From the NCBI GenBank assembly GCA_003165315.1, contig PLSX01000210.1:17617-81616 (forward strand): DNA of 64,000 bases, in the 5' to 3' direction. The stretch is from Acidobacteriota bacterium. GTDB lineage: Bacteria; Acidobacteriota; Terriglobia; UBA7540. Shown in pieces: positions 1 through 64,000 of this stretch (its first letter is position 1; the number at the start of each line of letters is the position of its first letter). Under the pieces are notes generated by a model that saw only the letters and a program-made list of their open reading frames with translations, ran no database searches and was not told where the DNA came from. Both the position numbers and the translations under genes were made by a program.

Positions 1-697
1 ATTCGGAGATGCCGCCGTTGTAATGAAACTCGCTCTGCTTGTTGGTGCGCTCATCCTTCAGGCGGACGGTCAATCCCTTGTTGAGGAAGGACATTTCGCG
101 CAGGCGTTGGGACAACGTGTCGAAGTTGAACTCGATGGACTCAAAAATCTCGCGGTCAGGCAGGAAAGTAATCTTGGTGCCGGTTTTTTCCGTCTTGCCG
201 GCGCGCTTGATGTTGGCAAGAGGGGCGCCGCGCTCATACGACTGCTCCCAGGTATAGCCGTCGCGCCAGATTTCAAGCTCCAAAGATTCAGAAAGAGCGT
301 TGACCACGGAAACGCCGACGCCGTGCAACCCGCCCGAAACCTTATAGCTTTTGGAATCGAACTTACCGCCGGCGTGGAGGACGGTCATCACAACTTCCGC
401 GGCGGAGCGGCCCTCTTCCTTGTGCATGCTCACGGGAATGCCGCGGCCATTATCGGTGACCGTAACCGAGTTATCGCCGTGGACGACCACGGTGACGGTG
501 TCGCAGAAACCTGCCAGGGCTTCGTCCACCGCGTTGTCGACCACTTCCCAGACCAGGTGGTGCAATCCCATCAGTCCGGTGGAGCCAATGTACATGGCCG
601 GCCGCTTCCGAACCGCTTCCAGACCGCCCAATACCTTGATGCTATCGGCATCATAGGCCTGGGCACCGTTCACTTCAGCTTCCTTCTGCTTGCTCAC
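1..697 (-). CDS. gyrB: DNA gyrase subunit B, N-terminal part (runs off window start)
   Basis: Reverse-strand translation from GTG at 697 gives [60 protein letters not shown]..., the GyrB GHKL ATPase signature; AGGAGG upstream of the start. Confidence 0.96.
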
Positions 698-945
698 GTT
701 GCTGGAAAACCTCCTGGCTGATACTTTTCAGCGCACTGTGGCGGCGGGTTCATCCCGCCATGGCGGCGTAAATCCGCCTCTACGAATTCATATCTACACA
801 AAAAAGCCGACAGTGAAAAAACCTCCCTGTCGGCCGATGGAGCGGCAACTTAAAAAGAGAAGGGTAAGGTAGTCTCAGGATGACGAATCTCTCTTGCCTT
901 AGCTCATGGGCCGTTAAGAGGCCAGCTTAAAGCTTGCCGCCGTTC

Positions 946-2061
946 TCAGATGCGCATCGGCATCACCACGTAACGATACCGGTAGGCATCCTGATCTGCC
1001 GGACGCAACTGCCCGGCGCTCTGTTCGTCTTTCAACTCCAAACGAATTTTTCCACCATCCCCCACGACGCTGAGGAAATCGAGCAGATACTGATAATTGA
1101 ACCCAATCTGCATGGGATCCTTGTCGTAGGTGGCGTCCAACACTTCGTGCGCTTCACCATACTCCCCGCTTGAGGAAAAAACTTCAACCTTGTCGGTATC
1201 AACCTGCATGCGAATGGCGTGGGAGCGCTCGTCGGCCAGAAGAGCCACGCGGCGAACCGCAGCCGCCAGCTTATCCTTCTCCATCTCCACAATCTTGGTG
1301 TTTTCCCGCGGCAGGACGGCCTCATAGTTGGGGAATTGTCCAGTCAGCATGCGCGAAATCAAAATGCGGCTGCCCACCTGGAAGAAGAGGTGGCTCTCAT
1401 CCTTGGAGATGTCCACCAGCGTTTCGTCTTCCACCTCGGCCAGCAAGCGAATGAGTTCCGCCATCGCTTTTTTCGGCACGAGGAGACGCAACTCATTCTT
1501 AAGTCCCTGCACCTGAACGTCGCGCTCAACAATCGCCAGGCGGTGGCCATCCGTCGCCACCATACTGGCGCTCTCCGGTTTGAGGAGCAGCAGGGCGCCG
1601 TTCAGGGTGTAGCGTGATTCCTCATTGGAAATCGCAAAGATGGTCTTTTGAATCATCGAGGTGTAAACGCTGGCCGGAAGAGATGCCAACGGTTTGGGGA
1701 CGTCAGGCAGGGCGGGAAAGTTATCCCGGGCCATTCCCACAAGCTTGAAGGACGACCGCGCACAATTGACCTGAACCCAGTGATTTTCCAGAAGCTTAAA
1801 ACGAACCTCGGCGTCAGGCAGGGAGCGGACAATTTCAAACAACCGCTTGGCGGGAATGGTCCCCGACCCGCCCTCCTTGACCTGAGCAGGGCAACTGCAA
1901 CGAATCCCAAGGTCAAGATCCGTGGCGCTGATGCGAAGGGTGGACTCCTCAACTTCGAAAAGTAGGTTGGAAAGAATGGGGATCGTGTTCTTTCTTTCTA
2001 CTACACCTTGCGTGAGGGTCAGTTCCTTAAGAAGATCGTTTTTACTGGTAGTTATTTCCAT
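946..2061 (-). CDS. dnaN: DNA polymerase III beta subunit (sliding clamp)
   Basis: 371 aa, MEITTSKNDLLKELTLTQGVVERKNTIPILSNLL...; ends YRYVVMPMRI, the typical DnaN C-terminus; adjacent to dnaA. Confidence 0.97.
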   Translation of the reverse strand: MEITTSKNDLLKELTLTQGVVERKNTIPILSNLLFEVEESTLRISATDLDLGIRCSCPAQVKEGGSGTIPAKRLFEIVRSLPDAEVRFKLLENHWVQVNCARSSFKLVGMARDNFPALPDVPKPLASLPASVYTSMIQKTIFAISNEESRYTLNGALLLLKPESASMVATDGHRLAIVERDVQVQGLKNELRLLVPKKAMAELIRLLAEVEDETLVDISKDESHLFFQVGSRILISRMLTGQFPNYEAVLPRENTKIVEMEKDKLAAAVRRVALLADERSHAIRMQVDTDKVEVFSSSGEYGEAHEVLDATYDKDPMQIGFNYQYLLDFLSVVGDGGKIRLELKDEQSAGQLRPADQDAYRYRYVVMPMRI

Positions 2062-2266
2062 AAGAATTCTCTCTTAGCAGAAGAGTATTTAGTAATAGTG
2101 CTGTGCATTTTGTGGAAAACTCCAGAAATTCCATTGCATGGGCAACTTAGGGGAATTTCGGCTGTTGATGACTTTCCGGGGATTGTGGAAAGTTTCTCGA
2201 TTCCGCCCCCGGCGATCTACATCCACAGGCTTTCCACCTAGGTCAATTTTGGAATACTTACTAAGT
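2062..2266. promoter_or_regulatory. Candidate replication origin element (dnaA-dnaN intergenic) with DnaA-box-like motifs
   Basis: TGTGGAAAA at 2111-2119, TGTGGAAAG at 2184-2192, and ATCCACAGG / CTTTCCACC at about 2221-2238 resemble the DnaA box TTWTNCACA in either orientation; located between dnaA and dnaN. Confidence 0.5.
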
Positions 2267-3589
2267 TCAATTTAGACTATCACGTAGCTTGTTGAGAAGT
2301 CTGTTTAAATCCCTGTCACTCTCGCGCAATTCCGCAATTTTATTGATGGAATGCAATACAGTGGTATGGTGCTTCCCGCCAAACTCCCTGCCAATCTGCG
2401 GCAACGAGGCAGGTGTCATCTCTTTTGCCAGGAACATGGCAATCTGCCGTGGGTAGGAAATTCCCCGGCTGTTATCTTTAGCCTTCAGTTGTGGCAAACT
2501 GAGGCCGAACTCCCGGCAGACGGCGCGCTGGACATTCTCGATTGAAACCCGACGCTCTTCCAAGTCAACCAGATTTTTCAACACTTGTTGCGCCATGGCA
2601 AGGCTGATAGGCGTCCCCGTGAGGGATGAGTAAGCGATCAGACGTGTCAGGGCGCCTTCAAGATCCCGGATGCTGGACTTTATTTTTCTTGCCACAAAAT
2701 CGCTGACGTCATCGGGCAGCGTCAATCCCTGACTCTCGGTCTTCTTCGCCAAGATGGCACGCTTGGTCTCAAGGTCCGGAGCCTGCAAGTCCGCCGTCAA
2801 TCCCCAGGCAAAGCGTGAACGCAACCGCTCCTCCAATCCCGGAATCTCCTTGGGAGGGCAATCGCTTGAGATCACCACCTGCTTCTGGCCTTCATACAGG
2901 GTGTTGAAGGTGTGGAAGAACTCTTCCTGCGTCCGTTCTTTTCCCGCAATGAACTGGATGTCATCCATCAGCAGAATGTCAACGTTCCGGTATTTGTCGC
3001 GGAACGAAACCATGCGATCGTAGCGGAGGGAATTGATGACCTCGTTGGTAAAATTTTCAGAGGAGACGTAAGCCAGCCTCTTCTCCTTCCACTTGCCCTT
3101 GATGGTGTGGCCCACGGCCTGCATCAGATGGGTTTTTCCCAGTCCCACACCGCCATAAAGGAAAAGTGGGTTGTAAGCCTTCGCAGGAGTTTCCGCCACG
3201 GCTTGCGCGGCCGCGTGGGCGAATTGATTGCAGTTGCCCACCACAAATGTGTCAAAGGTGTAGCGTGGATTCAACTGATGGTCGACCGACTCAAAATCCA
3301 ACTTAGCTTGAAAAGCTTTGCCTTCACTTGACTCGATCGGCTTCTTTTCCGAGTCTTCCTCAACAACATATTGAACCTTGTTGAGACGCAGGGGAAGTTG
3401 GGCAATCGCATCATTGATCAAAGTGCTGTAGTGTTCTTGGATCCAGTCCTGAAACTCGCGGTTGGGAACCCGCACCACCAATTCTTCCTGATTGATGTGG
3501 CTGAAGCGAGTAGGGCGAAGCCAGGTTTGATAGCTCTGGGTATTCACCTTCGTTTTTATATAACCCAGGATTTCTTGCCATGCGTTCAT
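2267..3589 (-). CDS. dnaA: Chromosomal replication initiator protein DnaA
   Basis: Start chosen at MNAWQEILGYIKTKVNTQSYQTWLRPTRF; contains NPLFLYGGVGLGKTHLMQAVGH, DILLMDDIQFIAGKERTQEEFFHTFN and the C-terminal GGKHHTTVLHSINKI DnaA signature. Confidence 0.97.
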   Translation of the reverse strand: MNAWQEILGYIKTKVNTQSYQTWLRPTRFSHINQEELVVRVPNREFQDWIQEHYSTLINDAIAQLPLRLNKVQYVVEEDSEKKPIESSEGKAFQAKLDFESVDHQLNPRYTFDTFVVGNCNQFAHAAAQAVAETPAKAYNPLFLYGGVGLGKTHLMQAVGHTIKGKWKEKRLAYVSSENFTNEVINSLRYDRMVSFRDKYRNVDILLMDDIQFIAGKERTQEEFFHTFNTLYEGQKQVVISSDCPPKEIPGLEERLRSRFAWGLTADLQAPDLETKRAILAKKTESQGLTLPDDVSDFVARKIKSSIRDLEGALTRLIAYSSLTGTPISLAMAQQVLKNLVDLEERRVSIENVQRAVCREFGLSLPQLKAKDNSRGISYPRQIAMFLAKEMTPASLPQIGREFGGKHHTTVLHSINKIAELRESDRDLNRLLNKLRDSLN

Positions 3590-4098
3590 GGTGGTTTCAA
3601 AGGGAAAACTATCTGCTGGCCCCATCAGGCAGGAGCACACTTGATTCGAGACTAACCCCATCTGCAAGCTTGCAGGGACCGGCGTCGTAAGGGGGCCCCA
3701 ATCATTACTAACCGTGCACGGGCTCTTCCCATTTTTTGAGTATTGAGACAGTCCCAAGAGGGCGAAGTAGCTTGCCAGAAATGACCTGTTTCACCCTTCC
3801 AATATACCACGAATTTGGGGGCAATGGCAAAGACTCCAAAGCCATTAAAATAGCGCCTCCGGCCACCTCGAACAGTGTTGAAAAACCCGCCAAATATGGC
3901 CTTTTTGAAAGCCAAGAATTTCCCAGTGGAAAATGCACCGACGATATAATTTTTCACAACTGTCGCAGGTCTGATGGAAGCAGGACTAAGCCTCGCCAAT
4001 TGGTGGTTGCTGATCCCGGCGAGGGGCCGTTGCCCTTTCCCAACCCATCAAGACCTTGCAAATAGGTGATGTCTAACATATCCTGCCTTTGGTTCCCT

Positions 4099-4848
4099 AT
4101 GATGCATAGAGTTCTAGGAGTCATACCGGCCCGGCTGGAATCTACGCGGTTGCCCGGCAAACCACTGCGGGCAATTTGCGGACGCCCCATGATCGCCTGG
4201 GTCTACGATAACGCTCGCCAGGCGGCGTGCCTGGACCATCTGCTTGTTGCAACGGATTCCCCTGAAATCGAATCCTATTGCCGGGAGCACGGCATCCCTG
4301 CCCTGATGACTTCGCGCGAGCACAAATCGGGCACCGATCGTCTGGCGGAAGTCATGGCAAAGGAACCCGCCTCTATTTACGTCAACATCCAGGGCGATGA
4401 GCCTATGATCACTTCGGATCATCTGGAACGCTTACTGCGGCCATTTACAGATGATCCTGCGACACAGGTTTCGACCCTTAAAGTGGCCATTGATGCGGAG
4501 ACCGCGCTGGACCGGAATGTCGTGAAGGTTGTGGCCGACCTTGCCGGACGCGCCCTCTACTTCTCCCGAGCCCGAATTCCTTTTGATCGCGACGGTTCTG
4601 GTCAGGTGCAATACTATAAACACCAGGGGTTTTACGCCTTCAGCGCTGCGGCGCTCAACACCTTCCATTATCTCCCGCCGTCGCCGCTGGAGAAGTTGGA
4701 GAAGCTTGAACAACTGCGCTTTCTCGAAAATGGTATCGATATCGCGGTGGTGGAAACTCCCCACGACACGATTGGTGTGGATACTGAGGAAGACCTTCAG
4801 CGCGTCGAGGAGTACTTCCAGCGGCTTCATTCAAATATGGAAAGGTAG
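4099..4848 (+). CDS. kdsB: 3-deoxy-manno-octulosonate cytidylyltransferase
   Basis: MMHRVLGVIPARLESTRLPGKPLRAICGRPMIAWVY...VNIQGDEPMI...YKHQGFYAF..., the KdsB family pattern. Confidence 0.95.
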   Translation: MMHRVLGVIPARLESTRLPGKPLRAICGRPMIAWVYDNARQAACLDHLLVATDSPEIESYCREHGIPALMTSREHKSGTDRLAEVMAKEPASIYVNIQGDEPMITSDHLERLLRPFTDDPATQVSTLKVAIDAETALDRNVVKVVADLAGRALYFSRARIPFDRDGSGQVQYYKHQGFYAFSAAALNTFHYLPPSPLEKLEKLEQLRFLENGIDIAVVETPHDTIGVDTEEDLQRVEEYFQRLHSNMER

Positions 4849-4854
4849 GGTCCC

Positions 4855-5931
4855 ATGCGCATCCAAAAGGCAACCAAGAAATATGAGGCGTGGCTGGCCA
4901 AGAACCTTACGATTGTTCCCGCCGACCTGGCCTTGAAGCACACACGTATGGCAGCGGATGCCTTTGAATTTCTGCGCGCCACATTTTACCGATGGCTGCA
5001 GGTGTGGCCGGAGGTTTGCCCGGATCTGATTCGGGCCCCGCAGGTGCTGGCTGTGGGCGATCTGCATGTAGAAAATTTCGGTACCTGGCGCGATAAGGAA
5101 GGTCGGCTGATTTGGGGAGTGAATGACTTTGACGAGGCCTACCCCATGCCTTACACCATCGACCTGGTAAGGTTGGCGGTCAGCGCCCACATGGCCATTG
5201 CGGCCAATCACCTTGCTCTCGCTCATGAAGAAGCGTGCGCAGCCATTCTTGCAGGGTATCGGGAGGGTTTGGAAGCCGGTGGCAAGCCTTTTGTCCTGGA
5301 AGAGGAAAATAAATGGCTGCGCGAGGCTGCCACGGGTGAACTGCGGGATCCCGTCCATTTTTGGGGGAAGATGAGCGCGCTCCCTTCCGTGCGCGGAGAA
5401 GTTCCCAAGAGTGCCAGGAAGGCTCTGGAGGATCTTCTGCCCGTGCCGGGTCTGGTGTATCGCGTTGCCCACCGCGTGGCCGGCCTGGGAAGCCTGGGTC
5501 GGGAGCGTTTCGTGGCGCTGGCGGATTGGGAAGGAGGCCGCGTGGCACGGGAGGCCAAGGCCCTGCTTCCTTCCGCGTGCGTCTGGGCCAAGGATGGCCA
5601 GGGATCAAAGAAGATTTTCTACGAAGAGATTATTACTTCCTCCCCGCGAGCCCTCGATCCCTTCGTTCAATTGCGCGGCCGGTGGATTGTGCGTCGCCTT
5701 GCTCCCCACTGTTCGCGAATTGAGATGGCTTCGATTCCCAAGAAGCGCGATGAGGCGCGCCTGCTCCACTCCATGGGCTTTGAAACCGCGAATATCCATC
5801 TGGGAAGCAAGCGGACGGTGAAAAATGTGCGCCGCGATCTCGCCAAGCGGAAGTCCGGTTGGGTGCACGAGGCGGCCAAAAAGATGTTGGCGGCAGTACA
5901 AAAAGATTGGCAGGATTGGCGGAAGGGTTAG
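4855..5931 (+). CDS. DUF2252 family protein
   Basis: VGDLHVENFGTWRDKEGRLIWGVNDFDEAYPMPYTIDLVRLAVS resembles the kinase-like DUF2252 motif. Confidence 0.8.
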   Translation: MRIQKATKKYEAWLAKNLTIVPADLALKHTRMAADAFEFLRATFYRWLQVWPEVCPDLIRAPQVLAVGDLHVENFGTWRDKEGRLIWGVNDFDEAYPMPYTIDLVRLAVSAHMAIAANHLALAHEEACAAILAGYREGLEAGGKPFVLEEENKWLREAATGELRDPVHFWGKMSALPSVRGEVPKSARKALEDLLPVPGLVYRVAHRVAGLGSLGRERFVALADWEGGRVAREAKALLPSACVWAKDGQGSKKIFYEEIITSSPRALDPFVQLRGRWIVRRLAPHCSRIEMASIPKKRDEARLLHSMGFETANIHLGSKRTVKNVRRDLAKRKSGWVHEAAKKMLAAVQKDWQDWRKG

Positions 5932-6027
5932 CAACTTGCCGGTAGGGGATCTCGCCATCCACCGGAGCTCCCCCATATCTTGCAGTAACGATTTGCCTGG
6001 TATTTCCCAATTCCCAGGCGCACGGTT

Positions 6028-6294
6028 CTACATTTCCCCAACAAGGTACTTACAGCCTTCCGGACCCATGTGTGCGGAGTGAGGTGTCTTGCCTGGAATA
6101 TCGACGCGCTCGCCCGGTTTGTAAGTGGTGGTCTTCCCATCCACCGTTACGGTCATCTCACCGGTCAGGATGATATGGGCCGAGACGCTAGGGTGCTGAT
6201 GCGGCGGGTAATCCATATTCGGACCGTCTTCCCAAACGTATACGTCGTCGAACCCTTCATCCTGCAGCTGCTTCGTCAATAATTGTTCATCCAT
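6028..6294 (-). CDS. Small cupin-domain protein
   Basis: MDEQLLTKQLQDEGFDDVYVWEDGPNMDYPPHQHPSVSAHIILTGEMTVTVDGKTTTYKPGERVDIPGKTPHSAHMGPEGCKYLVGEM; cupin HxH and PG motifs. Confidence 0.8.
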   Translation of the reverse strand: MDEQLLTKQLQDEGFDDVYVWEDGPNMDYPPHQHPSVSAHIILTGEMTVTVDGKTTTYKPGERVDIPGKTPHSAHMGPEGCKYLVGEM

Positions 6295-6525
6295 TATTCG
6301 AAATCTCCTGGAGCTTTCTCTGAAAGCTCGATCTGCAACCTGTTGTCTATTAACCCCAACTGCCGACAGGCCACCCCAGCGCAAGTAGACATTGTAATAT
6401 ATAGTGGGGCATTGGGAGATTTAAAAGGGTGCTACTCCACAATTTTAAATTAATCGATCTCCTTGAAGCTGGTTGCCCGCGCAACTCCGCACTAAATTTT
6501 AGATGCGTTCTCTCGGAGGAAAGAT

Positions 6526-7497
6526 ATGGAATTTCGCATACTTCCCAAGACCGGAATTAGGGTTTCCCGCCTCTCATTCGGTACGATGACCTTTGGCGCA
6601 CAAGCTGATGATGCCACTGCGAAGCGCATTATCGATTGCTGTTTTGACGCGGGAATTAATTTTATCGACACCGCCAACGTCTACAACCGCGGCGTGGCAG
6701 AATCGATTGTGGGCAAGACCCTCAAGGGCCGGCGCGACAAGGTTATTCTGGCCTCAAAGGTTCGAGGCAAGATGGGGGACGCGACCGACGAAGCAGGTCT
6801 GTCGCGCGCCGCCATGCACAAGGCCATTGATGCCAGTCTCACGCGCCTTGGAACCGATTACGTCGACCTCTACTACCTCCATCAGCCCGATTATGAAACC
6901 CCCATCGAGGAAACGCTGGAAACCATGGAAGAACTCGTGCGGGCAGGCAAAGTGCGCTTCCCCGCCGTTTCCAATTATGCCGCGTGGCAGGTTGCGGAAA
7001 TCCTGTGGATATGTGAAAAACGTGGCTACCACCCTTATTTCATTTCCCAGCCCATGTACAATTTGATCGCAAGAGGCATCGAGGATGAATATCTTCCCTT
7101 CTGCCAGCGCTTCGGCGTTGCGGTGGTTCCTTATAACCCACTGGCGGGAGGATTGCTTACCGGCAAGCACTCTTGGCATAACGGACCGGCTCCCGGAACG
7201 CGTTTTGACGGCAATAAGATGTATCAGGATCGCTACTGGCTTGATGACGATTTTGCTGCTGTGGAGGAGCTGCGTGCAATCGCGGCAGAAGCCGGGAAAA
7301 CGCTGGTGGAACTGGCCTTCCAGTGGCTCCTGACCCAATCCGCCGTCGATTCAATTATTCTCGGAGCCTCGCGCCTGGAGCAGCTCCAGGAAAACCTGAA
7401 GGCTGCCGATGGACCAAGATTGGATCAATCCGTACTGAATCGCTGCGACGCAGTGTGGAAGCGGCTGCGAGGCATCACGCCAAAATACAATCGGTGA
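6526..7497 (+). CDS. Aldo/keto reductase
   Basis: MEFRILPKTGIRVSRLSFGTMTFGAQ...FIDTANVYNRGVAESIVGKTLKGRRDKVILASKV...DLYYLHQPD; AKR family signatures. Confidence 0.93.
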   Translation: MEFRILPKTGIRVSRLSFGTMTFGAQADDATAKRIIDCCFDAGINFIDTANVYNRGVAESIVGKTLKGRRDKVILASKVRGKMGDATDEAGLSRAAMHKAIDASLTRLGTDYVDLYYLHQPDYETPIEETLETMEELVRAGKVRFPAVSNYAAWQVAEILWICEKRGYHPYFISQPMYNLIARGIEDEYLPFCQRFGVAVVPYNPLAGGLLTGKHSWHNGPAPGTRFDGNKMYQDRYWLDDDFAAVEELRAIAAEAGKTLVELAFQWLLTQSAVDSIILGASRLEQLQENLKAADGPRLDQSVLNRCDAVWKRLRGITPKYNR

Positions 7498-7650
7498 AAA
7501 AACTCTGAATTGCAAGCTCCGAAAAATCGACCGCAGGATATCCTGGTAATCTATAATCAGCCTTGGGGAAAGGCGATGGCGAGCATGGAAACTCGATATG
7601 CCGATTAGGAAGACTTCGATGCAGCGGCAAAGCGATCAATAGAACAACAT

Positions 7651-7785
7651 ATGCGTAATTCGTTCGTCCATACCTATAAGCCCGTATTGGACGATGCCGA
7701 ATATCGTTCGTTTGACTCGATGGAAGAGTATCGTCACTGGTGTGAGGAAAACTTGCCCTATTGGTTGGGCTACAGCCGGGGATGA
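7651..7785 (+). CDS. Small ORF, possible first member of a toxin-antitoxin-like pair
   Basis: 44 aa MRNSFVHTYKPVLDDAEYRSFDSMEEYRHWCEENLPYWLGYSRG, ending 8 nt before the nucleotidyltransferase-like ORF; not in the supplied ORF track because it is under 60 aa. Confidence 0.5.
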   Translation: MRNSFVHTYKPVLDDAEYRSFDSMEEYRHWCEENLPYWLGYSRG

Positions 7786-7793
7786 GTGGACAA

Positions 7794-8183
7794 ATGTCAG
7801 TTTTCGAATTCAGAAGCGCACAGGAACTGGGCCGCGTATTAGACCTTCATGCGGTTAAATACCGTTTTTTCGGTAAGTCAGGGGCAATTCTGCTGGGTTA
7901 TTCAGGTACCACCCAGGATGTTGATTTGTATCAAGAGGAAATTGAGCGCGGAAAGGATTTCATTCAGCTCCGCAACGGCCCTTTCGACTTGGACCTGATC
8001 TTTGCGCCAGACGGCATTGAACGGTTCGACGATGCTTGGAAGCGACGCGTTGAGAAACATGGCTTTCCGATTGCGAACATTGATGACATCGTCGGAAGCA
8101 AACAGGCGGCGAATCGGGTGAAAGACCGGGAATCTTTGCCACGTTTACTTTCATTCAGAGAATGGTTGAGAGGAATCAAATAG
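7794..8183 (+). CDS. Nucleotidyltransferase-like protein
   Basis: MSVFEFRSAQELGRVLDLHAVKYRFFGKSGAILLGYSGTTQDVDLYQ...GPFDLDLIFAPDG; resembles the G-S/T-x-D-x-D arrangement of minimal nucleotidyltransferases. Confidence 0.6.
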   Translation: MSVFEFRSAQELGRVLDLHAVKYRFFGKSGAILLGYSGTTQDVDLYQEEIERGKDFIQLRNGPFDLDLIFAPDGIERFDDAWKRRVEKHGFPIANIDDIVGSKQAANRVKDRESLPRLLSFREWLRGIK

Positions 8184-8234
8184 CTTTTTACTGAATCCGT
8201 CCGACTTCCTATTTGTTCCACCGATCTCGAAAAT

Positions 8235-8459
8235 TCACGCCAATTCCCACTTCCCCGGCCGCGCCCCACGCACCGCGCGGATCTTGCCTCTCTCTTCCAG
8301 TCGATCAAGATGGCCTTTGACGGGAAACATGGTGACCGCAAGCTGATCCGGCGGCCAATCCCCAAGCGCATTCGCGACAGCGTCAATTAATTCCTTCAGC
8401 GTAAGCCCAGGACGGGTCTGTTCCAGGCAGGCTAGGATGACTCGATCCAAGAGCTCCAC
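8235..8459 (-). CDS. Hypothetical small protein, possible winged-helix
   Basis: MELLDRVILACLEQTRPGLTLKELIDAVANALGDWPPDQLAVTMFPVKGHLDRLEERGKIRAVRGARPGKWELA; helix-rich with C-terminal wing-like segment. Confidence 0.45.
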   Translation of the reverse strand: MELLDRVILACLEQTRPGLTLKELIDAVANALGDWPPDQLAVTMFPVKGHLDRLEERGKIRAVRGARPGKWELA

Positions 8460-8639
8460 TGTCTACCGCGACTCGGCGATGAATTCTCGAATCTCACTTT
8501 TTCTTCTTGCACTCCGCCACACTCTAATAGATGATGTGTGGCCCGCCGCTTGGATCGCCATAGCGACACCTTGCTGACCCGAGTCGGCCCTGTAGCCTTC
8601 TGTTTTGCAGAGGTGGCAGACAATAATAGGGAGGCCTCC

Positions 8640-10319
8640 ATGCACAAAGACAAGTTTGTAGTGGGAATTGATTACGGAACGGAATCAGGCCGCGCCGTCG
8701 TGGTGCGTGTGCGCGATGGCAAACTTCTGGCTTCGGCATTGGTTCCTTACCCGGACGGGGTTATTGACGATCGCCTGCCGGGAGGCGGTCCCAAACTTGA
8801 ACCTGATTGGGCGCTACAGAATCCTCTGGACTACTTGTACGTGGTCGAAAAGGCTGTACCCAAAGCACTGAAGGAAGCTAAGGTCAAGGGCGAGGACGTG
8901 ATCGGCATCGGAACGGATTTCACCGCTTCCAGCCCCCTTCCCACCAAGGCTGACGGCACGCCCCTTTCTGCCATCCCGAAGTATCGCAAGACGCCCCATG
9001 CCTATGTGAAGCTGTGGAAGCACCACGCCGCGCAACCGGAAGCCAACCGCATCAATGAGATCGGCCGCGAGCGCAACGAGGAATTCATCCGCAATTATGG
9101 CGGCAAGTATTCCTCCGAATGGTTCTGGTCAAAGCTTGCGCAGGTGGCGGATGAAGCGCCTGCCGTCTACGACGCAATGGACCGCTTCATTGAGGCTGCC
9201 GACTGGATCGTATGGCAATTGACCGGCCAGGAGAAGCGCAACACCTGCACCGCCGGTTATAAAGGCATGTGGGTGAAAGGGCAGGGGTTTCCTTCCAACG
9301 ATTTCTTCAAGGCACTGCATCCGAAACTGGATAACGTGATTGCAGAGAAAGTTGGCGAAGAGTATTACCCACTGGGGGCAAAGGCTGGCGGGTTGACCGC
9401 ACACTGGGCAAAGAAGACTGGCCTTAAGGAAGGTACACCTGTTGCCATCGGCAATGTGGACGCGCACGTGGCTGTGCCCGCATGCACCGTGACCCAGCCG
9501 GGATCGCTGGTGATGATCATGGGCACGTCCATCTGCCACATGCTGATGGGCGCGGAAAAGCAGATGGTGGAAGGCATGTGCGGCACGGTTGAGGACGGAA
9601 TCGTTCCCGGCCTGTGGGGTTTCGAGGCGGGGCAATCCGCCGTGGGCGATATCTTTGCCTGGTTCTTTGAGCATGGCGTGCCGGATTACATTCATCAGGA
9701 AGCGCGCAAGGCCAAGGTGTCGTTTCAGGTGGCCCTGGAAAAACGTGCCGCCGCGCTGAAGCCGGGTGAGTCGGGCCTGGTGGCGCTCGACTGGTGGAAC
9801 GGCAACCGCTCCGTTTTGGTGGATGTGGATTTGACCGGCGTGATCGTCGGCCTGACGCTGGCCACGCGCGCGGAGGAGATATACCGCGCCCTCATCGAGG
9901 CCACGGCGTTCGGCACTCGCACCATTGTTGAGGCGTTCGAATCCAAGGGCGTCACTGTGAATGAATTGGTCGCGTGCGGCGGCTTGCCGGAAAAGAACCA
10001 CCTTCTGATGCAGATTTATGCCGACGTCACCGGGCGCGAAATCAAATTGGCGGACCCGTTGCAAACCTGCTCCGCTCTGGGAGCCGCCATGCACGGAGCC
10101 GTGGCGGCGGGCGCAGCGGCCGGTGGATACGATTCCATCACTGACGCGGCAAAGAAGATGGCGCGGGTGCAGAATCTGAAGTTCAAGCCCAGTGCCAAGG
10201 CGCACGCCATCTACGATAAGCTCTACGCGGAATATCATGCCTTGCACGAGTACTTCGGCCGCGGCGGAAACGACGTGATGAAGCGGCTGAAGGTTCTGCG
10301 AAGGGAAAATTCAAAATAG
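8640..10319 (+). CDS. araB: Ribulokinase (FGGY family)
   Basis: MHKDKFVVGIDYGTESGRAVVVRVRDGKLLASALVPYPDGVIDDRLPGG...TCTAGYKGMW...ALDWWNGNRSVLVD...ACGGLPEKNHLLMQIYADVTGREI; typical AraB. Confidence 0.93.
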   Translation: MHKDKFVVGIDYGTESGRAVVVRVRDGKLLASALVPYPDGVIDDRLPGGGPKLEPDWALQNPLDYLYVVEKAVPKALKEAKVKGEDVIGIGTDFTASSPLPTKADGTPLSAIPKYRKTPHAYVKLWKHHAAQPEANRINEIGRERNEEFIRNYGGKYSSEWFWSKLAQVADEAPAVYDAMDRFIEAADWIVWQLTGQEKRNTCTAGYKGMWVKGQGFPSNDFFKALHPKLDNVIAEKVGEEYYPLGAKAGGLTAHWAKKTGLKEGTPVAIGNVDAHVAVPACTVTQPGSLVMIMGTSICHMLMGAEKQMVEGMCGTVEDGIVPGLWGFEAGQSAVGDIFAWFFEHGVPDYIHQEARKAKVSFQVALEKRAAALKPGESGLVALDWWNGNRSVLVDVDLTGVIVGLTLATRAEEIYRALIEATAFGTRTIVEAFESKGVTVNELVACGGLPEKNHLLMQIYADVTGREIKLADPLQTCSALGAAMHGAVAAGAAAGGYDSITDAAKKMARVQNLKFKPSAKAHAIYDKLYAEYHALHEYFGRGGNDVMKRLKVLRRENSK

Positions 10320-10323
10320 CTCG

Positions 10324-10435
10324 AAATTGGTGATTTGAGATTGGTGATTTGTGATTGGCAAGTCTTTCAGCTCGCCTGTAAAATCACTACGATTCGCCGA
10401 ACAATCACAAATCACCAATCGCTAATCACCAATTT
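10324..10435. repeat. Short-period inverted repeat (ATTGGTGATTT-type units)
   Basis: 10324-10357 and 10402-10435 are inverted copies (32/34 matching), each built of ATTGGTGATT(T)-like subunits. Confidence 0.9.
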
Positions 10436-10457
10436 TGCGAACCAAGGATAAAATCTC

Positions 10458-11129
10458 TTGCCGACTCTTGAACAACTCCGGCGCGACGTTTTCGAAGCCA
10501 ACATTGGGGTCTATCGCAGCGGCCTCGTGACCATGCACAGCGGCAATGCCAGCGGCATCGACCGCGAGCGCGGCATTGTGCTGATCAAACCCAGCGGTAT
10601 GGACTATGACCGTATGAAACCAGCGGACATGGTAATGACGGACCTCGATGGGAAAAAGCTGAAAGGCAAATGGAACCCCTCCGTCGACCTGCCCGAGCAC
10701 CTCTATATTTACAAGCACTGCCCGGAAGTGGGCGGCGTCATCCACACCCATTCCAATTACGCCACCAGCCTGGGTCTGCTGGGCAAGCCCATTCCAGCGT
10801 ACCTTACGGCGATTGCCGATGAATTCGGCGACGAAATTCCCTGCGCCCCTTACGTGGATAATCAGGTCGACCACATTGGCCAGGCGATTCTGAAATATAA
10901 GAACAAAGCGCCGGCAATTATCATGGGCAATCACGGAACGTTTGCCTGGGGACCCACACCACGCGCGGCGTTGAAGGCGGCGGTGATGCTTGAAGACGTC
11001 TCCAAGACCGTCCACCTGGCGTTGCTACTGGGCAAACCCAAATCGCTGCCTCCGGAAGAAGTAAAGAAGTGGTGGGATCGATACCACACATGGTATGGCC
11101 AGCAAGGAAAGAAAAGCAGTGCCAAGTGA
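10458..11129 (+). CDS. Class II aldolase / L-ribulose-5-phosphate 4-epimerase family protein
   Basis: LEQLRRDVFEANIGVYRSGLVTMHSGNASGIDRERGIVLIKPSGMDYDRM...HTHSNYATSLGLLGKPIPAYLTA...ILKYKNKAPAIIMGNHGTFAWG. Confidence 0.9.
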   Translation: MPTLEQLRRDVFEANIGVYRSGLVTMHSGNASGIDRERGIVLIKPSGMDYDRMKPADMVMTDLDGKKLKGKWNPSVDLPEHLYIYKHCPEVGGVIHTHSNYATSLGLLGKPIPAYLTAIADEFGDEIPCAPYVDNQVDHIGQAILKYKNKAPAIIMGNHGTFAWGPTPRAALKAAVMLEDVSKTVHLALLLGKPKSLPPEEVKKWWDRYHTWYGQQGKKSSAK

Positions 11130-11238
11130 CAAGTGCCGAGCAATCAGGCAAAGCCTTTAGCAATTTGAATTTGTTGTGGAGCAAGCCTCTGGCTTGTCAT
11201 TGGCCACTTGTCACTCGCCCCTGTTGAAAGGACTTCTT

Positions 11239-12981
11239 ATGCATTTGTTCTTCTCATTTCCTTTACTCATGCTGTGGTTCGACGCCCCGGGTATCACCCA
11301 GGTCGCCAAGCGCCTGATTCTGCTAAGTCCGGTGGACATTGCCATCATCGCTATCTATTTCGCCATGGTGCTGGGCATTGGCTTCTACCTGCAGCGCTAC
11401 ACCAAGAGTGGTGAGGACTTCTTTCTTGCCGGGCGTGAGATGACGGCTTGGGTGGCGGGGTTGAGCTTTGTCTCCGCCAACCTTGGCGCCCTTGAATTGA
11501 TGGGCTGGGCCGCGGCAGCCTACCAGTATGGAATTTTGGCCACCCACTGGTATTGGATCGGCGCCATTCCCGCCATCCTATTTCTCGGCCTCGTCCTGAT
11601 GCCGTTCTATTACATTTCCAAAACCCATTCCGTTCCCGGCTACCTTAAGCTTCGTTTTGGCGAACCGACGCGTGCCCTCAGTGCCGTCTCCTTCGCCTTC
11701 ATGACCGTCCTGATGTCTGGCATCAATATGTACGCCATGGCCCTGGTGATGAAGGTGGTTTTGGGCTGGAACATCCACTTCAGCATCTGGGTTTCTTCCC
11801 TCACGGTGGGAGTGTATGTTGCCCTGGGCGGACTTTTCAGCGCGATCTTCAACGAGGTACTTCAGTTCTTCCTGATCTGGCTGGGCGCGATGTTGATTCC
11901 CATTCTGGGCTTGGTGGAAACCGGCGGCTGGAAGGGTCTGATCGCGCGGATTCACCAAAACTACCCGCAGGGAGACTACACACACCTTTGGCGGGGCTTG
12001 GGTCACTTTTCCGACAACCCCATGGGCATTCACTGGACCGGCATTGTCCTGGGGTTGGGTTTTGTGATCTCTTTCGGCTACTGGAACACCGATTTCCTTG
12101 TGGTGCAGCGCATCTTTGCCTCCAAGGACATTCGCGCCGCCAAGATGGCGCCCATCATCGGCTCCTATTTTAAGATGGCCGTTCCCTTTATCGTGATCCT
12201 GCCGGGCCTGCTGGGGCTCGCGCTGCTGCCCTTCAAGTTGGTTCCAGAAAGCGCGGTGGGCCTTGGCCAGCATAGCTACAACGAAGTTCTGCCGCTGATG
12301 CTGGCGCGCTATTGTGGTCCGGGTCTGCTGGGCCTTGGAATCACGGCGCTCATTGCCGGATTTATGTCGGGGATGGCGGGGAACGTCAGCGCCTTCGCCA
12401 CGGTGTGGACGTACGATATCTACCGGCCGCTCATTCGCAAGAATGCTTCCGATGAACACTACCTCAGCATGGGCCGCTGGTGCACAATTCTGGGCGTCAT
12501 CATCTCCATCGGCACAGCATACCTGGTGATGAGTTTCGGCAGCATCATGGATTACGTCCAGGCACTGTTCAGCTTCTTCGTTGCGCCGCTGTTTGGCACA
12601 GTTTTGCTCGGCATGATGTGGAAACGCGTGACTCCCGCCGGGGGCTTTTGGGGGTTGCTGGCCGGCAGCCTTTCTTCCATCGGCATGTTCCTGATGGTGA
12701 AGTTTGATCCCAGCACGCTGGCTTACATTGCGCTTTCCACGGGTGCCAAGGACATGGCTGAGAATATGTACCGCGCCCTGTGGTCGTGGCTGATTTGCGT
12801 CATCGTCACGGTGGCCGTCAGCTATGTGACCAAACCCAAACCTGTGGAAGAGTTGACTGGGCTGGTTTACGGGTGCACGGAACTGCCTGACGAGGGCCAC
12901 TTGCCGCTGTGGAAACGGCCGATTTTCTGGGCCGTGATCTCGGCGGCATTGTTTTTGATCCTTCAATGGATCTTTTGGTAG
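11239..12981 (+). CDS. Sodium:solute symporter (SSS) family transporter, copy 1
   Basis: Multi-TM; GEDFFLAGREMTAWVAGLSFVSANLGALELMGWAAAAYQYGI...TALIAGFMSGMAGNVSAFATVWTYDIYRP; SSS signature. Confidence 0.92.
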   Translation: MHLFFSFPLLMLWFDAPGITQVAKRLILLSPVDIAIIAIYFAMVLGIGFYLQRYTKSGEDFFLAGREMTAWVAGLSFVSANLGALELMGWAAAAYQYGILATHWYWIGAIPAILFLGLVLMPFYYISKTHSVPGYLKLRFGEPTRALSAVSFAFMTVLMSGINMYAMALVMKVVLGWNIHFSIWVSSLTVGVYVALGGLFSAIFNEVLQFFLIWLGAMLIPILGLVETGGWKGLIARIHQNYPQGDYTHLWRGLGHFSDNPMGIHWTGIVLGLGFVISFGYWNTDFLVVQRIFASKDIRAAKMAPIIGSYFKMAVPFIVILPGLLGLALLPFKLVPESAVGLGQHSYNEVLPLMLARYCGPGLLGLGITALIAGFMSGMAGNVSAFATVWTYDIYRPLIRKNASDEHYLSMGRWCTILGVIISIGTAYLVMSFGSIMDYVQALFSFFVAPLFGTVLLGMMWKRVTPAGGFWGLLAGSLSSIGMFLMVKFDPSTLAYIALSTGAKDMAENMYRALWSWLICVIVTVAVSYVTKPKPVEELTGLVYGCTELPDEGHLPLWKRPIFWAVISAALFLILQWIFW

Positions 12982-12984
12982 GGG

Positions 12985-13275
12985 GTGAGTATGGAAGATA
13001 AGCCGCAAGAAGTTAATTCCGGGGCCGGCACAGGCCAGGACCGCCCTGAAATCGATCTGGCAAAGCCTAGCGAGCATCACATGATTCCCGTCTGGTTTTT
13101 CGTCGGGGTCATTCTGTTGATCTACGGGATCATCATTTTTTGCACGGGCATTTACGAGTTTTCCAGCCCGCCGCCCACCGTCCTTGCCAACACGCATCCC
13201 GCCATCTGGTGGGGAGCGTTGCTGACGGTAATCGGTGGCATTTATGTTTACGCTTACATGCCCAGAAAATCTTGA
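12985..13275 (+). CDS. Small protein with two predicted TM segments, between the two SSS transporters
   Basis: HHMIPVWFFVGVILLIYGIIIFCTGIYEFSS...HPAIWWGALLTVIGGIYVYAYMPRKS. Confidence 0.65.
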   Translation: MSMEDKPQEVNSGAGTGQDRPEIDLAKPSEHHMIPVWFFVGVILLIYGIIIFCTGIYEFSSPPPTVLANTHPAIWWGALLTVIGGIYVYAYMPRKS

Positions 13276-13298
13276 GGGTGGGCCGAAAGGCGGCTGTA

Positions 13299-13376
13299 AA
13301 GGCTTGGATGCAAGCAGCGGCCAGCGCTGTCCCAAAGCCTTCGAGGTTGCCATCGAATGATGGCTTCCCCACCTCG
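13299..13376 (+). other. Candidate structured leader RNA upstream of the second SSS transporter
   Basis: AAGGCTT (13299-13305)/AAGCCTT (13335-13341); CGAGGT (13342-13347)/ACCTCG (13371-13376) enclosing GCCATC-GAAT-GATGGC (13349-13364). Confidence 0.35.
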
Positions 13377-13453
13377 TGAACCATGAGCCCGGGGGTATAG
13401 GCTGGGCTGCAAACTCCTTGCTTTGCCTTCCAAGCTGTAGCGGAGACCATTCC

Positions 13454-15172
13454 ATGACTAGCTGCTATCCTCTCGCCTTGCTGTTTGACGGCGCGCCGGT
13501 CCAAGCCCTTCTGAACATGCACACGGTGGACTTCGTGATTATCGCGGTCTATTTCGCGGTTGTGCTGGGCATTGGCGTTTACCTGAAGCGTTACAGCAAT
13601 ACGGGCGAAGACTTCTTCATGGCGGGCCGTGACATCACGGCCTGGGTGGCCGGGCTCAGCTTTATTTGCGCCAATCTGGGCGCGCTGGAATTGATGGGAT
13701 GGGCGGCGGCCACCTACCAGTACGGAATTCTTGCCGCGCACTACTATTGGTGGGGCGCGATTCCCGCCATGCTCTTTCTGGGCATCGTTATGATGCCCTT
13801 CTACTACATCTGCAAAACCCACTCCGTGCCAGGCTACCTGCAACTGCGGTTTGGCGAGCCCACCCGGTTGGTCGGTGCCCTCTCATTCATATGCATGACC
13901 ATCCTGATGTCCGGCATCAACATGTACGCAATGGCGGTGGTGATGAAGGTGATGCTGGGCTGGGACATTCACGTCAGCATCTGGATTTCATCGCTCACCG
14001 TGGGCATCTACGTGGCGCTGGGCGGATTGGTTTCCGCCATCTTCAATGAAGTTCTGCAGTTTTTCCTGATCTGGCTGGGCGCGCTGCTAATTCCCATTCT
14101 CGGAATGGTGGAAGCGGGTGGCTGGTCGAAGCTCGTAGCGCGCATTCATGCCAACTTTCCCCAAGGCGATTACACCCACCTGTGGCGGCCCACTGCCCAC
14201 TTTGTGGACAACCCGATGGGCGTGCATTGGAGCGGCATCGTTTTTGGCTTGATGATTGGTTCGCTGGGTTATTGGACTACCGATTTTCTCGTCGTCCAAA
14301 GGGCGATTGCCGCCAGGGACCTGCGCTCCGCCAAGCTGGCGCCGATCATTGGTTCGTTCTTTAAAATGGCCGTGCCCCTGATCGTGATCCTGCCCGGACT
14401 TCTTGCCCTTGGCCTGTTGCCCTTCAAGCTGGTGCCTGAAAGCATGGCGGGTCCCGGCCAGCACAGTTACAACGAAGTGCTTCCCCTGATGCTGGCGCGT
14501 TATTGCGGGCCGGGCCTGTTGGGGCTTGGAATCACCGCCCTTATCGCCGGTTTTATGTCAGGCATGGCGGGCAACGTCAGCGCGTTCGCCACCGTGTGGA
14601 CGTACGATCTTTATCGCCCGTTCTTTCGCAAGTCCGCCCCCGACGCCCACTACGTCTCCATGGGCCGCTGGTGCACAATTCTGGGAGTGGTGATCAGCAT
14701 CGGCACGGCTTACCTGGTGATGCAGTTCGCCAGTATCATGGATTACGCCCAAGTGGTCTTCAGCTTTTTCATGACGCCCATTTTCTGTACGATCATCATC
14801 GGGATGATCTGGAAACGGGCCACGCCTGCGGGGGGATTTTGGGGATTGCTGGTGGGTACGCTCTCAGCTTTTGGGATGTGGCTGATCGTCAAGCTGCATC
14901 CCTCAGCGATTGTGTGGTTTGCCTTCTCGATTCATGCCAAAACTATGGCGGAGAATATGTACCGGCTGCTCTGGTCAGGAGTGATCGCGGCTATTGTCAC
15001 CGTGGTGGTGAGCCTCTGCACGCGCCCCCAGCCTTTGGAAAATTTGTCGGGCCTCGTTTGGGGCTGCACCGAGATCCCCAGTGAAGGCCACCTGCCCCTG
15101 GTTAAACGCCCCATATTCTGGGCAGGACTTTCATTCGTAATCTTCGCCGTGCTTCAGTGGATTTTCTGGTAG
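13454..15172 (+). CDS. Sodium:solute symporter (SSS) family transporter, copy 2
   Basis: Strong full-length similarity to the 11239-12981 product (e.g. ITALIAGFMSGMAGNVSAFATVWTYD identical). Confidence 0.92.
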   Translation: MTSCYPLALLFDGAPVQALLNMHTVDFVIIAVYFAVVLGIGVYLKRYSNTGEDFFMAGRDITAWVAGLSFICANLGALELMGWAAATYQYGILAAHYYWWGAIPAMLFLGIVMMPFYYICKTHSVPGYLQLRFGEPTRLVGALSFICMTILMSGINMYAMAVVMKVMLGWDIHVSIWISSLTVGIYVALGGLVSAIFNEVLQFFLIWLGALLIPILGMVEAGGWSKLVARIHANFPQGDYTHLWRPTAHFVDNPMGVHWSGIVFGLMIGSLGYWTTDFLVVQRAIAARDLRSAKLAPIIGSFFKMAVPLIVILPGLLALGLLPFKLVPESMAGPGQHSYNEVLPLMLARYCGPGLLGLGITALIAGFMSGMAGNVSAFATVWTYDLYRPFFRKSAPDAHYVSMGRWCTILGVVISIGTAYLVMQFASIMDYAQVVFSFFMTPIFCTIIIGMIWKRATPAGGFWGLLVGTLSAFGMWLIVKLHPSAIVWFAFSIHAKTMAENMYRLLWSGVIAAIVTVVVSLCTRPQPLENLSGLVWGCTEIPSEGHLPLVKRPIFWAGLSFVIFAVLQWIFW

Positions 15173-15203
15173 ACGCCTGAGGCACGCATCTCTCAACCGT
15201 CCA

Positions 15204-16136
15204 CTACCCCAATTCAGGTATACCCAGGTCTTTCGACCCGAGCGGCGACATCTTCGCGTCGGGGGCGTATTGCTCCAGCAAATCGAGTCCAATGCGTTCG
15301 CGGCGCACACGCTCACGGGCCATTTTGATGGCCAGGTCTTCCAGGTGCTTCCCAGAGGGATAGATATCCGGCGAGTTGCGCAGCCCGAATTTGAAATAGA
15401 CCGGCGCTGCCACCGCGATGATCTTGGGCATCTCGTAGTAGCGCACGAAGCCGCCGAAGTTGTCGGGTACTTCGATGTAAAGATCGATGGGAATATCGAC
15501 GGCCTGGCGGATGGAGCCCATCTGCGCCGGGCTCAGGTCCGTGGCCACGTTCATGGTGGAAACGCCGCAATCCTCAAAAATTCTTGCCGTGGCGGGATTC
15601 GCGACCGCCAGAGTTACTGAACTCTTGATCACCAGGTTCTTCGGCAGTTCGCCCTTCTGCTTCATGGCGTTCAACACAAAGATCAGTCCCAGGTCTGCGG
15701 GCAGGATGCTGCGGATCCCCAAGTCGCAGGCGCGGCGCACATCCTCAATGGCGTAGACCAGTTGGTCCGCGCCGCGATGCTGAAGGCCAATCACTTTTCC
15801 TGCCGTGGATGCCGTTTGCGCCCCCGTATCAAACGTTGAGCGCGGCCCGACAAACAGGCAGACCTCAATTCCTTCGTCGTGGCCAATCTCTGCCATCTCG
15901 CGAATTTCGTCGCGCGTCAGCAGCATGACGCCGCTTCCCTGGCTGACGCGGTGAATCGGCACCTTATACTCTTTGGCGGCTTCCAGTACCTCGCGAAATA
16001 CCCGCGGGCCTTCCACGCTGGGAATTTCTACGCGATACTGTCCGCCATCCTTGAAGCGCTTTGAGCTGGGCTTCGACTCGTGGTTGTCTTCAAAGGGCAA
16101 TTTGATTTTGGCGAGAAATTGCTGGGTCGTTTTCAT
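15204..16136 (-). CDS. Conserved hypothetical protein, possible TIM-barrel / U32 peptidase-like
   Basis: MKTTQQFLAKIKLPFEDNHESKPSSKRFKDGGQYRVEIPSVEGPRVFREVLEAAKEYKVPIHRVSQGSGVMLLTRDEIREMAEIGHDEGIEVCLFVGPR...; family placement tentative. Confidence 0.5.
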   Translation of the reverse strand: MKTTQQFLAKIKLPFEDNHESKPSSKRFKDGGQYRVEIPSVEGPRVFREVLEAAKEYKVPIHRVSQGSGVMLLTRDEIREMAEIGHDEGIEVCLFVGPRSTFDTGAQTASTAGKVIGLQHRGADQLVYAIEDVRRACDLGIRSILPADLGLIFVLNAMKQKGELPKNLVIKSSVTLAVANPATARIFEDCGVSTMNVATDLSPAQMGSIRQAVDIPIDLYIEVPDNFGGFVRYYEMPKIIAVAAPVYFKFGLRNSPDIYPSGKHLEDLAIKMARERVRRERIGLDLLEQYAPDAKMSPLGSKDLGIPELG

Positions 16137-16138
16137 GG

Positions 16139-16726
16139 TCAACTCCCAACGGCAAAAGATTGAGTTTCTGTTTCCGCGGACGGTTTCGCGATACCGGCAA
16201 TCCCCACTGGACGCAATGCCGCGGTTCCACTTAAGGCCTTTCGCCAGAGCGCAAGTTTTTGTGCAAACGGCATGCCGGCGTGGGCAGCACTGGTTGAGGG
16301 AAGAGACGCATAGCGAAGCCGCTCGAATACGGCGCGCGGTACCTGCCGCACCTTGCGACGAAAAATCTCTTCGGCCTTCCTGCCATTGAAGCAGATCAAC
16401 TTGATGCCAGGATGAGCGCGCAGAAAAGCTCCGAAGTTGTTTGCGCGGACGGTCGAAAGCTCGATGGCGGAGTCGAGACTTCCGGCGCGAAATCCCGCTG
16501 CGCAGACTTCCCACACCGCGATGCGATGTTGTCTAAGCACGTCAAGCCGCTCCTGGTAAGGCAGGTCACGCGAGGCCCCGACCAGCTCGCCCATGATACG
16601 CCAGAAAGCATTATACGGTTGGGCATAATACTCGTTCCGTTCGAGCGACAACTTGCCGGGCAGCGAGCCCAGAATGAGCACGCAAGCGTCAGCGCGAGCA
16701 ATGGGTTCAAAGCATTTAGATTTCAC
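16139..16726 (-). CDS. Uracil-DNA glycosylase superfamily protein (DNA-deoxyinosine glycosylase type)
   Basis: CVLILGSLPGKLSLERNEYYAQPYNAFWRIMGELVG...IAVWEVCAAGFRAGSLDSAI...KLICFNGRKAEEIFRRKV. Confidence 0.8.
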   Translation of the reverse strand: MKSKCFEPIARADACVLILGSLPGKLSLERNEYYAQPYNAFWRIMGELVGASRDLPYQERLDVLRQHRIAVWEVCAAGFRAGSLDSAIELSTVRANNFGAFLRAHPGIKLICFNGRKAEEIFRRKVRQVPRAVFERLRYASLPSTSAAHAGMPFAQKLALWRKALSGTAALRPVGIAGIAKPSAETETQSFAVGS

Positions 16727-16775
16727 AGTCGTTTCCAGAAAGTCCCACTGACATCTGATTACTGAATACTTTCCT

Positions 16776-18230
16776 TCATGCGTACTTCATATAGACCGTC
16801 CGAGTCTCCGTGTAAAAGTCGAGCGCAGCCGGTCCCTGCTCCCGCATGCCGAAGCTTGATTCCTTGGTGCCGCCAAAGGGGAGCTGATATTCCACTCCCG
16901 CAGTCGGCAGATTGACGGTGATCAGCCCAGCCTCGATGCCGCTGATAAACTGATGCACGCGTGTGAGGTCGCGGGAGACGATGGAGGCCGAGAGACCGAA
17001 CTTCACGCCGTTAGCCAGGCGCATCGCATCCTCAAAATCATTCGCCACCATCAAGCCCAGCACCGGCCCAAAGACTTCCTCCTGTGCGATTCGCATTTCC
17101 GGGGTGACGCCGGTGAAGAGCGTGGGCTCGATAAAATACCCTCGATCGTAAATTCCACCCGTCAGCCGATTGCCGCCGCAGAGCAGCAGCGCTCCTTCGT
17201 TCCTGGCGATTTCAATGTATTTCAAATCCGTCTCAAGTTGCGCCGCGTCGACAGCAGGGCCAATATCGATGCCAGGTTCGAGCCCGTTGCCGACTTTCAG
17301 TTTTTGGGTTTTGACGATTAGCTTTTCCAGTAGTGGTTCATAGATGGGCTTTTCAATGATGGCGCGGCTGCACGCGGTGCATTTCTGGCCGGTGGAGAAA
17401 AACGCGCCATTCACCAACACGTCGGCGGCGAAATCCAAGTCAGCGTCTTTAAGAACCACCGTGGGATTCTTGCCGCCCATTTCCAGTTGCACGCGCAGCT
17501 TTCGTCTTGTCACTTTTTCATAGAGCGCGTTGCCGACTTGACATGACCCGGTGAAGGAGACGGCGCGAACCGCACGGTGTTCAACCAGCGTGTTGCCCAC
17601 GGCGCCGCCCGCCCCCGTCACGTAATTGAGCACACCGGGGGGGATTCCCGCCTCGTGCAGCGCCTCCACGACTCGATAGGAACTGAGCGGCGCGAGTGAC
17701 GCCGGCTTGATGACCACGGTGTTACCGGAAACGAGAGCAGGCGCCAGCTTCCAAACGGGGATGGCGATGGGGAAATTCCAAGGAGTGATCAGCGCTACCG
17801 TTCCCAGCGGTTTGCGTAGCGTGTAGCAAAACACATTGTCGCGCTCAGAAGGAATCTGATAGCTGAACTGGCGCGCGCCCTCGCCGCCGAAATAGCGCAA
17901 AATGTTGATGGCACGTTTCACCTCACCCTTGGCTTCGGGCAGGGTCTTACCTTCCTCCCGCGTCATCTCTTCGCTGATCATTGCCAGACGGCTCTCCACC
18001 AGCTCCGCCGCCTTAAAGAGGTACTCTCCTCTTCGAGGCGCGGGCGTAGCGCTCCAGGCGGATTGCGCTTTTGCCGCCGCGTCACATGCGGCCTGGGCAT
18101 CTTCCGCCCCGGACGCCTGGAAGTGCCCGACAACTTCCGTCGTGTTGGCGGGGTTTGTGTTCGGGAAAGTCTTCCCGGACTTGGATTCCACCCACTGGCC
18201 GGCAATATAGTTGCGATAAACTTCCGTCAT
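16776..18230 (-). CDS. Aldehyde dehydrogenase
   Basis: [31 protein letters not shown]...[10 protein letters not shown]...[14 protein letters not shown]...[15 protein letters not shown]...[15 protein letters not shown] active-site motifs. Confidence 0.95.
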
Positions 18231-18335
18231 GTGGAAACTCCTATATCAATCATGGCAAAACAAGATCGCGGATAAAGGCCATTATCGGCACGCGCTGGAG
18301 GGGTGTCAAACCGACCCCCCCTCCAGCCACATTGA

Positions 18336-20084
18336 CTACGGAACCACCGGGACGATCAGCGCCGAGGGGTGCTTGGCGTCGTGATAGATCGTGTTCGTGG
18401 CCTTTACGATGCGCACGGAATGGGCTTGGTCCTCGCCCGTATTCAAATTACGGTCGAAGCGGGGAAAGTTGCTGCTTGAGACCTCCAGCCGCAACTTGTG
18501 ACCCGCCAGGAAAACATTGGAGGTTGACCAAAGGTTGAGCGCGAGCTTGTACACCTGGCCCGGATTCATGAGCTCGGCCTTTTCATGGCAATCTCGATAG
18601 CGGCCGCGCAAAATTCCTTCCGTTATATTCCGGGCGTAGCCATCCGGGCCGACGTCGACCACCTTTCCGGTAAAGTCCGTGTCAACCGCGGAGGTGCTTG
18701 CATATATTTCCAGCGTGATGTTGCCCGTTACTTCAGTGTCTTTTGTGAACACCGGTGTTGTGTACACCAACACGTCGTCGCGATTCTCCACGGGCCGCTG
18801 GTCAAATGCACCCGGGGGCTCATGCTTGCCGTCACAGCACAAGGGTCCGCCGTGAGTTGGCACGGGGTCCGCCGGATCGTATGTAAATTTGTCAGCGGCC
18901 TCAGCGGCGGGGGCGTTGGTGACGAGGGTACCGGTGCCGCTAAGTGTGTTTGCCTTGCCCTGTGAGTGCAGGTAATATCGGGTGCTTTGGGCGCGCGCCA
19001 GGGGCCAGTCCGCCTCTTCACGCCCCTGATTTTTTCCCATCACGAAGAGTTTCACCGGCTTCTCGCTGCCCATGCCGTTATCAATTCCCTTCAGCAGGTA
19101 GTCATACCAGCGCAGGATAAGGATGTCTTCTCTGAAGGCGGATTCCTTGCCGAAGTCAACCTCGCCAATGACCGGCCCATCGCCGGCATGGCCACCCACG
19201 ATCACCAGCAACCGCTGACCGTTTCGAGCCGCTTCGCTCCCCCCATGGCCCTTGATCCCCATATAATTTCGCAACGAGCCATCCTGGAACAGGTCGTACC
19301 AGGCGGCAACGTGCAGCGCGGGCACCTGAATCTGCGAGTAGTGCTCTTCAATCGACCACTTTTTCCAAAAGTCGTCATAGTTGGGATGCGCCAGCCAATC
19401 CACGTAATAATCGGCCAGTCCGGCAGGGGTTCCAAGATCCAGCAGGGGATAATCGGCCAGAGGAAGGCCCATGTCCCAGCGCGTCGCGTAGGAATCCCTG
19501 CCCATGCGGCGGTCAAGGGTATTCTCCGCGAGACCCGTTGTCCACGATTGGTCAAACCACTGTTCGAATGCCCCGCCCTGGTAGGTCCAGTTCTCATGGT
19601 AGTTGGAAGCGGTGACTACCGGAAGGATTCCCGCCAGGTGTGGAGGTGCGGCAATGGCCGTCAGCATCTGCGTGGCGCCCACGTAGGAACCCCCGTACAT
19701 TCCCACCTTGCCACTGGAATAGGGCAGCGCAGCAGCCCATTCCACGGTGTCGTAACCGTCCTGCGATTCGTTCTTAAAGGGGTACCAATCGCCTTCGGAT
19801 GTGTAGCGGCCGCGCACATCCTGCGCCACCACCACGTAACCATGCGCGGCAGCCAGCAGTCCTAAATCCGCTTCGCCGCGTCTGTCGTAAGGAGTGCGAG
19901 TGAGGAGCACGGGAAATTTTCCGTCGGCCTTGGGCCGGTAGATGTCCGCCCGCAGCACCACTCCATCCCGCATTTTAGCGGGGACGTTATGTTCAATAAC
20001 TACTTCAAAGTGTTCTTCGGCACGGGCCAGTGCGCCAGCATAGGATAACGCTATGAGTAATGCGCAGGTTACACGTTGGGTCAT
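18336..20084 (-). CDS. CocE/NonD family hydrolase with signal peptide
   Basis: MTQRVTCALLIALSYAGALARAEEHFEVVIEHNVPAKMRDGVVLRADIYRPKADGKFPVLLTRTPYDRRG...VGMYGGSYVGATQ; GGSYVG nucleophile elbow. Confidence 0.9.
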   Translation of the reverse strand: MTQRVTCALLIALSYAGALARAEEHFEVVIEHNVPAKMRDGVVLRADIYRPKADGKFPVLLTRTPYDRRGEADLGLLAAAHGYVVVAQDVRGRYTSEGDWYPFKNESQDGYDTVEWAAALPYSSGKVGMYGGSYVGATQMLTAIAAPPHLAGILPVVTASNYHENWTYQGGAFEQWFDQSWTTGLAENTLDRRMGRDSYATRWDMGLPLADYPLLDLGTPAGLADYYVDWLAHPNYDDFWKKWSIEEHYSQIQVPALHVAAWYDLFQDGSLRNYMGIKGHGGSEAARNGQRLLVIVGGHAGDGPVIGEVDFGKESAFREDILILRWYDYLLKGIDNGMGSEKPVKLFVMGKNQGREEADWPLARAQSTRYYLHSQGKANTLSGTGTLVTNAPAAEAADKFTYDPADPVPTHGGPLCCDGKHEPPGAFDQRPVENRDDVLVYTTPVFTKDTEVTGNITLEIYASTSAVDTDFTGKVVDVGPDGYARNITEGILRGRYRDCHEKAELMNPGQVYKLALNLWSTSNVFLAGHKLRLEVSSSNFPRFDRNLNTGEDQAHSVRIVKATNTIYHDAKHPSALIVPVVP

Positions 20085-20214
20085 GAAGTTTTCCTCAATT
20101 GGATGAATTCTTCGTTTGCGTCCAGCCCATCGGGATGAACGGACGAGGAGCCATTCTACCTGTTTTTTGCATTTATGGAGCGTTCTTGCAGAGTGGGAAG
20201 AATAAGCAGTCGGT

Positions 20215-21465
20215 TTAGCTGTGGGGCGCCATTTCGCGCAGGGCGGCGAGCAACCGGTTAATTTCTTCCGTGGTATTGTAATGTACCAGGCCGATGCGCA
20301 GCATTCCGCCTTTCTTCTCAACCCCCAACCTCTCACTGAGGTTTAGCGCGTAGTAGTTGCCATCCCACGTGAAAATGTCGCGCTCCCCGAGGAGTGCGGC
20401 CATTTCGCGCGGTGTGCGGCCAGCCATGCGTACCGCCACGGTGGGAACGCGCTGGTGGAATCGCTCCCGTTCCTTAATGCCGTAAAAGGTCAACCCTGGA
20501 ATTTTGAGCACAGCGGGAACAAGTTGCTCAAACAGCTTTTGCTCGTAGGCGCGGATGGCGTCGTAAGCCGCCAGGATTTTTGCCCTCTTCCCTTGGGCTT
20601 CGGGGGCGTGCCGCCGCCCGAGTTCCGCCAAATAGTCCACGGCGGCGCAGACTCCAGCCATCGCTTCGTGGTTTTGGGTTCCCGTTTCCCAACGGCCGGG
20701 GATGCGGTCCGCCGAGGCCCGAACTTTGTAAGCATGCAGGCGCTTGAGGTGTTCAATCTTTCCATAAAGCACGCCTGAATGGGGACCAAAGAATTTGTAG
20801 GGGGAGCAAACCAGGAAATCGCAGTCGAGCGCCCGCACATCAATGGGGCCATGCGGCGCATAGTGGACGGCGTCGATATAAGCAATGGCGCCTACGCCAT
20901 GCGCCACGCGAACGACCTCTTCCACATCGTTGATCGTTCCCACGGCATTGGAGGAATAGCCCACCGCCACCACTCGGGTGCGGGGCGTAATCTGGCGGCG
21001 AAGGTCCTCCAAATCCAGCGTGCAATCTTCCGGATGAATGTCCACCCAGCGAACCACGCAGCCGCGTTCTTCCATAGCCGTCCAGGGTGAAACGTTGGCA
21101 TCATGGTCAAGCCGGGTCACTACAATTTCATCGCCAGGCGCAAGCTCGCGGCCGACGGCGCGACTGAGCGCGAAGGTGAGTGTGGTCATGTTGGCACCAA
21201 ATACGATCTCCTCTGCGTTACAACCCAGCAGATTTGCCATCGCCTCGTGCGCCGCGGTAATGATCTCATCAGCTCGCCGGCTGGTGGCAAACGCCCCGTG
21301 GATATTGGCATTGGAAGAGGTTAGACACGAGCTTACGGCGTCAATCACCCGCTGCGGAACTTGCGTTCCCCCCGGGCCGTCGAAGAACGCGGTGGGGTGG
21401 CCATTTACTTCCGCCCACAGTGCGGGGAATTGTGAACGAACCCAATCGATATCAAACGAGGTCAT
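20215..21465 (-). CDS. Cysteine desulfurase-like PLP-dependent aminotransferase
   Basis: AFFDGPGGTQVPQRVIDAV...NIHGAFATSRRADEI...DFLVCSPYKFFGPHSGVLYGK (PLP lysine). Confidence 0.88.
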   Translation of the reverse strand: MTSFDIDWVRSQFPALWAEVNGHPTAFFDGPGGTQVPQRVIDAVSSCLTSSNANIHGAFATSRRADEIITAAHEAMANLLGCNAEEIVFGANMTTLTFALSRAVGRELAPGDEIVVTRLDHDANVSPWTAMEERGCVVRWVDIHPEDCTLDLEDLRRQITPRTRVVAVGYSSNAVGTINDVEEVVRVAHGVGAIAYIDAVHYAPHGPIDVRALDCDFLVCSPYKFFGPHSGVLYGKIEHLKRLHAYKVRASADRIPGRWETGTQNHEAMAGVCAAVDYLAELGRRHAPEAQGKRAKILAAYDAIRAYEQKLFEQLVPAVLKIPGLTFYGIKERERFHQRVPTVAVRMAGRTPREMAALLGERDIFTWDGNYYALNLSERLGVEKKGGMLRIGLVHYNTTEEINRLLAALREMAPHS

Positions 21466-21588
21466 GTGCGACTCCTGTAGGAACGCACATCATGCGCAGG
21501 AAGGGGATCAAGATCAAGAAGAAAAGAAGGCCGAAATTCAAAACGCAAACGTCAAAACTGAATTGGGGGCTGCCAGACTGGGATTACA

Positions 21589-22167
21589 TCAATTTGCTTC
21601 CTGACGGCCGGCCGAGACGTGGACCATTTCAATGAGTGTCTTGTCCCCATTGCTCTTCAGCGCCACCACCCTATCTTCCTTGTCGTGCTTGATCTCGAAG
21701 ACTGTCTTCCCTTCTTCGTTTTTTTTCTTGAAGCTTGTCACCTGATCGCCCAGTCGAATGTGATAGAAGGCAGCGACTTTATCCAGCGAATCCGGAGTTT
21801 CGAATTTCCCCGTCAGGACGCGGAGCTTTTCTTCATCGGCGATATCCAGATTCACGGTGGCCGAGTCATTTTCCTTGATGGCAGTCGAACCGGGGTAGAT
21901 GGGCAGGCCCAGGCTCGCTTCATTCACCCCCTGATTGACCTCCAGGGAGCCCAGGGGGGTCTTGATGGATACGTTCTTCTTCCCACTGTCCGCCTGGTCC
22001 ACGTTGACATGGACGGCATTAGTCAGGACCCGCACACCAATAAAGATGCCGAGCGCCCCCAGCACGACAATCAGGGCCAGAAATAACAGGGCGATGGCGA
22101 GAATGTGGCTGCTTCGTTGCGGCCGTGGCTCTGCGGGCGGACGTGGAGGTTGGGGGGTTGTGGCCAT
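21589..22167 (-). CDS. Hypothetical membrane-anchored protein
   Basis: Proline-rich N-terminus, one TM (ILAIALLFLALIVVLGALGIFIGVRV), then a soluble domain. Confidence 0.65.
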   Translation of the reverse strand: MATTPQPPRPPAEPRPQRSSHILAIALLFLALIVVLGALGIFIGVRVLTNAVHVNVDQADSGKKNVSIKTPLGSLEVNQGVNEASLGLPIYPGSTAIKENDSATVNLDIADEEKLRVLTGKFETPDSLDKVAAFYHIRLGDQVTSFKKKNEEGKTVFEIKHDKEDRVVALKSNGDKTLIEMVHVSAGRQEAN

Positions 22168-22326
22168 GGTAGGTATCTCCTTTTTCCTTGCTGGTTCTTC
22201 CTACGTTTCCCCCTTCCATAAAGTTCCAGACTAATACTACCGGTGTGCCGCTGGCGATGTAAATGCGCGAAGTTGCTTGGAGTGCGGTCGCCGCGCGAAC
22301 GCCAAAAGAGGCTGAAAACGAGTCAC

Positions 22327-23388
22327 TTAACGTATTGAATCGCCCGCCAAACCCCAGAAATCCTTGACGTAATACGAAGAAACGACGTTGCCAAAGAGGT
22401 GGCAGATCGCCCGGCAATCGGGAATGTCTCCGTAGAGTTTGCGGCCGCGAGCGAAGACTTTTTTGAAAGAGCCTTCTTGCAGCAGGTTGCCGGCGATCTT
22501 CTTGAGAGGTTCGCAGGGGTAAAAGACGTCTCCGTTGGGATAGACGCGTGGAAACATGGTGGGGAAGCATTTGAAATCGCCAAATTCCAGCACGGTCCGC
22601 AGCAGCTTGGGCGTGCCATTGATGGGCTGCTTGCGTTCGCGGCGCCGCTCCACAATCTTCTCCACCAGCGCCTGATAGCGCGGGTTCTGTTTGAGCCGCA
22701 AATTGGGCATCTTTTCGTGCAGAGCGGTCTGAGTGGCGAACACAAAACCGTGCTCGCCGCAGAAATCCAGGATGCGTTCAATCTCCCGAATATTCCACTC
22801 TTCAATCACCGTGCTGATGGTGATGTCTCCGGGCCGCCGCATACTCCGTTTGGCAAGATCGAGATTGTCGAGAACCCTGCTCAGCACTCCCGGTTTGGAT
22901 TTGGGGTTTTCATTGTCCGCGGTCAAAGCGTCCAGGCTGACTATCAAGCCGTCCAATGTTTCGAACAGCCTTTGGCGCTTGTGCAGCAGAGTGCCGTTGG
23001 TGACCAGCAACACGGAACGGAATTTGATGTCGCGCTTGGCGGCTAACACCAGTTCTTCCACGTCGGCGCGAAGCAAGGGTTCGCCTCCGGTGAAAAGAAT
23101 CGAATCCGTTTCGCGGCGGATGATGCGCAGAAGTTTGATGGTCAGCTCCGTCGATAATTCCTGGCTGAAGACATCGGGTTCCTTCTGCGTGCAGTAGGTG
23201 CACTCCAGGTTGCATTTGTGGGTGGTGTAGAACACTGCGGCGTAGGGAGCGACGACGTCGGTGCGAAGGACTTCGCGACGATAGAGATTTTGAAAATAGT
23301 GTTTGAAGTTCTTCAGGACGAACGGATAGTGTTGCAGGAGTCCCCGCAAAAGCCGGAGTCCGGAAGATTCAGTTGCAGGATCGCCCAT
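22327..23388 (-). CDS. Radical SAM protein with cysteine-containing C-terminal extension
   Basis: FYTTHKCNLECTYCTQKEPDVF (CxxxCxxC), ILFTGGEPLLR; C-terminal FKCFPTMFPRVYPNGDVFYPCEPLKKIAG...DCRAICHLFGN. Confidence 0.88.
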   Translation of the reverse strand: MGDPATESSGLRLLRGLLQHYPFVLKNFKHYFQNLYRREVLRTDVVAPYAAVFYTTHKCNLECTYCTQKEPDVFSQELSTELTIKLLRIIRRETDSILFTGGEPLLRADVEELVLAAKRDIKFRSVLLVTNGTLLHKRQRLFETLDGLIVSLDALTADNENPKSKPGVLSRVLDNLDLAKRSMRRPGDITISTVIEEWNIREIERILDFCGEHGFVFATQTALHEKMPNLRLKQNPRYQALVEKIVERRRERKQPINGTPKLLRTVLEFGDFKCFPTMFPRVYPNGDVFYPCEPLKKIAGNLLQEGSFKKVFARGRKLYGDIPDCRAICHLFGNVVSSYYVKDFWGLAGDSIR

Positions 23389-23598
23389 CCCTCATTAATC
23401 TAGCCAATGGAGGATGAAGATGGCAAGCTTTTGCGCCTGATCATTCGCAAATGAAGGTTTAACGGTAAAGGATCGCTGGCGAATAGAAGGACTTCCAAGC
23501 CCGAAGACGCAAATCAAAAGGTAAAGTGCAAAGGTCTAAGAGTAATTTCCGGCAGTGTCTTCTGGATCGGTGGGCTCGCCTTCGCTTTGGGTGCCAGG

Positions 23599-24759
23599 TT
23601 AACGTCTAGATTGGGTCGTCACGGGGATCAGCCGGCCGCCGGACACGCGATACTCAACACCTTGCCAACGAACACGGCTCCAAACGAGGCTGTTCAACCA
23701 GATTACAAAGGCGAAAACATCCCATAGGGGCACGAGCCACCAGCTGCGCTTCAACAGATCGTCGTGCAATCCCCAGACGCCCATAGTCCACACTGCAGCC
23801 AGGCGTAGAATTACGTAAGCTGCCACAAAGGCGATTGCCAGCTTATGCGTCGGAGCGAAAATCGCAGCCAAAACGGTCCACGGCAAGCCTTGAGTGAAAA
23901 TGAGGCCGAGATAACCCAGGGGGCGCGCCTGGCGGGCCATGATGGCCCATCGCAAACGTTGAATGAAGAATGCTGGCAGGCTTTGAAGACAGCACCACGT
24001 TTTAACGGTGCCATCCACCAGTTCCACCTTGTGTCCACGAGCGGCGATGCGGTAACCCAGTTCGTAATCATCCGCTGCATCGTCGGCAAGCCCTTCAAAC
24101 CCGCCGATTTCCTTCAGAATCTCGCGTCTTACTGCTACCGTTGCGCCTAGGGCGAAGTGCACGCCTTCAACTTCGCAGGCCATCAAAACGGACGGCATGA
24201 AATCGGTACTGAGGTAAACCGCCTCCAGTTCCGGCCAAAGTGAGGGCACGGGAATCCCTGTAAAAAAGCTGGTGACCGCGCCAACTTTGGCGTGGCGAAA
24301 GGGCGCTGCAACCGATCTCAGATAGCCCGGGCCGACGCGGATGTCCGCGTCAGACTGGACCAGGAAGTCGTGCTGTGCTGCGCGCGCCATGGCGCAGAGC
24401 TTATTGACCTTGTCATTGGACCCGACTTTCTCCGGCCCCACCAGCAGTTGAATGGGCAAGTGGGGGAAATCGGCAATGAGTTGGCGAATGACCGGAGTGG
24501 AAGGATCCTCTTCATTTGTGACCGCAAAAAGAATCTCGTATTGTGGATAGTCCTGATGGCAGAAGCTGGCAAAGTTTTCGTAAGCTTCCGGATCAAGCCC
24601 ATGAACAGGCTTTAGCAGGCTTAGAGGGGGGGTAAAATCGCGAGGCTCATTGTTGTGGCGTCGGAAGAAGCTGTGGGCGGCGAAGATAATGAAGACGTAG
24701 CATAGAGAGGGTAATATCGCCGCGCCGAGAATTGCCCATCTCAACCATGTCAAAAACAA
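23599..24759 (-). CDS. Ceramide glucosyltransferase-like / HpnI-type glycosyltransferase family 2
   Basis: PPLSLLKPVHGLDPEAYENFASFCHQDYPQYEILFAV...DFLVQSDADIRVGPGYLR...VAVRREILKEIGGFEGLADDAADDYELGYRIAARG...QRLRWAIMARQARPLGYLG. Confidence 0.85.
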   Translation of the reverse strand: MFLTWLRWAILGAAILPSLCYVFIIFAAHSFFRRHNNEPRDFTPPLSLLKPVHGLDPEAYENFASFCHQDYPQYEILFAVTNEEDPSTPVIRQLIADFPHLPIQLLVGPEKVGSNDKVNKLCAMARAAQHDFLVQSDADIRVGPGYLRSVAAPFRHAKVGAVTSFFTGIPVPSLWPELEAVYLSTDFMPSVLMACEVEGVHFALGATVAVRREILKEIGGFEGLADDAADDYELGYRIAARGHKVELVDGTVKTWCCLQSLPAFFIQRLRWAIMARQARPLGYLGLIFTQGLPWTVLAAIFAPTHKLAIAFVAAYVILRLAAVWTMGVWGLHDDLLKRSWWLVPLWDVFAFVIWLNSLVWSRVRWQGVEYRVSGGRLIPVTTQSRR

Positions 24760-24771
24760 TTCGTGCTCCTT

Positions 24772-25140
24772 CTACCCCAAACACACCAACGCCACGCCCA
24801 CGGAAACCAATCCGACCCCCGCCCAGCGCAATGGCGTCAACCGCTCGCCGAGAAAATACTTGCCCCCCAGCGCGCCTGTAACATAACTCAAGGCCATGGC
24901 AGGAACCACAAAGCTCACTGCCTCCCAGGATAGTAGAGCGAGCAGGGAACAGAACGCCAGGGTCAACTGCGCAATGCCAATCCACATCCAGCCTTCGCGG
25001 AAGGCTCGACCGAGAAAGCGCAAAATTGCCATGGGGGAGAAACTATGGACTTCACCCAAACGCTTCATCGCGTAAGCCACGGCAATGTCACCGCCGGTAC
25101 CGCTAAACACCAGGATCACCAGAGTAATGGCAGTGCGCAT
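24772..25140 (-). CDS. EamA/SMR-like small membrane transporter (half-size)
   Basis: MRTAITLVILVFSGTGGDIAVAYAMKRLGEVHS...GALGGKYFLGERLTPLRWAGVGLVSVGVALVCLG. Confidence 0.75.
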   Translation of the reverse strand: MRTAITLVILVFSGTGGDIAVAYAMKRLGEVHSFSPMAILRFLGRAFREGWMWIGIAQLTLAFCSLLALLSWEAVSFVVPAMALSYVTGALGGKYFLGERLTPLRWAGVGLVSVGVALVCLG

Positions 25141-25142
25141 CT

Positions 25143-25559
25143 TCAGCTCTTCTCCGTTGTGCTGGGGGGCGTGCGAGCCACAAACAGCACTCCTGCGCAG
25201 ATCAATGCCACACCTGCCCAACGCAAGCTGGTCACTCTTTCTCCCAGCACAAAATGCCCCAACAGCGGAACCACGGCATACATGGCAGCCGTGGCCGGCA
25301 AGACGTAACTGAAGTCCGCCCACGACAATACCAGCATGAGCGCAGCAAGAAACAGAATCATGCTGACGATGCCAAGCCAAATCCAAATGCTGGAGAAAAC
25401 GGCGACAAAAACGGAGCGCAACATCGCTACAGACAAGCCCTGGACGGCGCCGATGCGCTTCATGCCCAGGCCGAAAAAGAAATTTCCGGCGGAATTGAGA
25501 ATGATCAGCAGCGCCACCATGACTGAGGTTCTTAACGTATGGGTTTCGGGTGATTTCAT
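25143..25559 (-). CDS. EamA/SMR-like small membrane transporter (half-size), paralogue
   Basis: NSAGNFFFGLGMKRIGAVQG...AVVPLLGHFVLGERVTSLRWAGVALICAGVLFVART; similar to the neighbouring ORF. Confidence 0.75.
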   Translation of the reverse strand: MKSPETHTLRTSVMVALLIILNSAGNFFFGLGMKRIGAVQGLSVAMLRSVFVAVFSSIWIWLGIVSMILFLAALMLVLSWADFSYVLPATAAMYAVVPLLGHFVLGERVTSLRWAGVALICAGVLFVARTPPSTTEKS

Positions 25560-25912
25560 GAATGAGAGGTCTGGTGTTCGGCGCGGAGATGGAAGGGAAT
25601 AATTTTGCGCTCTTCCTACTCGTCCTTTCCAATCTGGGAATCGCCCGGCTGGAATCCAAGGCCTGCCGGTTCGGTGACTTACCTATCTTACTCGAAACAG
25701 CGGCGCCAAAACAGTATTCGTCAAGGCACCGGAGAAAGGCAGTCTCGGAAGGGAAAGTCAAAAGGCAAAATCAGACACCCGTGCTGTCGACGATCTTCCG
25801 AAGGACGCTAAGACTGCCGCACGGTCATCTGCTCAGGGGAGAAGAATGAACATTCCTCGGAATTCTTGGGGTGCTGCTGAGGTGCGAATACCTTGGGATG
25901 TCGGGATCCCAA

Positions 25913-26575
25913 TCAAGAATGGCCTGCGGCGTGTTCGCAGCCAGGGAAGCTCTCAAAAAAGTTTTCGCCGTTCCAACCGAGCTCCTTCATTCCCACTTCG
26001 GAGGAATAATACGCCATGCTGACCCAGCCCTTTAAGTGTTCAAAATAGTCGCGAAGCGTGGGAACCGCTGGTGGCGTCCCGGGTTTGCTTTCTGCCATAG
26101 TGCTGAGAGCTGGGTTTGAGGATTTTGCCGTGGAAGCTGCGGAAAGAACTTCATCCTGTTGCTGCACGGAAAGGTCCTTGAATGATTTGGTGAACTGCCG
26201 CAACGATTCACCTTCTACGGCATTCATCGCGGCCACAAACTTCCGCTGGTTGTCCTGTGGGATCACGCCGATGGCAGCATCAAGAAAGCGGTTCACTTGC
26301 GCGCCCGTTGAGCCTGGCACGATCCGTTCCGCTAGGACAATCAGCGCTTCATTCTGCGCATCATCGAAAAACGCGGGCTTCCATGCACTCGCCGCTTCTG
26401 TTGGCGGTGCGGCCTGAGCATTGGCAGCCGCAGTCCATTCGGCTTCGGCAAGCGCCGGCGTGGCGATGCCTGCGCCCGCTCCTGCCAACATGCGCTGCAC
26501 CCACTCGCGTCGCGTCAGGCTCCGACTTGAAATTGGAGACGATATTTTGCCGTCGAGGCTAAGGTTATTTTCCAT
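25913..26575 (-). CDS. Gluconate 2-dehydrogenase subunit 3 family protein (Tat-signal-like N-terminus)
   Basis: RSLTRREWVQRMLAGAGAGIATPALAEAE; FFDDAQNEALIVLAERIVPGSTGAQVNRFLDAAIG. Confidence 0.75.
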   Translation of the reverse strand: MENNLSLDGKISSPISSRSLTRREWVQRMLAGAGAGIATPALAEAEWTAAANAQAAPPTEAASAWKPAFFDDAQNEALIVLAERIVPGSTGAQVNRFLDAAIGVIPQDNQRKFVAAMNAVEGESLRQFTKSFKDLSVQQQDEVLSAASTAKSSNPALSTMAESKPGTPPAVPTLRDYFEHLKGWVSMAYYSSEVGMKELGWNGENFFESFPGCEHAAGHS

Positions 26576-26806
26576 TGTTTAACGCCCCTTATCGCTTGAG
26601 GAAAAACATGTTACCACCGAGGACTGAATGCGACAAGACACGTCATGCGTTGCTGTCGTTAGCTAAGAATACACAAGCTCAACGTTGCGAGATCGTAATG
26701 GTTCCAATATCGTTTCCACGGGTGTAGAATTCCGCGCTATCACTTGTTTGCAGGTTTCTGGGAAGTACCACTCGGTTCAAATTTGATGGGCAGGGGAGGA
26801 TTGAAC

Positions 26807-28162
26807 ATGCGGAAAAAGTCGTTCCAAGTTCTTGCAGTCCTGGTTGGCCTGACATTTCTGGCCGGCATTTTGCAGTCGCAAACCACCACGCACCCGAAGT
26901 CGGACTCTCCGGCTTCATCGCATCCGCTGGTTGTACTCCCCACCGCGACTCCGGAAGAGGTAGGCCTGTCCTCCGAAAGGTTAGGGCGAATAGCCCGGAG
27001 TATCCAGGCGGATGTCGACGAAAGCCGCATTTCCGGCGGGGTCAGCCTGGTGGCGCGGCATGGAAAAGTGGTCTAACTGCATGCTGTGGGAATGGCGGAC
27101 CGCGATGTCCGTAAACCCATGCAAACAGACAGTATATTCCGCATGTGTTCCATGACCAAGCCCATCACGGCCGCCGCGGTGATGATTCTCTATGAGGAAG
27201 GCCGCTTCGCCCTCAGCGACCCTGTTTCCGATTACTTGCCTGAATTCAAGCACATGAAGGTCCTCGACCCGCCCTGGCCGCAGGACAAGACTTCGCCTCC
27301 GGGGGCGCTGGTGGACGCCAAGCGGCCGATCACCATCTTCAACCTTCTAACTCACACTGCCGGTTTGACTTACCCGTGGAATGCCCGACTCGGCAAGGCC
27401 TACCGCGATGCCAACGTGAACAGCGGCCTCAGCCAGCAGGAGGGAACCATTGGCGACGCGGTGAAGCGGCTGGCGGCCCTCCCGCTTTTGTTCCAACCGG
27501 GTGATTCGTGGGAATACAGTTTGGCGGACGACGTCCTTGGCCGTCTGGTCGAGGTCGTCTCCGGGATGCCCTTCGACCAGTTCCTTGCCCAGCGCATCTT
27601 CCAGCCGCTGGGGATGAAAGACAGCTACTTCTTCCCGCCGCAGGATAAGGTCTCCCGACTGGTTGCCGCCTACGCCTACGACGAGCAGAAGGGATTGCGC
27701 CCGATTCTTGACCAGCAAGTGATGGATGGGCAAGGCGGGTTCCAATACACGGCTGACTATCCCTATCGCGGCCCCCATACCTACTTCTCTGGAGGCGCGG
27801 GGCTCACTTCCACGGCAGAGGACTACTACCGCTTCTGCCAGATGATGCTGAACGGCGGCGAGCTGAACGGGGTGCGCGTCCTCAGCCGCAAGTCGGTGGA
27901 GTTGATGAGTCATAATCACGTGAAGGGCCAGACCGACCAGCTCGATTATGGCTTGGGATTTGGAACCAAGGGCGCGCCGGAGCAACTGACCGAGCTCGGC
28001 TCAGTGGGTTCGTATTATTGGGGCGGATTTTATTACACCACTTTCGTGATTGATCCCAAAGAGGATCTGATCGCCATCTTTCTGGGGCAGATGAATCCCT
28101 CGGGAGGATTGAATCTCGATTCCAAAGCCATAACCCTGGCTTACCAGGCGATCAAGGATTGA
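26807..28162 (+). pseudogene. Serine hydrolase (beta-lactamase class C family), interrupted by one in-frame TAA
   Basis: Frame is continuous through ...GGVSLVARHGKVV-[TAA 27074-27076]-LHAVGMADRDVRKPMQTDSIFRMCSMTKPITAAAVMILYEEG...; SMTK is the SxxK motif. Confidence 0.8.
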
Positions 28163-28171
28163 ACGAAAGGA

Positions 28172-29347
28172 ATGGAAATGACCCCTACGGATTCACATAC
28201 CTTTGGACGCCGCCAAATGGGCAGGAGCGCTTTGCTCGGCGGAGTTTCATATCTGTTGGGGGCGCCGGGCCGAGCGCAAGCGGAGGGGCAGCCGGCGAGC
28301 AGGGAAAACCTCAACGTACGTGACTTTGGCGCCAGCGGCAACGGCAAGACCGACGACACCAAAGCCATTCAACGCGCTCTCGATGCTGCTGGGGAAGTGC
28401 GGGGAACGGTCTTCGTGCCTCCCGGCGTTTACCTTTGCGCGGACCTCCAGATGCGGCCGTACACCGCGCTTGTGGGTGTGCCCACGTGGGATTATCACCT
28501 GCCAGGTGGAACGGCTTTACGCTTGGCGGACGCCTCGGCCAAATGTCTTCTCAACATTGGCCGCGCCTGGGGCGCCACGATTGAAGGGCTCGGTTTCGAT
28601 GGCGCCGATTTGGGCAAGGGCGTCCATGGGATATTTCTCAACAAGCCCGAATTTGAAAGCGAGGATAGTTTCCGCATTGAGCGCTGCCAGGTGGCGCATT
28701 TTACCGGTGACGGAGTGAGCCTTTTGCGCGCCTGGTGCTTTTCCATCCGGCACTCGATGCTGGCCTTTAACCGGGGCGATGGGCTGAATTTGCGCGGGTG
28801 GGATGGGTTCCTGGGAGACAACTGGTTTTCCGGAAACGGACGCGCGGGCTTTGCCGCGCGCAACGAAAACGCCGCCGTCACGCTTACCGGCAATCGCGTG
28901 GAATGGAATGGGCAGGAGAACATTTTGATCACGGGTGGCGAGGGCTACCAGATCACCGGGAATTTTCTTGACCGCGCCGGGACCTGCGGAATCGCCTTGC
29001 GCAACGGCAGCCGGCCTTGCTCGCAGATGACCTTGACCGGGAATTATTTCAAGCGCAGCGGCAAGCTGGCGGACAGTGCGAGCTACGATTCAGCGCACAT
29101 TGTGATGGATGGTGCAGAGGGTGTAACCTGCGTCGGCAACAATTTCCAGGCATGGCGTGACGACGAGCCCGCGGGAGCGTGGAGCCCATCTTACGGTATC
29201 GTCTACAAGAACCTCAAAAACTGCGTCATCTCGAACAACGTGCTGCACAATGGCGCCCTGCGGCAACTTATCTTGGACCAGGGCGGTAACGGCGAAGATG
29301 TGGTGGTGAAAGATAATCCCGGAAGCCTCTTTAAGATTCCGCAGTAA
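28172..29347 (+). CDS. Right-handed parallel beta-helix protein (pectate lyase/GH28-like), Tat-like signal
   Basis: FGRRQMGRSALLGGVSYLLGAPGRAQA; LNVRDFGASGNGKTDDTKAIQRALDAA...GTVFVPPGVYLCADLQM...; repeated NxF/NxV turns. Confidence 0.82.
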   Translation: MEMTPTDSHTFGRRQMGRSALLGGVSYLLGAPGRAQAEGQPASRENLNVRDFGASGNGKTDDTKAIQRALDAAGEVRGTVFVPPGVYLCADLQMRPYTALVGVPTWDYHLPGGTALRLADASAKCLLNIGRAWGATIEGLGFDGADLGKGVHGIFLNKPEFESEDSFRIERCQVAHFTGDGVSLLRAWCFSIRHSMLAFNRGDGLNLRGWDGFLGDNWFSGNGRAGFAARNENAAVTLTGNRVEWNGQENILITGGEGYQITGNFLDRAGTCGIALRNGSRPCSQMTLTGNYFKRSGKLADSASYDSAHIVMDGAEGVTCVGNNFQAWRDDEPAGAWSPSYGIVYKNLKNCVISNNVLHNGALRQLILDQGGNGEDVVVKDNPGSLFKIPQ

Positions 29348-29353
29348 CTTCCG

Positions 29354-29575
29354 CTAATCTTTCCCCAACACCGCGACGGTGCTTTGCCAAACCTCGCCTT
29401 CCGCGGTGCGGCTGCTTTCCGTGCCGATGTGGAGCAGCTTCAGGCCGTGCTCCAGGTAGTGGTTCACCTGCTCCTCCACGCTGTCTTGCGACAGCTTGAG
29501 CTTGGAGCAGTATTTGCAGCATTTCCAGAAACTGCTGCTCACCTGCACGACCTCTTTTACATCCCTCAAGTCCAT
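29354..29575 (-). CDS. Small cysteine-containing hypothetical protein
   Basis: MDLRDVKEVVQVSSSFWKCCKYCSKLKLSQDSVEEQVNHYLEHGLKLLHIGTESSRTAEGEVWQSTVAVLGKD. Confidence 0.5.
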   Translation of the reverse strand: MDLRDVKEVVQVSSSFWKCCKYCSKLKLSQDSVEEQVNHYLEHGLKLLHIGTESSRTAEGEVWQSTVAVLGKD

Positions 29576-29611
29576 GATTGCCCTCAAATCCGCCCGGATA
29601 ACAGCTGGTGC

Positions 29612-30085
29612 CAGGAGTTAGGAGTTAGGATTCCGACCACTCCTGTATACCACCTGCTTCGGCCTCGGGTCCCCAAGGCACTTTCCCCGGTATTTGATGC
29701 GGTCGACTTTTCCAGTTCCATTGTTTTCAACAACTTCTCGGGATATATCTGCAAGGGCAGAAAATAGAAGTCAGAAGTCAGGAGCTAGGAGTTAGAATTT
29801 GGACGCCTCCCGCTTGCCGCTGGCTTCGGGGCTCAGGCATCCAAGCATCTTTCCGAGCAACTGGCGTGTGCACTTTTTTCCGTTCCTTTGTTTTCATCAA
29901 CTTCTCGGGTTATCCCAGCAAGGAGGGAATCCAGGAGTCAGGAGCGAGGAGTTAGAATCAAGAACGCTCCTGCACGCCCGCCTACTTCGGACCTCGGTCC
30001 CCCCGGCATCTTTCCCGGCATTTAGCGCGTACGCTTTTACCCGTTCCTTTGTTTTCATGAATATCGCCGGATGCACCTTCATTTT
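29612..30085 (+). repeat. Three degenerate tandem copies of a ~160-bp unit
   Basis: Units begin CCAGGAGTTAGGAGTTAG (29611), TCAGGAGCTAGGAGTTAG (~29778), CCAGGAGTCAGGAGCGAGGAGTTAG (29931); each includes CTTCGG, CTTTCC.G and TTCCTTTGTTTTCAT-like blocks. Confidence 0.75.
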
Positions 30086-30588
30086 TCAACTCCACGGCTC
30101 GCTCCTCGTACGACTTTTTGCCCACAAATTTAACAATTTGCCTGCGTGTGCTCGATAATTTGTCATGCGTCTTTCCATCGAGTGTCCCATCAGTCGAGCC
30201 GTGCTGCGATCCGCCCCCGCTCCTGCCGAGTCCCGAGTCCTTTAAAGCCTACACTAGAGCCTAGGATTTGTCAAGGAAATTCGCGCCACCTTCCTATGGA
30301 CGGCAGCGCAGTGCCCGCTCTCCGGCGCTGCGGTCCTTCCAGGATGACGCCACTTGTGCGGCGCGCAAAATTCCTGCCCAGTTTGTTCTGATGGGTCGTG
30401 GAACAAGAACTGCTTGTTGGTTGGGTGCACCCCTCTTTTCGGAAAAGCCGCAGGGCCGGAGAGCGGGCCCTGCGTTACAACCGGGCATTCTTTTCGGTGG
30501 GAAACAGGCTGCGAGGCCCGGCGGCGAAGCGCCAGCCCACCCGCCGAGGAGAACCCACGCAATCCCATTTAGATTGACATTTCAAGTC

Positions 30589-30652
30589 GCCAACTTCGGT
30601 AATGAATGCGCGTAGGTATATATACCTACGCGCATTCATTACCGAAGTTGGC
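30589..30652. repeat. Perfect 64-bp palindrome, no spacer
   Basis: GCCAACTTCGGTAATGAATGCGCGTAGGTATA|TATACCTACGCGCATTCATTACCGAAGTTGGC; arms are exact reverse complements (32+32). Confidence 0.98.
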
Positions 30653-30703
30653 AAGATGCCCTATAAATTATCGCTATGGGCGCGATGAGATAAACTCTTG
30701 GCT

Positions 30704-30731
30704 TAGACATTGGTATATATACCAATGTCTA
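30704..30731. repeat. Perfect 28-bp palindrome with the same GGTATATATACC core
   Basis: TAGACATTGGTATA|TATACCAATGTCTA, exact reverse complement. Confidence 0.97.
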
Positions 30732-30873
30732 GTACCGTGGCGCGCGTCCGGCGCTTTCATCAGCCGGGGCGGGCCGGGTGAGGGAGTCTCGCCTATTGTC
30801 GATTCTTATCTGTGACACCACACTAGCTGCATCTTCACAGGGTGGCAAGCCAATCCGCGGAAGGTATGGAGCC

Positions 30874-31132
30874 ATGACCATCCAAGTGGAACTCAATCCG
30901 GAATTGGGAGCGCGACTAGCCGCCCAAGCTCGTGCTCAAGGGATGCCGCTTGAGAGGGCGGCGGCACGCATTTTGGAAGAGGCGATGGCTTCCCAGTTCC
31001 AGACCCCCCTCAAGTCTCACCCTCGGTGATTTCCACGCGATGCTTACCTCTATGGCGGAAGGTTCGGAGCATTTGCCGAATCTTTCAACTAAGAGTTTCA
31101 CGCGTGAAAGCTTCTATCAGGATCGTGACTAG
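30874..31132 (+). pseudogene. Antitoxin-like small protein split by a frameshift
   Basis: Frame 1: MTIQVELNPELGARLAAQARAQGMPLERAAARILEEAMASQFQTP; then frame 2: PSSLTLGDFHAMLTSMAEGSEHLPNLSTKSFTRESFYQDRD*. Shift at or near a C6 run (31004-31009). Confidence 0.6.
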
Positions 31133-31160
31133 TGTAGTGTCCAGTAATTGGCTGGACAAT

Positions 31161-31210
31161 GTAGCGCCGCCCTTTAGGGCGGCACATGCCGGGCTAAAGC
31201 CCGGCGCTAC
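31161..31210. repeat. REPIN-like three-stem palindromic element
   Basis: Outer GTAGCGCC (31161-31168)/GGCGCTAC (31203-31210); inner hairpins GCCGCCCT-TT-AGGGCGGC (31166-31183) and GCCGGGCT-AA-AGCCCGGC (31188-31205). Confidence 0.9.
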
Positions 31211-31236
31211 GCCGCAAGCAGTGTCCATTTATTTCG

Positions 31237-31286
31237 CGGCTGGCGCAGACTCTTGCCTTTGAGAGTCTGCGATCTCCCGAAGGGAC
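31237..31286 (+). repeat. 50-bp REP-like element, left of RAYT
   Basis: CGGCTGGCGCAGACTCTTGCCTTTGAGAGTCTGCGATCTCCCGAAGGGAC; hairpin GCAGACTCT/AGAGTCTGC. Confidence 0.9.
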
Positions 31287-31330
31287 GTTTTCTTCCGTGC
31301 CACGCGGGGAGGAGTATACTCTCGTCCGCC

Positions 31331-31882
31331 ATGCCCTTCTACCACCGCGTTTACACTCCCGGCCAGCTTCAATTCATCACCGCCAGCACTTACCGCCGCG
31401 CGCCGCTATCCCTTTCGGACCGTTTTCGGCACTGCTTTGTCCAGAGGCTGGAAGAGGAGCGGCAGGAATTGCATTTCCTACTTGTCGGCTGGGTTTTGAT
31501 GCCCGAGCATTTTCATATCCTGATCAGGCCCGAGCCGGCGGAATCCACTCCCCTGGTGATGAAGGGGCTGAAGGAGGAATCGGCCCGGCGCATCATCAAG
31601 ACACTCCGCCAAAACCTTCAATATCCGTGGTGCCGGAAGACGCTTGCGAGGCTGCGGCTGCCCTCCACGGTTCACGATGAATCGCACTACCGCCTTTGGC
31701 AGCGCCGCTTCTACCCCTTCAATGTCTTTTCCGAACAGAAGTTTCAGGAAAAATTGGACTACATGCACAACAACCCCGTGACACGCGGCCTGGTGAGCGC
31801 TCCCGGCGACCGGCCGGGGTCAAGCTGGAGGTTTTACTTCCTGGAGGATGCGTCTGTTCTCCGCATGGACCGCATGAGTTGA
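31331..31882 (+). mobile_element. REP-associated tyrosine transposase (RAYT, IS200/IS605-like Y1 family)
   Basis: MPFYHRVYTPGQLQFITASTYRRAPLSLSDRFRHCFVQRLEEERQELHFLLVGWVLMPEHFHILIRP...YMHNNPVTRGLV; HFH motif plus YxxNNP, flanked by inverted REP elements. Confidence 0.9.
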
Positions 31883-31898
31883 GTTCACCTTTCGCAAA

Positions 31899-31948
31899 GT
31901 CCCTTCGGGAGATCGCAGACTTCAAAGGGCCGAAGTCTGCGCCAGCCG
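31899..31948 (-). repeat. 50-bp REP-like element, right of RAYT, inverted
   Basis: Reverse complement CGGCTGGCGCAGACTTCGGCCCTTTGAAGTCTGCGATCTCCCGAAGGGAC; identical to the left copy outside the central 12 nt. Confidence 0.9.
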
Positions 31949-32011
31949 GCGACGCTTGAACCAGGCCAAGAATAGTTTGACTTTAAAAGTGGGAATTCGT
32001 ACCATTTTGGT

Positions 32012-32245
32012 ATGAAAACAACAGTTTCTGAAAAAGGGCAAATCACCATCCCCAAACCGTTGCGGGTCCGATTGGGAATCCGCACCGGCCAGGTCCTGGA
32101 GGTCAAGGAAGAGCGCGGCTGCCTCGTGATGTCCAAGCAGACCAGACCCAATGACGCGATCGACAAGCTGTACGGTATCCTGAAGCTTGGCCGTTCGACG
32201 GATGAGATCATGGATGAACTTCGAGGTGGTGAGAATCCCCGATGA
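32012..32245 (+). CDS. AbrB/MazE-type antitoxin
   Basis: MKTTVSEKGQITIPKPLRVRLGIRTGQVLEVKEERGCLVMSK; SpoVT/AbrB swapped-hairpin motif; overlaps the PIN ORF by ATGA. Confidence 0.9.
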   Translation: MKTTVSEKGQITIPKPLRVRLGIRTGQVLEVKEERGCLVMSKQTRPNDAIDKLYGILKLGRSTDEIMDELRGGENPR

Positions 32246-32652
32246 TCACCGCCGTCGATACCAACGTCCTATTGGACGTCCTGGGGGCCGACCCCACTTT
32301 TGGCCCGTCTTCCGCCAAGGCTTTGCGCACCGCCCTTCACCAAGGCCAACTGATTGCTTGTGATGTCGTGTGGGCGGAGGTTGCAGGTTCGTTCGCCTCT
32401 GCCACCGCAGTTCTGAATGCCCTGAAACCTCTAAACCTGGAGTTCAGCGCCCTGACCATCGAAGCGGCTCTTGAAGCGGGACTCGCCTGGAAGGCCTATC
32501 GCCAGTCCGGCGGGGCCCGAACACGTGTGGTGGCGGATTTTCTGATTGGAGCTCATGCCATTTTCCATGCAGACCGATTGCTTACCCGCGACCGCGGTTT
32601 CTATCGATCCTGCTTCAAGCGCCTCAAAGTCCTTGATCCCACTACGCCTTAA
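32242..32652 (+). CDS. PIN-domain toxin (VapC-like)
   Basis: MITAVDTNVLLDVLGADPTFG...DVVWAEVAGSF...RTRVVADFLIGAHAIFHADRLLTRDRGFYRSCFKRLKVLDP. Confidence 0.92.
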   Translation: MITAVDTNVLLDVLGADPTFGPSSAKALRTALHQGQLIACDVVWAEVAGSFASATAVLNALKPLNLEFSALTIEAALEAGLAWKAYRQSGGARTRVVADFLIGAHAIFHADRLLTRDRGFYRSCFKRLKVLDPTTP

Positions 32653-32719
32653 TTCAAAATTCAGCCTTCAGCTTTTTTCCTAGCCCCCAGTCCCCGGCTG
32701 GTTTCCACGTTTGGGCCTT

Positions 32720-35506
32720 TCAATTCTGGGTTAGGTGGCAGGTGAAGGTGTAGCTCCCCGATCCGATCTCATAGACCGCCGCATCGCCTTCAACGCGAAG
32801 GAATTTGACGCCGTTCGACTGGGCTGCGGGTTTGCCGCTTTCGCGGATGGATGCTGAATCTTTGCTTGGCAGATAAACCGTAGCTGTAGCGTTGGGCGGT
32901 ACAACAATCTTCCAGTTGAATTCCCCGCCCTGCGTCTGCCAGCTGCTTGAGATCATTCCCTGCGGTGAATCGAGCGTGCCTTTAGCAGAGGTGAGGCCTG
33001 CCACGACACGCGGGTGCATCACGATGTTCTTGAAGCCGGGATGTTCGGGATCGTAATTGATGCCCGCAAGCGCCTGGTAGAGCCACGTCACCACGTCGCC
33101 CGTCTGGATCAGCAGTGCCTCACTGTTCATCCCGGGGTCGCGCGTGTTCATGTCATAGCGCTCCCAGATGGTGGTGGCGCCCTGGGCGATCATGTAGCCC
33201 CAGCTTGGCCGGTTTGCCCTCGTGGCGATGGTCAGGGCCACGTCGGCGTGACCGGTTTCCGTAAGCACCTCCATCAGCCACTGCATTCCCACCAGACCCA
33301 CCGTGCTGTAGCCCTGGTGCTGCACCATGATGTCATCCACCAGGTTCTGAATAGCCCGGGGACGCGACTCATCCGGCACCAGTCCGAAGGCCAGGGGCAG
33401 GACATAGGAGGTTTGCGTCGAGCTCTCATATTGGGCTCTTTGGGCATTGAAAAACCGCTGGTTGAAGCCGTAGCGGATCTTCGCGGCGAGGTCTGAGTAG
33501 CGCTTTTCGTCGTCCAGATTGCCCAACCGATGCGCCACCCGCGCCATCAATTTGACGTTGAGGTAGGAGTAGGCTGTGCCGATCAGCGCCTGGCTGGTGG
33601 CGCCGTGGTCCGGACCCTTCCCATCCATTGAGGAGGTGTCGCACCAGTCGCCATAGGTGGATTTGTCCATCATATAGTCGGGCTTCAGTTGGCGGGCCAC
33701 GTAATCCACCCACTTCTTCATGGGGGCGTAATTCGCCTCCAGAATGCGCCCATCGCCATAAAACGAATAGAGCCAGTCGGGGATGATGGTCACCACGCTA
33801 GGCCAGGTAATGTCGTCCTCGTGGAAGAACTCCCAATAAGAAGGCGCCACGTCGCCAAGCTGGCCGTCGGGCTTTTGGTCAAGAAAATTGTCGTTGATCC
33901 ACTTGCTGAAGTAGGCGGCCACATTGAAATTAAAGGCCTCACCCTCGCTGTCCTTGGCCGGATCGCCCACCCACGGCTGGCGCTCGTCGCGATCGGGGTC
34001 AAGAGGGACGCCGTTGCGCAGAAACATCCGCTGGCCCCAACGCACATTGCGATAAATCCGATTCACCAAAGGGATGGAACAGTCAAAAGTGCCCACCGAA
34101 TCGAGGCTGTTTTCCACGACCAGGCCAGAGAATTCATCAGCCGTGACCTTTCCGGGCAGGCCGGTGACCTCCACGCGGCGGAACCCCTGGCCGCGAAACC
34201 TTGGGCTCCACGTTTCAACGCCAACCCCTTTAAATGTATAGATATCCGTGGCCTGCGCGCTGCGATTGTCGGCCGTGCGCAACGAGCCATCGGGGTTCAG
34301 ACTATACGCCTCCCGCATCTTTACTGTGGTGCCCGCGGGAGCCGAGGCGCGAAGGCGAACCTGGCCGTAGAAATTCTGTCCAAAATCGACGATGTAGTTC
34401 CCCGGCGTGGTTTGATGGATGGAGGCAGGCTGAAGCACCTGGGTGACGCGTGTTGGCTCCAGCATTTGGGCATGGAGGGCGCCGCCGGGAGATGACATTA
34501 TCTCCACCTGACGCCACCTTTCAGCAGCATAGAGCGGCTTTCCCCACCCTGGCATTTCCCTGCGGGCATCATATTCTTCCCCATCATATTCATTGTTGGT
34601 TCGAAACGGCCCGTCAGCAGTCCCCTTCCAGTTCTCATCACTCACGACCCGCTGGAAATTGCCATCCGAGTATTCAATTTCAAGCTGGAGCAGCAAGCGC
34701 GGATAGCCGAAAGTCCTAAACCGGGCCGGAGTTTTGTCGCCCGCGCGCGGCGCATAGAACCGGCCATTGCCCAAAACCACGCCCAGCGCGTTCATGCCCT
34801 GCTGAATCTGGCGGGTGACGTCAAACGTGGAATAGAGAATCAGCTTGGAATAGTCGGTCAAAGCGGGATCCATAATTCGATCGCCCACGCGCGCGCCGTT
34901 CAGATAGAGGTCGAAGAAGCCGAGGCCGCTGGCGTAGATCGTGGCGCGGCGAATCGGTCTGGAAGCGTCAAACTCGCGCCGCAACATGCGCGCAGGAAGG
35001 CGCGTATGCGGATCGCCGGGAAGTGTCTCGTCTCCACCGTTTAAGCCGATCCACTTCGCGGTCCAATCATCGGGCTGAAGCAAGCCCATGGTCCACAGCG
35101 CCGGTTCGCTCCACCCCGATGCCACGCCCGATTCGTCCCAGGCACGCACGCGCCACCAGCACACCTGACGCGATTGCAAAGGCTCGCCCGCATACGGAAT
35201 CAGATTGCTGCTGTCGGAATGCACCTTGCCGGAATCCCAAAGATCGGGAGTGGAAGTCGCCAGCAAGTTTTCCGAGGATGCCACCTGAATCTGATATGCC
35301 GACTGCATCAATCCGCGCCCGGCACGAGGGGCAGATCGCAGCTTCCAACTGAGCCGGGGATGGATGCTATCAATGCCAAGTGGGTTCTTGAGGTACTCGC
35401 AACGCAAAGCCACAGGATGCAGAGGTGCTTCAGCAGCATAGGACGTTAAGAAGCAGGACGAAGCCAGGATGAATAAGATAGGCGTTAGTGTAAGTGTGCG
35501 TTTCAT
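32720..35506 (-). CDS. Alpha-L-rhamnosidase (GH78-like)
   Basis: LRCEYLKNPLGIDSIHPRLSWKLRS...YQIQVASSENLL...DERQPWVGD...GATTIWERYDMNT; N-terminal signal peptide. Confidence 0.93.
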   Translation of the reverse strand: MKRTLTLTPILFILASSCFLTSYAAEAPLHPVALRCEYLKNPLGIDSIHPRLSWKLRSAPRAGRGLMQSAYQIQVASSENLLATSTPDLWDSGKVHSDSSNLIPYAGEPLQSRQVCWWRVRAWDESGVASGWSEPALWTMGLLQPDDWTAKWIGLNGGDETLPGDPHTRLPARMLRREFDASRPIRRATIYASGLGFFDLYLNGARVGDRIMDPALTDYSKLILYSTFDVTRQIQQGMNALGVVLGNGRFYAPRAGDKTPARFRTFGYPRLLLQLEIEYSDGNFQRVVSDENWKGTADGPFRTNNEYDGEEYDARREMPGWGKPLYAAERWRQVEIMSSPGGALHAQMLEPTRVTQVLQPASIHQTTPGNYIVDFGQNFYGQVRLRASAPAGTTVKMREAYSLNPDGSLRTADNRSAQATDIYTFKGVGVETWSPRFRGQGFRRVEVTGLPGKVTADEFSGLVVENSLDSVGTFDCSIPLVNRIYRNVRWGQRMFLRNGVPLDPDRDERQPWVGDPAKDSEGEAFNFNVAAYFSKWINDNFLDQKPDGQLGDVAPSYWEFFHEDDITWPSVVTIIPDWLYSFYGDGRILEANYAPMKKWVDYVARQLKPDYMMDKSTYGDWCDTSSMDGKGPDHGATSQALIGTAYSYLNVKLMARVAHRLGNLDDEKRYSDLAAKIRYGFNQRFFNAQRAQYESSTQTSYVLPLAFGLVPDESRPRAIQNLVDDIMVQHQGYSTVGLVGMQWLMEVLTETGHADVALTIATRANRPSWGYMIAQGATTIWERYDMNTRDPGMNSEALLIQTGDVVTWLYQALAGINYDPEHPGFKNIVMHPRVVAGLTSAKGTLDSPQGMISSSWQTQGGEFNWKIVVPPNATATVYLPSKDSASIRESGKPAAQSNGVKFLRVEGDAAVYEIGSGSYTFTCHLTQN

Positions 35507-35816
35507 ACACGAAAGTGTATCGCACTTCCGCCCATGCGACCATTAGAGCGCCAGCCGTGTCAAGGACCTCGCCCGCAGTGTATTCTTAATGGTGTGAAAC
35601 CCTTAAGCTCGCCTTTACGTCTTATTCTAAGAACGCAATTAAGACGGGAATTACCGTTGGAAGTTAGCTGCATGCACATATGCAGGACAGTTCTTCGGGC
35701 TTACTACGAATTGTTTTTGTCAATTTGAGGCGATACCGCTCGAGAAACTTCGGGTGAGGCCCATACATTTTAGGTGGCGCCGGCCCCCAAAAGCCGATGC
35801 TGGTTGAGGAGACGGA

Positions 35817-38795
35817 ATGAAGTGCCGGGTAATTGGTTCACAGGCCCCGCTGGCCGCGATACTGTTCCTTACTTTGCTATCCCCAGCATGGCTGCTGGGG
35901 CAGAATCCAACAGGCGCAGTCCGCGGCCAGATTTCCGACCCCTCGGGGGCTGCCGTCCCCAGCGCCAAGGTTGCGGCGGTGTCTTCGACGGGTCAAGCCA
36001 CATTGGGCACAGTTCATCCCGATGGATCTTATGAAATTCCCGGCCTCGCCCCCGGGACTTATACCGTGAAGGCGCGTGCCCGTGGCTTCAGTATGTTCGA
36101 GCAGCCGAACGTGCTGGTGGTCGCAGACAAGACGGGCAAGGTTGACATCGCTCTCCAGATCAAGCAGGAAACGGAACAGGTTCAGGTGACGGACCAAACC
36201 ACCCAAGTGAGCGTCAACCCCTCAGAGAATGCCAGCTCGCTCGTCATCAAAGGTGAGGATTTGAACGCTCTCTCCGACGACCCGGATGAACTGCAATCCG
36301 AACTGGAAGCATTGGCGGGGCCGTCCGCCGGGCCCAACGGCGGCCAGATTTATGTGGACGGGTTCACAGCAGGCCAACTTCCACCCAAGGCGGACATTCT
36401 GGAAATCCGCATCAACCAGAATCCCTTTTCCGCTGAGTATGACAAGGTGGGTTACGGGCGCATTGAAATTACCACGCGGCCCGGCGCCAGCAAGCTCCAC
36501 GGCCAAGTCATGGGCGATATCAATGCCTCGCCCCTCAACACGCGCAGTCCTTTCGCCGCACAGATTCCGGGTTATCACACCGAATTTTTCAACGCCAACG
36601 TCGGTGGACCGCTCGGCAAGAAGGCCTCGTTCTTCTTCTCCATTTTCCGGCGCGACATCGGCGATGATTCGATTATCTCCACGTATGTGCTGGGCCCTGC
36701 GCCAACCTACACGATCACTCCCTTCAGTGGAGCGCTCTCCAGCCCCCGGACATTGACCAACCTGAGCCCGCGTGTGGACCTCCAGCTCTCCACCAACAAT
36801 GTGCTCTCCATTCGCTATCAATTTTTCGACAACAATTCCACCAACAGTGGAGTCGGGCAGTCCAACCTGGTCACGCAGGCCTACAATTCGCATAGCGATG
36901 AACACACGATGCAATTGAGCGACACACAGGTGTTCAGCGCCAAAACGCTCAACCAGTTCCGGTTTCAGTACCTGCATGACACGACCAACCAAACACCTCA
37001 GTCGTCGGCCACGACGCTGGCGGTCATCGGAGCATTTACCGGGGGGGGTAGTCCCTCCGGGAATCCAGTTAACACCCAGAACCACTATGAGGCGCAAAAT
37101 CTCACCTCGTTCTTTCTGGGCAAACACACACTGGTGGTTGGCGGGCGCCTGCGGGATGTGCAGGATTCCAACACTTCCAATGCAAACTTCAATGGGACTT
37201 TCACGTTCCCTTCCATCAATGCTTACCAGAAGGCTGAACTGAATCTCCAGGCGTGCTCATTCACCTGCCAGGTGAGTGGAGCCAGTCAGTTTTTGATCGT
37301 CAATGGAACACCCACTACTTCCGTGAATTTATTCGACGCGGGCCTGTTCGCTCAAGATGACTGGCAACTTCATCACAACATGACGCTCAGCCTGGGTTTG
37401 CGATGGGAATCACAAACGGGAATTCACGATCATTCCGATTTTGCGCCGCGGGTGGGATTTGCCTGGGGGCTGAACAAGAGCAAGAACTCATCGGCAAAAA
37501 CGGTATTGCGCGCGGGATTCGGAATTTTCTATGACCGCTTTGCCGAAGCCCAACTGCTTGAAGCCGAGCGCTTCAACGGAATCTCCCAGCAGGAGTTCCT
37601 GGTTCCTTCACCCGCCTTTTTCCCCATCATCCCCAGTCTCCAACAATTGACCAGTTATGCGGAGACGACCACGCAATATAGGATTGATCCCAACTTCCGA
37701 GCGCCCTACACGATGCAGTCGGCCGTTAGCATTGAACAGCAGGTTTCCAAGAGCGCCACGGTCTCAGTGACCTATCTCAATTCCCATGGAGTCCACCAGT
37801 TCATCACCAACGACATTAATGCCCCCCTGCCCGGAACATTTCCGCTGGGCGAACCCGAGCTTGGAACCCGCCCCATGGGGAACGCCGGCGGCAATATTTA
37901 CGACTTTCAATCCGGCGGGCTCTTCAACCAGAATCAGATGATTGCCAATTTCAACCTGCGCTTGAACACCAAGCTCACGCTTGGGGGGTTTTATACGCTG
38001 AGCTACGCCGACGCCAACACAAATGGAAACAGCGGCGGCCTGATCATGAATCCGTACGACATCCAGCAAAACTACGGGCGGGCGGGATTTGACGTGCGCA
38101 ATCGGCTGGTGATCATCGGCAATTGGAACCTGCCGCATCGCATCAGCCTGAGCCCTTTTGTGGTGGCGTCATCCGGATCACCCTTTAACATCACAGTCGC
38201 CCAGGACTTGTTTGGAACGGGCGCGCTGGACAATGCAAGACCAGCATTGGCCGCGGCAGGCGCAACATGTTCAACTCCAGCAGCTCCCACCCCGGTGGTG
38301 TGCACAGCGCTGGGAAATTTCAATACCCTCCCGGCATCGGCCCAATCCATTATTCCCCCCAACGGGTATGACAATCCCGGCCAATTCACGTTTAATCTTC
38401 GCCTGGCCAAAACCTTTGGATTTGGGAAGGTGGCGCAGGGCCGGGGAGCGAGTCCAGGCGGCTTTGGCGGCCCCGGCGGTGGTGGAGGTCGCGGAGGCGG
38501 TGGCGGAGGTGTGGGCGGTGGTCTTGGACCCGGCGGACTGAGCGGAAGCGGTGGCGGCGGCATGCGCTCATTCTTTGGTCCGGGATCGGGCACCAATCAC
38601 CGGTTTAACCTGACGATTAGCGCCAATGCACGAAATTTGTTTAATGATGTAAACCTCGGACCACGCATCGGCATTCTTGGCTCCCCACTTTTCGGCCAGT
38701 CCAACTCACTCGGTGGCCTTTTCGGCGGAGGCCCAGGAGGACTTACCCAGGCCGCCAATCGCCGTATTGACTTTCAGACAATATTTACATTTTAG
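35817..38795 (+). CDS. TonB-dependent-receptor-like outer-membrane protein with N-terminal carboxypeptidase regulatory-like domain
   Basis: NPTGAVRGQISDPSGAAVPSAKVAAVSSTGQATLGTVHPDGSYEIPGLAPGTYTVKARARGF; C-terminal FQTIFTF; Gly-rich segment. Confidence 0.88.
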   Translation: MKCRVIGSQAPLAAILFLTLLSPAWLLGQNPTGAVRGQISDPSGAAVPSAKVAAVSSTGQATLGTVHPDGSYEIPGLAPGTYTVKARARGFSMFEQPNVLVVADKTGKVDIALQIKQETEQVQVTDQTTQVSVNPSENASSLVIKGEDLNALSDDPDELQSELEALAGPSAGPNGGQIYVDGFTAGQLPPKADILEIRINQNPFSAEYDKVGYGRIEITTRPGASKLHGQVMGDINASPLNTRSPFAAQIPGYHTEFFNANVGGPLGKKASFFFSIFRRDIGDDSIISTYVLGPAPTYTITPFSGALSSPRTLTNLSPRVDLQLSTNNVLSIRYQFFDNNSTNSGVGQSNLVTQAYNSHSDEHTMQLSDTQVFSAKTLNQFRFQYLHDTTNQTPQSSATTLAVIGAFTGGGSPSGNPVNTQNHYEAQNLTSFFLGKHTLVVGGRLRDVQDSNTSNANFNGTFTFPSINAYQKAELNLQACSFTCQVSGASQFLIVNGTPTTSVNLFDAGLFAQDDWQLHHNMTLSLGLRWESQTGIHDHSDFAPRVGFAWGLNKSKNSSAKTVLRAGFGIFYDRFAEAQLLEAERFNGISQQEFLVPSPAFFPIIPSLQQLTSYAETTTQYRIDPNFRAPYTMQSAVSIEQQVSKSATVSVTYLNSHGVHQFITNDINAPLPGTFPLGEPELGTRPMGNAGGNIYDFQSGGLFNQNQMIANFNLRLNTKLTLGGFYTLSYADANTNGNSGGLIMNPYDIQQNYGRAGFDVRNRLVIIGNWNLPHRISLSPFVVASSGSPFNITVAQDLFGTGALDNARPALAAAGATCSTPAAPTPVVCTALGNFNTLPASAQSIIPPNGYDNPGQFTFNLRLAKTFGFGKVAQGRGASPGGFGGPGGGGGRGGGGGGVGGGLGPGGLSGSGGGGMRSFFGPGSGTNHRFNLTISANARNLFNDVNLGPRIGILGSPLFGQSNSLGGLFGGGPGGLTQAANRRIDFQTIFTF

Positions 38796-38993
38796 GGTAT
38801 TGATCCAGGGGTAATACTACTTCCAGGAAGTTCCATGCGCATGACCTTGCACTCGGCTGCCGGCCGCCAACATCAACGTTCATCACCGTGTCAAGCGAAT
38901 ATTTGGCGAAACGGACTAAATGCACAAAAGATAATATTGTGTTTACATGGTTGTGCTGTTGACATGCGGCCCTGCTTGGGACAAATATAAGGT

Positions 38994-39548
38994 ATGAATT
39001 TCGATCTGGGGAGCCACGGTGGCCTGTTAGGACAAGGCGAACCGTGTCGGTTAGTAGTACGGAAAGAAAAAAGCCTTTCCGAAATCTTACAGTTTTCAAC
39101 CGCCGGCCTGGAGATTGGCCAGCAAGTGGTCATCATGGCAGGGCCAACCTGCCTGAAGGACATTGCTCACGGTCTCAGCGAGATGGGGCTTAAGACCGAT
39201 GCCCTGCTCCACAGCGGGCGCCTGGTCTTTCTGACAGCGCCAAACTGCCTGGCCGAATTGCTCCGTCCCAGCGAGCCGTTTTATCGTAGTCCGCTAAATC
39301 GGCACGCCACGGTTATGCGCTGGGTCACGGATTGGTCGTGGGTTTATGGGAATGGCAGCGACGCGGCAACCATCCGCGATTATCAACGTCGCATTCATGA
39401 ATTTATTCGCCCTTTCAACGCCATTTCCATGTGCACCGTGCTCTGCGAAAAAGTGCAGCGGCCCGACCTGCTTGCAATGCTGGTAGACCACCGGCGGGTG
39501 GCGAAAACAGTCGAAGCGACCAGGCGCGCTGTAGCAGCTCACGCTTAG
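38994..39548 (+). CDS. MEDS-domain-like sensory protein
   Basis: GEPCRLVVRKEKSLSEILQFSTAGLEIGQQVVIMAGPTCLKDIAHGLSEMGLKTDALLHSGRLVFLTA...RVTDW-like WVTDWSWVYG...YQRRIHEFIRPFNAISMCTVLCE. Confidence 0.7.
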   Translation: MNFDLGSHGGLLGQGEPCRLVVRKEKSLSEILQFSTAGLEIGQQVVIMAGPTCLKDIAHGLSEMGLKTDALLHSGRLVFLTAPNCLAELLRPSEPFYRSPLNRHATVMRWVTDWSWVYGNGSDAATIRDYQRRIHEFIRPFNAISMCTVLCEKVQRPDLLAMLVDHRRVAKTVEATRRAVAAHA

Positions 39549-39801
39549 CCGTCCCGGAAGTGCTTCGGGCGACGTCCAAAGGGCCTGTGTATCGAGGCTC
39601 TGAGGTGGGTTGTATTCAATTGAATTCCCCCCGATTCTCCCTGCATCCTTTGTCACTTAGCGCAAATCTAATTTTGCAATCCTAGGTCAATCTAACCGAG
39701 TTGCTTGGACCGGGCACGGACGCAGTGAGAAACACGCTCCAATGGCGGCGGGCAGGCGCTTTCACGCTGGCCCTGATGAAAACCCTCCCACGTGGTAAAA
39801 A

Positions 39802-40890
39802 TCAATAAAATTTGCCGGTGTAGTTGGTTGGGTTGGCGGGAATATTGGCAACATTGTTATCTCCGTATCCGGCCTGCCCGCTGAAATTAAGGATCGTAGT
39901 CGGCCCGGAATTCACATTGGGGGCCAACGACTGGACGTAAACGTAGTATGTGCCATCGTACACGCGGAGGTGGTAATTTCCCGAAGGGTCGGTAAGGGTC
40001 TCGGTGACCACGTCTCCGGTGGTAGTGTCAATGGCCTCCACGTCGGCAGCGTAAAGTGGGGCGACGTTTGCCGTACCCGCCTGCGTCAGCGTCACAGTTC
40101 CTTCAATCCCATTGCTGTCTGCCGATCCCGGGCCCGGGTACAAATGGCCAACTCCAACAATGTCATCGGTCCACAAGGTCTGGTGGACCCCAATTTGGCT
40201 CGTATCACCATAGGGATACATTACGGCGTGTCCAATGTTGCTGTGGTCAAGGCCGAGCAGGTGCCCAATCTCGTGCGTGGCCACGGATTGCAGGTCGAAT
40301 TGATTGCTTCCTGCGGCTGCCGTTGCAAAGGTCTGAGAAGGGTTAAACATAATGTCAACGTCAACGATGCAGTTGGCGATGGGGCAAGGAGTTGTGTAGG
40401 TGGGGCAGTTGCTGCCCGGCACAAACCCACCCGGGCTGGTGGTGATCACGGCAAAGGCGACAACTCCCGTGGGGAAATCACCTGAATTGGGATCGGAAAA
40501 GCCGACGACGTTCTTACAGTCAAGCGTTGGGGACTTGGGCAGCGATGCGTTGGCGGAGCCAAAGCTGAATTGAACGTTCGTGGCCAGCGTGCTGGTGCCG
40601 GGAGCGGTGGCACTTGACCAGGTGTTGAAAGCGTCACTTAAAACAGTCGAGGGCGTAACACTGTTCTTCACCACAACATTGGTGGGCGTGCTGGTGAAGT
40701 TCTCATCCCAAGTGATCGTGGGTCCCGTACCAGGCCACATGGAATCCGCGTAATTCCCAGCGGAGATCTCATATATCTGGAAATTCGTCGCCAGTGCTGC
40801 CACGGCGGAGAATATCCCAAGGAAGGCAATCCCAGCCAGCACTGTTCTCTGACGGTTTATTTCTATCCGCCCTAATCTCACGGTTCTCAC
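39802..40890 (-). CDS. Matrixin-like zinc metalloprotease, secreted
   Basis: ATHEIGHLLGLDHSNIGHAVMYP (HExxHxxGxxH plus Met turn); GTG start overlapping the upstream stop (GTGA). Confidence 0.88.
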   Translation of the reverse strand: MRTVRLGRIEINRQRTVLAGIAFLGIFSAVAALATNFQIYEISAGNYADSMWPGTGPTITWDENFTSTPTNVVVKNSVTPSTVLSDAFNTWSSATAPGTSTLATNVQFSFGSANASLPKSPTLDCKNVVGFSDPNSGDFPTGVVAFAVITTSPGGFVPGSNCPTYTTPCPIANCIVDVDIMFNPSQTFATAAAGSNQFDLQSVATHEIGHLLGLDHSNIGHAVMYPYGDTSQIGVHQTLWTDDIVGVGHLYPGPGSADSNGIEGTVTLTQAGTANVAPLYAADVEAIDTTTGDVVTETLTDPSGNYHLRVYDGTYYVYVQSLAPNVNSGPTTILNFSGQAGYGDNNVANIPANPTNYTGKFY

Positions 40891-41735
40891 CTCACGTTTA
40901 GAATGACATTCCGGCCGCGCAGATTACCCAAAGATTCATTATTCGTCGCGGAAATCTCCGCGTGAACGCCCCGCACATTGACTTCATTCCAGTGAATCGT
41001 CCAGCTCCCCCCGGTCAGAGTTGCGTCCCCTTCCACTTCCGTTCCCGCCGGAATCACCACGGTCTTATTTGGGAACATCTGCGCCGTGGTCTTTCCGTAA
41101 ACATGGGCGCGCCCGGTGCCGCGGGATTCGGTGTAGGCAATGGAGACCGGCAGGCTGAGCCCATGGGGAATTCGAATCCCCTCGCCCACAATGACGGAGA
41201 CGTACTTGTGAAATCCCACCAGGGGAACGGTGCCCGCGGGATTCCCACCACCACTTACCAGGCCCTGGATCGACGCCTGGCTTAGTGGCAGCACCACTCG
41301 TTCGTCGTGCGATGCTGCATCTTCATAGACCGGGTACGCGCCCTGCGACAATCCCACCACGTGGTAATTGGAACCGCTGTCAGGCTCCAGGAAAAGAACG
41401 TATTCACCCTGCGGACGCAAGGACACATCCCCCATAATGGACTGTGTCACCGGGCCCACCGTCCCCCCCAATTGCCGGACTTGGAGCGTGGAGGATGCGT
41501 TCCCCTTGAGGCTTTGTGAAACTGCCAGAGTCGTGATCGTCTCGATGCGCGTGTGGGTGGCGTTCCACCCGCTCACTTGGGCCACGACACGCGCTTGAAC
41601 AATGTCGCTGGACGCCTGAGTGAGCTGTTCCATCGACATCGAAACCATCGAGGTCGCCAGCGCGGGCAAAGTCCAACCTAGTGCTCCCACTAAAACTGCC
41701 GCCAGAACCCATACTCTCGTCTTCATGACTTGCAC
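40887..41735 (-). CDS. Hypothetical secreted protein
   Basis: Signal peptide MKTRVWVLAAVLVGALGWTLPALA; overlaps the matrixin start. Confidence 0.75.
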   Translation of the reverse strand: MQVMKTRVWVLAAVLVGALGWTLPALATSMVSMSMEQLTQASSDIVQARVVAQVSGWNATHTRIETITTLAVSQSLKGNASSTLQVRQLGGTVGPVTQSIMGDVSLRPQGEYVLFLEPDSGSNYHVVGLSQGAYPVYEDAASHDERVVLPLSQASIQGLVSGGGNPAGTVPLVGFHKYVSVIVGEGIRIPHGLSLPVSIAYTESRGTGRAHVYGKTTAQMFPNKTVVIPAGTEVEGDATLTGGSWTIHWNEVNVRGVHAEISATNNESLGNLRGRNVILNVR

Positions 41736-41738
41736 CCT

Positions 41739-43445
41739 CTAGTCAACAATTTGGATTGCCCCAATGTAGGTCTGCGTTTCTCCGTCGCCCAACGTCACAA
41801 CGATATTCCTGACGCCCAGCGGAGCGGATGGTGAAACCACGACGGGAATGAAAATATTCGTGAGGCCACTTACGGGAGCACTTGGCTGAACGGTGCCCAC
41901 CGCAACGTCCACAGAGGTACGGGGATGGCTGACGCTTACTGTCAGGCCCGATGCCAGAGCGGAACCACCACTATTGGTCAACCCCTGTCCCAACAGCCAA
42001 ATTGTGCAGGTGGCGCTGCCGCAATTGCTGGTGGCAGAGCCCGATCGTGAAATTTCGATTCCGGTCACCGACGCCTCGCAGACGTTGGTGGTGGGGTAGT
42101 TGCAGGTGCCAACATCCGCCAACCCCAGGGTTGTCGTCATGGTGGTAAGGCCCAGGTTAATTCCGCTGGCAATGCCACCCGTAACCGAAATCGCCGTGGG
42201 CGCGCTCGTGGAGGGAGTGATGGTCACTGTTACCGATGCCGTCTCCCCGGTTCCCCCTTGCGTGGCCTCTATGGTCACGGGGTTGTCATTTCCCGGGATG
42301 GCCACAGGCGCAAGGAAAGTGTAGGGCGAGGATGACCCGGTGATGGTTCCAAATGTCGAATTACCGTTGGTAACCCCGTTTACGGTAAAGGTGAGGTCGG
42401 CTGGGGCTCCCGTCACCAACGCCGTAATGGGCAATGTTCCTCCCGCCGCGACGCTGGTTGAGCTGGAGGCGGCTCCGTCAAGTGTAACCGTGATGGAACT
42501 CGCGGGGTTAACCACGAAGTTGACGCTGTTGGAGTGTCCTCCACCCGGCGCGGGATTGGTTACCACCACGGGATAATTTCCTGAGGTGGCCTGATCGCCT
42601 GTGCTCAAGGAAATTGTCAACTTCGTAGCGCTCACAAATGTCACAGTGTGCCCAACTCCGTTATAAGTGACCGTCGAAGCGCTTAGGAAATTCGTTCCGT
42701 TAATGGCCAGGGTTTGTGCGGCCGCCCCTGCCGTCGCCGAAGGCGGGGAGAGGTTCGTGATCGTAGGCGCAGGATTATTGCCCGTAACGGTGAAGTTGAC
42801 GGAGTTGGAAGGTCCGCCGCCGGGAGTTGGATTCGTCACCACCACGGGATAAGTTCCTGCCGTGGCCTGATCGCTGGCACTCAAAGAGATCGTCAATTTA
42901 GTTGAGCTCACAAACGCCGCAGTGTGACCCACCCCGTTGTACGTCACCGTGGAACTGCTCAGAAAGTTGGTGCCATTGATGGCTAAAGTCTGTGCAACCG
43001 CTCCCACTGAGGCTGAAGGTGGAGAGAGACTGCTAATATTGGGAACAGGATTGTTGACCGCGAAGTTTACGGAGTTCGAAGCTCCCCCGCCGGGAGCCGG
43101 GTTCGTAACCACTACAGGGAAGTTTCCCGCCGTTGCCTGATCGCCCGTGGTTAAGGAAATTGTCAACTGCGATGCGCTGACATATGTTGCGGTATGTCCC
43201 ACACCGTTATAAGTCACTGTCGAACTGCTCATGAAGTTCGACCCATTGATCGCCAGGGTTCCAGCCGCCGCCCCCACCAGTGCAGAAGGTGGAGAGAGGC
43301 TTGTGATACTGGGAACGGGATTGTTATTGGCTGGCGGCGTAATGGTTCCTCCCCCGCCCCCTCCGCAGCCCACCACGGCCATCACCGCCAGCAGGCTCAG
43401 GCCGATTCCCCAATTTGACGTCTTACGACACAGCCCTCGTCTCAT
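41739..43445 (-). CDS. Lipoprotein with three tandem IPT/TIG-like repeats
   Basis: Lipobox-like VMAVVGCGGG; three ~86-aa copies of NNPxPxIxxLSPPSAxxGAxAxTLAINGxNFxSxSTVTYNGVGHTxxxVSxxxLTISLxxxDQATxGxxPVVVTNPxPGGGxSNSVNF. Confidence 0.85.
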   Translation of the reverse strand: MRRGLCRKTSNWGIGLSLLAVMAVVGCGGGGGGTITPPANNNPVPSITSLSPPSALVGAAAGTLAINGSNFMSSSTVTYNGVGHTATYVSASQLTISLTTGDQATAGNFPVVVTNPAPGGGASNSVNFAVNNPVPNISSLSPPSASVGAVAQTLAINGTNFLSSSTVTYNGVGHTAAFVSSTKLTISLSASDQATAGTYPVVVTNPTPGGGPSNSVNFTVTGNNPAPTITNLSPPSATAGAAAQTLAINGTNFLSASTVTYNGVGHTVTFVSATKLTISLSTGDQATSGNYPVVVTNPAPGGGHSNSVNFVVNPASSITVTLDGAASSSTSVAAGGTLPITALVTGAPADLTFTVNGVTNGNSTFGTITGSSSPYTFLAPVAIPGNDNPVTIEATQGGTGETASVTVTITPSTSAPTAISVTGGIASGINLGLTTMTTTLGLADVGTCNYPTTNVCEASVTGIEISRSGSATSNCGSATCTIWLLGQGLTNSGGSALASGLTVSVSHPRTSVDVAVGTVQPSAPVSGLTNIFIPVVVSPSAPLGVRNIVVTLGDGETQTYIGAIQIVD

Positions 43446-44100
43446 CGATCCGGCTCCCATTCCACTTGATTTTCGCTTCGATCCATCCGCCGCCCACCTT
43501 CCTGACCATGTCCGACGGGTCAAGATGCGCTCTCTTTGAAGTGGTTGGCCTTCTTAAAGCCCCAGGGTTGCTAAGACGTTCGGGCCATTAACATTCTCAT
43601 ACATCGCCCTTGGTTTGTATTGCCCCCCTGGGCACTGTTACATTGACGATAAAACCAGGCAATAGTACTTTCGTGTATTTGCCCGCATTTCCAGCGGATT
43701 TACCCTAGCATCTCTCTGTGAAGGGCTAATTACAAGAATGAAAATGAGTATGGTCCAAGGTGCACGATGAACCCAACTTAGCACCGGTCGTTGCCCTTAA
43801 GGGCAATCCTACGAGAGGAATTCTCCCGTCTGCCCGCCTTGGCCGAGAGTCGCCGCTTCGGCCGCCTTCGTCATTGCGTCTTGGTGTACACTAACACCTT
43901 TAACGCTCGGCTGATGGATGTTTTGATTCCTTCCCGGCGTTGAAGGATGTGCGAAGGACACACCGGCTGAAAAACAGTGGTGTGCTCCCGGCCACCTATT
44001 AAGCACGGACCGAGCACGCGTGCACCTGCTTTGGGTCCTGGCCATCCTGGCCACCGTCGGGCAGGGGCAAGATGCCCATTGAACAACAAAAGGAAACACT

Positions 44101-45015
44101 TTGCACCCGTATTTGATTAGCATCGGCTCATTCCATCTCCCCACCTATGGCACCATGCTGGCGATTGCCGTCCTGGCCGGAATTTATACTGCGATTCGGC
44201 TGGGCCGACGCGTGGGGGTAGATTCTGCCCTCATTTTGGATTACAGCTCGTGGGTGATCCTGGTGGCGCTTATCGGGGCCAAGGTCTTGTTGATCATTAC
44301 GCTATGGAGTTATTACCGGGCCCATCCCGAGGAGATATTCAGCTACGCAACCCTTAAATTGGGCGGGGTCTTTTACGGCGGATTCCTGGCGGCGCTGTTC
44401 TTCACGATCTGGTACGTGCGAGTTCGGAAGATCTCTTTTTGGAAGATGACGGACGTGCTGGTCCCCTCCGTTGCTCTCGGCACCGCCATAACCCGTCTGG
44501 GATGCTTCAGCGCCGGGTGCGATTATGGCAAGCCTACCACCGCGCCCTGGGGAGTGATCTTTTCCAATGCCCTTGCGCATGAAGCCACGGGCGTCCCCCT
44601 GGGGGTGCGGCTGCATCCAACGCAGCTGTACGAATCCGCCACCACCCTGGCCATTTTCGCCGTGCTACTTTGGTGGTCCCCCCGCAAGAAACACGATGGA
44701 GACGTTTTCCTCGGATATCTGGGACTTTATGCCGCAGGCCGCTTTCTGTTGGAATACCTTCGCGGCGACGAAAACCGGGGATTCGTGTTTCACCACTTGC
44801 TTTCCACATCCCAATTCATCGCATTGTTAGTCCTCGCAGGGATCAGCGGAGTGTTTATCTGGAGGCGGGTCCACGGCAGCGAGAAGGCAAGTGCGCTTTC
44901 TGAGGGAAGCAGTACCGAATTCTCGCAGGTTGCAGGAGCAAACGCTGGACAACGGAAAAATAGCAGGGGAAATCACAAGGCAAAGCGCAAAATGCAGAAC
45001 TCAAAACCGGTGTAG
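44101..45015 (+). CDS. lgt: Prolipoprotein diacylglyceryl transferase
   Basis: MHPYLISIGSFHLPTYGTML...TRLGCFSAGCDYGKPT...HPTQLYES...AAGRFLLEYLRGDENRG; TTG start. Confidence 0.92.
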   Translation: MHPYLISIGSFHLPTYGTMLAIAVLAGIYTAIRLGRRVGVDSALILDYSSWVILVALIGAKVLLIITLWSYYRAHPEEIFSYATLKLGGVFYGGFLAALFFTIWYVRVRKISFWKMTDVLVPSVALGTAITRLGCFSAGCDYGKPTTAPWGVIFSNALAHEATGVPLGVRLHPTQLYESATTLAIFAVLLWWSPRKKHDGDVFLGYLGLYAAGRFLLEYLRGDENRGFVFHHLLSTSQFIALLVLAGISGVFIWRRVHGSEKASALSEGSSTEFSQVAGANAGQRKNSRGNHKAKRKMQNSKPV

Positions 45016-45026
45016 TGCGGGCGCCC

Positions 45027-45692
45027 CTAATCTACCGGTGACACCCAAACCTTGCGCGCCGCCGCCTCACCCAGGACAATTCCCTTCTCCCCAAGACGCA
45101 AGCTCAGGGTTCCATCGTAATTCTGTTCCAGAACCGTAGCGCGAACCCCAGGCCGGATTCCCAGCCCATCGAAATACTCTAAGAGCTTCCGATCACGTTC
45201 ATACATGCAATCGATCTTCACGGGCACCCCGGCTGGCGCTTCCCAAAGCAGTTGCATGCCTTGCTTGCGCAGATCTGCCGGGCTCTTATTGATTTCGTTT
45301 CCATGCGGGCAGCGGTTGCTGGGGCCAAGAATGCCGACCAACCGCTGCTCCACATCGGCGGAGATGGCATGCTCCAACCGCTCGGCTTCATCGTGGACCT
45401 TGTACCACTCAATTCCCAACAATTCGTGCAGCATGCGTTCAACCAGGTGATGCCGAAGGCGTAGTTTGTCGGCAATGCCGCGGCCCTCAGAGGTCAGTGA
45501 AATTACCCCCTTACGGTCAACCGTCACCAGCTTATCGCGGCGCAGACGCCGTAAAGCCAGGGCCACGGCCGGCGGGCTCACCTGAAGCCAGCGGGCAATT
45601 GTGGCGGCAATCACCGTGCCCTCTTCCGCCTCAGCCTCCGCGATAGCTTTGACGTAATCCTCTTTGGAAATCGTCAAGATCATAGTGTGCAA
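45027..45692 (-). CDS. DtxR/MntR family metal-dependent transcriptional regulator
   Basis: EDYVKAIAEAEAEEGTVIAATIARWLQVSPPAVALALRRLRRDKLVTVDRKGVISLTSEGRGIADKLRLRHHLVERMLHELLGIEWYKVHDEAERLEHAIS. Confidence 0.92.
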   Translation of the reverse strand: MHTMILTISKEDYVKAIAEAEAEEGTVIAATIARWLQVSPPAVALALRRLRRDKLVTVDRKGVISLTSEGRGIADKLRLRHHLVERMLHELLGIEWYKVHDEAERLEHAISADVEQRLVGILGPSNRCPHGNEINKSPADLRKQGMQLLWEAPAGVPVKIDCMYERDRKLLEYFDGLGIRPGVRATVLEQNYDGTLSLRLGEKGIVLGEAAARKVWVSPVD

Positions 45693-45810
45693 CTTCCTTC
45701 CAACTGCATACAGTAAAAGGTCTTAGATTCCTCATTTCGAACCCGGCTCAGGCGCGGTCACCATCCTACCAGAACTCCTTCCTAAACCGCTAGAACAAAT
45801 AAATATTGAC

Positions 45811-45842
45811 TGTAGCCAACTATTTATACTTAACTATAGTTT
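45811..45842. promoter_or_regulatory. Candidate operator/promoter between mntR-like gene and TonB-like gene
   Basis: TGTAGCCAACTATTTATACTTAACTATAGTTT containing the perfect palindrome AACTATAGTT (45832-45841), between divergent genes. Confidence 0.4.
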
Positions 45843-45874
45843 ACACTAGAAAGAAAGCCGAAACTTAAGCAGAC

Positions 45875-48800
45875 ATGCCATCCAGACCTGATAACACGTC
45901 AACATCGCGGGAAACAACGAACTGCTCCCTCAAAACCCTTTTGATTTTGGGGCTAAGCCTGTCAATTCTCTGCGCGTGGGCGCTTTTGCCCACAATGGTG
46001 CACGCGCAGGGGGAAACCACTAGCGCCATCGTGGGGCAAGTTACCGACGCCACTCACGCAGCCATTCCCGGGGCTACTGTGATCGTATCGAATTCTGAAA
46101 CGGGCCTTGAGCGACGCGCCCGCACCGACGGCGAAGGCCGCTTCAACTTCCCTCAACTCATTCCCGGAAATTACTCCGCCCTTGTGCGAGTGGAAGGTTT
46201 CGAAACGCAACGTATCGACGGGGTCATTGCCGCCTTGGGGCAAAAGCAGACGGTGAACTTCGTTCTCCAAGTCGCCTCCACGCAACAATCTGTGGAGGTC
46301 AGTGGCGTGGCTCCCCTGCTGAACACTGAGAACGCCAACACCACTGCCACGCTGGAGGCCCCTGCCTTGGCAGACCTCCCCAATCCGGGGGGCGATTTGA
46401 CCTATCCGCTGCAATTTGCCGCGGGCGCGTTGATCAACACGGCAGGAAGCGGCAACGATTTTGTGGGGGGAACAAACGGCTACGGTAACGTGGAGTTCAA
46501 CGGCCTGCCGGCCCTATCCAACGGGTACATTGTCGACGGTCTCGAAACCAATGACCCACTCACCAATCTCAACAGCGGCCTCTCCACCAATCTGGTGCTT
46601 GGGATCAATTCAATTTCTGAAGTCACCGTCAACACTCTCTCTTATTCAGTGGATCAGGGGCGTTACGGCGCCTCCGAGGTCAACTATGTCACCAAGTCCG
46701 GCACCAACCGATTCCATGGCAATGCCTACGAGATCTGGAATGGGTCGCTGCTGAACGCGGCTGATTACTTTACCAATGCCACCCCGGGAAATCATAAGCC
46801 GCGATCGACGGTCAATCATTTTGGTGGCAGTCTGGGCGGCCCCATCGTCCGCGACAAGTTATTTTTCTTCTTCGACAGCGAATGGGTGCGGATTGCCCTG
46901 CCCATTGTGACTCCCACCACCGTTCCCACCCAAGCCTTCCAGCAATACGTTTTGCAACATTTGCCGATGGGTGGAATCGATGCCATCACGGGGTCCAAAT
47001 ATCCCGCAGCGCCACAACTTGTGCCGTTTTACCAAAACATGTTCTCGCTTTATAACAACACCGGCGGAACGCCGCTGGCCATTCTCGGATGCCCTTTCAA
47101 TTCCGACGGCAGCACAGCGCCGGGCTCGCCCGGAAATGGAAATGGTTGTGCCAACCGGCAAAGTATTTCGCACTCCAGCGACGATCATGAGCAGGTGCAG
47201 ACGGCGCGCGTGGATTACAACTTGAGCGAGAAGGATTTTCTCTGGTTCCGATTTCAATCCGATACCGGGGTACAGGCCGCATATACCGATCCCATCAACC
47301 CTGTGTTTGACGCCGTCTCGCCGCAGCCTTTGTACTCCTTTGCCGCGGGACATACCCACGTGTTTTCGCAGAACCTGGTGAACTACTTCAATCCCGCATT
47401 TTCCTGGTATGAAAGCCTTTTCGCCCCTGCTGACTTGCAGAAGACACTCTCCGCATTCCCGATTGTCTTGCAGGGGCAGGGAGCCAACGCACCGTTCACG
47501 ACGGTGGGTGGACTTGACAACACCTGGCTTCAGGGCCGAAGGGCAACACGGTTCTTCATTAATGATAATCTGGCCTGGAGCCGTGGGGCGCACGAACTGC
47601 GCTTCGGCACCAATACTCGCATTTTGCGGCTCAATGATTACGATTTCGGCGAAGGCTCCGTACCTACTGTGACCTATACCAACTTGCCGCAATTCATCTA
47701 CGGGGTCGCATCCACGGCGTCAAAGACCTTTCCCCAGGCAGCGAATGAACCCTTCAACTTTCTCAATCTCGACCTCTATGCGCAGGACACCTGGAAGGTC
47801 ACGCGCCACCTCACGTGGACGTTTGGCATTCGCGATACCTTCAACTCCAATCCCCACGATCCACATTTGGAGATTGCACGCCTTACAGGATCCTTCACTT
47901 CGATTTCGCACGATGTCAATCAACCGCTCAATGCGGCAATTCAGACGGGCAGGGGAAACCTCTTCGATGCAATACCGCTTGCCATTCTCCAGCCGCGGAC
48001 GGCGATTGCATGGCAGTTTGCATCCCATACGGTTTTGCGAGCGGGCTTCGGCATTTTCAGCGATATCCTGCCGGGAAGCGTGGCCGACACCCTGGGCATG
48101 AACCCACCCTATGTCCAAACATTTCAGGGCGGGCTGTTAGGCTCCGTCGGCGGATTGGGCATTGCTCCCGGATTTCCTGGGAGCGCCATCGACGCCACCG
48201 GCGCCGCCAATCGGGCCTTTACTTCAGGGTTCGCTGCCGGGGAGCTTTCCTGCGCATCACCGCAGGCGAATCCAGGAACATGTCTTCCGCCTGTAGCCTT
48301 GACGGCAGTTCCCGGAGGCAAACTGCATGCGCCCTACTTTCAGGAATGGAGTTTCGGGGTCGAGCATCAGATCGGAACTTCGATCAGCCTGCACGCTCAA
48401 TACGTCGGCACTCGGGCTCTGAACCAGCCCTATCTGACTCAGGAAAATGGCTATCAAACGGTCTGCCAGGGCTGCTTCGTTCCCTTCCCATATTTGCAGC
48501 CCACTGACCCCAGGTTTGGTGCTGTAACACAGCTTTCCACTGGCGCTGCGAGCCACTACGACGGGTTGCAATTGACCGGTGACCGGCGCTTGGGACGCGG
48601 ATTGAAAGGACAGGTCAATTACACCTTAAGCCGCTGCCGGGATGAAGTTTCAAACGGCGGATTCCTTCAATTCTCTTCCGGCGGAATTCTCTCCCCCCTG
48701 CCGGGTGAACTTGACCGCGACAAAGGTCCGTGCGACTACGACATTCGGCACAATTTCACCGCTCAGTATGTTTATGAATTACCCATCAAGGTTCGGAGTC

Positions 48801-49408
48801 GCCGGCTGGGATACACGGTGAACGGCTGGCAGATTTCAGGAACAGCATTCTGGCATAGCGGCATTCCATTTTCGGTGGTGAGCACGCCTTACTCCTATGG
48901 CGGGACCGGCATTGTGCAAGGTAGCGGGCCGCAATTCGCGAGTATAGTGCCCGGCGTACCCTTGTACGAGAAGCAATCCATCGCAGGGGTGACACAACCC
49001 GGAACGAGGCAGTGGCTGAATCCTAATGCCTTTGTTTCCGCCGTCGACCCCAGCACCGGAGCATGCGCAGGCGGCGATAATCCCACCGACTGCCAATTTG
49101 GAACTCTGGGCCGCAATGCGTTGCGCGGACCTGACTTCCTGTGGAGCGATTTCTATATCACCAAAACAATCCCGCTCTCCGAACACATGAGACTGCGCCT
49201 GGATGGCCAGTTCTTTAACGTGTTCAACCACCCGAATTTGGCCCTGCCCAGCACAGTCTTGGCCGGTATCACGGGAAAGCCAGGAACGCAGACAGGCTTC
49301 GGCGCGATTACCTCTCCTACTTCCCCACCTACCGGCCTGCTGGGAGTTGGGCTGGGTGGAGATAATTCTCCGCGCATGGTTGCATTCCAGGCGCGGGTTG
49401 AGTTTTGA
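45875..49408 (+). CDS. TonB-dependent-receptor-like outer-membrane protein with carboxypeptidase regulatory-like domain
   Basis: TTSAIVGQVTDATHAAIPGATVIVSNSETGLERRARTDGEGRFNFPQLIPGNYSALVRVEGFETQ; plug-like region; C-terminal aromatic ARVEF. Confidence 0.9.
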   Translation: MPSRPDNTSTSRETTNCSLKTLLILGLSLSILCAWALLPTMVHAQGETTSAIVGQVTDATHAAIPGATVIVSNSETGLERRARTDGEGRFNFPQLIPGNYSALVRVEGFETQRIDGVIAALGQKQTVNFVLQVASTQQSVEVSGVAPLLNTENANTTATLEAPALADLPNPGGDLTYPLQFAAGALINTAGSGNDFVGGTNGYGNVEFNGLPALSNGYIVDGLETNDPLTNLNSGLSTNLVLGINSISEVTVNTLSYSVDQGRYGASEVNYVTKSGTNRFHGNAYEIWNGSLLNAADYFTNATPGNHKPRSTVNHFGGSLGGPIVRDKLFFFFDSEWVRIALPIVTPTTVPTQAFQQYVLQHLPMGGIDAITGSKYPAAPQLVPFYQNMFSLYNNTGGTPLAILGCPFNSDGSTAPGSPGNGNGCANRQSISHSSDDHEQVQTARVDYNLSEKDFLWFRFQSDTGVQAAYTDPINPVFDAVSPQPLYSFAAGHTHVFSQNLVNYFNPAFSWYESLFAPADLQKTLSAFPIVLQGQGANAPFTTVGGLDNTWLQGRRATRFFINDNLAWSRGAHELRFGTNTRILRLNDYDFGEGSVPTVTYTNLPQFIYGVASTASKTFPQAANEPFNFLNLDLYAQDTWKVTRHLTWTFGIRDTFNSNPHDPHLEIARLTGSFTSISHDVNQPLNAAIQTGRGNLFDAIPLAILQPRTAIAWQFASHTVLRAGFGIFSDILPGSVADTLGMNPPYVQTFQGGLLGSVGGLGIAPGFPGSAIDATGAANRAFTSGFAAGELSCASPQANPGTCLPPVALTAVPGGKLHAPYFQEWSFGVEHQIGTSISLHAQYVGTRALNQPYLTQENGYQTVCQGCFVPFPYLQPTDPRFGAVTQLSTGAASHYDGLQLTGDRRLGRGLKGQVNYTLSRCRDEVSNGGFLQFSSGGILSPLPGELDRDKGPCDYDIRHNFTAQYVYELPIKVRSRRLGYTVNGWQISGTAFWHSGIPFSVVSTPYSYGGTGIVQGSGPQFASIVPGVPLYEKQSIAGVTQPGTRQWLNPNAFVSAVDPSTGACAGGDNPTDCQFGTLGRNALRGPDFLWSDFYITKTIPLSEHMRLRLDGQFFNVFNHPNLALPSTVLAGITGKPGTQTGFGAITSPTSPPTGLLGVGLGGDNSPRMVAFQARVEF

Positions 49409-49438
49409 AAGAACACGGAGCTCTGCCGCACTGCCGCA

Positions 49439-51547
49439 TCAAACGGGAGGGATATTCAGGGTGAGCCACAGGATCGTTGGGTACTCTGAGGTCGTGTTGG
49501 TGGCGAACACGAAGAAATTTGGGTTAATCACGATGCCCGTCCCCTGCGAAGGTTGGGCTGTGAGGGCCAAGGTGCCGTTGGCAGCAATTGTAATCGTCTC
49601 AGTGCTCAAATGATCCGCCGATTGATTGCTGACGGAAGTAATATCTGTGGCCAGAGAAATTCCTCCGGTCCCATTCAAGATGGCGATGTCGCACTCGGCT
49701 TCGGCACTTTGATTGACAATTTCCGTTCCGCTGCCAAAGAATGTCCCTTGCAGAGTAGAGTTACTGAAAGAGCCACTGTTGCTCTGCGCTGCCGAATACC
49801 CTGCAAACGCGCCAGTGTCAGCGCCGACGTAAACGGCAAGCGTGCCGCCGGTCAAATAGAGATGGCCGGCATTCGCTAACCTGCTCGTGGTCAAGCTCAC
49901 CCCACCAACAAAATCGACACTGTATGTATAGACGGGCAACGTGCCACCCGCCAACCACACGCCACCATCGTTCTCATCGTACGAATTGAATGTCAGCTTG
50001 CTGCTTCCATCTGCCGTGGCGAGGGCAAGGAATATCTTCCCGCTGGTGGAACTGTTCACCCCATTGGCATAGACGACGTAATCCCCCACCAGCGAACTCT
50101 GGCTGAAGATGTTTTGGGTTTGATAAGTCGCCTGGCCCGCCAGCACAGGATTCGCGTTGGTTGTTAGATTCAAAATCGATGGCACACCCGGCGGGGGATT
50201 CTGGGTGACAAAGTAAGCGACAAGATTGTTGGAACCCACCGACTCGGTGAAGCGCCCGTTCGCATCCATGCCGGTGTAAGTACCGGTTGAGCCCACAGTG
50301 GGTCCCGTGGTGGTTAAAGTCCCCGCATCGTTGCAAGTCTGTTCGGAGTTACTGATGCTGCCACCGCTGCTGGTATGGACACCTCCGCAGACAATCCGGC
50401 CATTCGTAACGGAATCCCAACCCGTCAAGAGATGAACGTAGGCGCCGCCTTGCAGAACGAAAAAGTCGGACGGATTCTGCTGGAAGATCTGGCCGGTGGC
50501 AATAAAGGCGCTGGAGTTGGCTGGGTCGAATTCCATGATTTGCCCTTGGGTCGCGGTGTTGAGCGAGATGACGCCAAGATCAAGCCGGGTTTTTAGGGTC
50601 ACGCCCGACGACGTCACAATCGTGGCGCAACCGCGGTTATCCGACCCCACGCTATAGGAGCTTATGGGAGATGCGGAAACAGTGGCGTGGGTGGCAGAAA
50701 TTGCGCCCGTACTGTTCATGTCCAATTCACCGGCCTTGATATGCCCGGAGCCATCGACGGTAATTGAACCCACAACAGCGTTGAACCCATTATGATTGAA
50801 CCCCTTGAGCTGGAAGGCATACTGCCCGCTCAAGATGGATTCATTCCCCGATCCGCAAACAAGAGGGACTGCGGCCGTGATGGTAACGCTGACGGAAGCG
50901 GACTGGTTGGGATCCGCCTGGCTGGTCACAGTAATGTTGAATGTGGCGGGCGAAGGGACTGCCGCAGGCGCGTTGAAAGTGACGCTTAATCCCGTTCCAC
51001 TGATCGTCCCAAATGTTGCGTTGCCATTGGTGACGCCATTCACGGTCCAGGTAACGGCGGTATTGCTGGTGCCGATCACCGTGGCCGTTAGCCCCAGGCT
51101 TGCTTGCGCCGCGACGTTGGCGGTGGGGCTGGAGGGAATGGTAATGGAAACTTCCACCCCGGCCACAATCGTGAAACTCACCGAAGCAGATTTGCTCGGA
51201 TCCGCCATGCTGGTGGCCGTGACGTTAAACGTGGCTGGCGAAGGCACAGCAGCAGGCGCGGTGTAAATTACGGATAAGCCAGTGCCGGTAATGGTCCCGA
51301 AGTTGGCGTTCCCGTTCGCGACGCCGTTCACCGTCCACGTGACAGCAGTATTGGTGGTGTTCACCACTGAAGCCGTAACCGCCAAAGTTCCGTTCACTGG
51401 GAGCGTCTGGGCACTGGTCGGACTGGTAATGGAAACCTGGACGGGGAGCTTCTGCTTGCCTCCACCGCTACCGCCGCAATGCGCCGCAACCAGCAACAGG
51501 CACAAGCTTGCCAGAACAGACCCCGCACGACCCAGGTTTCGTTTCAT
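49439..51547 (-). CDS. Ig-like-repeat lipoprotein
   Basis: SLCLLLVAAHCGGSGGG lipobox; two repeats with NTAVTWTVNGVxNGNAxFGTIxGTGLSVxxxAPAAVPSPATFNxTxTSxADPxxSASVSxTI. Confidence 0.82.
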   Translation of the reverse strand: MKRNLGRAGSVLASLCLLLVAAHCGGSGGGKQKLPVQVSITSPTSAQTLPVNGTLAVTASVVNTTNTAVTWTVNGVANGNANFGTITGTGLSVIYTAPAAVPSPATFNVTATSMADPSKSASVSFTIVAGVEVSITIPSSPTANVAAQASLGLTATVIGTSNTAVTWTVNGVTNGNATFGTISGTGLSVTFNAPAAVPSPATFNITVTSQADPNQSASVSVTITAAVPLVCGSGNESILSGQYAFQLKGFNHNGFNAVVGSITVDGSGHIKAGELDMNSTGAISATHATVSASPISSYSVGSDNRGCATIVTSSGVTLKTRLDLGVISLNTATQGQIMEFDPANSSAFIATGQIFQQNPSDFFVLQGGAYVHLLTGWDSVTNGRIVCGGVHTSSGGSISNSEQTCNDAGTLTTTGPTVGSTGTYTGMDANGRFTESVGSNNLVAYFVTQNPPPGVPSILNLTTNANPVLAGQATYQTQNIFSQSSLVGDYVVYANGVNSSTSGKIFLALATADGSSKLTFNSYDENDGGVWLAGGTLPVYTYSVDFVGGVSLTTSRLANAGHLYLTGGTLAVYVGADTGAFAGYSAAQSNSGSFSNSTLQGTFFGSGTEIVNQSAEAECDIAILNGTGGISLATDITSVSNQSADHLSTETITIAANGTLALTAQPSQGTGIVINPNFFVFATNTTSEYPTILWLTLNIPPV

Positions 51548-51846
51548 TGCTCCGGCTCTCGTCAAAATCTCACCTCGGATCACCACTTGCCGTAACGGAC
51601 GTTATCGTTGCTAGTATAGGGCCGAAATGAAAATTGGGATTGTAGAAATTCGCCCAAAGTTCAAGTCCCTGATTCTCCCTGCGGGTAATTATCGCGAAGG
51701 ATGGCGAGGCGGTTTGACAAATCGTCTAATCAAATTGTCCGGAATAGGATGGGGATGGCCGGGGGATATCGGTGGGAGGAACGAGCGATACAATGAGGAC
51801 TGAGGCCGATGAGAATCCAATCATCTATGGCAGATGTAGGGTCTTG

Positions 51847-52902
51847 TCAATTACTCGGCGAACCAAAGTTCGAGTTCGAGTTTGAGCCGAAATTCGAGTT
51901 TGAATTCGAGTTGCCAAAGCCCCCTTGGGAAGAGCCAAAACCTCCTTGGGACGATCCAAAGCCTCCCTGGGAAGAGCCAAATCCTTGCGAGCCAGGTTGT
52001 TGCCCCAAGCCATTTATTCCGCCGAGTGCGGAACCGGCGCCACCCGGCATGCCCACCTGCATCCCGAAGATTCCCATATCGATTCCGATGAATTCCCACT
52101 CGTCATAGTGGTTGTGCTTTTGCCAGGTCTTAATGGAATCATGATGGCTGGTGGCTGCAACCCCAGCAATGTAAGCGCCTTGCACCCCATTGGTGTTCCC
52201 GAGAAGCGATGAACCTGCCCCCCCCTGCCCGGAATTCGTTGACGAGTTCATCCCGGTTCCCCCAAAGGAGCTCCCCTGCATTCCCATGGAAGAGTTGCCA
52301 AAGGACGAACTCCCGAATGAAGATCCCCCCATGGAGGAACTATTCCCGAAGGATGAATTTCCGCCAAAAGACGAGTTGTTACCAAAGGAAGAGTTACTGC
52401 CAAAGGATGAATTGTTTCCGAACGACGAGCTTCCGCCAAAGGACGAGTTGTTGGAATTATTGGTTCCAACCCCGGCCGGATTAGGATTATTGGAGTTGTT
52501 GCGCATGGGCTGGTTCAAGGAATCCAGCAACACTCCGGCGGCATTGACATGGATGAATCGCCATTTCCCCTTGGGGTCCATGGGATCGCGATATTCCTGC
52601 CGCAGGAAGCGCATACCATTGGTTTGGAGCAACTCCTTGGTGCTCACCGGGTAACGGTTAAACTGCTTGTGGAACAGGTAGACAGCTTTGGCGTATTGGG
52701 TGCCGCGGAAGATCAACTCCTGTTCCCGCTCCCGTTGTCCCTCTTGGTAAACGCTCGGCAGGGTCGCGGCCAATGCAATCAGCAACAGGGTGGCGATCAT
52801 CATCACGATGATCAGCACGACGCCTTCAGAGCCATTCCTGCGCCGACGCGCACTACTGGGCAATGGGCAATTCGATTTTCTGGTGTGTATCGCCATCTTC
52901 AA
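51847..52902 (-). CDS. Type II secretion pseudopilin-like protein with Asn/Ser/Gly/Phe low-complexity tail
   Basis: SEGVVLIIVMMIATLLLIALAATLPSVYQEGQREREQELIFRGTQYAKAVYLFHKQFNRYPVSTKELL...DPMDPKGKWRFI; then SSFGNNSSFG... and GGFGSSQGGFGSSQ repeats. Confidence 0.82.
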   Translation of the reverse strand: MKMAIHTRKSNCPLPSSARRRRNGSEGVVLIIVMMIATLLLIALAATLPSVYQEGQREREQELIFRGTQYAKAVYLFHKQFNRYPVSTKELLQTNGMRFLRQEYRDPMDPKGKWRFIHVNAAGVLLDSLNQPMRNNSNNPNPAGVGTNNSNNSSFGGSSSFGNNSSFGSNSSFGNNSSFGGNSSFGNSSSMGGSSFGSSSFGNSSMGMQGSSFGGTGMNSSTNSGQGGAGSSLLGNTNGVQGAYIAGVAATSHHDSIKTWQKHNHYDEWEFIGIDMGIFGMQVGMPGGAGSALGGINGLGQQPGSQGFGSSQGGFGSSQGGFGSSQGGFGNSNSNSNFGSNSNSNFGSPSN

Positions 52903-53413
52903 CCACGACCATGGAAGGATTAATCGTCAGGACCTTGAACTTCACTCCCACCATTTCGCCTTCATGCACCACCGAGAGGTCATCGTTAAAAGTCACCATG
53001 GCTTCCTTCTTTCCACCTGGCAACTCATTGTATCCGACTGCCTTCAAGGGAGGCGGAGGGGGGGGAGCGGGCGCGACCTGGGCAGCCGGAACAACCGCCT
53101 GAGGACCCGCCTGTTGAGCAACAACGCCGCCTACAAACTCGAAGGGGTTGCGATCCTCGTCAGGAAGCGGCCGGGAATCCAGCGCCTTGAGGGTATCAAA
53201 GTGGACGGCCGGATCGTACTTCGCAAGGTCATCGGGGACATAGGCAGAGGCCTTCGCCGCTCGCACATGCGACCTGCCGGCCGCCACGATTGGGGCGTGC
53301 CCACCACCCGGCCGCATCTCCCGGAACTGCCGTACCAGGTTTCCGACCAGGATGAGCGACAAGACACCCATCACCCCGACTCCCCATTTTTGACTTCCGC
53401 CTTGTAGGTTCAT
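52853..53413 (-). CDS. PilP/GspC-like periplasmic-linker protein
   Basis: One TM; Pro-rich linker; LKAVGYNELPGGKKEAMVTFNDDLSVVHEGEMVGVKFKVLTINPSMVVVEDGDTHQKIELP (HR-like beta domain). Confidence 0.65.
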   Translation of the reverse strand: MNLQGGSQKWGVGVMGVLSLILVGNLVRQFREMRPGGGHAPIVAAGRSHVRAAKASAYVPDDLAKYDPAVHFDTLKALDSRPLPDEDRNPFEFVGGVVAQQAGPQAVVPAAQVAPAPPPPPPLKAVGYNELPGGKKEAMVTFNDDLSVVHEGEMVGVKFKVLTINPSMVVVEDGDTHQKIELPIAQ

Positions 53414-53964
53414 GGCGTTAGGTAGAGGTCAGCACCCAGCCGCAATCCGAGTGCTTGATTATCTCCCTCCGGTGTAAAGGTGAATTCGCGCACCAAAATG
53501 AAATCATTAGCGGTTTCCAAAGCGTGCGAGAATTTTACTAAACCCGTGTACGGTCCTTCCAAAGTGATATTAAGCTCCAGACGTTCCAAGGGGTCGTTGT
53601 GCACAGTCCTGTCCAGTCTATACCCGATGGAGGCGACCTTAACCCCGGCAGCGTCGGCAATCTTATGAACCAGATGCGCCGCTGTGGAATAAGCCTCCCG
53701 CCGGGAAGGGGTGCGGTTGGTGGTTAAGTCCTGCAACCCTTTACCCGTCGGTGGGAAAGCGGCTTCGTACTTCTTCAAAATGTCAACACGAACTTGCTGG
53801 TTTCGGACGGATTGGCGCAGTGTCTCCTGTTCGCGCTCGACTGCGTCCAGCTTGCTCCGCAGGGGCTGATAGAGGGCAAAGAAAACCACCAGATCCAGCA
53901 GCACCAGCGCGATGCCGATGATTTCGAAGATCCTATTTATGATTTGGCGTCGACTTTTCTTCAC
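53410..53964 (-). CDS. PilO-like type IV pilus/T2SS biogenesis protein
   Basis: Short cytoplasmic N-terminus, TM (FEIIGIALVLLDLVVFFALY), coiled coil, ferredoxin-like domain (RLELNITLEGPYTGLVKFSHALETANDFILVREF); gene order after pilN-like. Confidence 0.75.
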   Translation of the reverse strand: MKKSRRQIINRIFEIIGIALVLLDLVVFFALYQPLRSKLDAVEREQETLRQSVRNQQVRVDILKKYEAAFPPTGKGLQDLTTNRTPSRREAYSTAAHLVHKIADAAGVKVASIGYRLDRTVHNDPLERLELNITLEGPYTGLVKFSHALETANDFILVREFTFTPEGDNQALGLRLGADLYLTP

Positions 53965-54562
53965 TATTTTTCTCTGTGGATAGATCGGTTCCCGGCAAGT
54001 ATCGCGCCGAACAGAGGATGTTCACCTGGTCGGGTTGCGAACTTTCCTCCTGAAACCCCTGGTTAATGATGGATACGTCCTTAAAGTCCGGGGAATCTTC
54101 GAGATCGTTGATAAAGGTCTCGATGGCATCTTCGTTCTTCGCCGTAATTCCCATCCGAATCATGTAGTCATCGCCCGCCTTCTTGGGACCTTCCAAAGCA
54201 AGGCCCGTCAGGTGAGCGTCCTGAGGCAATAGGCCCGCCAGCCTGGCGCTAACCTCCGCAAGAGAAAGCTGCCTTTGATCGATCAGAGTATTTACGAAAT
54301 TGGCGCGATTGAGCAGGTCATGATAAGTCGGGTCGTCCAGCTTTCTCCTGATGCCCACTTCCTGATTGTGCAGCTCTGCTGTTCGCGTCTGGACTTCAGT
54401 CAGTTGACCTTCCATGGTTCGGTAGTCGCGAAATTCACGCAGTGTTCCTCTTGTTAGCACCACCAGCACCACCAAGCCGGCGAGCGTGGTGGGAATCGCC
54501 CATGCCAGGGCAATTCGGTCGCGCACACTGGCAGCGGGAGAAAGGTTCAGGGTAATTTTCAT
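53933..54562 (-). CDS. PilN-like protein
   Basis: MKITLNLSPAASVRDRIALAWAIPTTLAGLVVLVVLTRG...GLALEGPKKAGDDYMIRMGITAKNEDAIETFINDLEDSPDFKDVSIINQGF. Confidence 0.8.
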   Translation of the reverse strand: MKITLNLSPAASVRDRIALAWAIPTTLAGLVVLVVLTRGTLREFRDYRTMEGQLTEVQTRTAELHNQEVGIRRKLDDPTYHDLLNRANFVNTLIDQRQLSLAEVSARLAGLLPQDAHLTGLALEGPKKAGDDYMIRMGITAKNEDAIETFINDLEDSPDFKDVSIINQGFQEESSQPDQVNILCSARYLPGTDLSTEKNSEEKSTPNHK

Positions 54563-54587
54563 GGTCGTAAGTTCAATCGGTCAACTT

Positions 54588-54656
54588 GCTGTGGCGGCGG
54601 TCTCAGACCGCCGCTGTATCCCTTGAGTTACGGCGGTCGGAGACCGTCGCTACAGC
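54588..54656. repeat. REPIN-like double-hairpin element in the pilM-pilN gap
   Basis: GCGGCGGTCT-C-AGACCGCCGC (54594-54614) and GGCGGTCGGAGACCGTCGC, bounded by GCTGT/ACAGC. Confidence 0.8.
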
Positions 54657-54664
54657 GAACTGCA

Positions 54665-55630
54665 TTAACTCAGGTTCGCCACCAACCCGGCAAAGGGCAT
54701 TCCAAACTGTTCAAAAGTCTCGCTTTGCCCCGTGGGCAGCCCGCCGGCTGGAGCGAAATTCGACGGCAGAGGGCAGAGCTCGCGGCCCAGAGCTTTCGCC
54801 AGTGCTGCCTCAACTTCCGGATCGGCCAGTGGACGCGCACAATACCAGACATTCTCCACATGGACACTCAGATTATCCTGACAGGTTGCCAAGACCCGGG
54901 CTGCTTCGCGCCCCACTTCCTCGGCATTGCTGGCGGCATCGCCCCCCAAAGGCCGCGTTCTCCAGTAGCGAATCCGGTTGAAGGCGATTACAACTGCGGT
55001 TAGCGCTCCCGGACAAAGATGCAACAAGAGCTGTCCTCCAGCGTCCTCGGGGAGAAGAGGCAGCAGGGCCACAGTCGCCGGCAACACCAGTGCCGGCACA
55101 CCCCGGTTCAGGCCGTCCAGGGCTGCTTCAAACTCGGCCAGCACGGAACTACGCACTGCAACTGCTAATATTTCCAACAGATCGGGTTGCTTCCCCACAA
55201 CCTGGTAGGTCAAGCGGGCCTCTTCCGGCGCATAGGGCAGATACTCCCGCATCTTCCATCGCACCAGAGTTTCCGCTTCCTGCCGATCGGTAGGCAGGGT
55301 CTCAAATTGCAGCAAGGCCACCCGCACTGACACGTCAGGGATCAGCAATCCCAGCCTGCCGCCGGCATTGCCAACCCTTTCAATGACTTCGGTGATGGCT
55401 TGCCCTACCGCGCTATTGTTCGCGAGGTTGGATTTGTTGGGTGACGGAACAATCGCACCTGCCGGAAGGTGACGCACTCCGACGCTCAGAACCTGCCGCT
55501 TGGAGGGGTTCAGGCGGGCGGCCGCCACAAACCCTGGCTCCAAATCCAAGGCCAAACTGGGGGCCACAAAGGTACCCGTGAACGTGTGGTTACCCAGTGC
55601 CAACCGCTTTTTCCATCTAGACAAATCCAT
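54665..55630 (-). CDS. PilM-like actin-fold protein
   Basis: LALDLEPGFVAAARLNPSKRQVLSVGVRHLPAGAI...GRLGLLIPDVSVRVALLQFETLPTDRQEAETLVRWKMREYLPY; followed by PilN/PilO-like ORFs. Confidence 0.8.
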   Translation of the reverse strand: MDLSRWKKRLALGNHTFTGTFVAPSLALDLEPGFVAAARLNPSKRQVLSVGVRHLPAGAIVPSPNKSNLANNSAVGQAITEVIERVGNAGGRLGLLIPDVSVRVALLQFETLPTDRQEAETLVRWKMREYLPYAPEEARLTYQVVGKQPDLLEILAVAVRSSVLAEFEAALDGLNRGVPALVLPATVALLPLLPEDAGGQLLLHLCPGALTAVVIAFNRIRYWRTRPLGGDAASNAEEVGREAARVLATCQDNLSVHVENVWYCARPLADPEVEAALAKALGRELCPLPSNFAPAGGLPTGQSETFEQFGMPFAGLVANLS

Positions 55631-55656
55631 AAACCTACCGTCCCCGGTACTCCATA

Positions 55657-55686
55657 CAGTGGGGCGGTTCGCGAAACCGCCCCTAC
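55657..55686. repeat. Hairpin repeat between gspE-like and pilM-like genes
   Basis: GGGGCGGTT-CGCGA-AACCGCCCC (55661-55683) flanked by CAGT/CTAC. Confidence 0.85.
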
Positions 55687-55689
55687 AAC

Positions 55690-57294
55690 TTATTCCACAA
55701 ATGTTACCTTATTGACCTCGCGCAACGTCGTCAGCCCTTCTTGCACCTTTTCCAGTGCCGAATCCCGCAGCGATCTCATTCCTTCTTCGTGCGCGGCGCG
55801 GCGAATTTCCGAGGAAGGCCGTTTTGCCAGAATCAGCTCTCGAATATTATCAGAGAGCGCCAACAGTTCGCCAATTGCCGTTCGGCCGCGGAAGCCGGTT
55901 TCGTTGCATTCCTGGCAGCCAGCCCCTTCATAATAGGTCACATTCTTCCATTCCTCAACCTTAAGGCCTGACTCTTCAATGACTTCGATGGGCACTTGCG
56001 CGGGGCGCTTGCATTTTTCGCAAATCGTGCGAACCAGCCGCTGAGCCAGGATGCAGTTGAGGGCGGAAACAAAATTGTACGGCTCAACTCCCATATTGAG
56101 GAACCTGCCCAGCACGTCGACCACGTTGTTGGCATGCACCGTGGTGAAAACCAAGTGGCCGGTAAGCGCCGATTGGATGGCGATTTGGGCCGTCTCATTG
56201 TCGCGAATTTCGCCCACCATGATCTTGTCCGGGTCATGCCGCAAAATCGAGCGCAATCCGCGCGCGAAGGTCAATCCGCGCTTCTCGTTTACCGGAATCT
56301 GGGTGATGCCACGAAGCTGATACTCCACCGGGTCCTCAATGGTGATGATCTTGTCCTCGTCAGATTTGATTTCCGATAGCGCCGCATACAGTGTGGTGGT
56401 CTTGCCGCTGCCGGTGGGCCCTGTTACCAGCACCATTCCATAAGGCTCGCGAATAAACCGCCGCAGCCGGCGGACTTCCCGGTCAGCAAGCCCAAGTATT
56501 TCAAGACGTAAGGAGTGAAACTTCTCGTGTAAGGATTCCTTGTCAAGAATCCGGAGCACGGCATCCTCCCCGTGAATCGAAGGCATAATGGAGACGCGGA
56601 AGTCGATGGGACGTCCACGATAGCGGACCCGAAACCGGCCGTCCTGGGGAACGCGACGCTCCGCGATATCCAGCTCGGACATCACCTTAATACGGGTTAT
56701 CAGATTGGATTGAAACTCCCGCGCCAGGGGCGCCATGGCCTGCTGTAACACACCGTCAACGCGGTACTTAACCACCACGGAGTTATCCCGGCTCTCAATG
56801 TGAATGTCGCTGGCTCGCCTCTCCAGCCCGGCAAACACAATCGAATCCACAAGCCGGATCATGGGGCTGACTTCAGTCTCTTCTACCAGGTGCTCAAGGG
56901 AAAGGCCTTCCGAGGCAGCTTCCTCGTCGCGAATCACATCAAGGCGAAATTCTTCCGTCGCATCGTCCAGAACTCGTTGAGAAGGCTCGGTTTTCTTCAG
57001 GAAATCCCGCACTTGGCTGGGGGCGGCTACCCGCACCACCAGCTTCCGATCCAGCTTTACTTCCAATTCATCCAGGCGCGTCAGGTTGGTGGGGTCCGCT
57101 ACGACGATCACCAGCCGATGGTCATCCCCTTCGAGTGGTAGGAACTCATAATGGAGCATCAACTCCAGCGGGATGGTGCGTAACAATTCGGCATCCGGCC
57201 GCGAGTCGCGCAGATCCACAAACTGGAACTGGTATCGAGCCGCCAAAAGGCGAGCCGACTCCATCTCTTTCATGTCAATGGCAGTCTCAACCAA
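55690..57294 (-). CDS. gspE: GspE/PilB-type secretion ATPase
   Basis: MVLVTGPTGSGKTTTLYAALSEIKSDEDKIITIEDPVEYQLRGITQIPVNEKRGLTFARGLRSILRHDPDKIMVGEIRDNETAQIAIQSALTGHLVFTTVHANN; CxxC pair (CEKC...CQEC). TTG start preceded by GGAGG. Confidence 0.95.
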   Translation of the reverse strand: MVETAIDMKEMESARLLAARYQFQFVDLRDSRPDAELLRTIPLELMLHYEFLPLEGDDHRLVIVVADPTNLTRLDELEVKLDRKLVVRVAAPSQVRDFLKKTEPSQRVLDDATEEFRLDVIRDEEAASEGLSLEHLVEETEVSPMIRLVDSIVFAGLERRASDIHIESRDNSVVVKYRVDGVLQQAMAPLAREFQSNLITRIKVMSELDIAERRVPQDGRFRVRYRGRPIDFRVSIMPSIHGEDAVLRILDKESLHEKFHSLRLEILGLADREVRRLRRFIREPYGMVLVTGPTGSGKTTTLYAALSEIKSDEDKIITIEDPVEYQLRGITQIPVNEKRGLTFARGLRSILRHDPDKIMVGEIRDNETAQIAIQSALTGHLVFTTVHANNVVDVLGRFLNMGVEPYNFVSALNCILAQRLVRTICEKCKRPAQVPIEVIEESGLKVEEWKNVTYYEGAGCQECNETGFRGRTAIGELLALSDNIRELILAKRPSSEIRRAAHEEGMRSLRDSALEKVQEGLTTLREVNKVTFVE

Positions 57295-57330
57295 CAGAAT
57301 CCTCCGCTTCGGCGATAAAGGTATGAATTC

Positions 57331-57363
57331 CGGGACTCGGGACTCGGGACTCGGGACTCGGGC
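57331..57363. repeat. Heptanucleotide tandem repeat (CGGGACT)n
   Basis: Four complete CGGGACT copies plus a partial, upstream of the gspE start. Confidence 0.95.
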
Positions 57364-57500
57364 ATTGATTCATGGTATGAGTTGCAATTCCAGCCCCCCA
57401 CCCTGTTTGTCCATGACCCACTTCCGGTTTCATCTTTCGCATAATTTCACCGACCCTGATCTACCACGATTACCCTAGCAACCTTCTCCTACGAGTCCCG

Positions 57501-58706
57501 CTAGTGCACCATCGATGCCATTGAAAACAATGGCATGTAGAACGCGATCAGCACAAACGCCACGATGATGGCGATCACGGCGATCATGACCGGCCCCACC
57601 AGGGCCAGCCGGGTTTCCAAATCGATGTTGACGTCTTCTTCGAAAAACTCTGCAAGCGCTTCCAGCATGTTTGACATGGCGCCGGTGGTCTCACCCACTT
57701 CAATCATGTCGATGGCGATGGAGGGGAAAAAGCCACTGGCCCGCAAGCAAGTGCTAAGTTCTTTCCCTGAAGCCACTTCCGCCCGCGCCTGGGTGATCGC
57801 CTGGGACAACCAGGGGCTGCTGACTGAGTCCTTGGCGGTATCCAGGGCGGAGACAATCGGGGTGCCACCTTGGAGAAGCACTGCCAGAGTCCGGGCAAAC
57901 TCTGCCACGGAGAACTTCAGCAGAAGGCCACCCACCATGGGCAGCCTGAACTTTGTTCGTTCCCAGGCCAGCTGGGTTTTTTCCGAGCGCGCTGCCGCCT
58001 TAAACAGAAAGAACAGACCCACGAATCCCAGAACAATGAGAAGGAAGAAGTGCTTTATCTGCATGGCGAAGGAAATCGTAAATGTGGTCAACGCCGGCAG
58101 TTGCACGTCCATGTCAGCATAAAGCTTGGCGAATTGGGGCACAATGTACTCAATCACCAGGGTCACCAGAAGGCAAAGGACGACGATCAGGATCGCCGGG
58201 TAGATCAAGGCGGAAATAAACTTCTTGCGGAAACCCCGTGACTGCTTTTGATACGCCACATATTGGCCCAAAACCTTGTCCAAGCTGCCGCTACGCTCAC
58301 CCGCGCGCACCGTGGCGCAATAGATCTTAGGGAAATTCCCTGTGGAATCAAAGGCTTCCGAAAGCAACGCCCCGGAACGCACTTTGTCGCGGACGCCTTC
58401 AATGGCACTGCGCAAGACGTCACTTCGGGTCTGATGCGCCAGAAGGTCCAGTGACTTTTGCAGCGGCAACCCGGATTTGGAGAGCGTCAAGAACTGCTGG
58501 TTGAAAATCAGGAAGTCGTCAGGACTAATCTTACCCGGACGCGACGGCCCTGACTTGAACTTCAGGATGTCCTTGGACTCGATCGAGAAGATCAGGAACC
58601 CCTGTAACCTCAATCGCTGGCGCAGTTCTTCTTCTGAGCGAGCCTCTTCCGTCTGGGTCAAGACCCGCCCTGCTTCCGTCCCTAATTTGCAAACGAACTC
58701 AGCCAT
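57501..58706 (-). CDS. gspF: GspF/PilC-type inner-membrane protein
   Basis: MAEFVCKLGTEAGRVLTQTEEARSEEELRQRLRLQGFLIFSIE...FNQQFLTLSKSGLPLQKSLDLLA...IDMIEVGETTGAMSNMLEALAEFFEEDVN. Confidence 0.94.
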   Translation of the reverse strand: MAEFVCKLGTEAGRVLTQTEEARSEEELRQRLRLQGFLIFSIESKDILKFKSGPSRPGKISPDDFLIFNQQFLTLSKSGLPLQKSLDLLAHQTRSDVLRSAIEGVRDKVRSGALLSEAFDSTGNFPKIYCATVRAGERSGSLDKVLGQYVAYQKQSRGFRKKFISALIYPAILIVVLCLLVTLVIEYIVPQFAKLYADMDVQLPALTTFTISFAMQIKHFFLLIVLGFVGLFFLFKAAARSEKTQLAWERTKFRLPMVGGLLLKFSVAEFARTLAVLLQGGTPIVSALDTAKDSVSSPWLSQAITQARAEVASGKELSTCLRASGFFPSIAIDMIEVGETTGAMSNMLEALAEFFEEDVNIDLETRLALVGPVMIAVIAIIVAFVLIAFYMPLFSMASMVH

Positions 58707-58722
58707 CGTGAATTTACCGGAG

Positions 58723-59043
58723 AGTCGAAAAAGTTCAAAAAGTTGAAGAAGTCAAGGAATTAAAAAATCGAAGAGTTGAAAAGTTGAAGAAGTCAAATAG
58801 TTGAAAACTCTTGCCTTACAAGTCAAATTTATCGAGGCAAACACCGCCGATCCTTGACCTGAAACCCTTCGACCCTCCAACTCCTTAACTCCTTTAACTC
58901 TGACTTCTTGAACTCTTCAACACTTCAACTTCTTTAACTCTTTCACTGCCTTAACTCTTTGACTTCTTTAACTCTTCAACTTGTTCAACTTCTTGAACTA
59001 TTTTAACTACTTCAACTTCTTCAACTCGTTCAACTTCTTAGAC
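58723..59043. repeat. Short-period purine/pyrimidine repeat array, inverted halves
   Basis: GTTGAAGAAGTCAA-type units at 58723-58808 and AACTTCTTCAACTC/TTTAACTCTTCAACTT-type units at ~58876-59043. Confidence 0.9.
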
Positions 59044-59050
59044 TTCCCTT

Positions 59051-59767
59051 TCACCAACTTGAATACGGCGTCCCATCCAGCGAGTCATCTTCCGATCCGC
59101 TATGTACATCCACGATTCCCGCCGTGGCCTGGTCCGGGGTAATCGGAACGTCTTCAGTGTCGGTCTTCCAAGTCTCGTTTGAACCCGTGAAAGGGTCAAC
59201 GGGAACCCCGCCCCTCAGGTAGCCAGCGTCCACCAGTTCGTCCAGAGAAGAGGGAGGATGCTGCTTATCGATGGTGTATTCGTCAATCATCTTCCGCATG
59301 GTGAACAGATCGTCCCGCAGCACGGCTTCACGGGAATGGATCACAGCAATGTGATAAGAAGGCATGGCAAAGGTGGCAAGGATCAAAATGATGGTAATCA
59401 CCACCATCAATTCGATCAGGGTAAAGCCTTTAGAAACAGTCCGAAGTCGGGGGTCCGAAGTCCGAAGTCCAAGGACTGCATCGCGCACCTTAAGAAGCCG
59501 ACTTTGAAGAGTGCGCTTTGGATAAGGGAACCCGAGATCCCCTTGTTGACTTAAAACGGCAGACATCGGACCCCGAACACAAGGATTTGATTCGTCAACT
59601 TTTGACATGGGATGCTGTACTTCGCTTTGTCGACCTCGGACTTCGGACTTCGGACCTCGGACTTTCCCGCTACCAATCCCCATACTGTGTCCCATCGAGC
59701 GCTGTCCCCTGACTCTTCGAATAAACGTCAAAGACGTTCTCACCACCCCAACTCTTGGAGTCCGCAT
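59051..59767 (-). CDS. GspG-like pseudopilin (true start uncertain)
   Basis: KGFTLIELMVVITIILILATFAMPSYHIAVIHSREAVLRDDLFTMRKMIDEYTIDKQHPPSSLDELVDAGYLRG; N-terminal extension overlaps a repeat array, so a GTG or ATG nearer KGFTLIE may be the start. Confidence 0.88.
   Translation of the reverse strand: MRTPRVGVVRTSLTFIRRVRGQRSMGHSMGIGSGKVRGPKSEVRGRQSEVQHPMSKVDESNPCVRGPMSAVLSQQGDLGFPYPKRTLQSRLLKVRDAVLGLRTSDPRLRTVSKGFTLIELMVVITIILILATFAMPSYHIAVIHSREAVLRDDLFTMRKMIDEYTIDKQHPPSSLDELVDAGYLRGGVPVDPFTGSNETWKTDTEDVPITPDQATAGIVDVHSGSEDDSLDGTPYSSW
59439..59664. repeat. Inverted pair of GTCCGAAGTCC-type short repeats
   Basis: GTCCGAAGTCGGGGGTCCGAAGTCCGAAGTCC (59439-59470) and CGACCTCGGACTTCGGACTTCGGACCTCGGACT (59631-59663). 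Confidence 0.9.
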
Positions 59768-60146
59768 CGTCCTGCATGGCCCGCAGACCCCAATCCGCCG
59801 ATCCCGTCATCGGATCAAGGGGGATCTTGCGAAGATACTTATACTTACCCTTTGCCGTTCCCTTCACGGGTACTCCGTCCACCAAGGTTTGGAGGTCGGG
59901 AGGATAGCCGAAAGTGTCCACTTTAATGGGAATCTTGCCCTGGTCAGAATCCACCTTATAACGGTCAATCGCCTCGCGCATCATGCGCAAGTCCTCATGC
60001 AGCTCCACTTCCCGGCTGCGGAGGATTTGATTGCGTGCCAGGGGTAGGGCCATGGCGGTCAATACCAAGAGGATCGTCATTGCCGCGATCAGCTCGATCA
60101 GCATGAAGCCTTGGCCCGAAAACCTCTTGCGCCTGTTCCACATCAA
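59670..60146 (-). CDS. gspG: GspG-like pseudopilin
   Basis: GQGFMLIELIAAMTILLVLTAMALPLARNQILRSREVELHEDLRMMREAIDRYKVDSDQGKIPIKVDTFGYPPDLQTLVDG...YLRKIPLDPMTGSADWGLR. Confidence 0.92.
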   Translation of the reverse strand: MMWNRRKRFSGQGFMLIELIAAMTILLVLTAMALPLARNQILRSREVELHEDLRMMREAIDRYKVDSDQGKIPIKVDTFGYPPDLQTLVDGVPVKGTAKGKYKYLRKIPLDPMTGSADWGLRAMQDDADSKSWGGENVFDVYSKSQGTALDGTQYGDW

Positions 60147-60314
60147 TTCATTTTGGAGTGCGGTTGCTGCACCGGCCGCCTCCCCCCCCCAGCGACAATT
60201 CCGCCGTAAGTTGCTGCCCTAAAATACTTTAGCACCATCGCCCTTTGGCTTGAGCCGCCGTCTTTCGCCACAACTTCGGAAAGGTGGTAGCTGCTTCGAC
60301 CAGATTCCAAAGGT

Positions 60315-62123
60315 CTATTGATTTGGAGCCTCGGTCCGCGGGTTCTCGATGAATCCCGGTCGCTCTTCGCCAGTCCCACCGGTCGCCACGGGAACCGCCG
60401 ATCCCTCAACGGGTCCGGGCTCAGGAAGGCGGATTACCCGCGGTGTCAGCATCACCAGCACTTCCGTGTCGTTCGCTTCTTTATTATCCTGGGAGAATAA
60501 GTAGCGCAGCCCGGGAATATCGCCAAACCCTGGAATCCCTTGAACTTGATCGGTCAGAGTTTTTTGGATTAAACCCCCCAAGAGGTTGACTTCCCCTTCC
60601 TGCAACCGGAAGTCGTCTTCAATAACGCGCTGGCCAAACGTGGGCTCACTGACCCCACCTACGGTGATGGAGGCACCCAGAGAGGAAATCTCAATTTTGG
60701 CATGGACCGCAATTTCACCGGTTGAGAGCAAGTGGGGAGTCAGTTCCAAATTCACACCCACGTCCTGAAATTGAAACTGGGTGCTGGCAAGCAACCCGAC
60801 GCTTCCGGAGGAGGAAGTTGTTCCCCCGAGGGAAGGCAGAAAACTACCCGTGGCGTAAGGAACGCGGCTGCCAATCTTCAGTTTGGCGGTCTGCCCGTCT
60901 GTCACCCGAACCTGGGGGCTCTGCATGATGTGGGTCTTGTTATCGTTCAACACCGCAGCCGCTGTCACACCGGGGAGAATCACGGCTATATCCTTATAAG
61001 TCAATGCGTTGATGGCGGTTGCTCCAAGCGATGCGGCAGCCGATGTGCCGGTGCTCGTTGAAGCTGCCGCAGGAGGAATCAAAGCTGCCTCGACCCCGAT
61101 TCCGGGCGTAATTGATCCCGTGGACGCGTTGACGGTGCCAAGCGACAGACCCAGATCGCGAATGCGGTCGCGGTCAGCCTCCACGATATTGATATCAAGC
61201 ATGATTTCCGCTTTTGCCCGATCGAGTTGCGCCACCAATTGCTCCGCCGCCGCCACCTTTGCCGGAGTGTCACGGATAATGATGGCATTGGCGTCGGGAT
61301 TATCCATAATCCTTTGCAAACCAAGGACTTGTTTGAGGGCAGTGGTAATGGCGGTGCGGTCTGCGGGAGCCAGGGGATTGGAAAGGTAGATCGTCTTCAA
61401 GACCTCCTGGTCATAGTCGCGCCGATTGTTAGGGTTATCGGGAATTACGAGGATCGTGTTGGGAGTCACGACCTTCCAGAAGGACTTGCTCTGCATGGCA
61501 ACGAGTTGCATTGCATCTTCGATCTTAACGCCACTCAGGTCTTCCGAGAGGGGAGAAGGGCGAAAGTCTGGGGTGAAAGCAACATTGAGGCCTGAGAGCT
61601 TACCCAGGGTTTCAAAAACCCGGCGGCTGTCGGCAGTCAGGCGGAAGTGCGCAAGTGGTTCTTGCGGAAAGGGTTGCAACTTCAAATCGGGCGGCTGGCT
61701 GGCTTCAGCACGGTCCTTCAGAGCCTTCTGCAGGGCCTCGGTATGCGCCTTCTTTGTCGTCGCCTGCTTTCTCAGAAGAATATTCAGCTCCTGCTGCGCC
61801 GCCATATTGGAGGGATCAATGCGAACCGCCTTCTGAAATTCTCCCGCCGCTTCCTCCGTCCGGTCATCCTTCAACATCTGACGGCCCACCCGGAAGTGAA
61901 GGGCGCTGGCGTTGGAGCGAGCCAGATTTTCATGAAGGATGTAGAGTGAGTTGGCGGGGTCGGCCTCACGCGCCTTTTCGTAATTCACCAAAGCTGTGTC
62001 CCAATCCTTCTTTTGCTCGGCCTTGCGACCTTCCCGGTAGGCAACGGAGTATCCACCTCCGCAGCTCAAGCAAGAGGTGAGCAACGCCAACACCCCTAGT
62101 AACCGGATTCCCTTATTGAACAT
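60315..62123 (-). CDS. gspD: Secretin GspD/PilQ-like with N-terminal TPR-like region, lipoprotein
   Basis: MFNKGIRLLGVLALLTSCLSCGGG; VNYEKAREADPANSLY TPR-like; GLNVAFTPDF...ADRTAITTALKQVLGLQ...ILDINIVEADRDRIRDLG...VPYATGS...GVNLELTPHLLSTGEIAVHAKIEIS...VNLLGGLIQ...GFGDIPGLRYLFS. Confidence 0.94.
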   Translation of the reverse strand: MFNKGIRLLGVLALLTSCLSCGGGYSVAYREGRKAEQKKDWDTALVNYEKAREADPANSLYILHENLARSNASALHFRVGRQMLKDDRTEEAAGEFQKAVRIDPSNMAAQQELNILLRKQATTKKAHTEALQKALKDRAEASQPPDLKLQPFPQEPLAHFRLTADSRRVFETLGKLSGLNVAFTPDFRPSPLSEDLSGVKIEDAMQLVAMQSKSFWKVVTPNTILVIPDNPNNRRDYDQEVLKTIYLSNPLAPADRTAITTALKQVLGLQRIMDNPDANAIIIRDTPAKVAAAEQLVAQLDRAKAEIMLDINIVEADRDRIRDLGLSLGTVNASTGSITPGIGVEAALIPPAAASTSTGTSAAASLGATAINALTYKDIAVILPGVTAAAVLNDNKTHIMQSPQVRVTDGQTAKLKIGSRVPYATGSFLPSLGGTTSSSGSVGLLASTQFQFQDVGVNLELTPHLLSTGEIAVHAKIEISSLGASITVGGVSEPTFGQRVIEDDFRLQEGEVNLLGGLIQKTLTDQVQGIPGFGDIPGLRYLFSQDNKEANDTEVLVMLTPRVIRLPEPGPVEGSAVPVATGGTGEERPGFIENPRTEAPNQ

Positions 62124-62143
62124 CCGCTCCCCCATACCCCGAA

Positions 62144-64000
62144 TCAATACCCTAGATTGGGATTATCGGTCGTGTGAAAATGTAATTGCACATCCAACCC
62201 GGTTGACAACGTGTTGAAAAGATTCACGCCCAGGTCCGTACCTATCGTGGCATGCCCATTTTGGCCAACAATACGGGTGGGAATTATACCCATTCCGCCC
62301 TCTAATGATGATTGCAAAAGCCCACCCAGTCTCTTGGATGCACCATTCCGGCCGGAGTCTGTCTGGGCTGTCAGGAAGTCTGGCGCGGAATTCTCAGGCG
62401 AAACTCGAACAGCCACAACCAGGGTGGCATCCACACTGGTGGCTTGATACTGATCCGCAAATGTCTCCCCCTGCCTTACCAGGTAGGTGTCTGAGCCATC
62501 TGCCACAATTGCTTGCACTTCCCCGTCCGCCGCCTCAACGGAGCCAAGCGTTTGGAAAATGAAGGTGGCAGGAGAAGCAACGGAGGAGGCGCCGTGCCCA
62601 TCATGGACTTGCTGGGTCATCGGAGTGACACTTGCTGTGACCTGGTCATCCTGAACTTGCTCGCTTGCCGGCGGGACGACTATGCTGAGTGATCCTGGGG
62701 CCGAATTCTTTACCACTGTAGACGTTTGATCTGGCAGATTCTCAGAAACTGCCACCGATGCGCTTGGCGCACAACCGGAGCAGCCCTCTGTCAAGGTCTG
62801 CGAGGCCACCTGTTGCACCGAAGGAGAAACGATATCCGGCAAGGATTGAGGAATTGTTACAGGAGCATTAGAATTCTCGGCAACGGGAACCAAGCCAGAG
62901 GGATTAACCTCATGCTCGTCCCCTGAGGGCATTGGCTGAAGCAAGGGTCCGGTCTGCGTAGAGGGTACCAACCGAACCGATTCCCCGTCTGCCACCACAG
63001 CCACGACTTTTCCGTCAGATTTCTGTATGTAACCTAAAGCATTCACAACACCTTTAGCTTCATCAACTTGAGGGTTTGAGTTTTCCATTCCATTGCTGGT
63101 CGCCACGTGAATTTGACCTGGCACCGAACCGGCTGGAGCTTCAAGTTGGGAGGCGCCCATCGGTGAATGCCATGGGGATACCTGACCGGAAGCATCCGCT
63201 GCAAGGACACCGTGAGCATTGGACTCATCGGACTTTGTTACCGTTCCGGGTTTGGCCATAGGAACCTGCAAAAGCGTCTCATCGATGGCACCGACCATTT
63301 CAGGAGTGATTTTGGTGACTCGGTACCGGCCTGAAATCTCATCACCCAAGTGAACGACCTTAATCTGGTTTTCTTGCAAAATAATTGCTTCCAACTGTCC
63401 GTCCGACTTTTCGACGTAGCCAACCGCCTTGAAAAGGGTCGGGGCAGGTTGTGCATCGTGCGATGCCGGTACCGCTGCTGGGGGGGGCACGACCCGTTGC
63501 GGTGGTGGAACCGCCCGTGGCGTAATTGGCACATCTGGACTTTTCTGCTGCAAGGGTGGAGTCGGAACTAAACTTGCACTTAAACTTAAATTTCTGCTTC
63601 CAACTTCTTGTCCTGAAATGATTTTCTGATGAGACTGAACGGCAGGATCCACCATGTGCGGCTGCGGCCAGGAGGGGAGATGAACCTTGGCAACCTCAGA
63701 GCTTACCGCATTGCGATGAGCATGGGAAACCGCCCTAGGCGGCGCCCCCGCGCGCGGAGTCAAGCGAGGCTCCAGAGGAATAATTCTAGCCGGGGCCGAT
63801 ACCGTCGCTGGCGGTGTCACCGTCAAAGGAAGCTGAACCCAAGGCGGGGTTAAGGCATGGTTATGCCGGAAATCACCGACTTCCGCCGGGCTATTCGCCC
63901 AGCGCCCGACTGAAAGCGGCCGAAACCGCAATATTGAATACAGGCAAATTCCGACAGTAACACCCAAACCGAAGCTCACGAGTTGTCGGGTCGTCTTCAC
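62144..64000 (-). CDS. Membrane-anchored protein with repeated GspC/PilP-like modules (may extend beyond window)
   Basis: TM near N-terminus; modules FKAVGYVEKSDGQLEAIILQENQIKVVHLGDEISGRYRV, NALGYIQKSDGKVVAVVADGESVRLV, QTLGSVEAADGEVQAIVADGSDTYLVRQGETFADQYQA. Confidence 0.75.
   Translation of the reverse strand: MKTTRQLVSFGLGVTVGICLYSILRFRPLSVGRWANSPAEVGDFRHNHALTPPWVQLPLTVTPPATVSAPARIIPLEPRLTPRAGAPPRAVSHAHRNAVSSEVAKVHLPSWPQPHMVDPAVQSHQKIISGQEVGSRNLSLSASLVPTPPLQQKSPDVPITPRAVPPPQRVVPPPAAVPASHDAQPAPTLFKAVGYVEKSDGQLEAIILQENQIKVVHLGDEISGRYRVTKITPEMVGAIDETLLQVPMAKPGTVTKSDESNAHGVLAADASGQVSPWHSPMGASQLEAPAGSVPGQIHVATSNGMENSNPQVDEAKGVVNALGYIQKSDGKVVAVVADGESVRLVPSTQTGPLLQPMPSGDEHEVNPSGLVPVAENSNAPVTIPQSLPDIVSPSVQQVASQTLTEGCSGCAPSASVAVSENLPDQTSTVVKNSAPGSLSIVVPPASEQVQDDQVTASVTPMTQQVHDGHGASSVASPATFIFQTLGSVEAADGEVQAIVADGSDTYLVRQGETFADQYQATSVDATLVVAVRVSPENSAPDFLTAQTDSGRNGASKRLGGLLQSSLEGGMGIIPTRIVGQNGHATIGTDLGVNLFNTLSTGLDVQLHFHTTDNPNLGY

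Follow-up and report, generated by a model that had tools for sequence, protein, structure and literature searches.

Paired perfect palindromes in an Acidobacteriota genome: a probable orphan operator of an AbiE-type toxin-antitoxin locus

Palindromes that are perfect over 28-64 bp are generally believed to disappear quickly. Why is one of 64 bp, without any spacer, found in the genome of an Acidobacteriota bacterium, and to what does it belong? The question concerns the window, that is, the whole 64,000-nt stretch of contig PLSX01000210.1 analysed here, in which the preliminary description had reported such a sequence.

Two palindromes with a common core

The report of a perfect, spacerless palindrome was exact: its arms (30589-30620 and 30621-30652) are 100% complementary. 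In 64 kb of the window's composition, a perfect palindrome of 64 bp has a chance expectation of 5e-15. Overlooked at the time was a second palindrome of 28 bp to its right, which is the key to the element (Table 1). After these two, the longest palindromes of the window measure 16 and 14 bp. Palindromes 1 and 2 are both centred on the same 12-mer, GGTATATATACC, which the 6.19-Mb genome contains nowhere else. Beyond this core their arms are unrelated, and a search of the genome for the 32-nt arm of palindrome 1, with up to three mismatches allowed, found no second copy.

Table 1. Features of the palindrome region (positions in the window)
Feature	Position	Strand	Remarks
TTGACA, possible remnant -35 box	30574..30579	+	just 5' of palindrome 1; matching -10 weak (GGTAAT at 18 bp)
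Palindrome 1, left, operator-like	30589..30652	.	64 bp, perfect, spacerless; compared with the family
Core GGTATATATACC of palindrome 1	30615..30626	.	12 bp, one of two genomic copies
Linker separating palindromes 1 and 2	30653..30703	.	51 bp
Palindrome 2, TAGACATTGGTATATATACCAATGTCTA	30704..30731	.	28 bp, perfect, spacerless
Core GGTATATATACC of palindrome 2	30712..30723	.	97 bp from core 1

The core-to-core distance falls within the 51-231 bp that separate neighbouring palindromes at the intact loci described below. The window therefore shares with these loci the presence of at least two spacerless palindromes with a common core at this spacing. Palindrome 1 is the longest of the family, whose remaining perfect members reach at most 42 bp. 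No conserved sequence was recognised in the linker.

An assembly or fold-back product, which had been put forward as an alternative, is very unlikely, its probability being close to nil. The assembly is admittedly one of 285 contigs, with 92% completeness and 7% contamination. However, unique sequence lies on both sides of the palindrome, and an artefact would not yield another palindrome that shares the 12-bp core and lies at the spacing of the family.

The unique stretch that holds both palindromes (30531-30736) is flanked by repeat families present on many contigs. To the left (29607-30530) are intergenic repeat families whose copies, about 70-84% identical, occur on many contigs of the genome. 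Directly 3' of palindrome 2, a repeat of about 90 bp (30737-30828) has some 16 copies on other contigs (81-94% identity), and its first 50 bp are shared by every genome of the genus that was searched, as well as by three further genomes of the family. A hairpin repeat at 31129-31239 (GTAGCGCCGCCCTTTAGGGCGGCA / TGCCGGGCTAAAGCCCGGCGCTAC), with many copies in the genome and in relatives, adjoins an IS200-like Y1_Tnp (RAYT-type) transposase gene at 31328, 0.7 kb from the palindromes, and is probably the REP-like element of this RAYT. The island also contains what remains of a small antitoxin resembling HicB/RHH (Pfam HicB, E 0.0098, which misses the cut-off) and a MazE/AbrB-like antitoxin paired with a PIN toxin. 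The preliminary description had this gene content right (a broken antitoxin, a RAYT and a vapBC-like pair), but none of these genes is the partner of the palindrome to which it linked them. An operator of the HicB/RHH remnant or of the MazE-PIN pair was rejected, as no such palindromes are tied to genes of these types at the loci examined. What the palindromes belong to is an AbiEi/AbiEii pair, which the window lacks.

Occurrence upstream of AbiE genes

Among 61 relatives, only G011, G018 and G053 also contain the 12-mer. There it always centres a perfect palindrome of 24-42 bp, with differing arms, and G018 and G053 each have several such palindromes within 93-231 bp. The G011 contig (L068) carries a lone, orphan palindrome of 32 bp, GGATGCACTGGGTATATATACCCAGTGCATCC, at 6508-6539, without AbiE genes; the contig ends 1.1 kb further.

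In seven loci (G053, G018, L052, L053, L056, L057 and L058) the palindromes are followed by a gene for a protein of 284-319 aa, with which a second gene is convergent, the 3' ends of the two overlapping. The second gene encodes an AbiEii toxin (PF08843, E 3.5e-21 to 1.8e-25 in three loci). As to the first, PADLOC AbiEi models match all 18 members of the antitoxin alignment, while Pfam AbiEi_1 matches only 8 of the 18. Searches with the antitoxin against NCBIfam and against the sequences of solved structures gave no match. A fold search ranked the AbiEi structure 6y8q first, though the match is weak and the antitoxin model used for it is poor (pLDDT 55). In Lactobacillales and plasmid relatives, the toxin and antitoxin genes are divergent and the palindromes lie between them. 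The partner of the palindromes in the intact loci is thus a rare clade of type IV AbiEi/AbiEii toxin-antitoxin systems, with convergent genes (divergent in Lactobacillales).

The association was also seen in searches that differ in how far they depend on the palindrome. A scan of 84,980 species for GTAGGTATATATACCTAC returned 10 stretches, four of which have two palindromes 61-103 bp apart (Spirochaetes, Candidatus Sabulitectum and one further bacterium); because the scan used the motif itself, it is biased as a test of association. An antitoxin profile, run against 396 genomes from the phylum, matched strongly in three of them (G053, G178 and G260), each with palindromes directly upstream. 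Nine other genomes of the phylum contain the 12-mer once each, in no case inside a palindrome of at least 16 bp. Palindromes are also found upstream at all 24 plasmid loci detected by tblastn with the antitoxin, and in all four genomes of two other phyla that were reached through an antitoxin match. Together with G178 and G260, and leaving out G053 and the loci found by the motif, this makes 30 loci identified independently of the palindrome, every one of which (30/30) has at least one long palindrome upstream. Seven phyla are covered: Acidobacteriota, Spirochaetota, Bacillota, Bacteroidota, Pseudomonadota, Planctomycetota and Campylobacterota.

Control regions behave differently. In four AbiE operons with both genes on one strand (L074-L077), no palindrome reaches 12 bp. 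None of this class is found in the toxin promoters of convergent loci, and only 1 of 2700 shuffled upstream regions contained a palindrome of at least 22 bp. At two loci, L072 (in G260) and L156 (a Sulfurimonas plasmid), an AbiEi-type antitoxin gene and palindromes are present, with no recognised AbiEii toxin in the stretch examined.

The antitoxin promoter of an intact locus usually contains at least two spacerless palindromes, each about 28-32 bp long. The core varies by lineage (GTATATATAC, GTACGCGTAC, GTATGCATAC, GCATGCATGC, GTGTATACAC or CATATATG) and mostly alternates purine and pyrimidine. Inspection by eye shows that, for most palindromes of the Firmicutes plasmids, TTGACA or TTGACT is followed at about 17 bp by a TATAAT-like box with which the left arm begins; a TAnnTTTG motif adjoins the palindrome in Bacteroidota (also by eye). 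Such a position over promoter elements is the one expected for an autorepressor.

Since the palindromes lie in the antitoxin leader or promoter, and some of them cover the ribosome binding site (L070, L069), they might instead act as transcribed hairpins, for instance as an attenuator, an mRNA stability element or an RNase site. This is quite improbable. The sigma70-type loci hold the -10 box within the left arm, which would therefore escape transcription from the promoter it belongs to. An RNA stem tolerates G-T pairs; these are in no excess over A-C mismatches (1 vs 6 in sites scoring at least 10; 16 vs 21 with a looser cut that admits chance sites), and Rfam gave only a meaningless hairpin match under the gathering score.

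Seven phage contigs (L168, L219, L228, L231, L325, L065 and L066) also carry single perfect palindromes, 30-34 bp long and with GGTATATATACC at the centre, in or near intergenic gaps; in L065 and L168 the palindrome lies just 3' of a coat-like gene, and there are no AbiE genes. Relatives of these contigs were searched, and no empty-site comparison was obtained. A phage decoy or phage element was rejected for want of enrichment, palindromes of 24-34 bp with unrelated centres occurring about 4 times per Mb in phage contigs.

It is improbable that the window pair is a mobile-element product or a chance template-switch product unrelated to AbiE, generated either by the RAYT gene at 31328 or by repeats nearby. 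Long palindromes with the same core in phage contigs lacking AbiE genes would fit such an origin, as would the location of the region between two sets of repeat families. However, the phage cases fit the general palindrome background (nine others of at least 24 bp, with unrelated centres, in 2.27 Mb), whereas the rare common core, the pairing and the spacing of the window pair all match AbiE operators. In addition, the 64-bp palindrome is single-copy in the genome, unlike REP sequences and in spite of the nearby Y1_Tnp gene, and a REP/RAYT site was rejected on this ground.

Symmetry of the arms

Across the 79 sites compared, Watson-Crick pairing amounts to 97-100% at positions 2-12 from the centre and 84-90% at positions 13-14, then about 50%; the sites were selected by at least 10 net pairs, so that pairing is partly forced up to position 10 and not beyond it. 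In the GGTATATATACC group (10 promoters with 20 sites, the window included), positions 10-16 carry about 0 bits of information, yet are 80-100% paired. At positions 7-14, the two arms of a palindrome pair at 97%, while arms swapped between the two palindromes of one promoter pair at only 36%. Symmetry is thus maintained in this group independently of sequence. Several Firmicutes and the Lactobacillales present a different picture, with an arm sequence common to both sites, as in ordinary operators.

Plasmids of Streptococcus suis offer a glimpse of how such arms may arise. Between pSH0918 and pBM407, the distal palindrome goes from 26 to 34 bp through a 1-nt deletion and one substitution, by which the right flank becomes an exact mirror of the left flank. 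HN105 has the pSH0918 length, and the BM407 state is therefore probably derived. Its lengthening, a single event, has the shape expected of template switching at an inverted repeat. In HN105, the toxin and the antitoxin are each annotated as two pieces, and both palindromes are lost, with none of 16 bp or more left. From this single case, the palindromes seem to be retained as long as the genes work.

The likeliest cause of the outer arms in the GGTATATATACC group would be that one arm is repeatedly copied onto the other by template switching (quasipalindrome correction), while selection on the operator would preserve the core and its two-fold symmetry. Taken by itself, such template switching, illustrated here by one event, leaves the clustering of arm length at 28-32 bp unexplained.

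A less probable account is that of a structure-specific site. An extruded cruciform or single-stranded DNA hairpin, with a stem of 12-14 bp and a 4-nt TATA loop, would be read at its tip, and the stem could have any sequence, the arms being selected for pairing only. The free but paired positions 10-16 and the failure of swapped arms to pair agree with this, as do the sharp drop in pairing at positions 15-17 and the alternating purine-pyrimidine cores, which open easily. Furthermore, the central dinucleotide, the would-be loop, is the position most often unpaired (it is paired in 51 of 62 sites outside Lactobacillales), and the single strands of the two window palindromes fold as hairpins (-38.1 and -9.9 kcal/mol). 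On the other hand, palindromes of 28-32 bp extrude poorly in vivo, the arm sequence conserved between the two sites in Firmicutes and Lactobacillales is that of an ordinary duplex operator, and template switching yields symmetry without selection on structure. That the symmetry itself is the signal, with the antitoxin reading a cruciform or DNA hairpin by its conserved tip on a stem of arbitrary sequence, appears rather unlikely to us. If it were true, expression of the toxin-antitoxin genes would respond to supercoiling or to the presence of single-stranded DNA, as when a plasmid or phage enters the cell.

The pair as a probable orphan operator

Neither AbiE antitoxin nor toxin profiles match anything in the window, even at E<=1, and a profile search of the whole genome (assembly 92% complete) gave no trace of AbiE genes. 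As no AbiEi-type antitoxin gene lies directly 3' of the palindromes, the window does not hold a complete AbiE locus. The lack of AbiE genes, combined with the pair of palindromes, points to an operator that lost its genes. We therefore consider it probable, mechanism included, that the pair is the orphan, and probably relict, operator/promoter of a convergent or divergent AbiE-type (type IV) locus. The first option of the preliminary description, that the site is functional (for instance bound by a protein), is supported by the core, pairing and spacing that recur before antitoxin genes in seven phyla.

Operator function is inferred from the position of the palindromes, their overlap with promoters and what is known of AbiEi proteins. 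The antitoxin, with a winged-helix N-terminus and an AbiEi C-terminus, would form a two-fold complex on the palindromes, covering the -10 box or start site, and would thereby repress its own promoter. Sequence specificity would reside in the core. In the window, the AbiE genes would have been lost, leaving an operator now flanked by repeat elements.

Some observations sit uneasily with a relict. The two palindromes of the window are undamaged, and palindrome 1 exceeds all others of the family in length, which is unexpected of a long-dead relict, given that those of HN105 decay. Gene remnants are absent, and it is the pair itself that would suggest relict status. The promoter boxes in the window are weak, a further point against this reading. 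The intact state of the palindromes speaks for either a recent loss of the genes or another use of the site, such as binding by an AbiEi protein encoded outside the 92% complete assembly.

Whatever its state in the window, this family of regulatory sites keeps long perfect palindromes in seven phyla, and in one group their self-complementary arms are of free sequence. Either it is a rare operator read by its structure, or nature has here left a clear trace of DNA being copied from one arm to the other. The palindrome motif can be used to find this AbiE clade, and the window suggests that AbiE control regions may outlive their genes.

In Streptococcus agalactiae, AbiEi binds two inverted repeats, IR1 and IR2, in PabiE and autoregulates the operon (PMC3985639). 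As in the loci described here, the repeats are in the AbiEi promoter, over the -35/-10/start region. They are, however, gapped (11 bp-N27-11 bp, or 23 bp-N3-23 bp with four mismatches) and present once per promoter, and abiEi and abiEii form one same-strand operon (PMC3985639). The clade described here departs from this canonical type in that its palindromes are spacerless, mostly perfect and usually at least two per promoter, and its genes convergent or divergent. The AbiEi-type antitoxin Rv2827c of Mycobacterium tuberculosis also binds inverted repeats in its promoter and represses it (PMC7319586). The Rv2827c/Rv2826c promoter has four 23-bp inverted repeats arranged as two pairs, which resembles the two palindromes found here, but its half-sites are 13 bp apart and share a sequence consensus (PMC7319586), whereas the arms of our palindromes differ in sequence and have no spacer. 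Finally, two papers on quasipalindrome template switching (PMC7202029, PMC3820800) describe mutation hotspots at which multi-base changes make the arms of inverted repeats identical, and the BM407 change takes the same form. Where these papers present quasipalindromes as mutation hotspots, the operator family described here appears to display the end state across phyla, namely perfect arms of free sequence.
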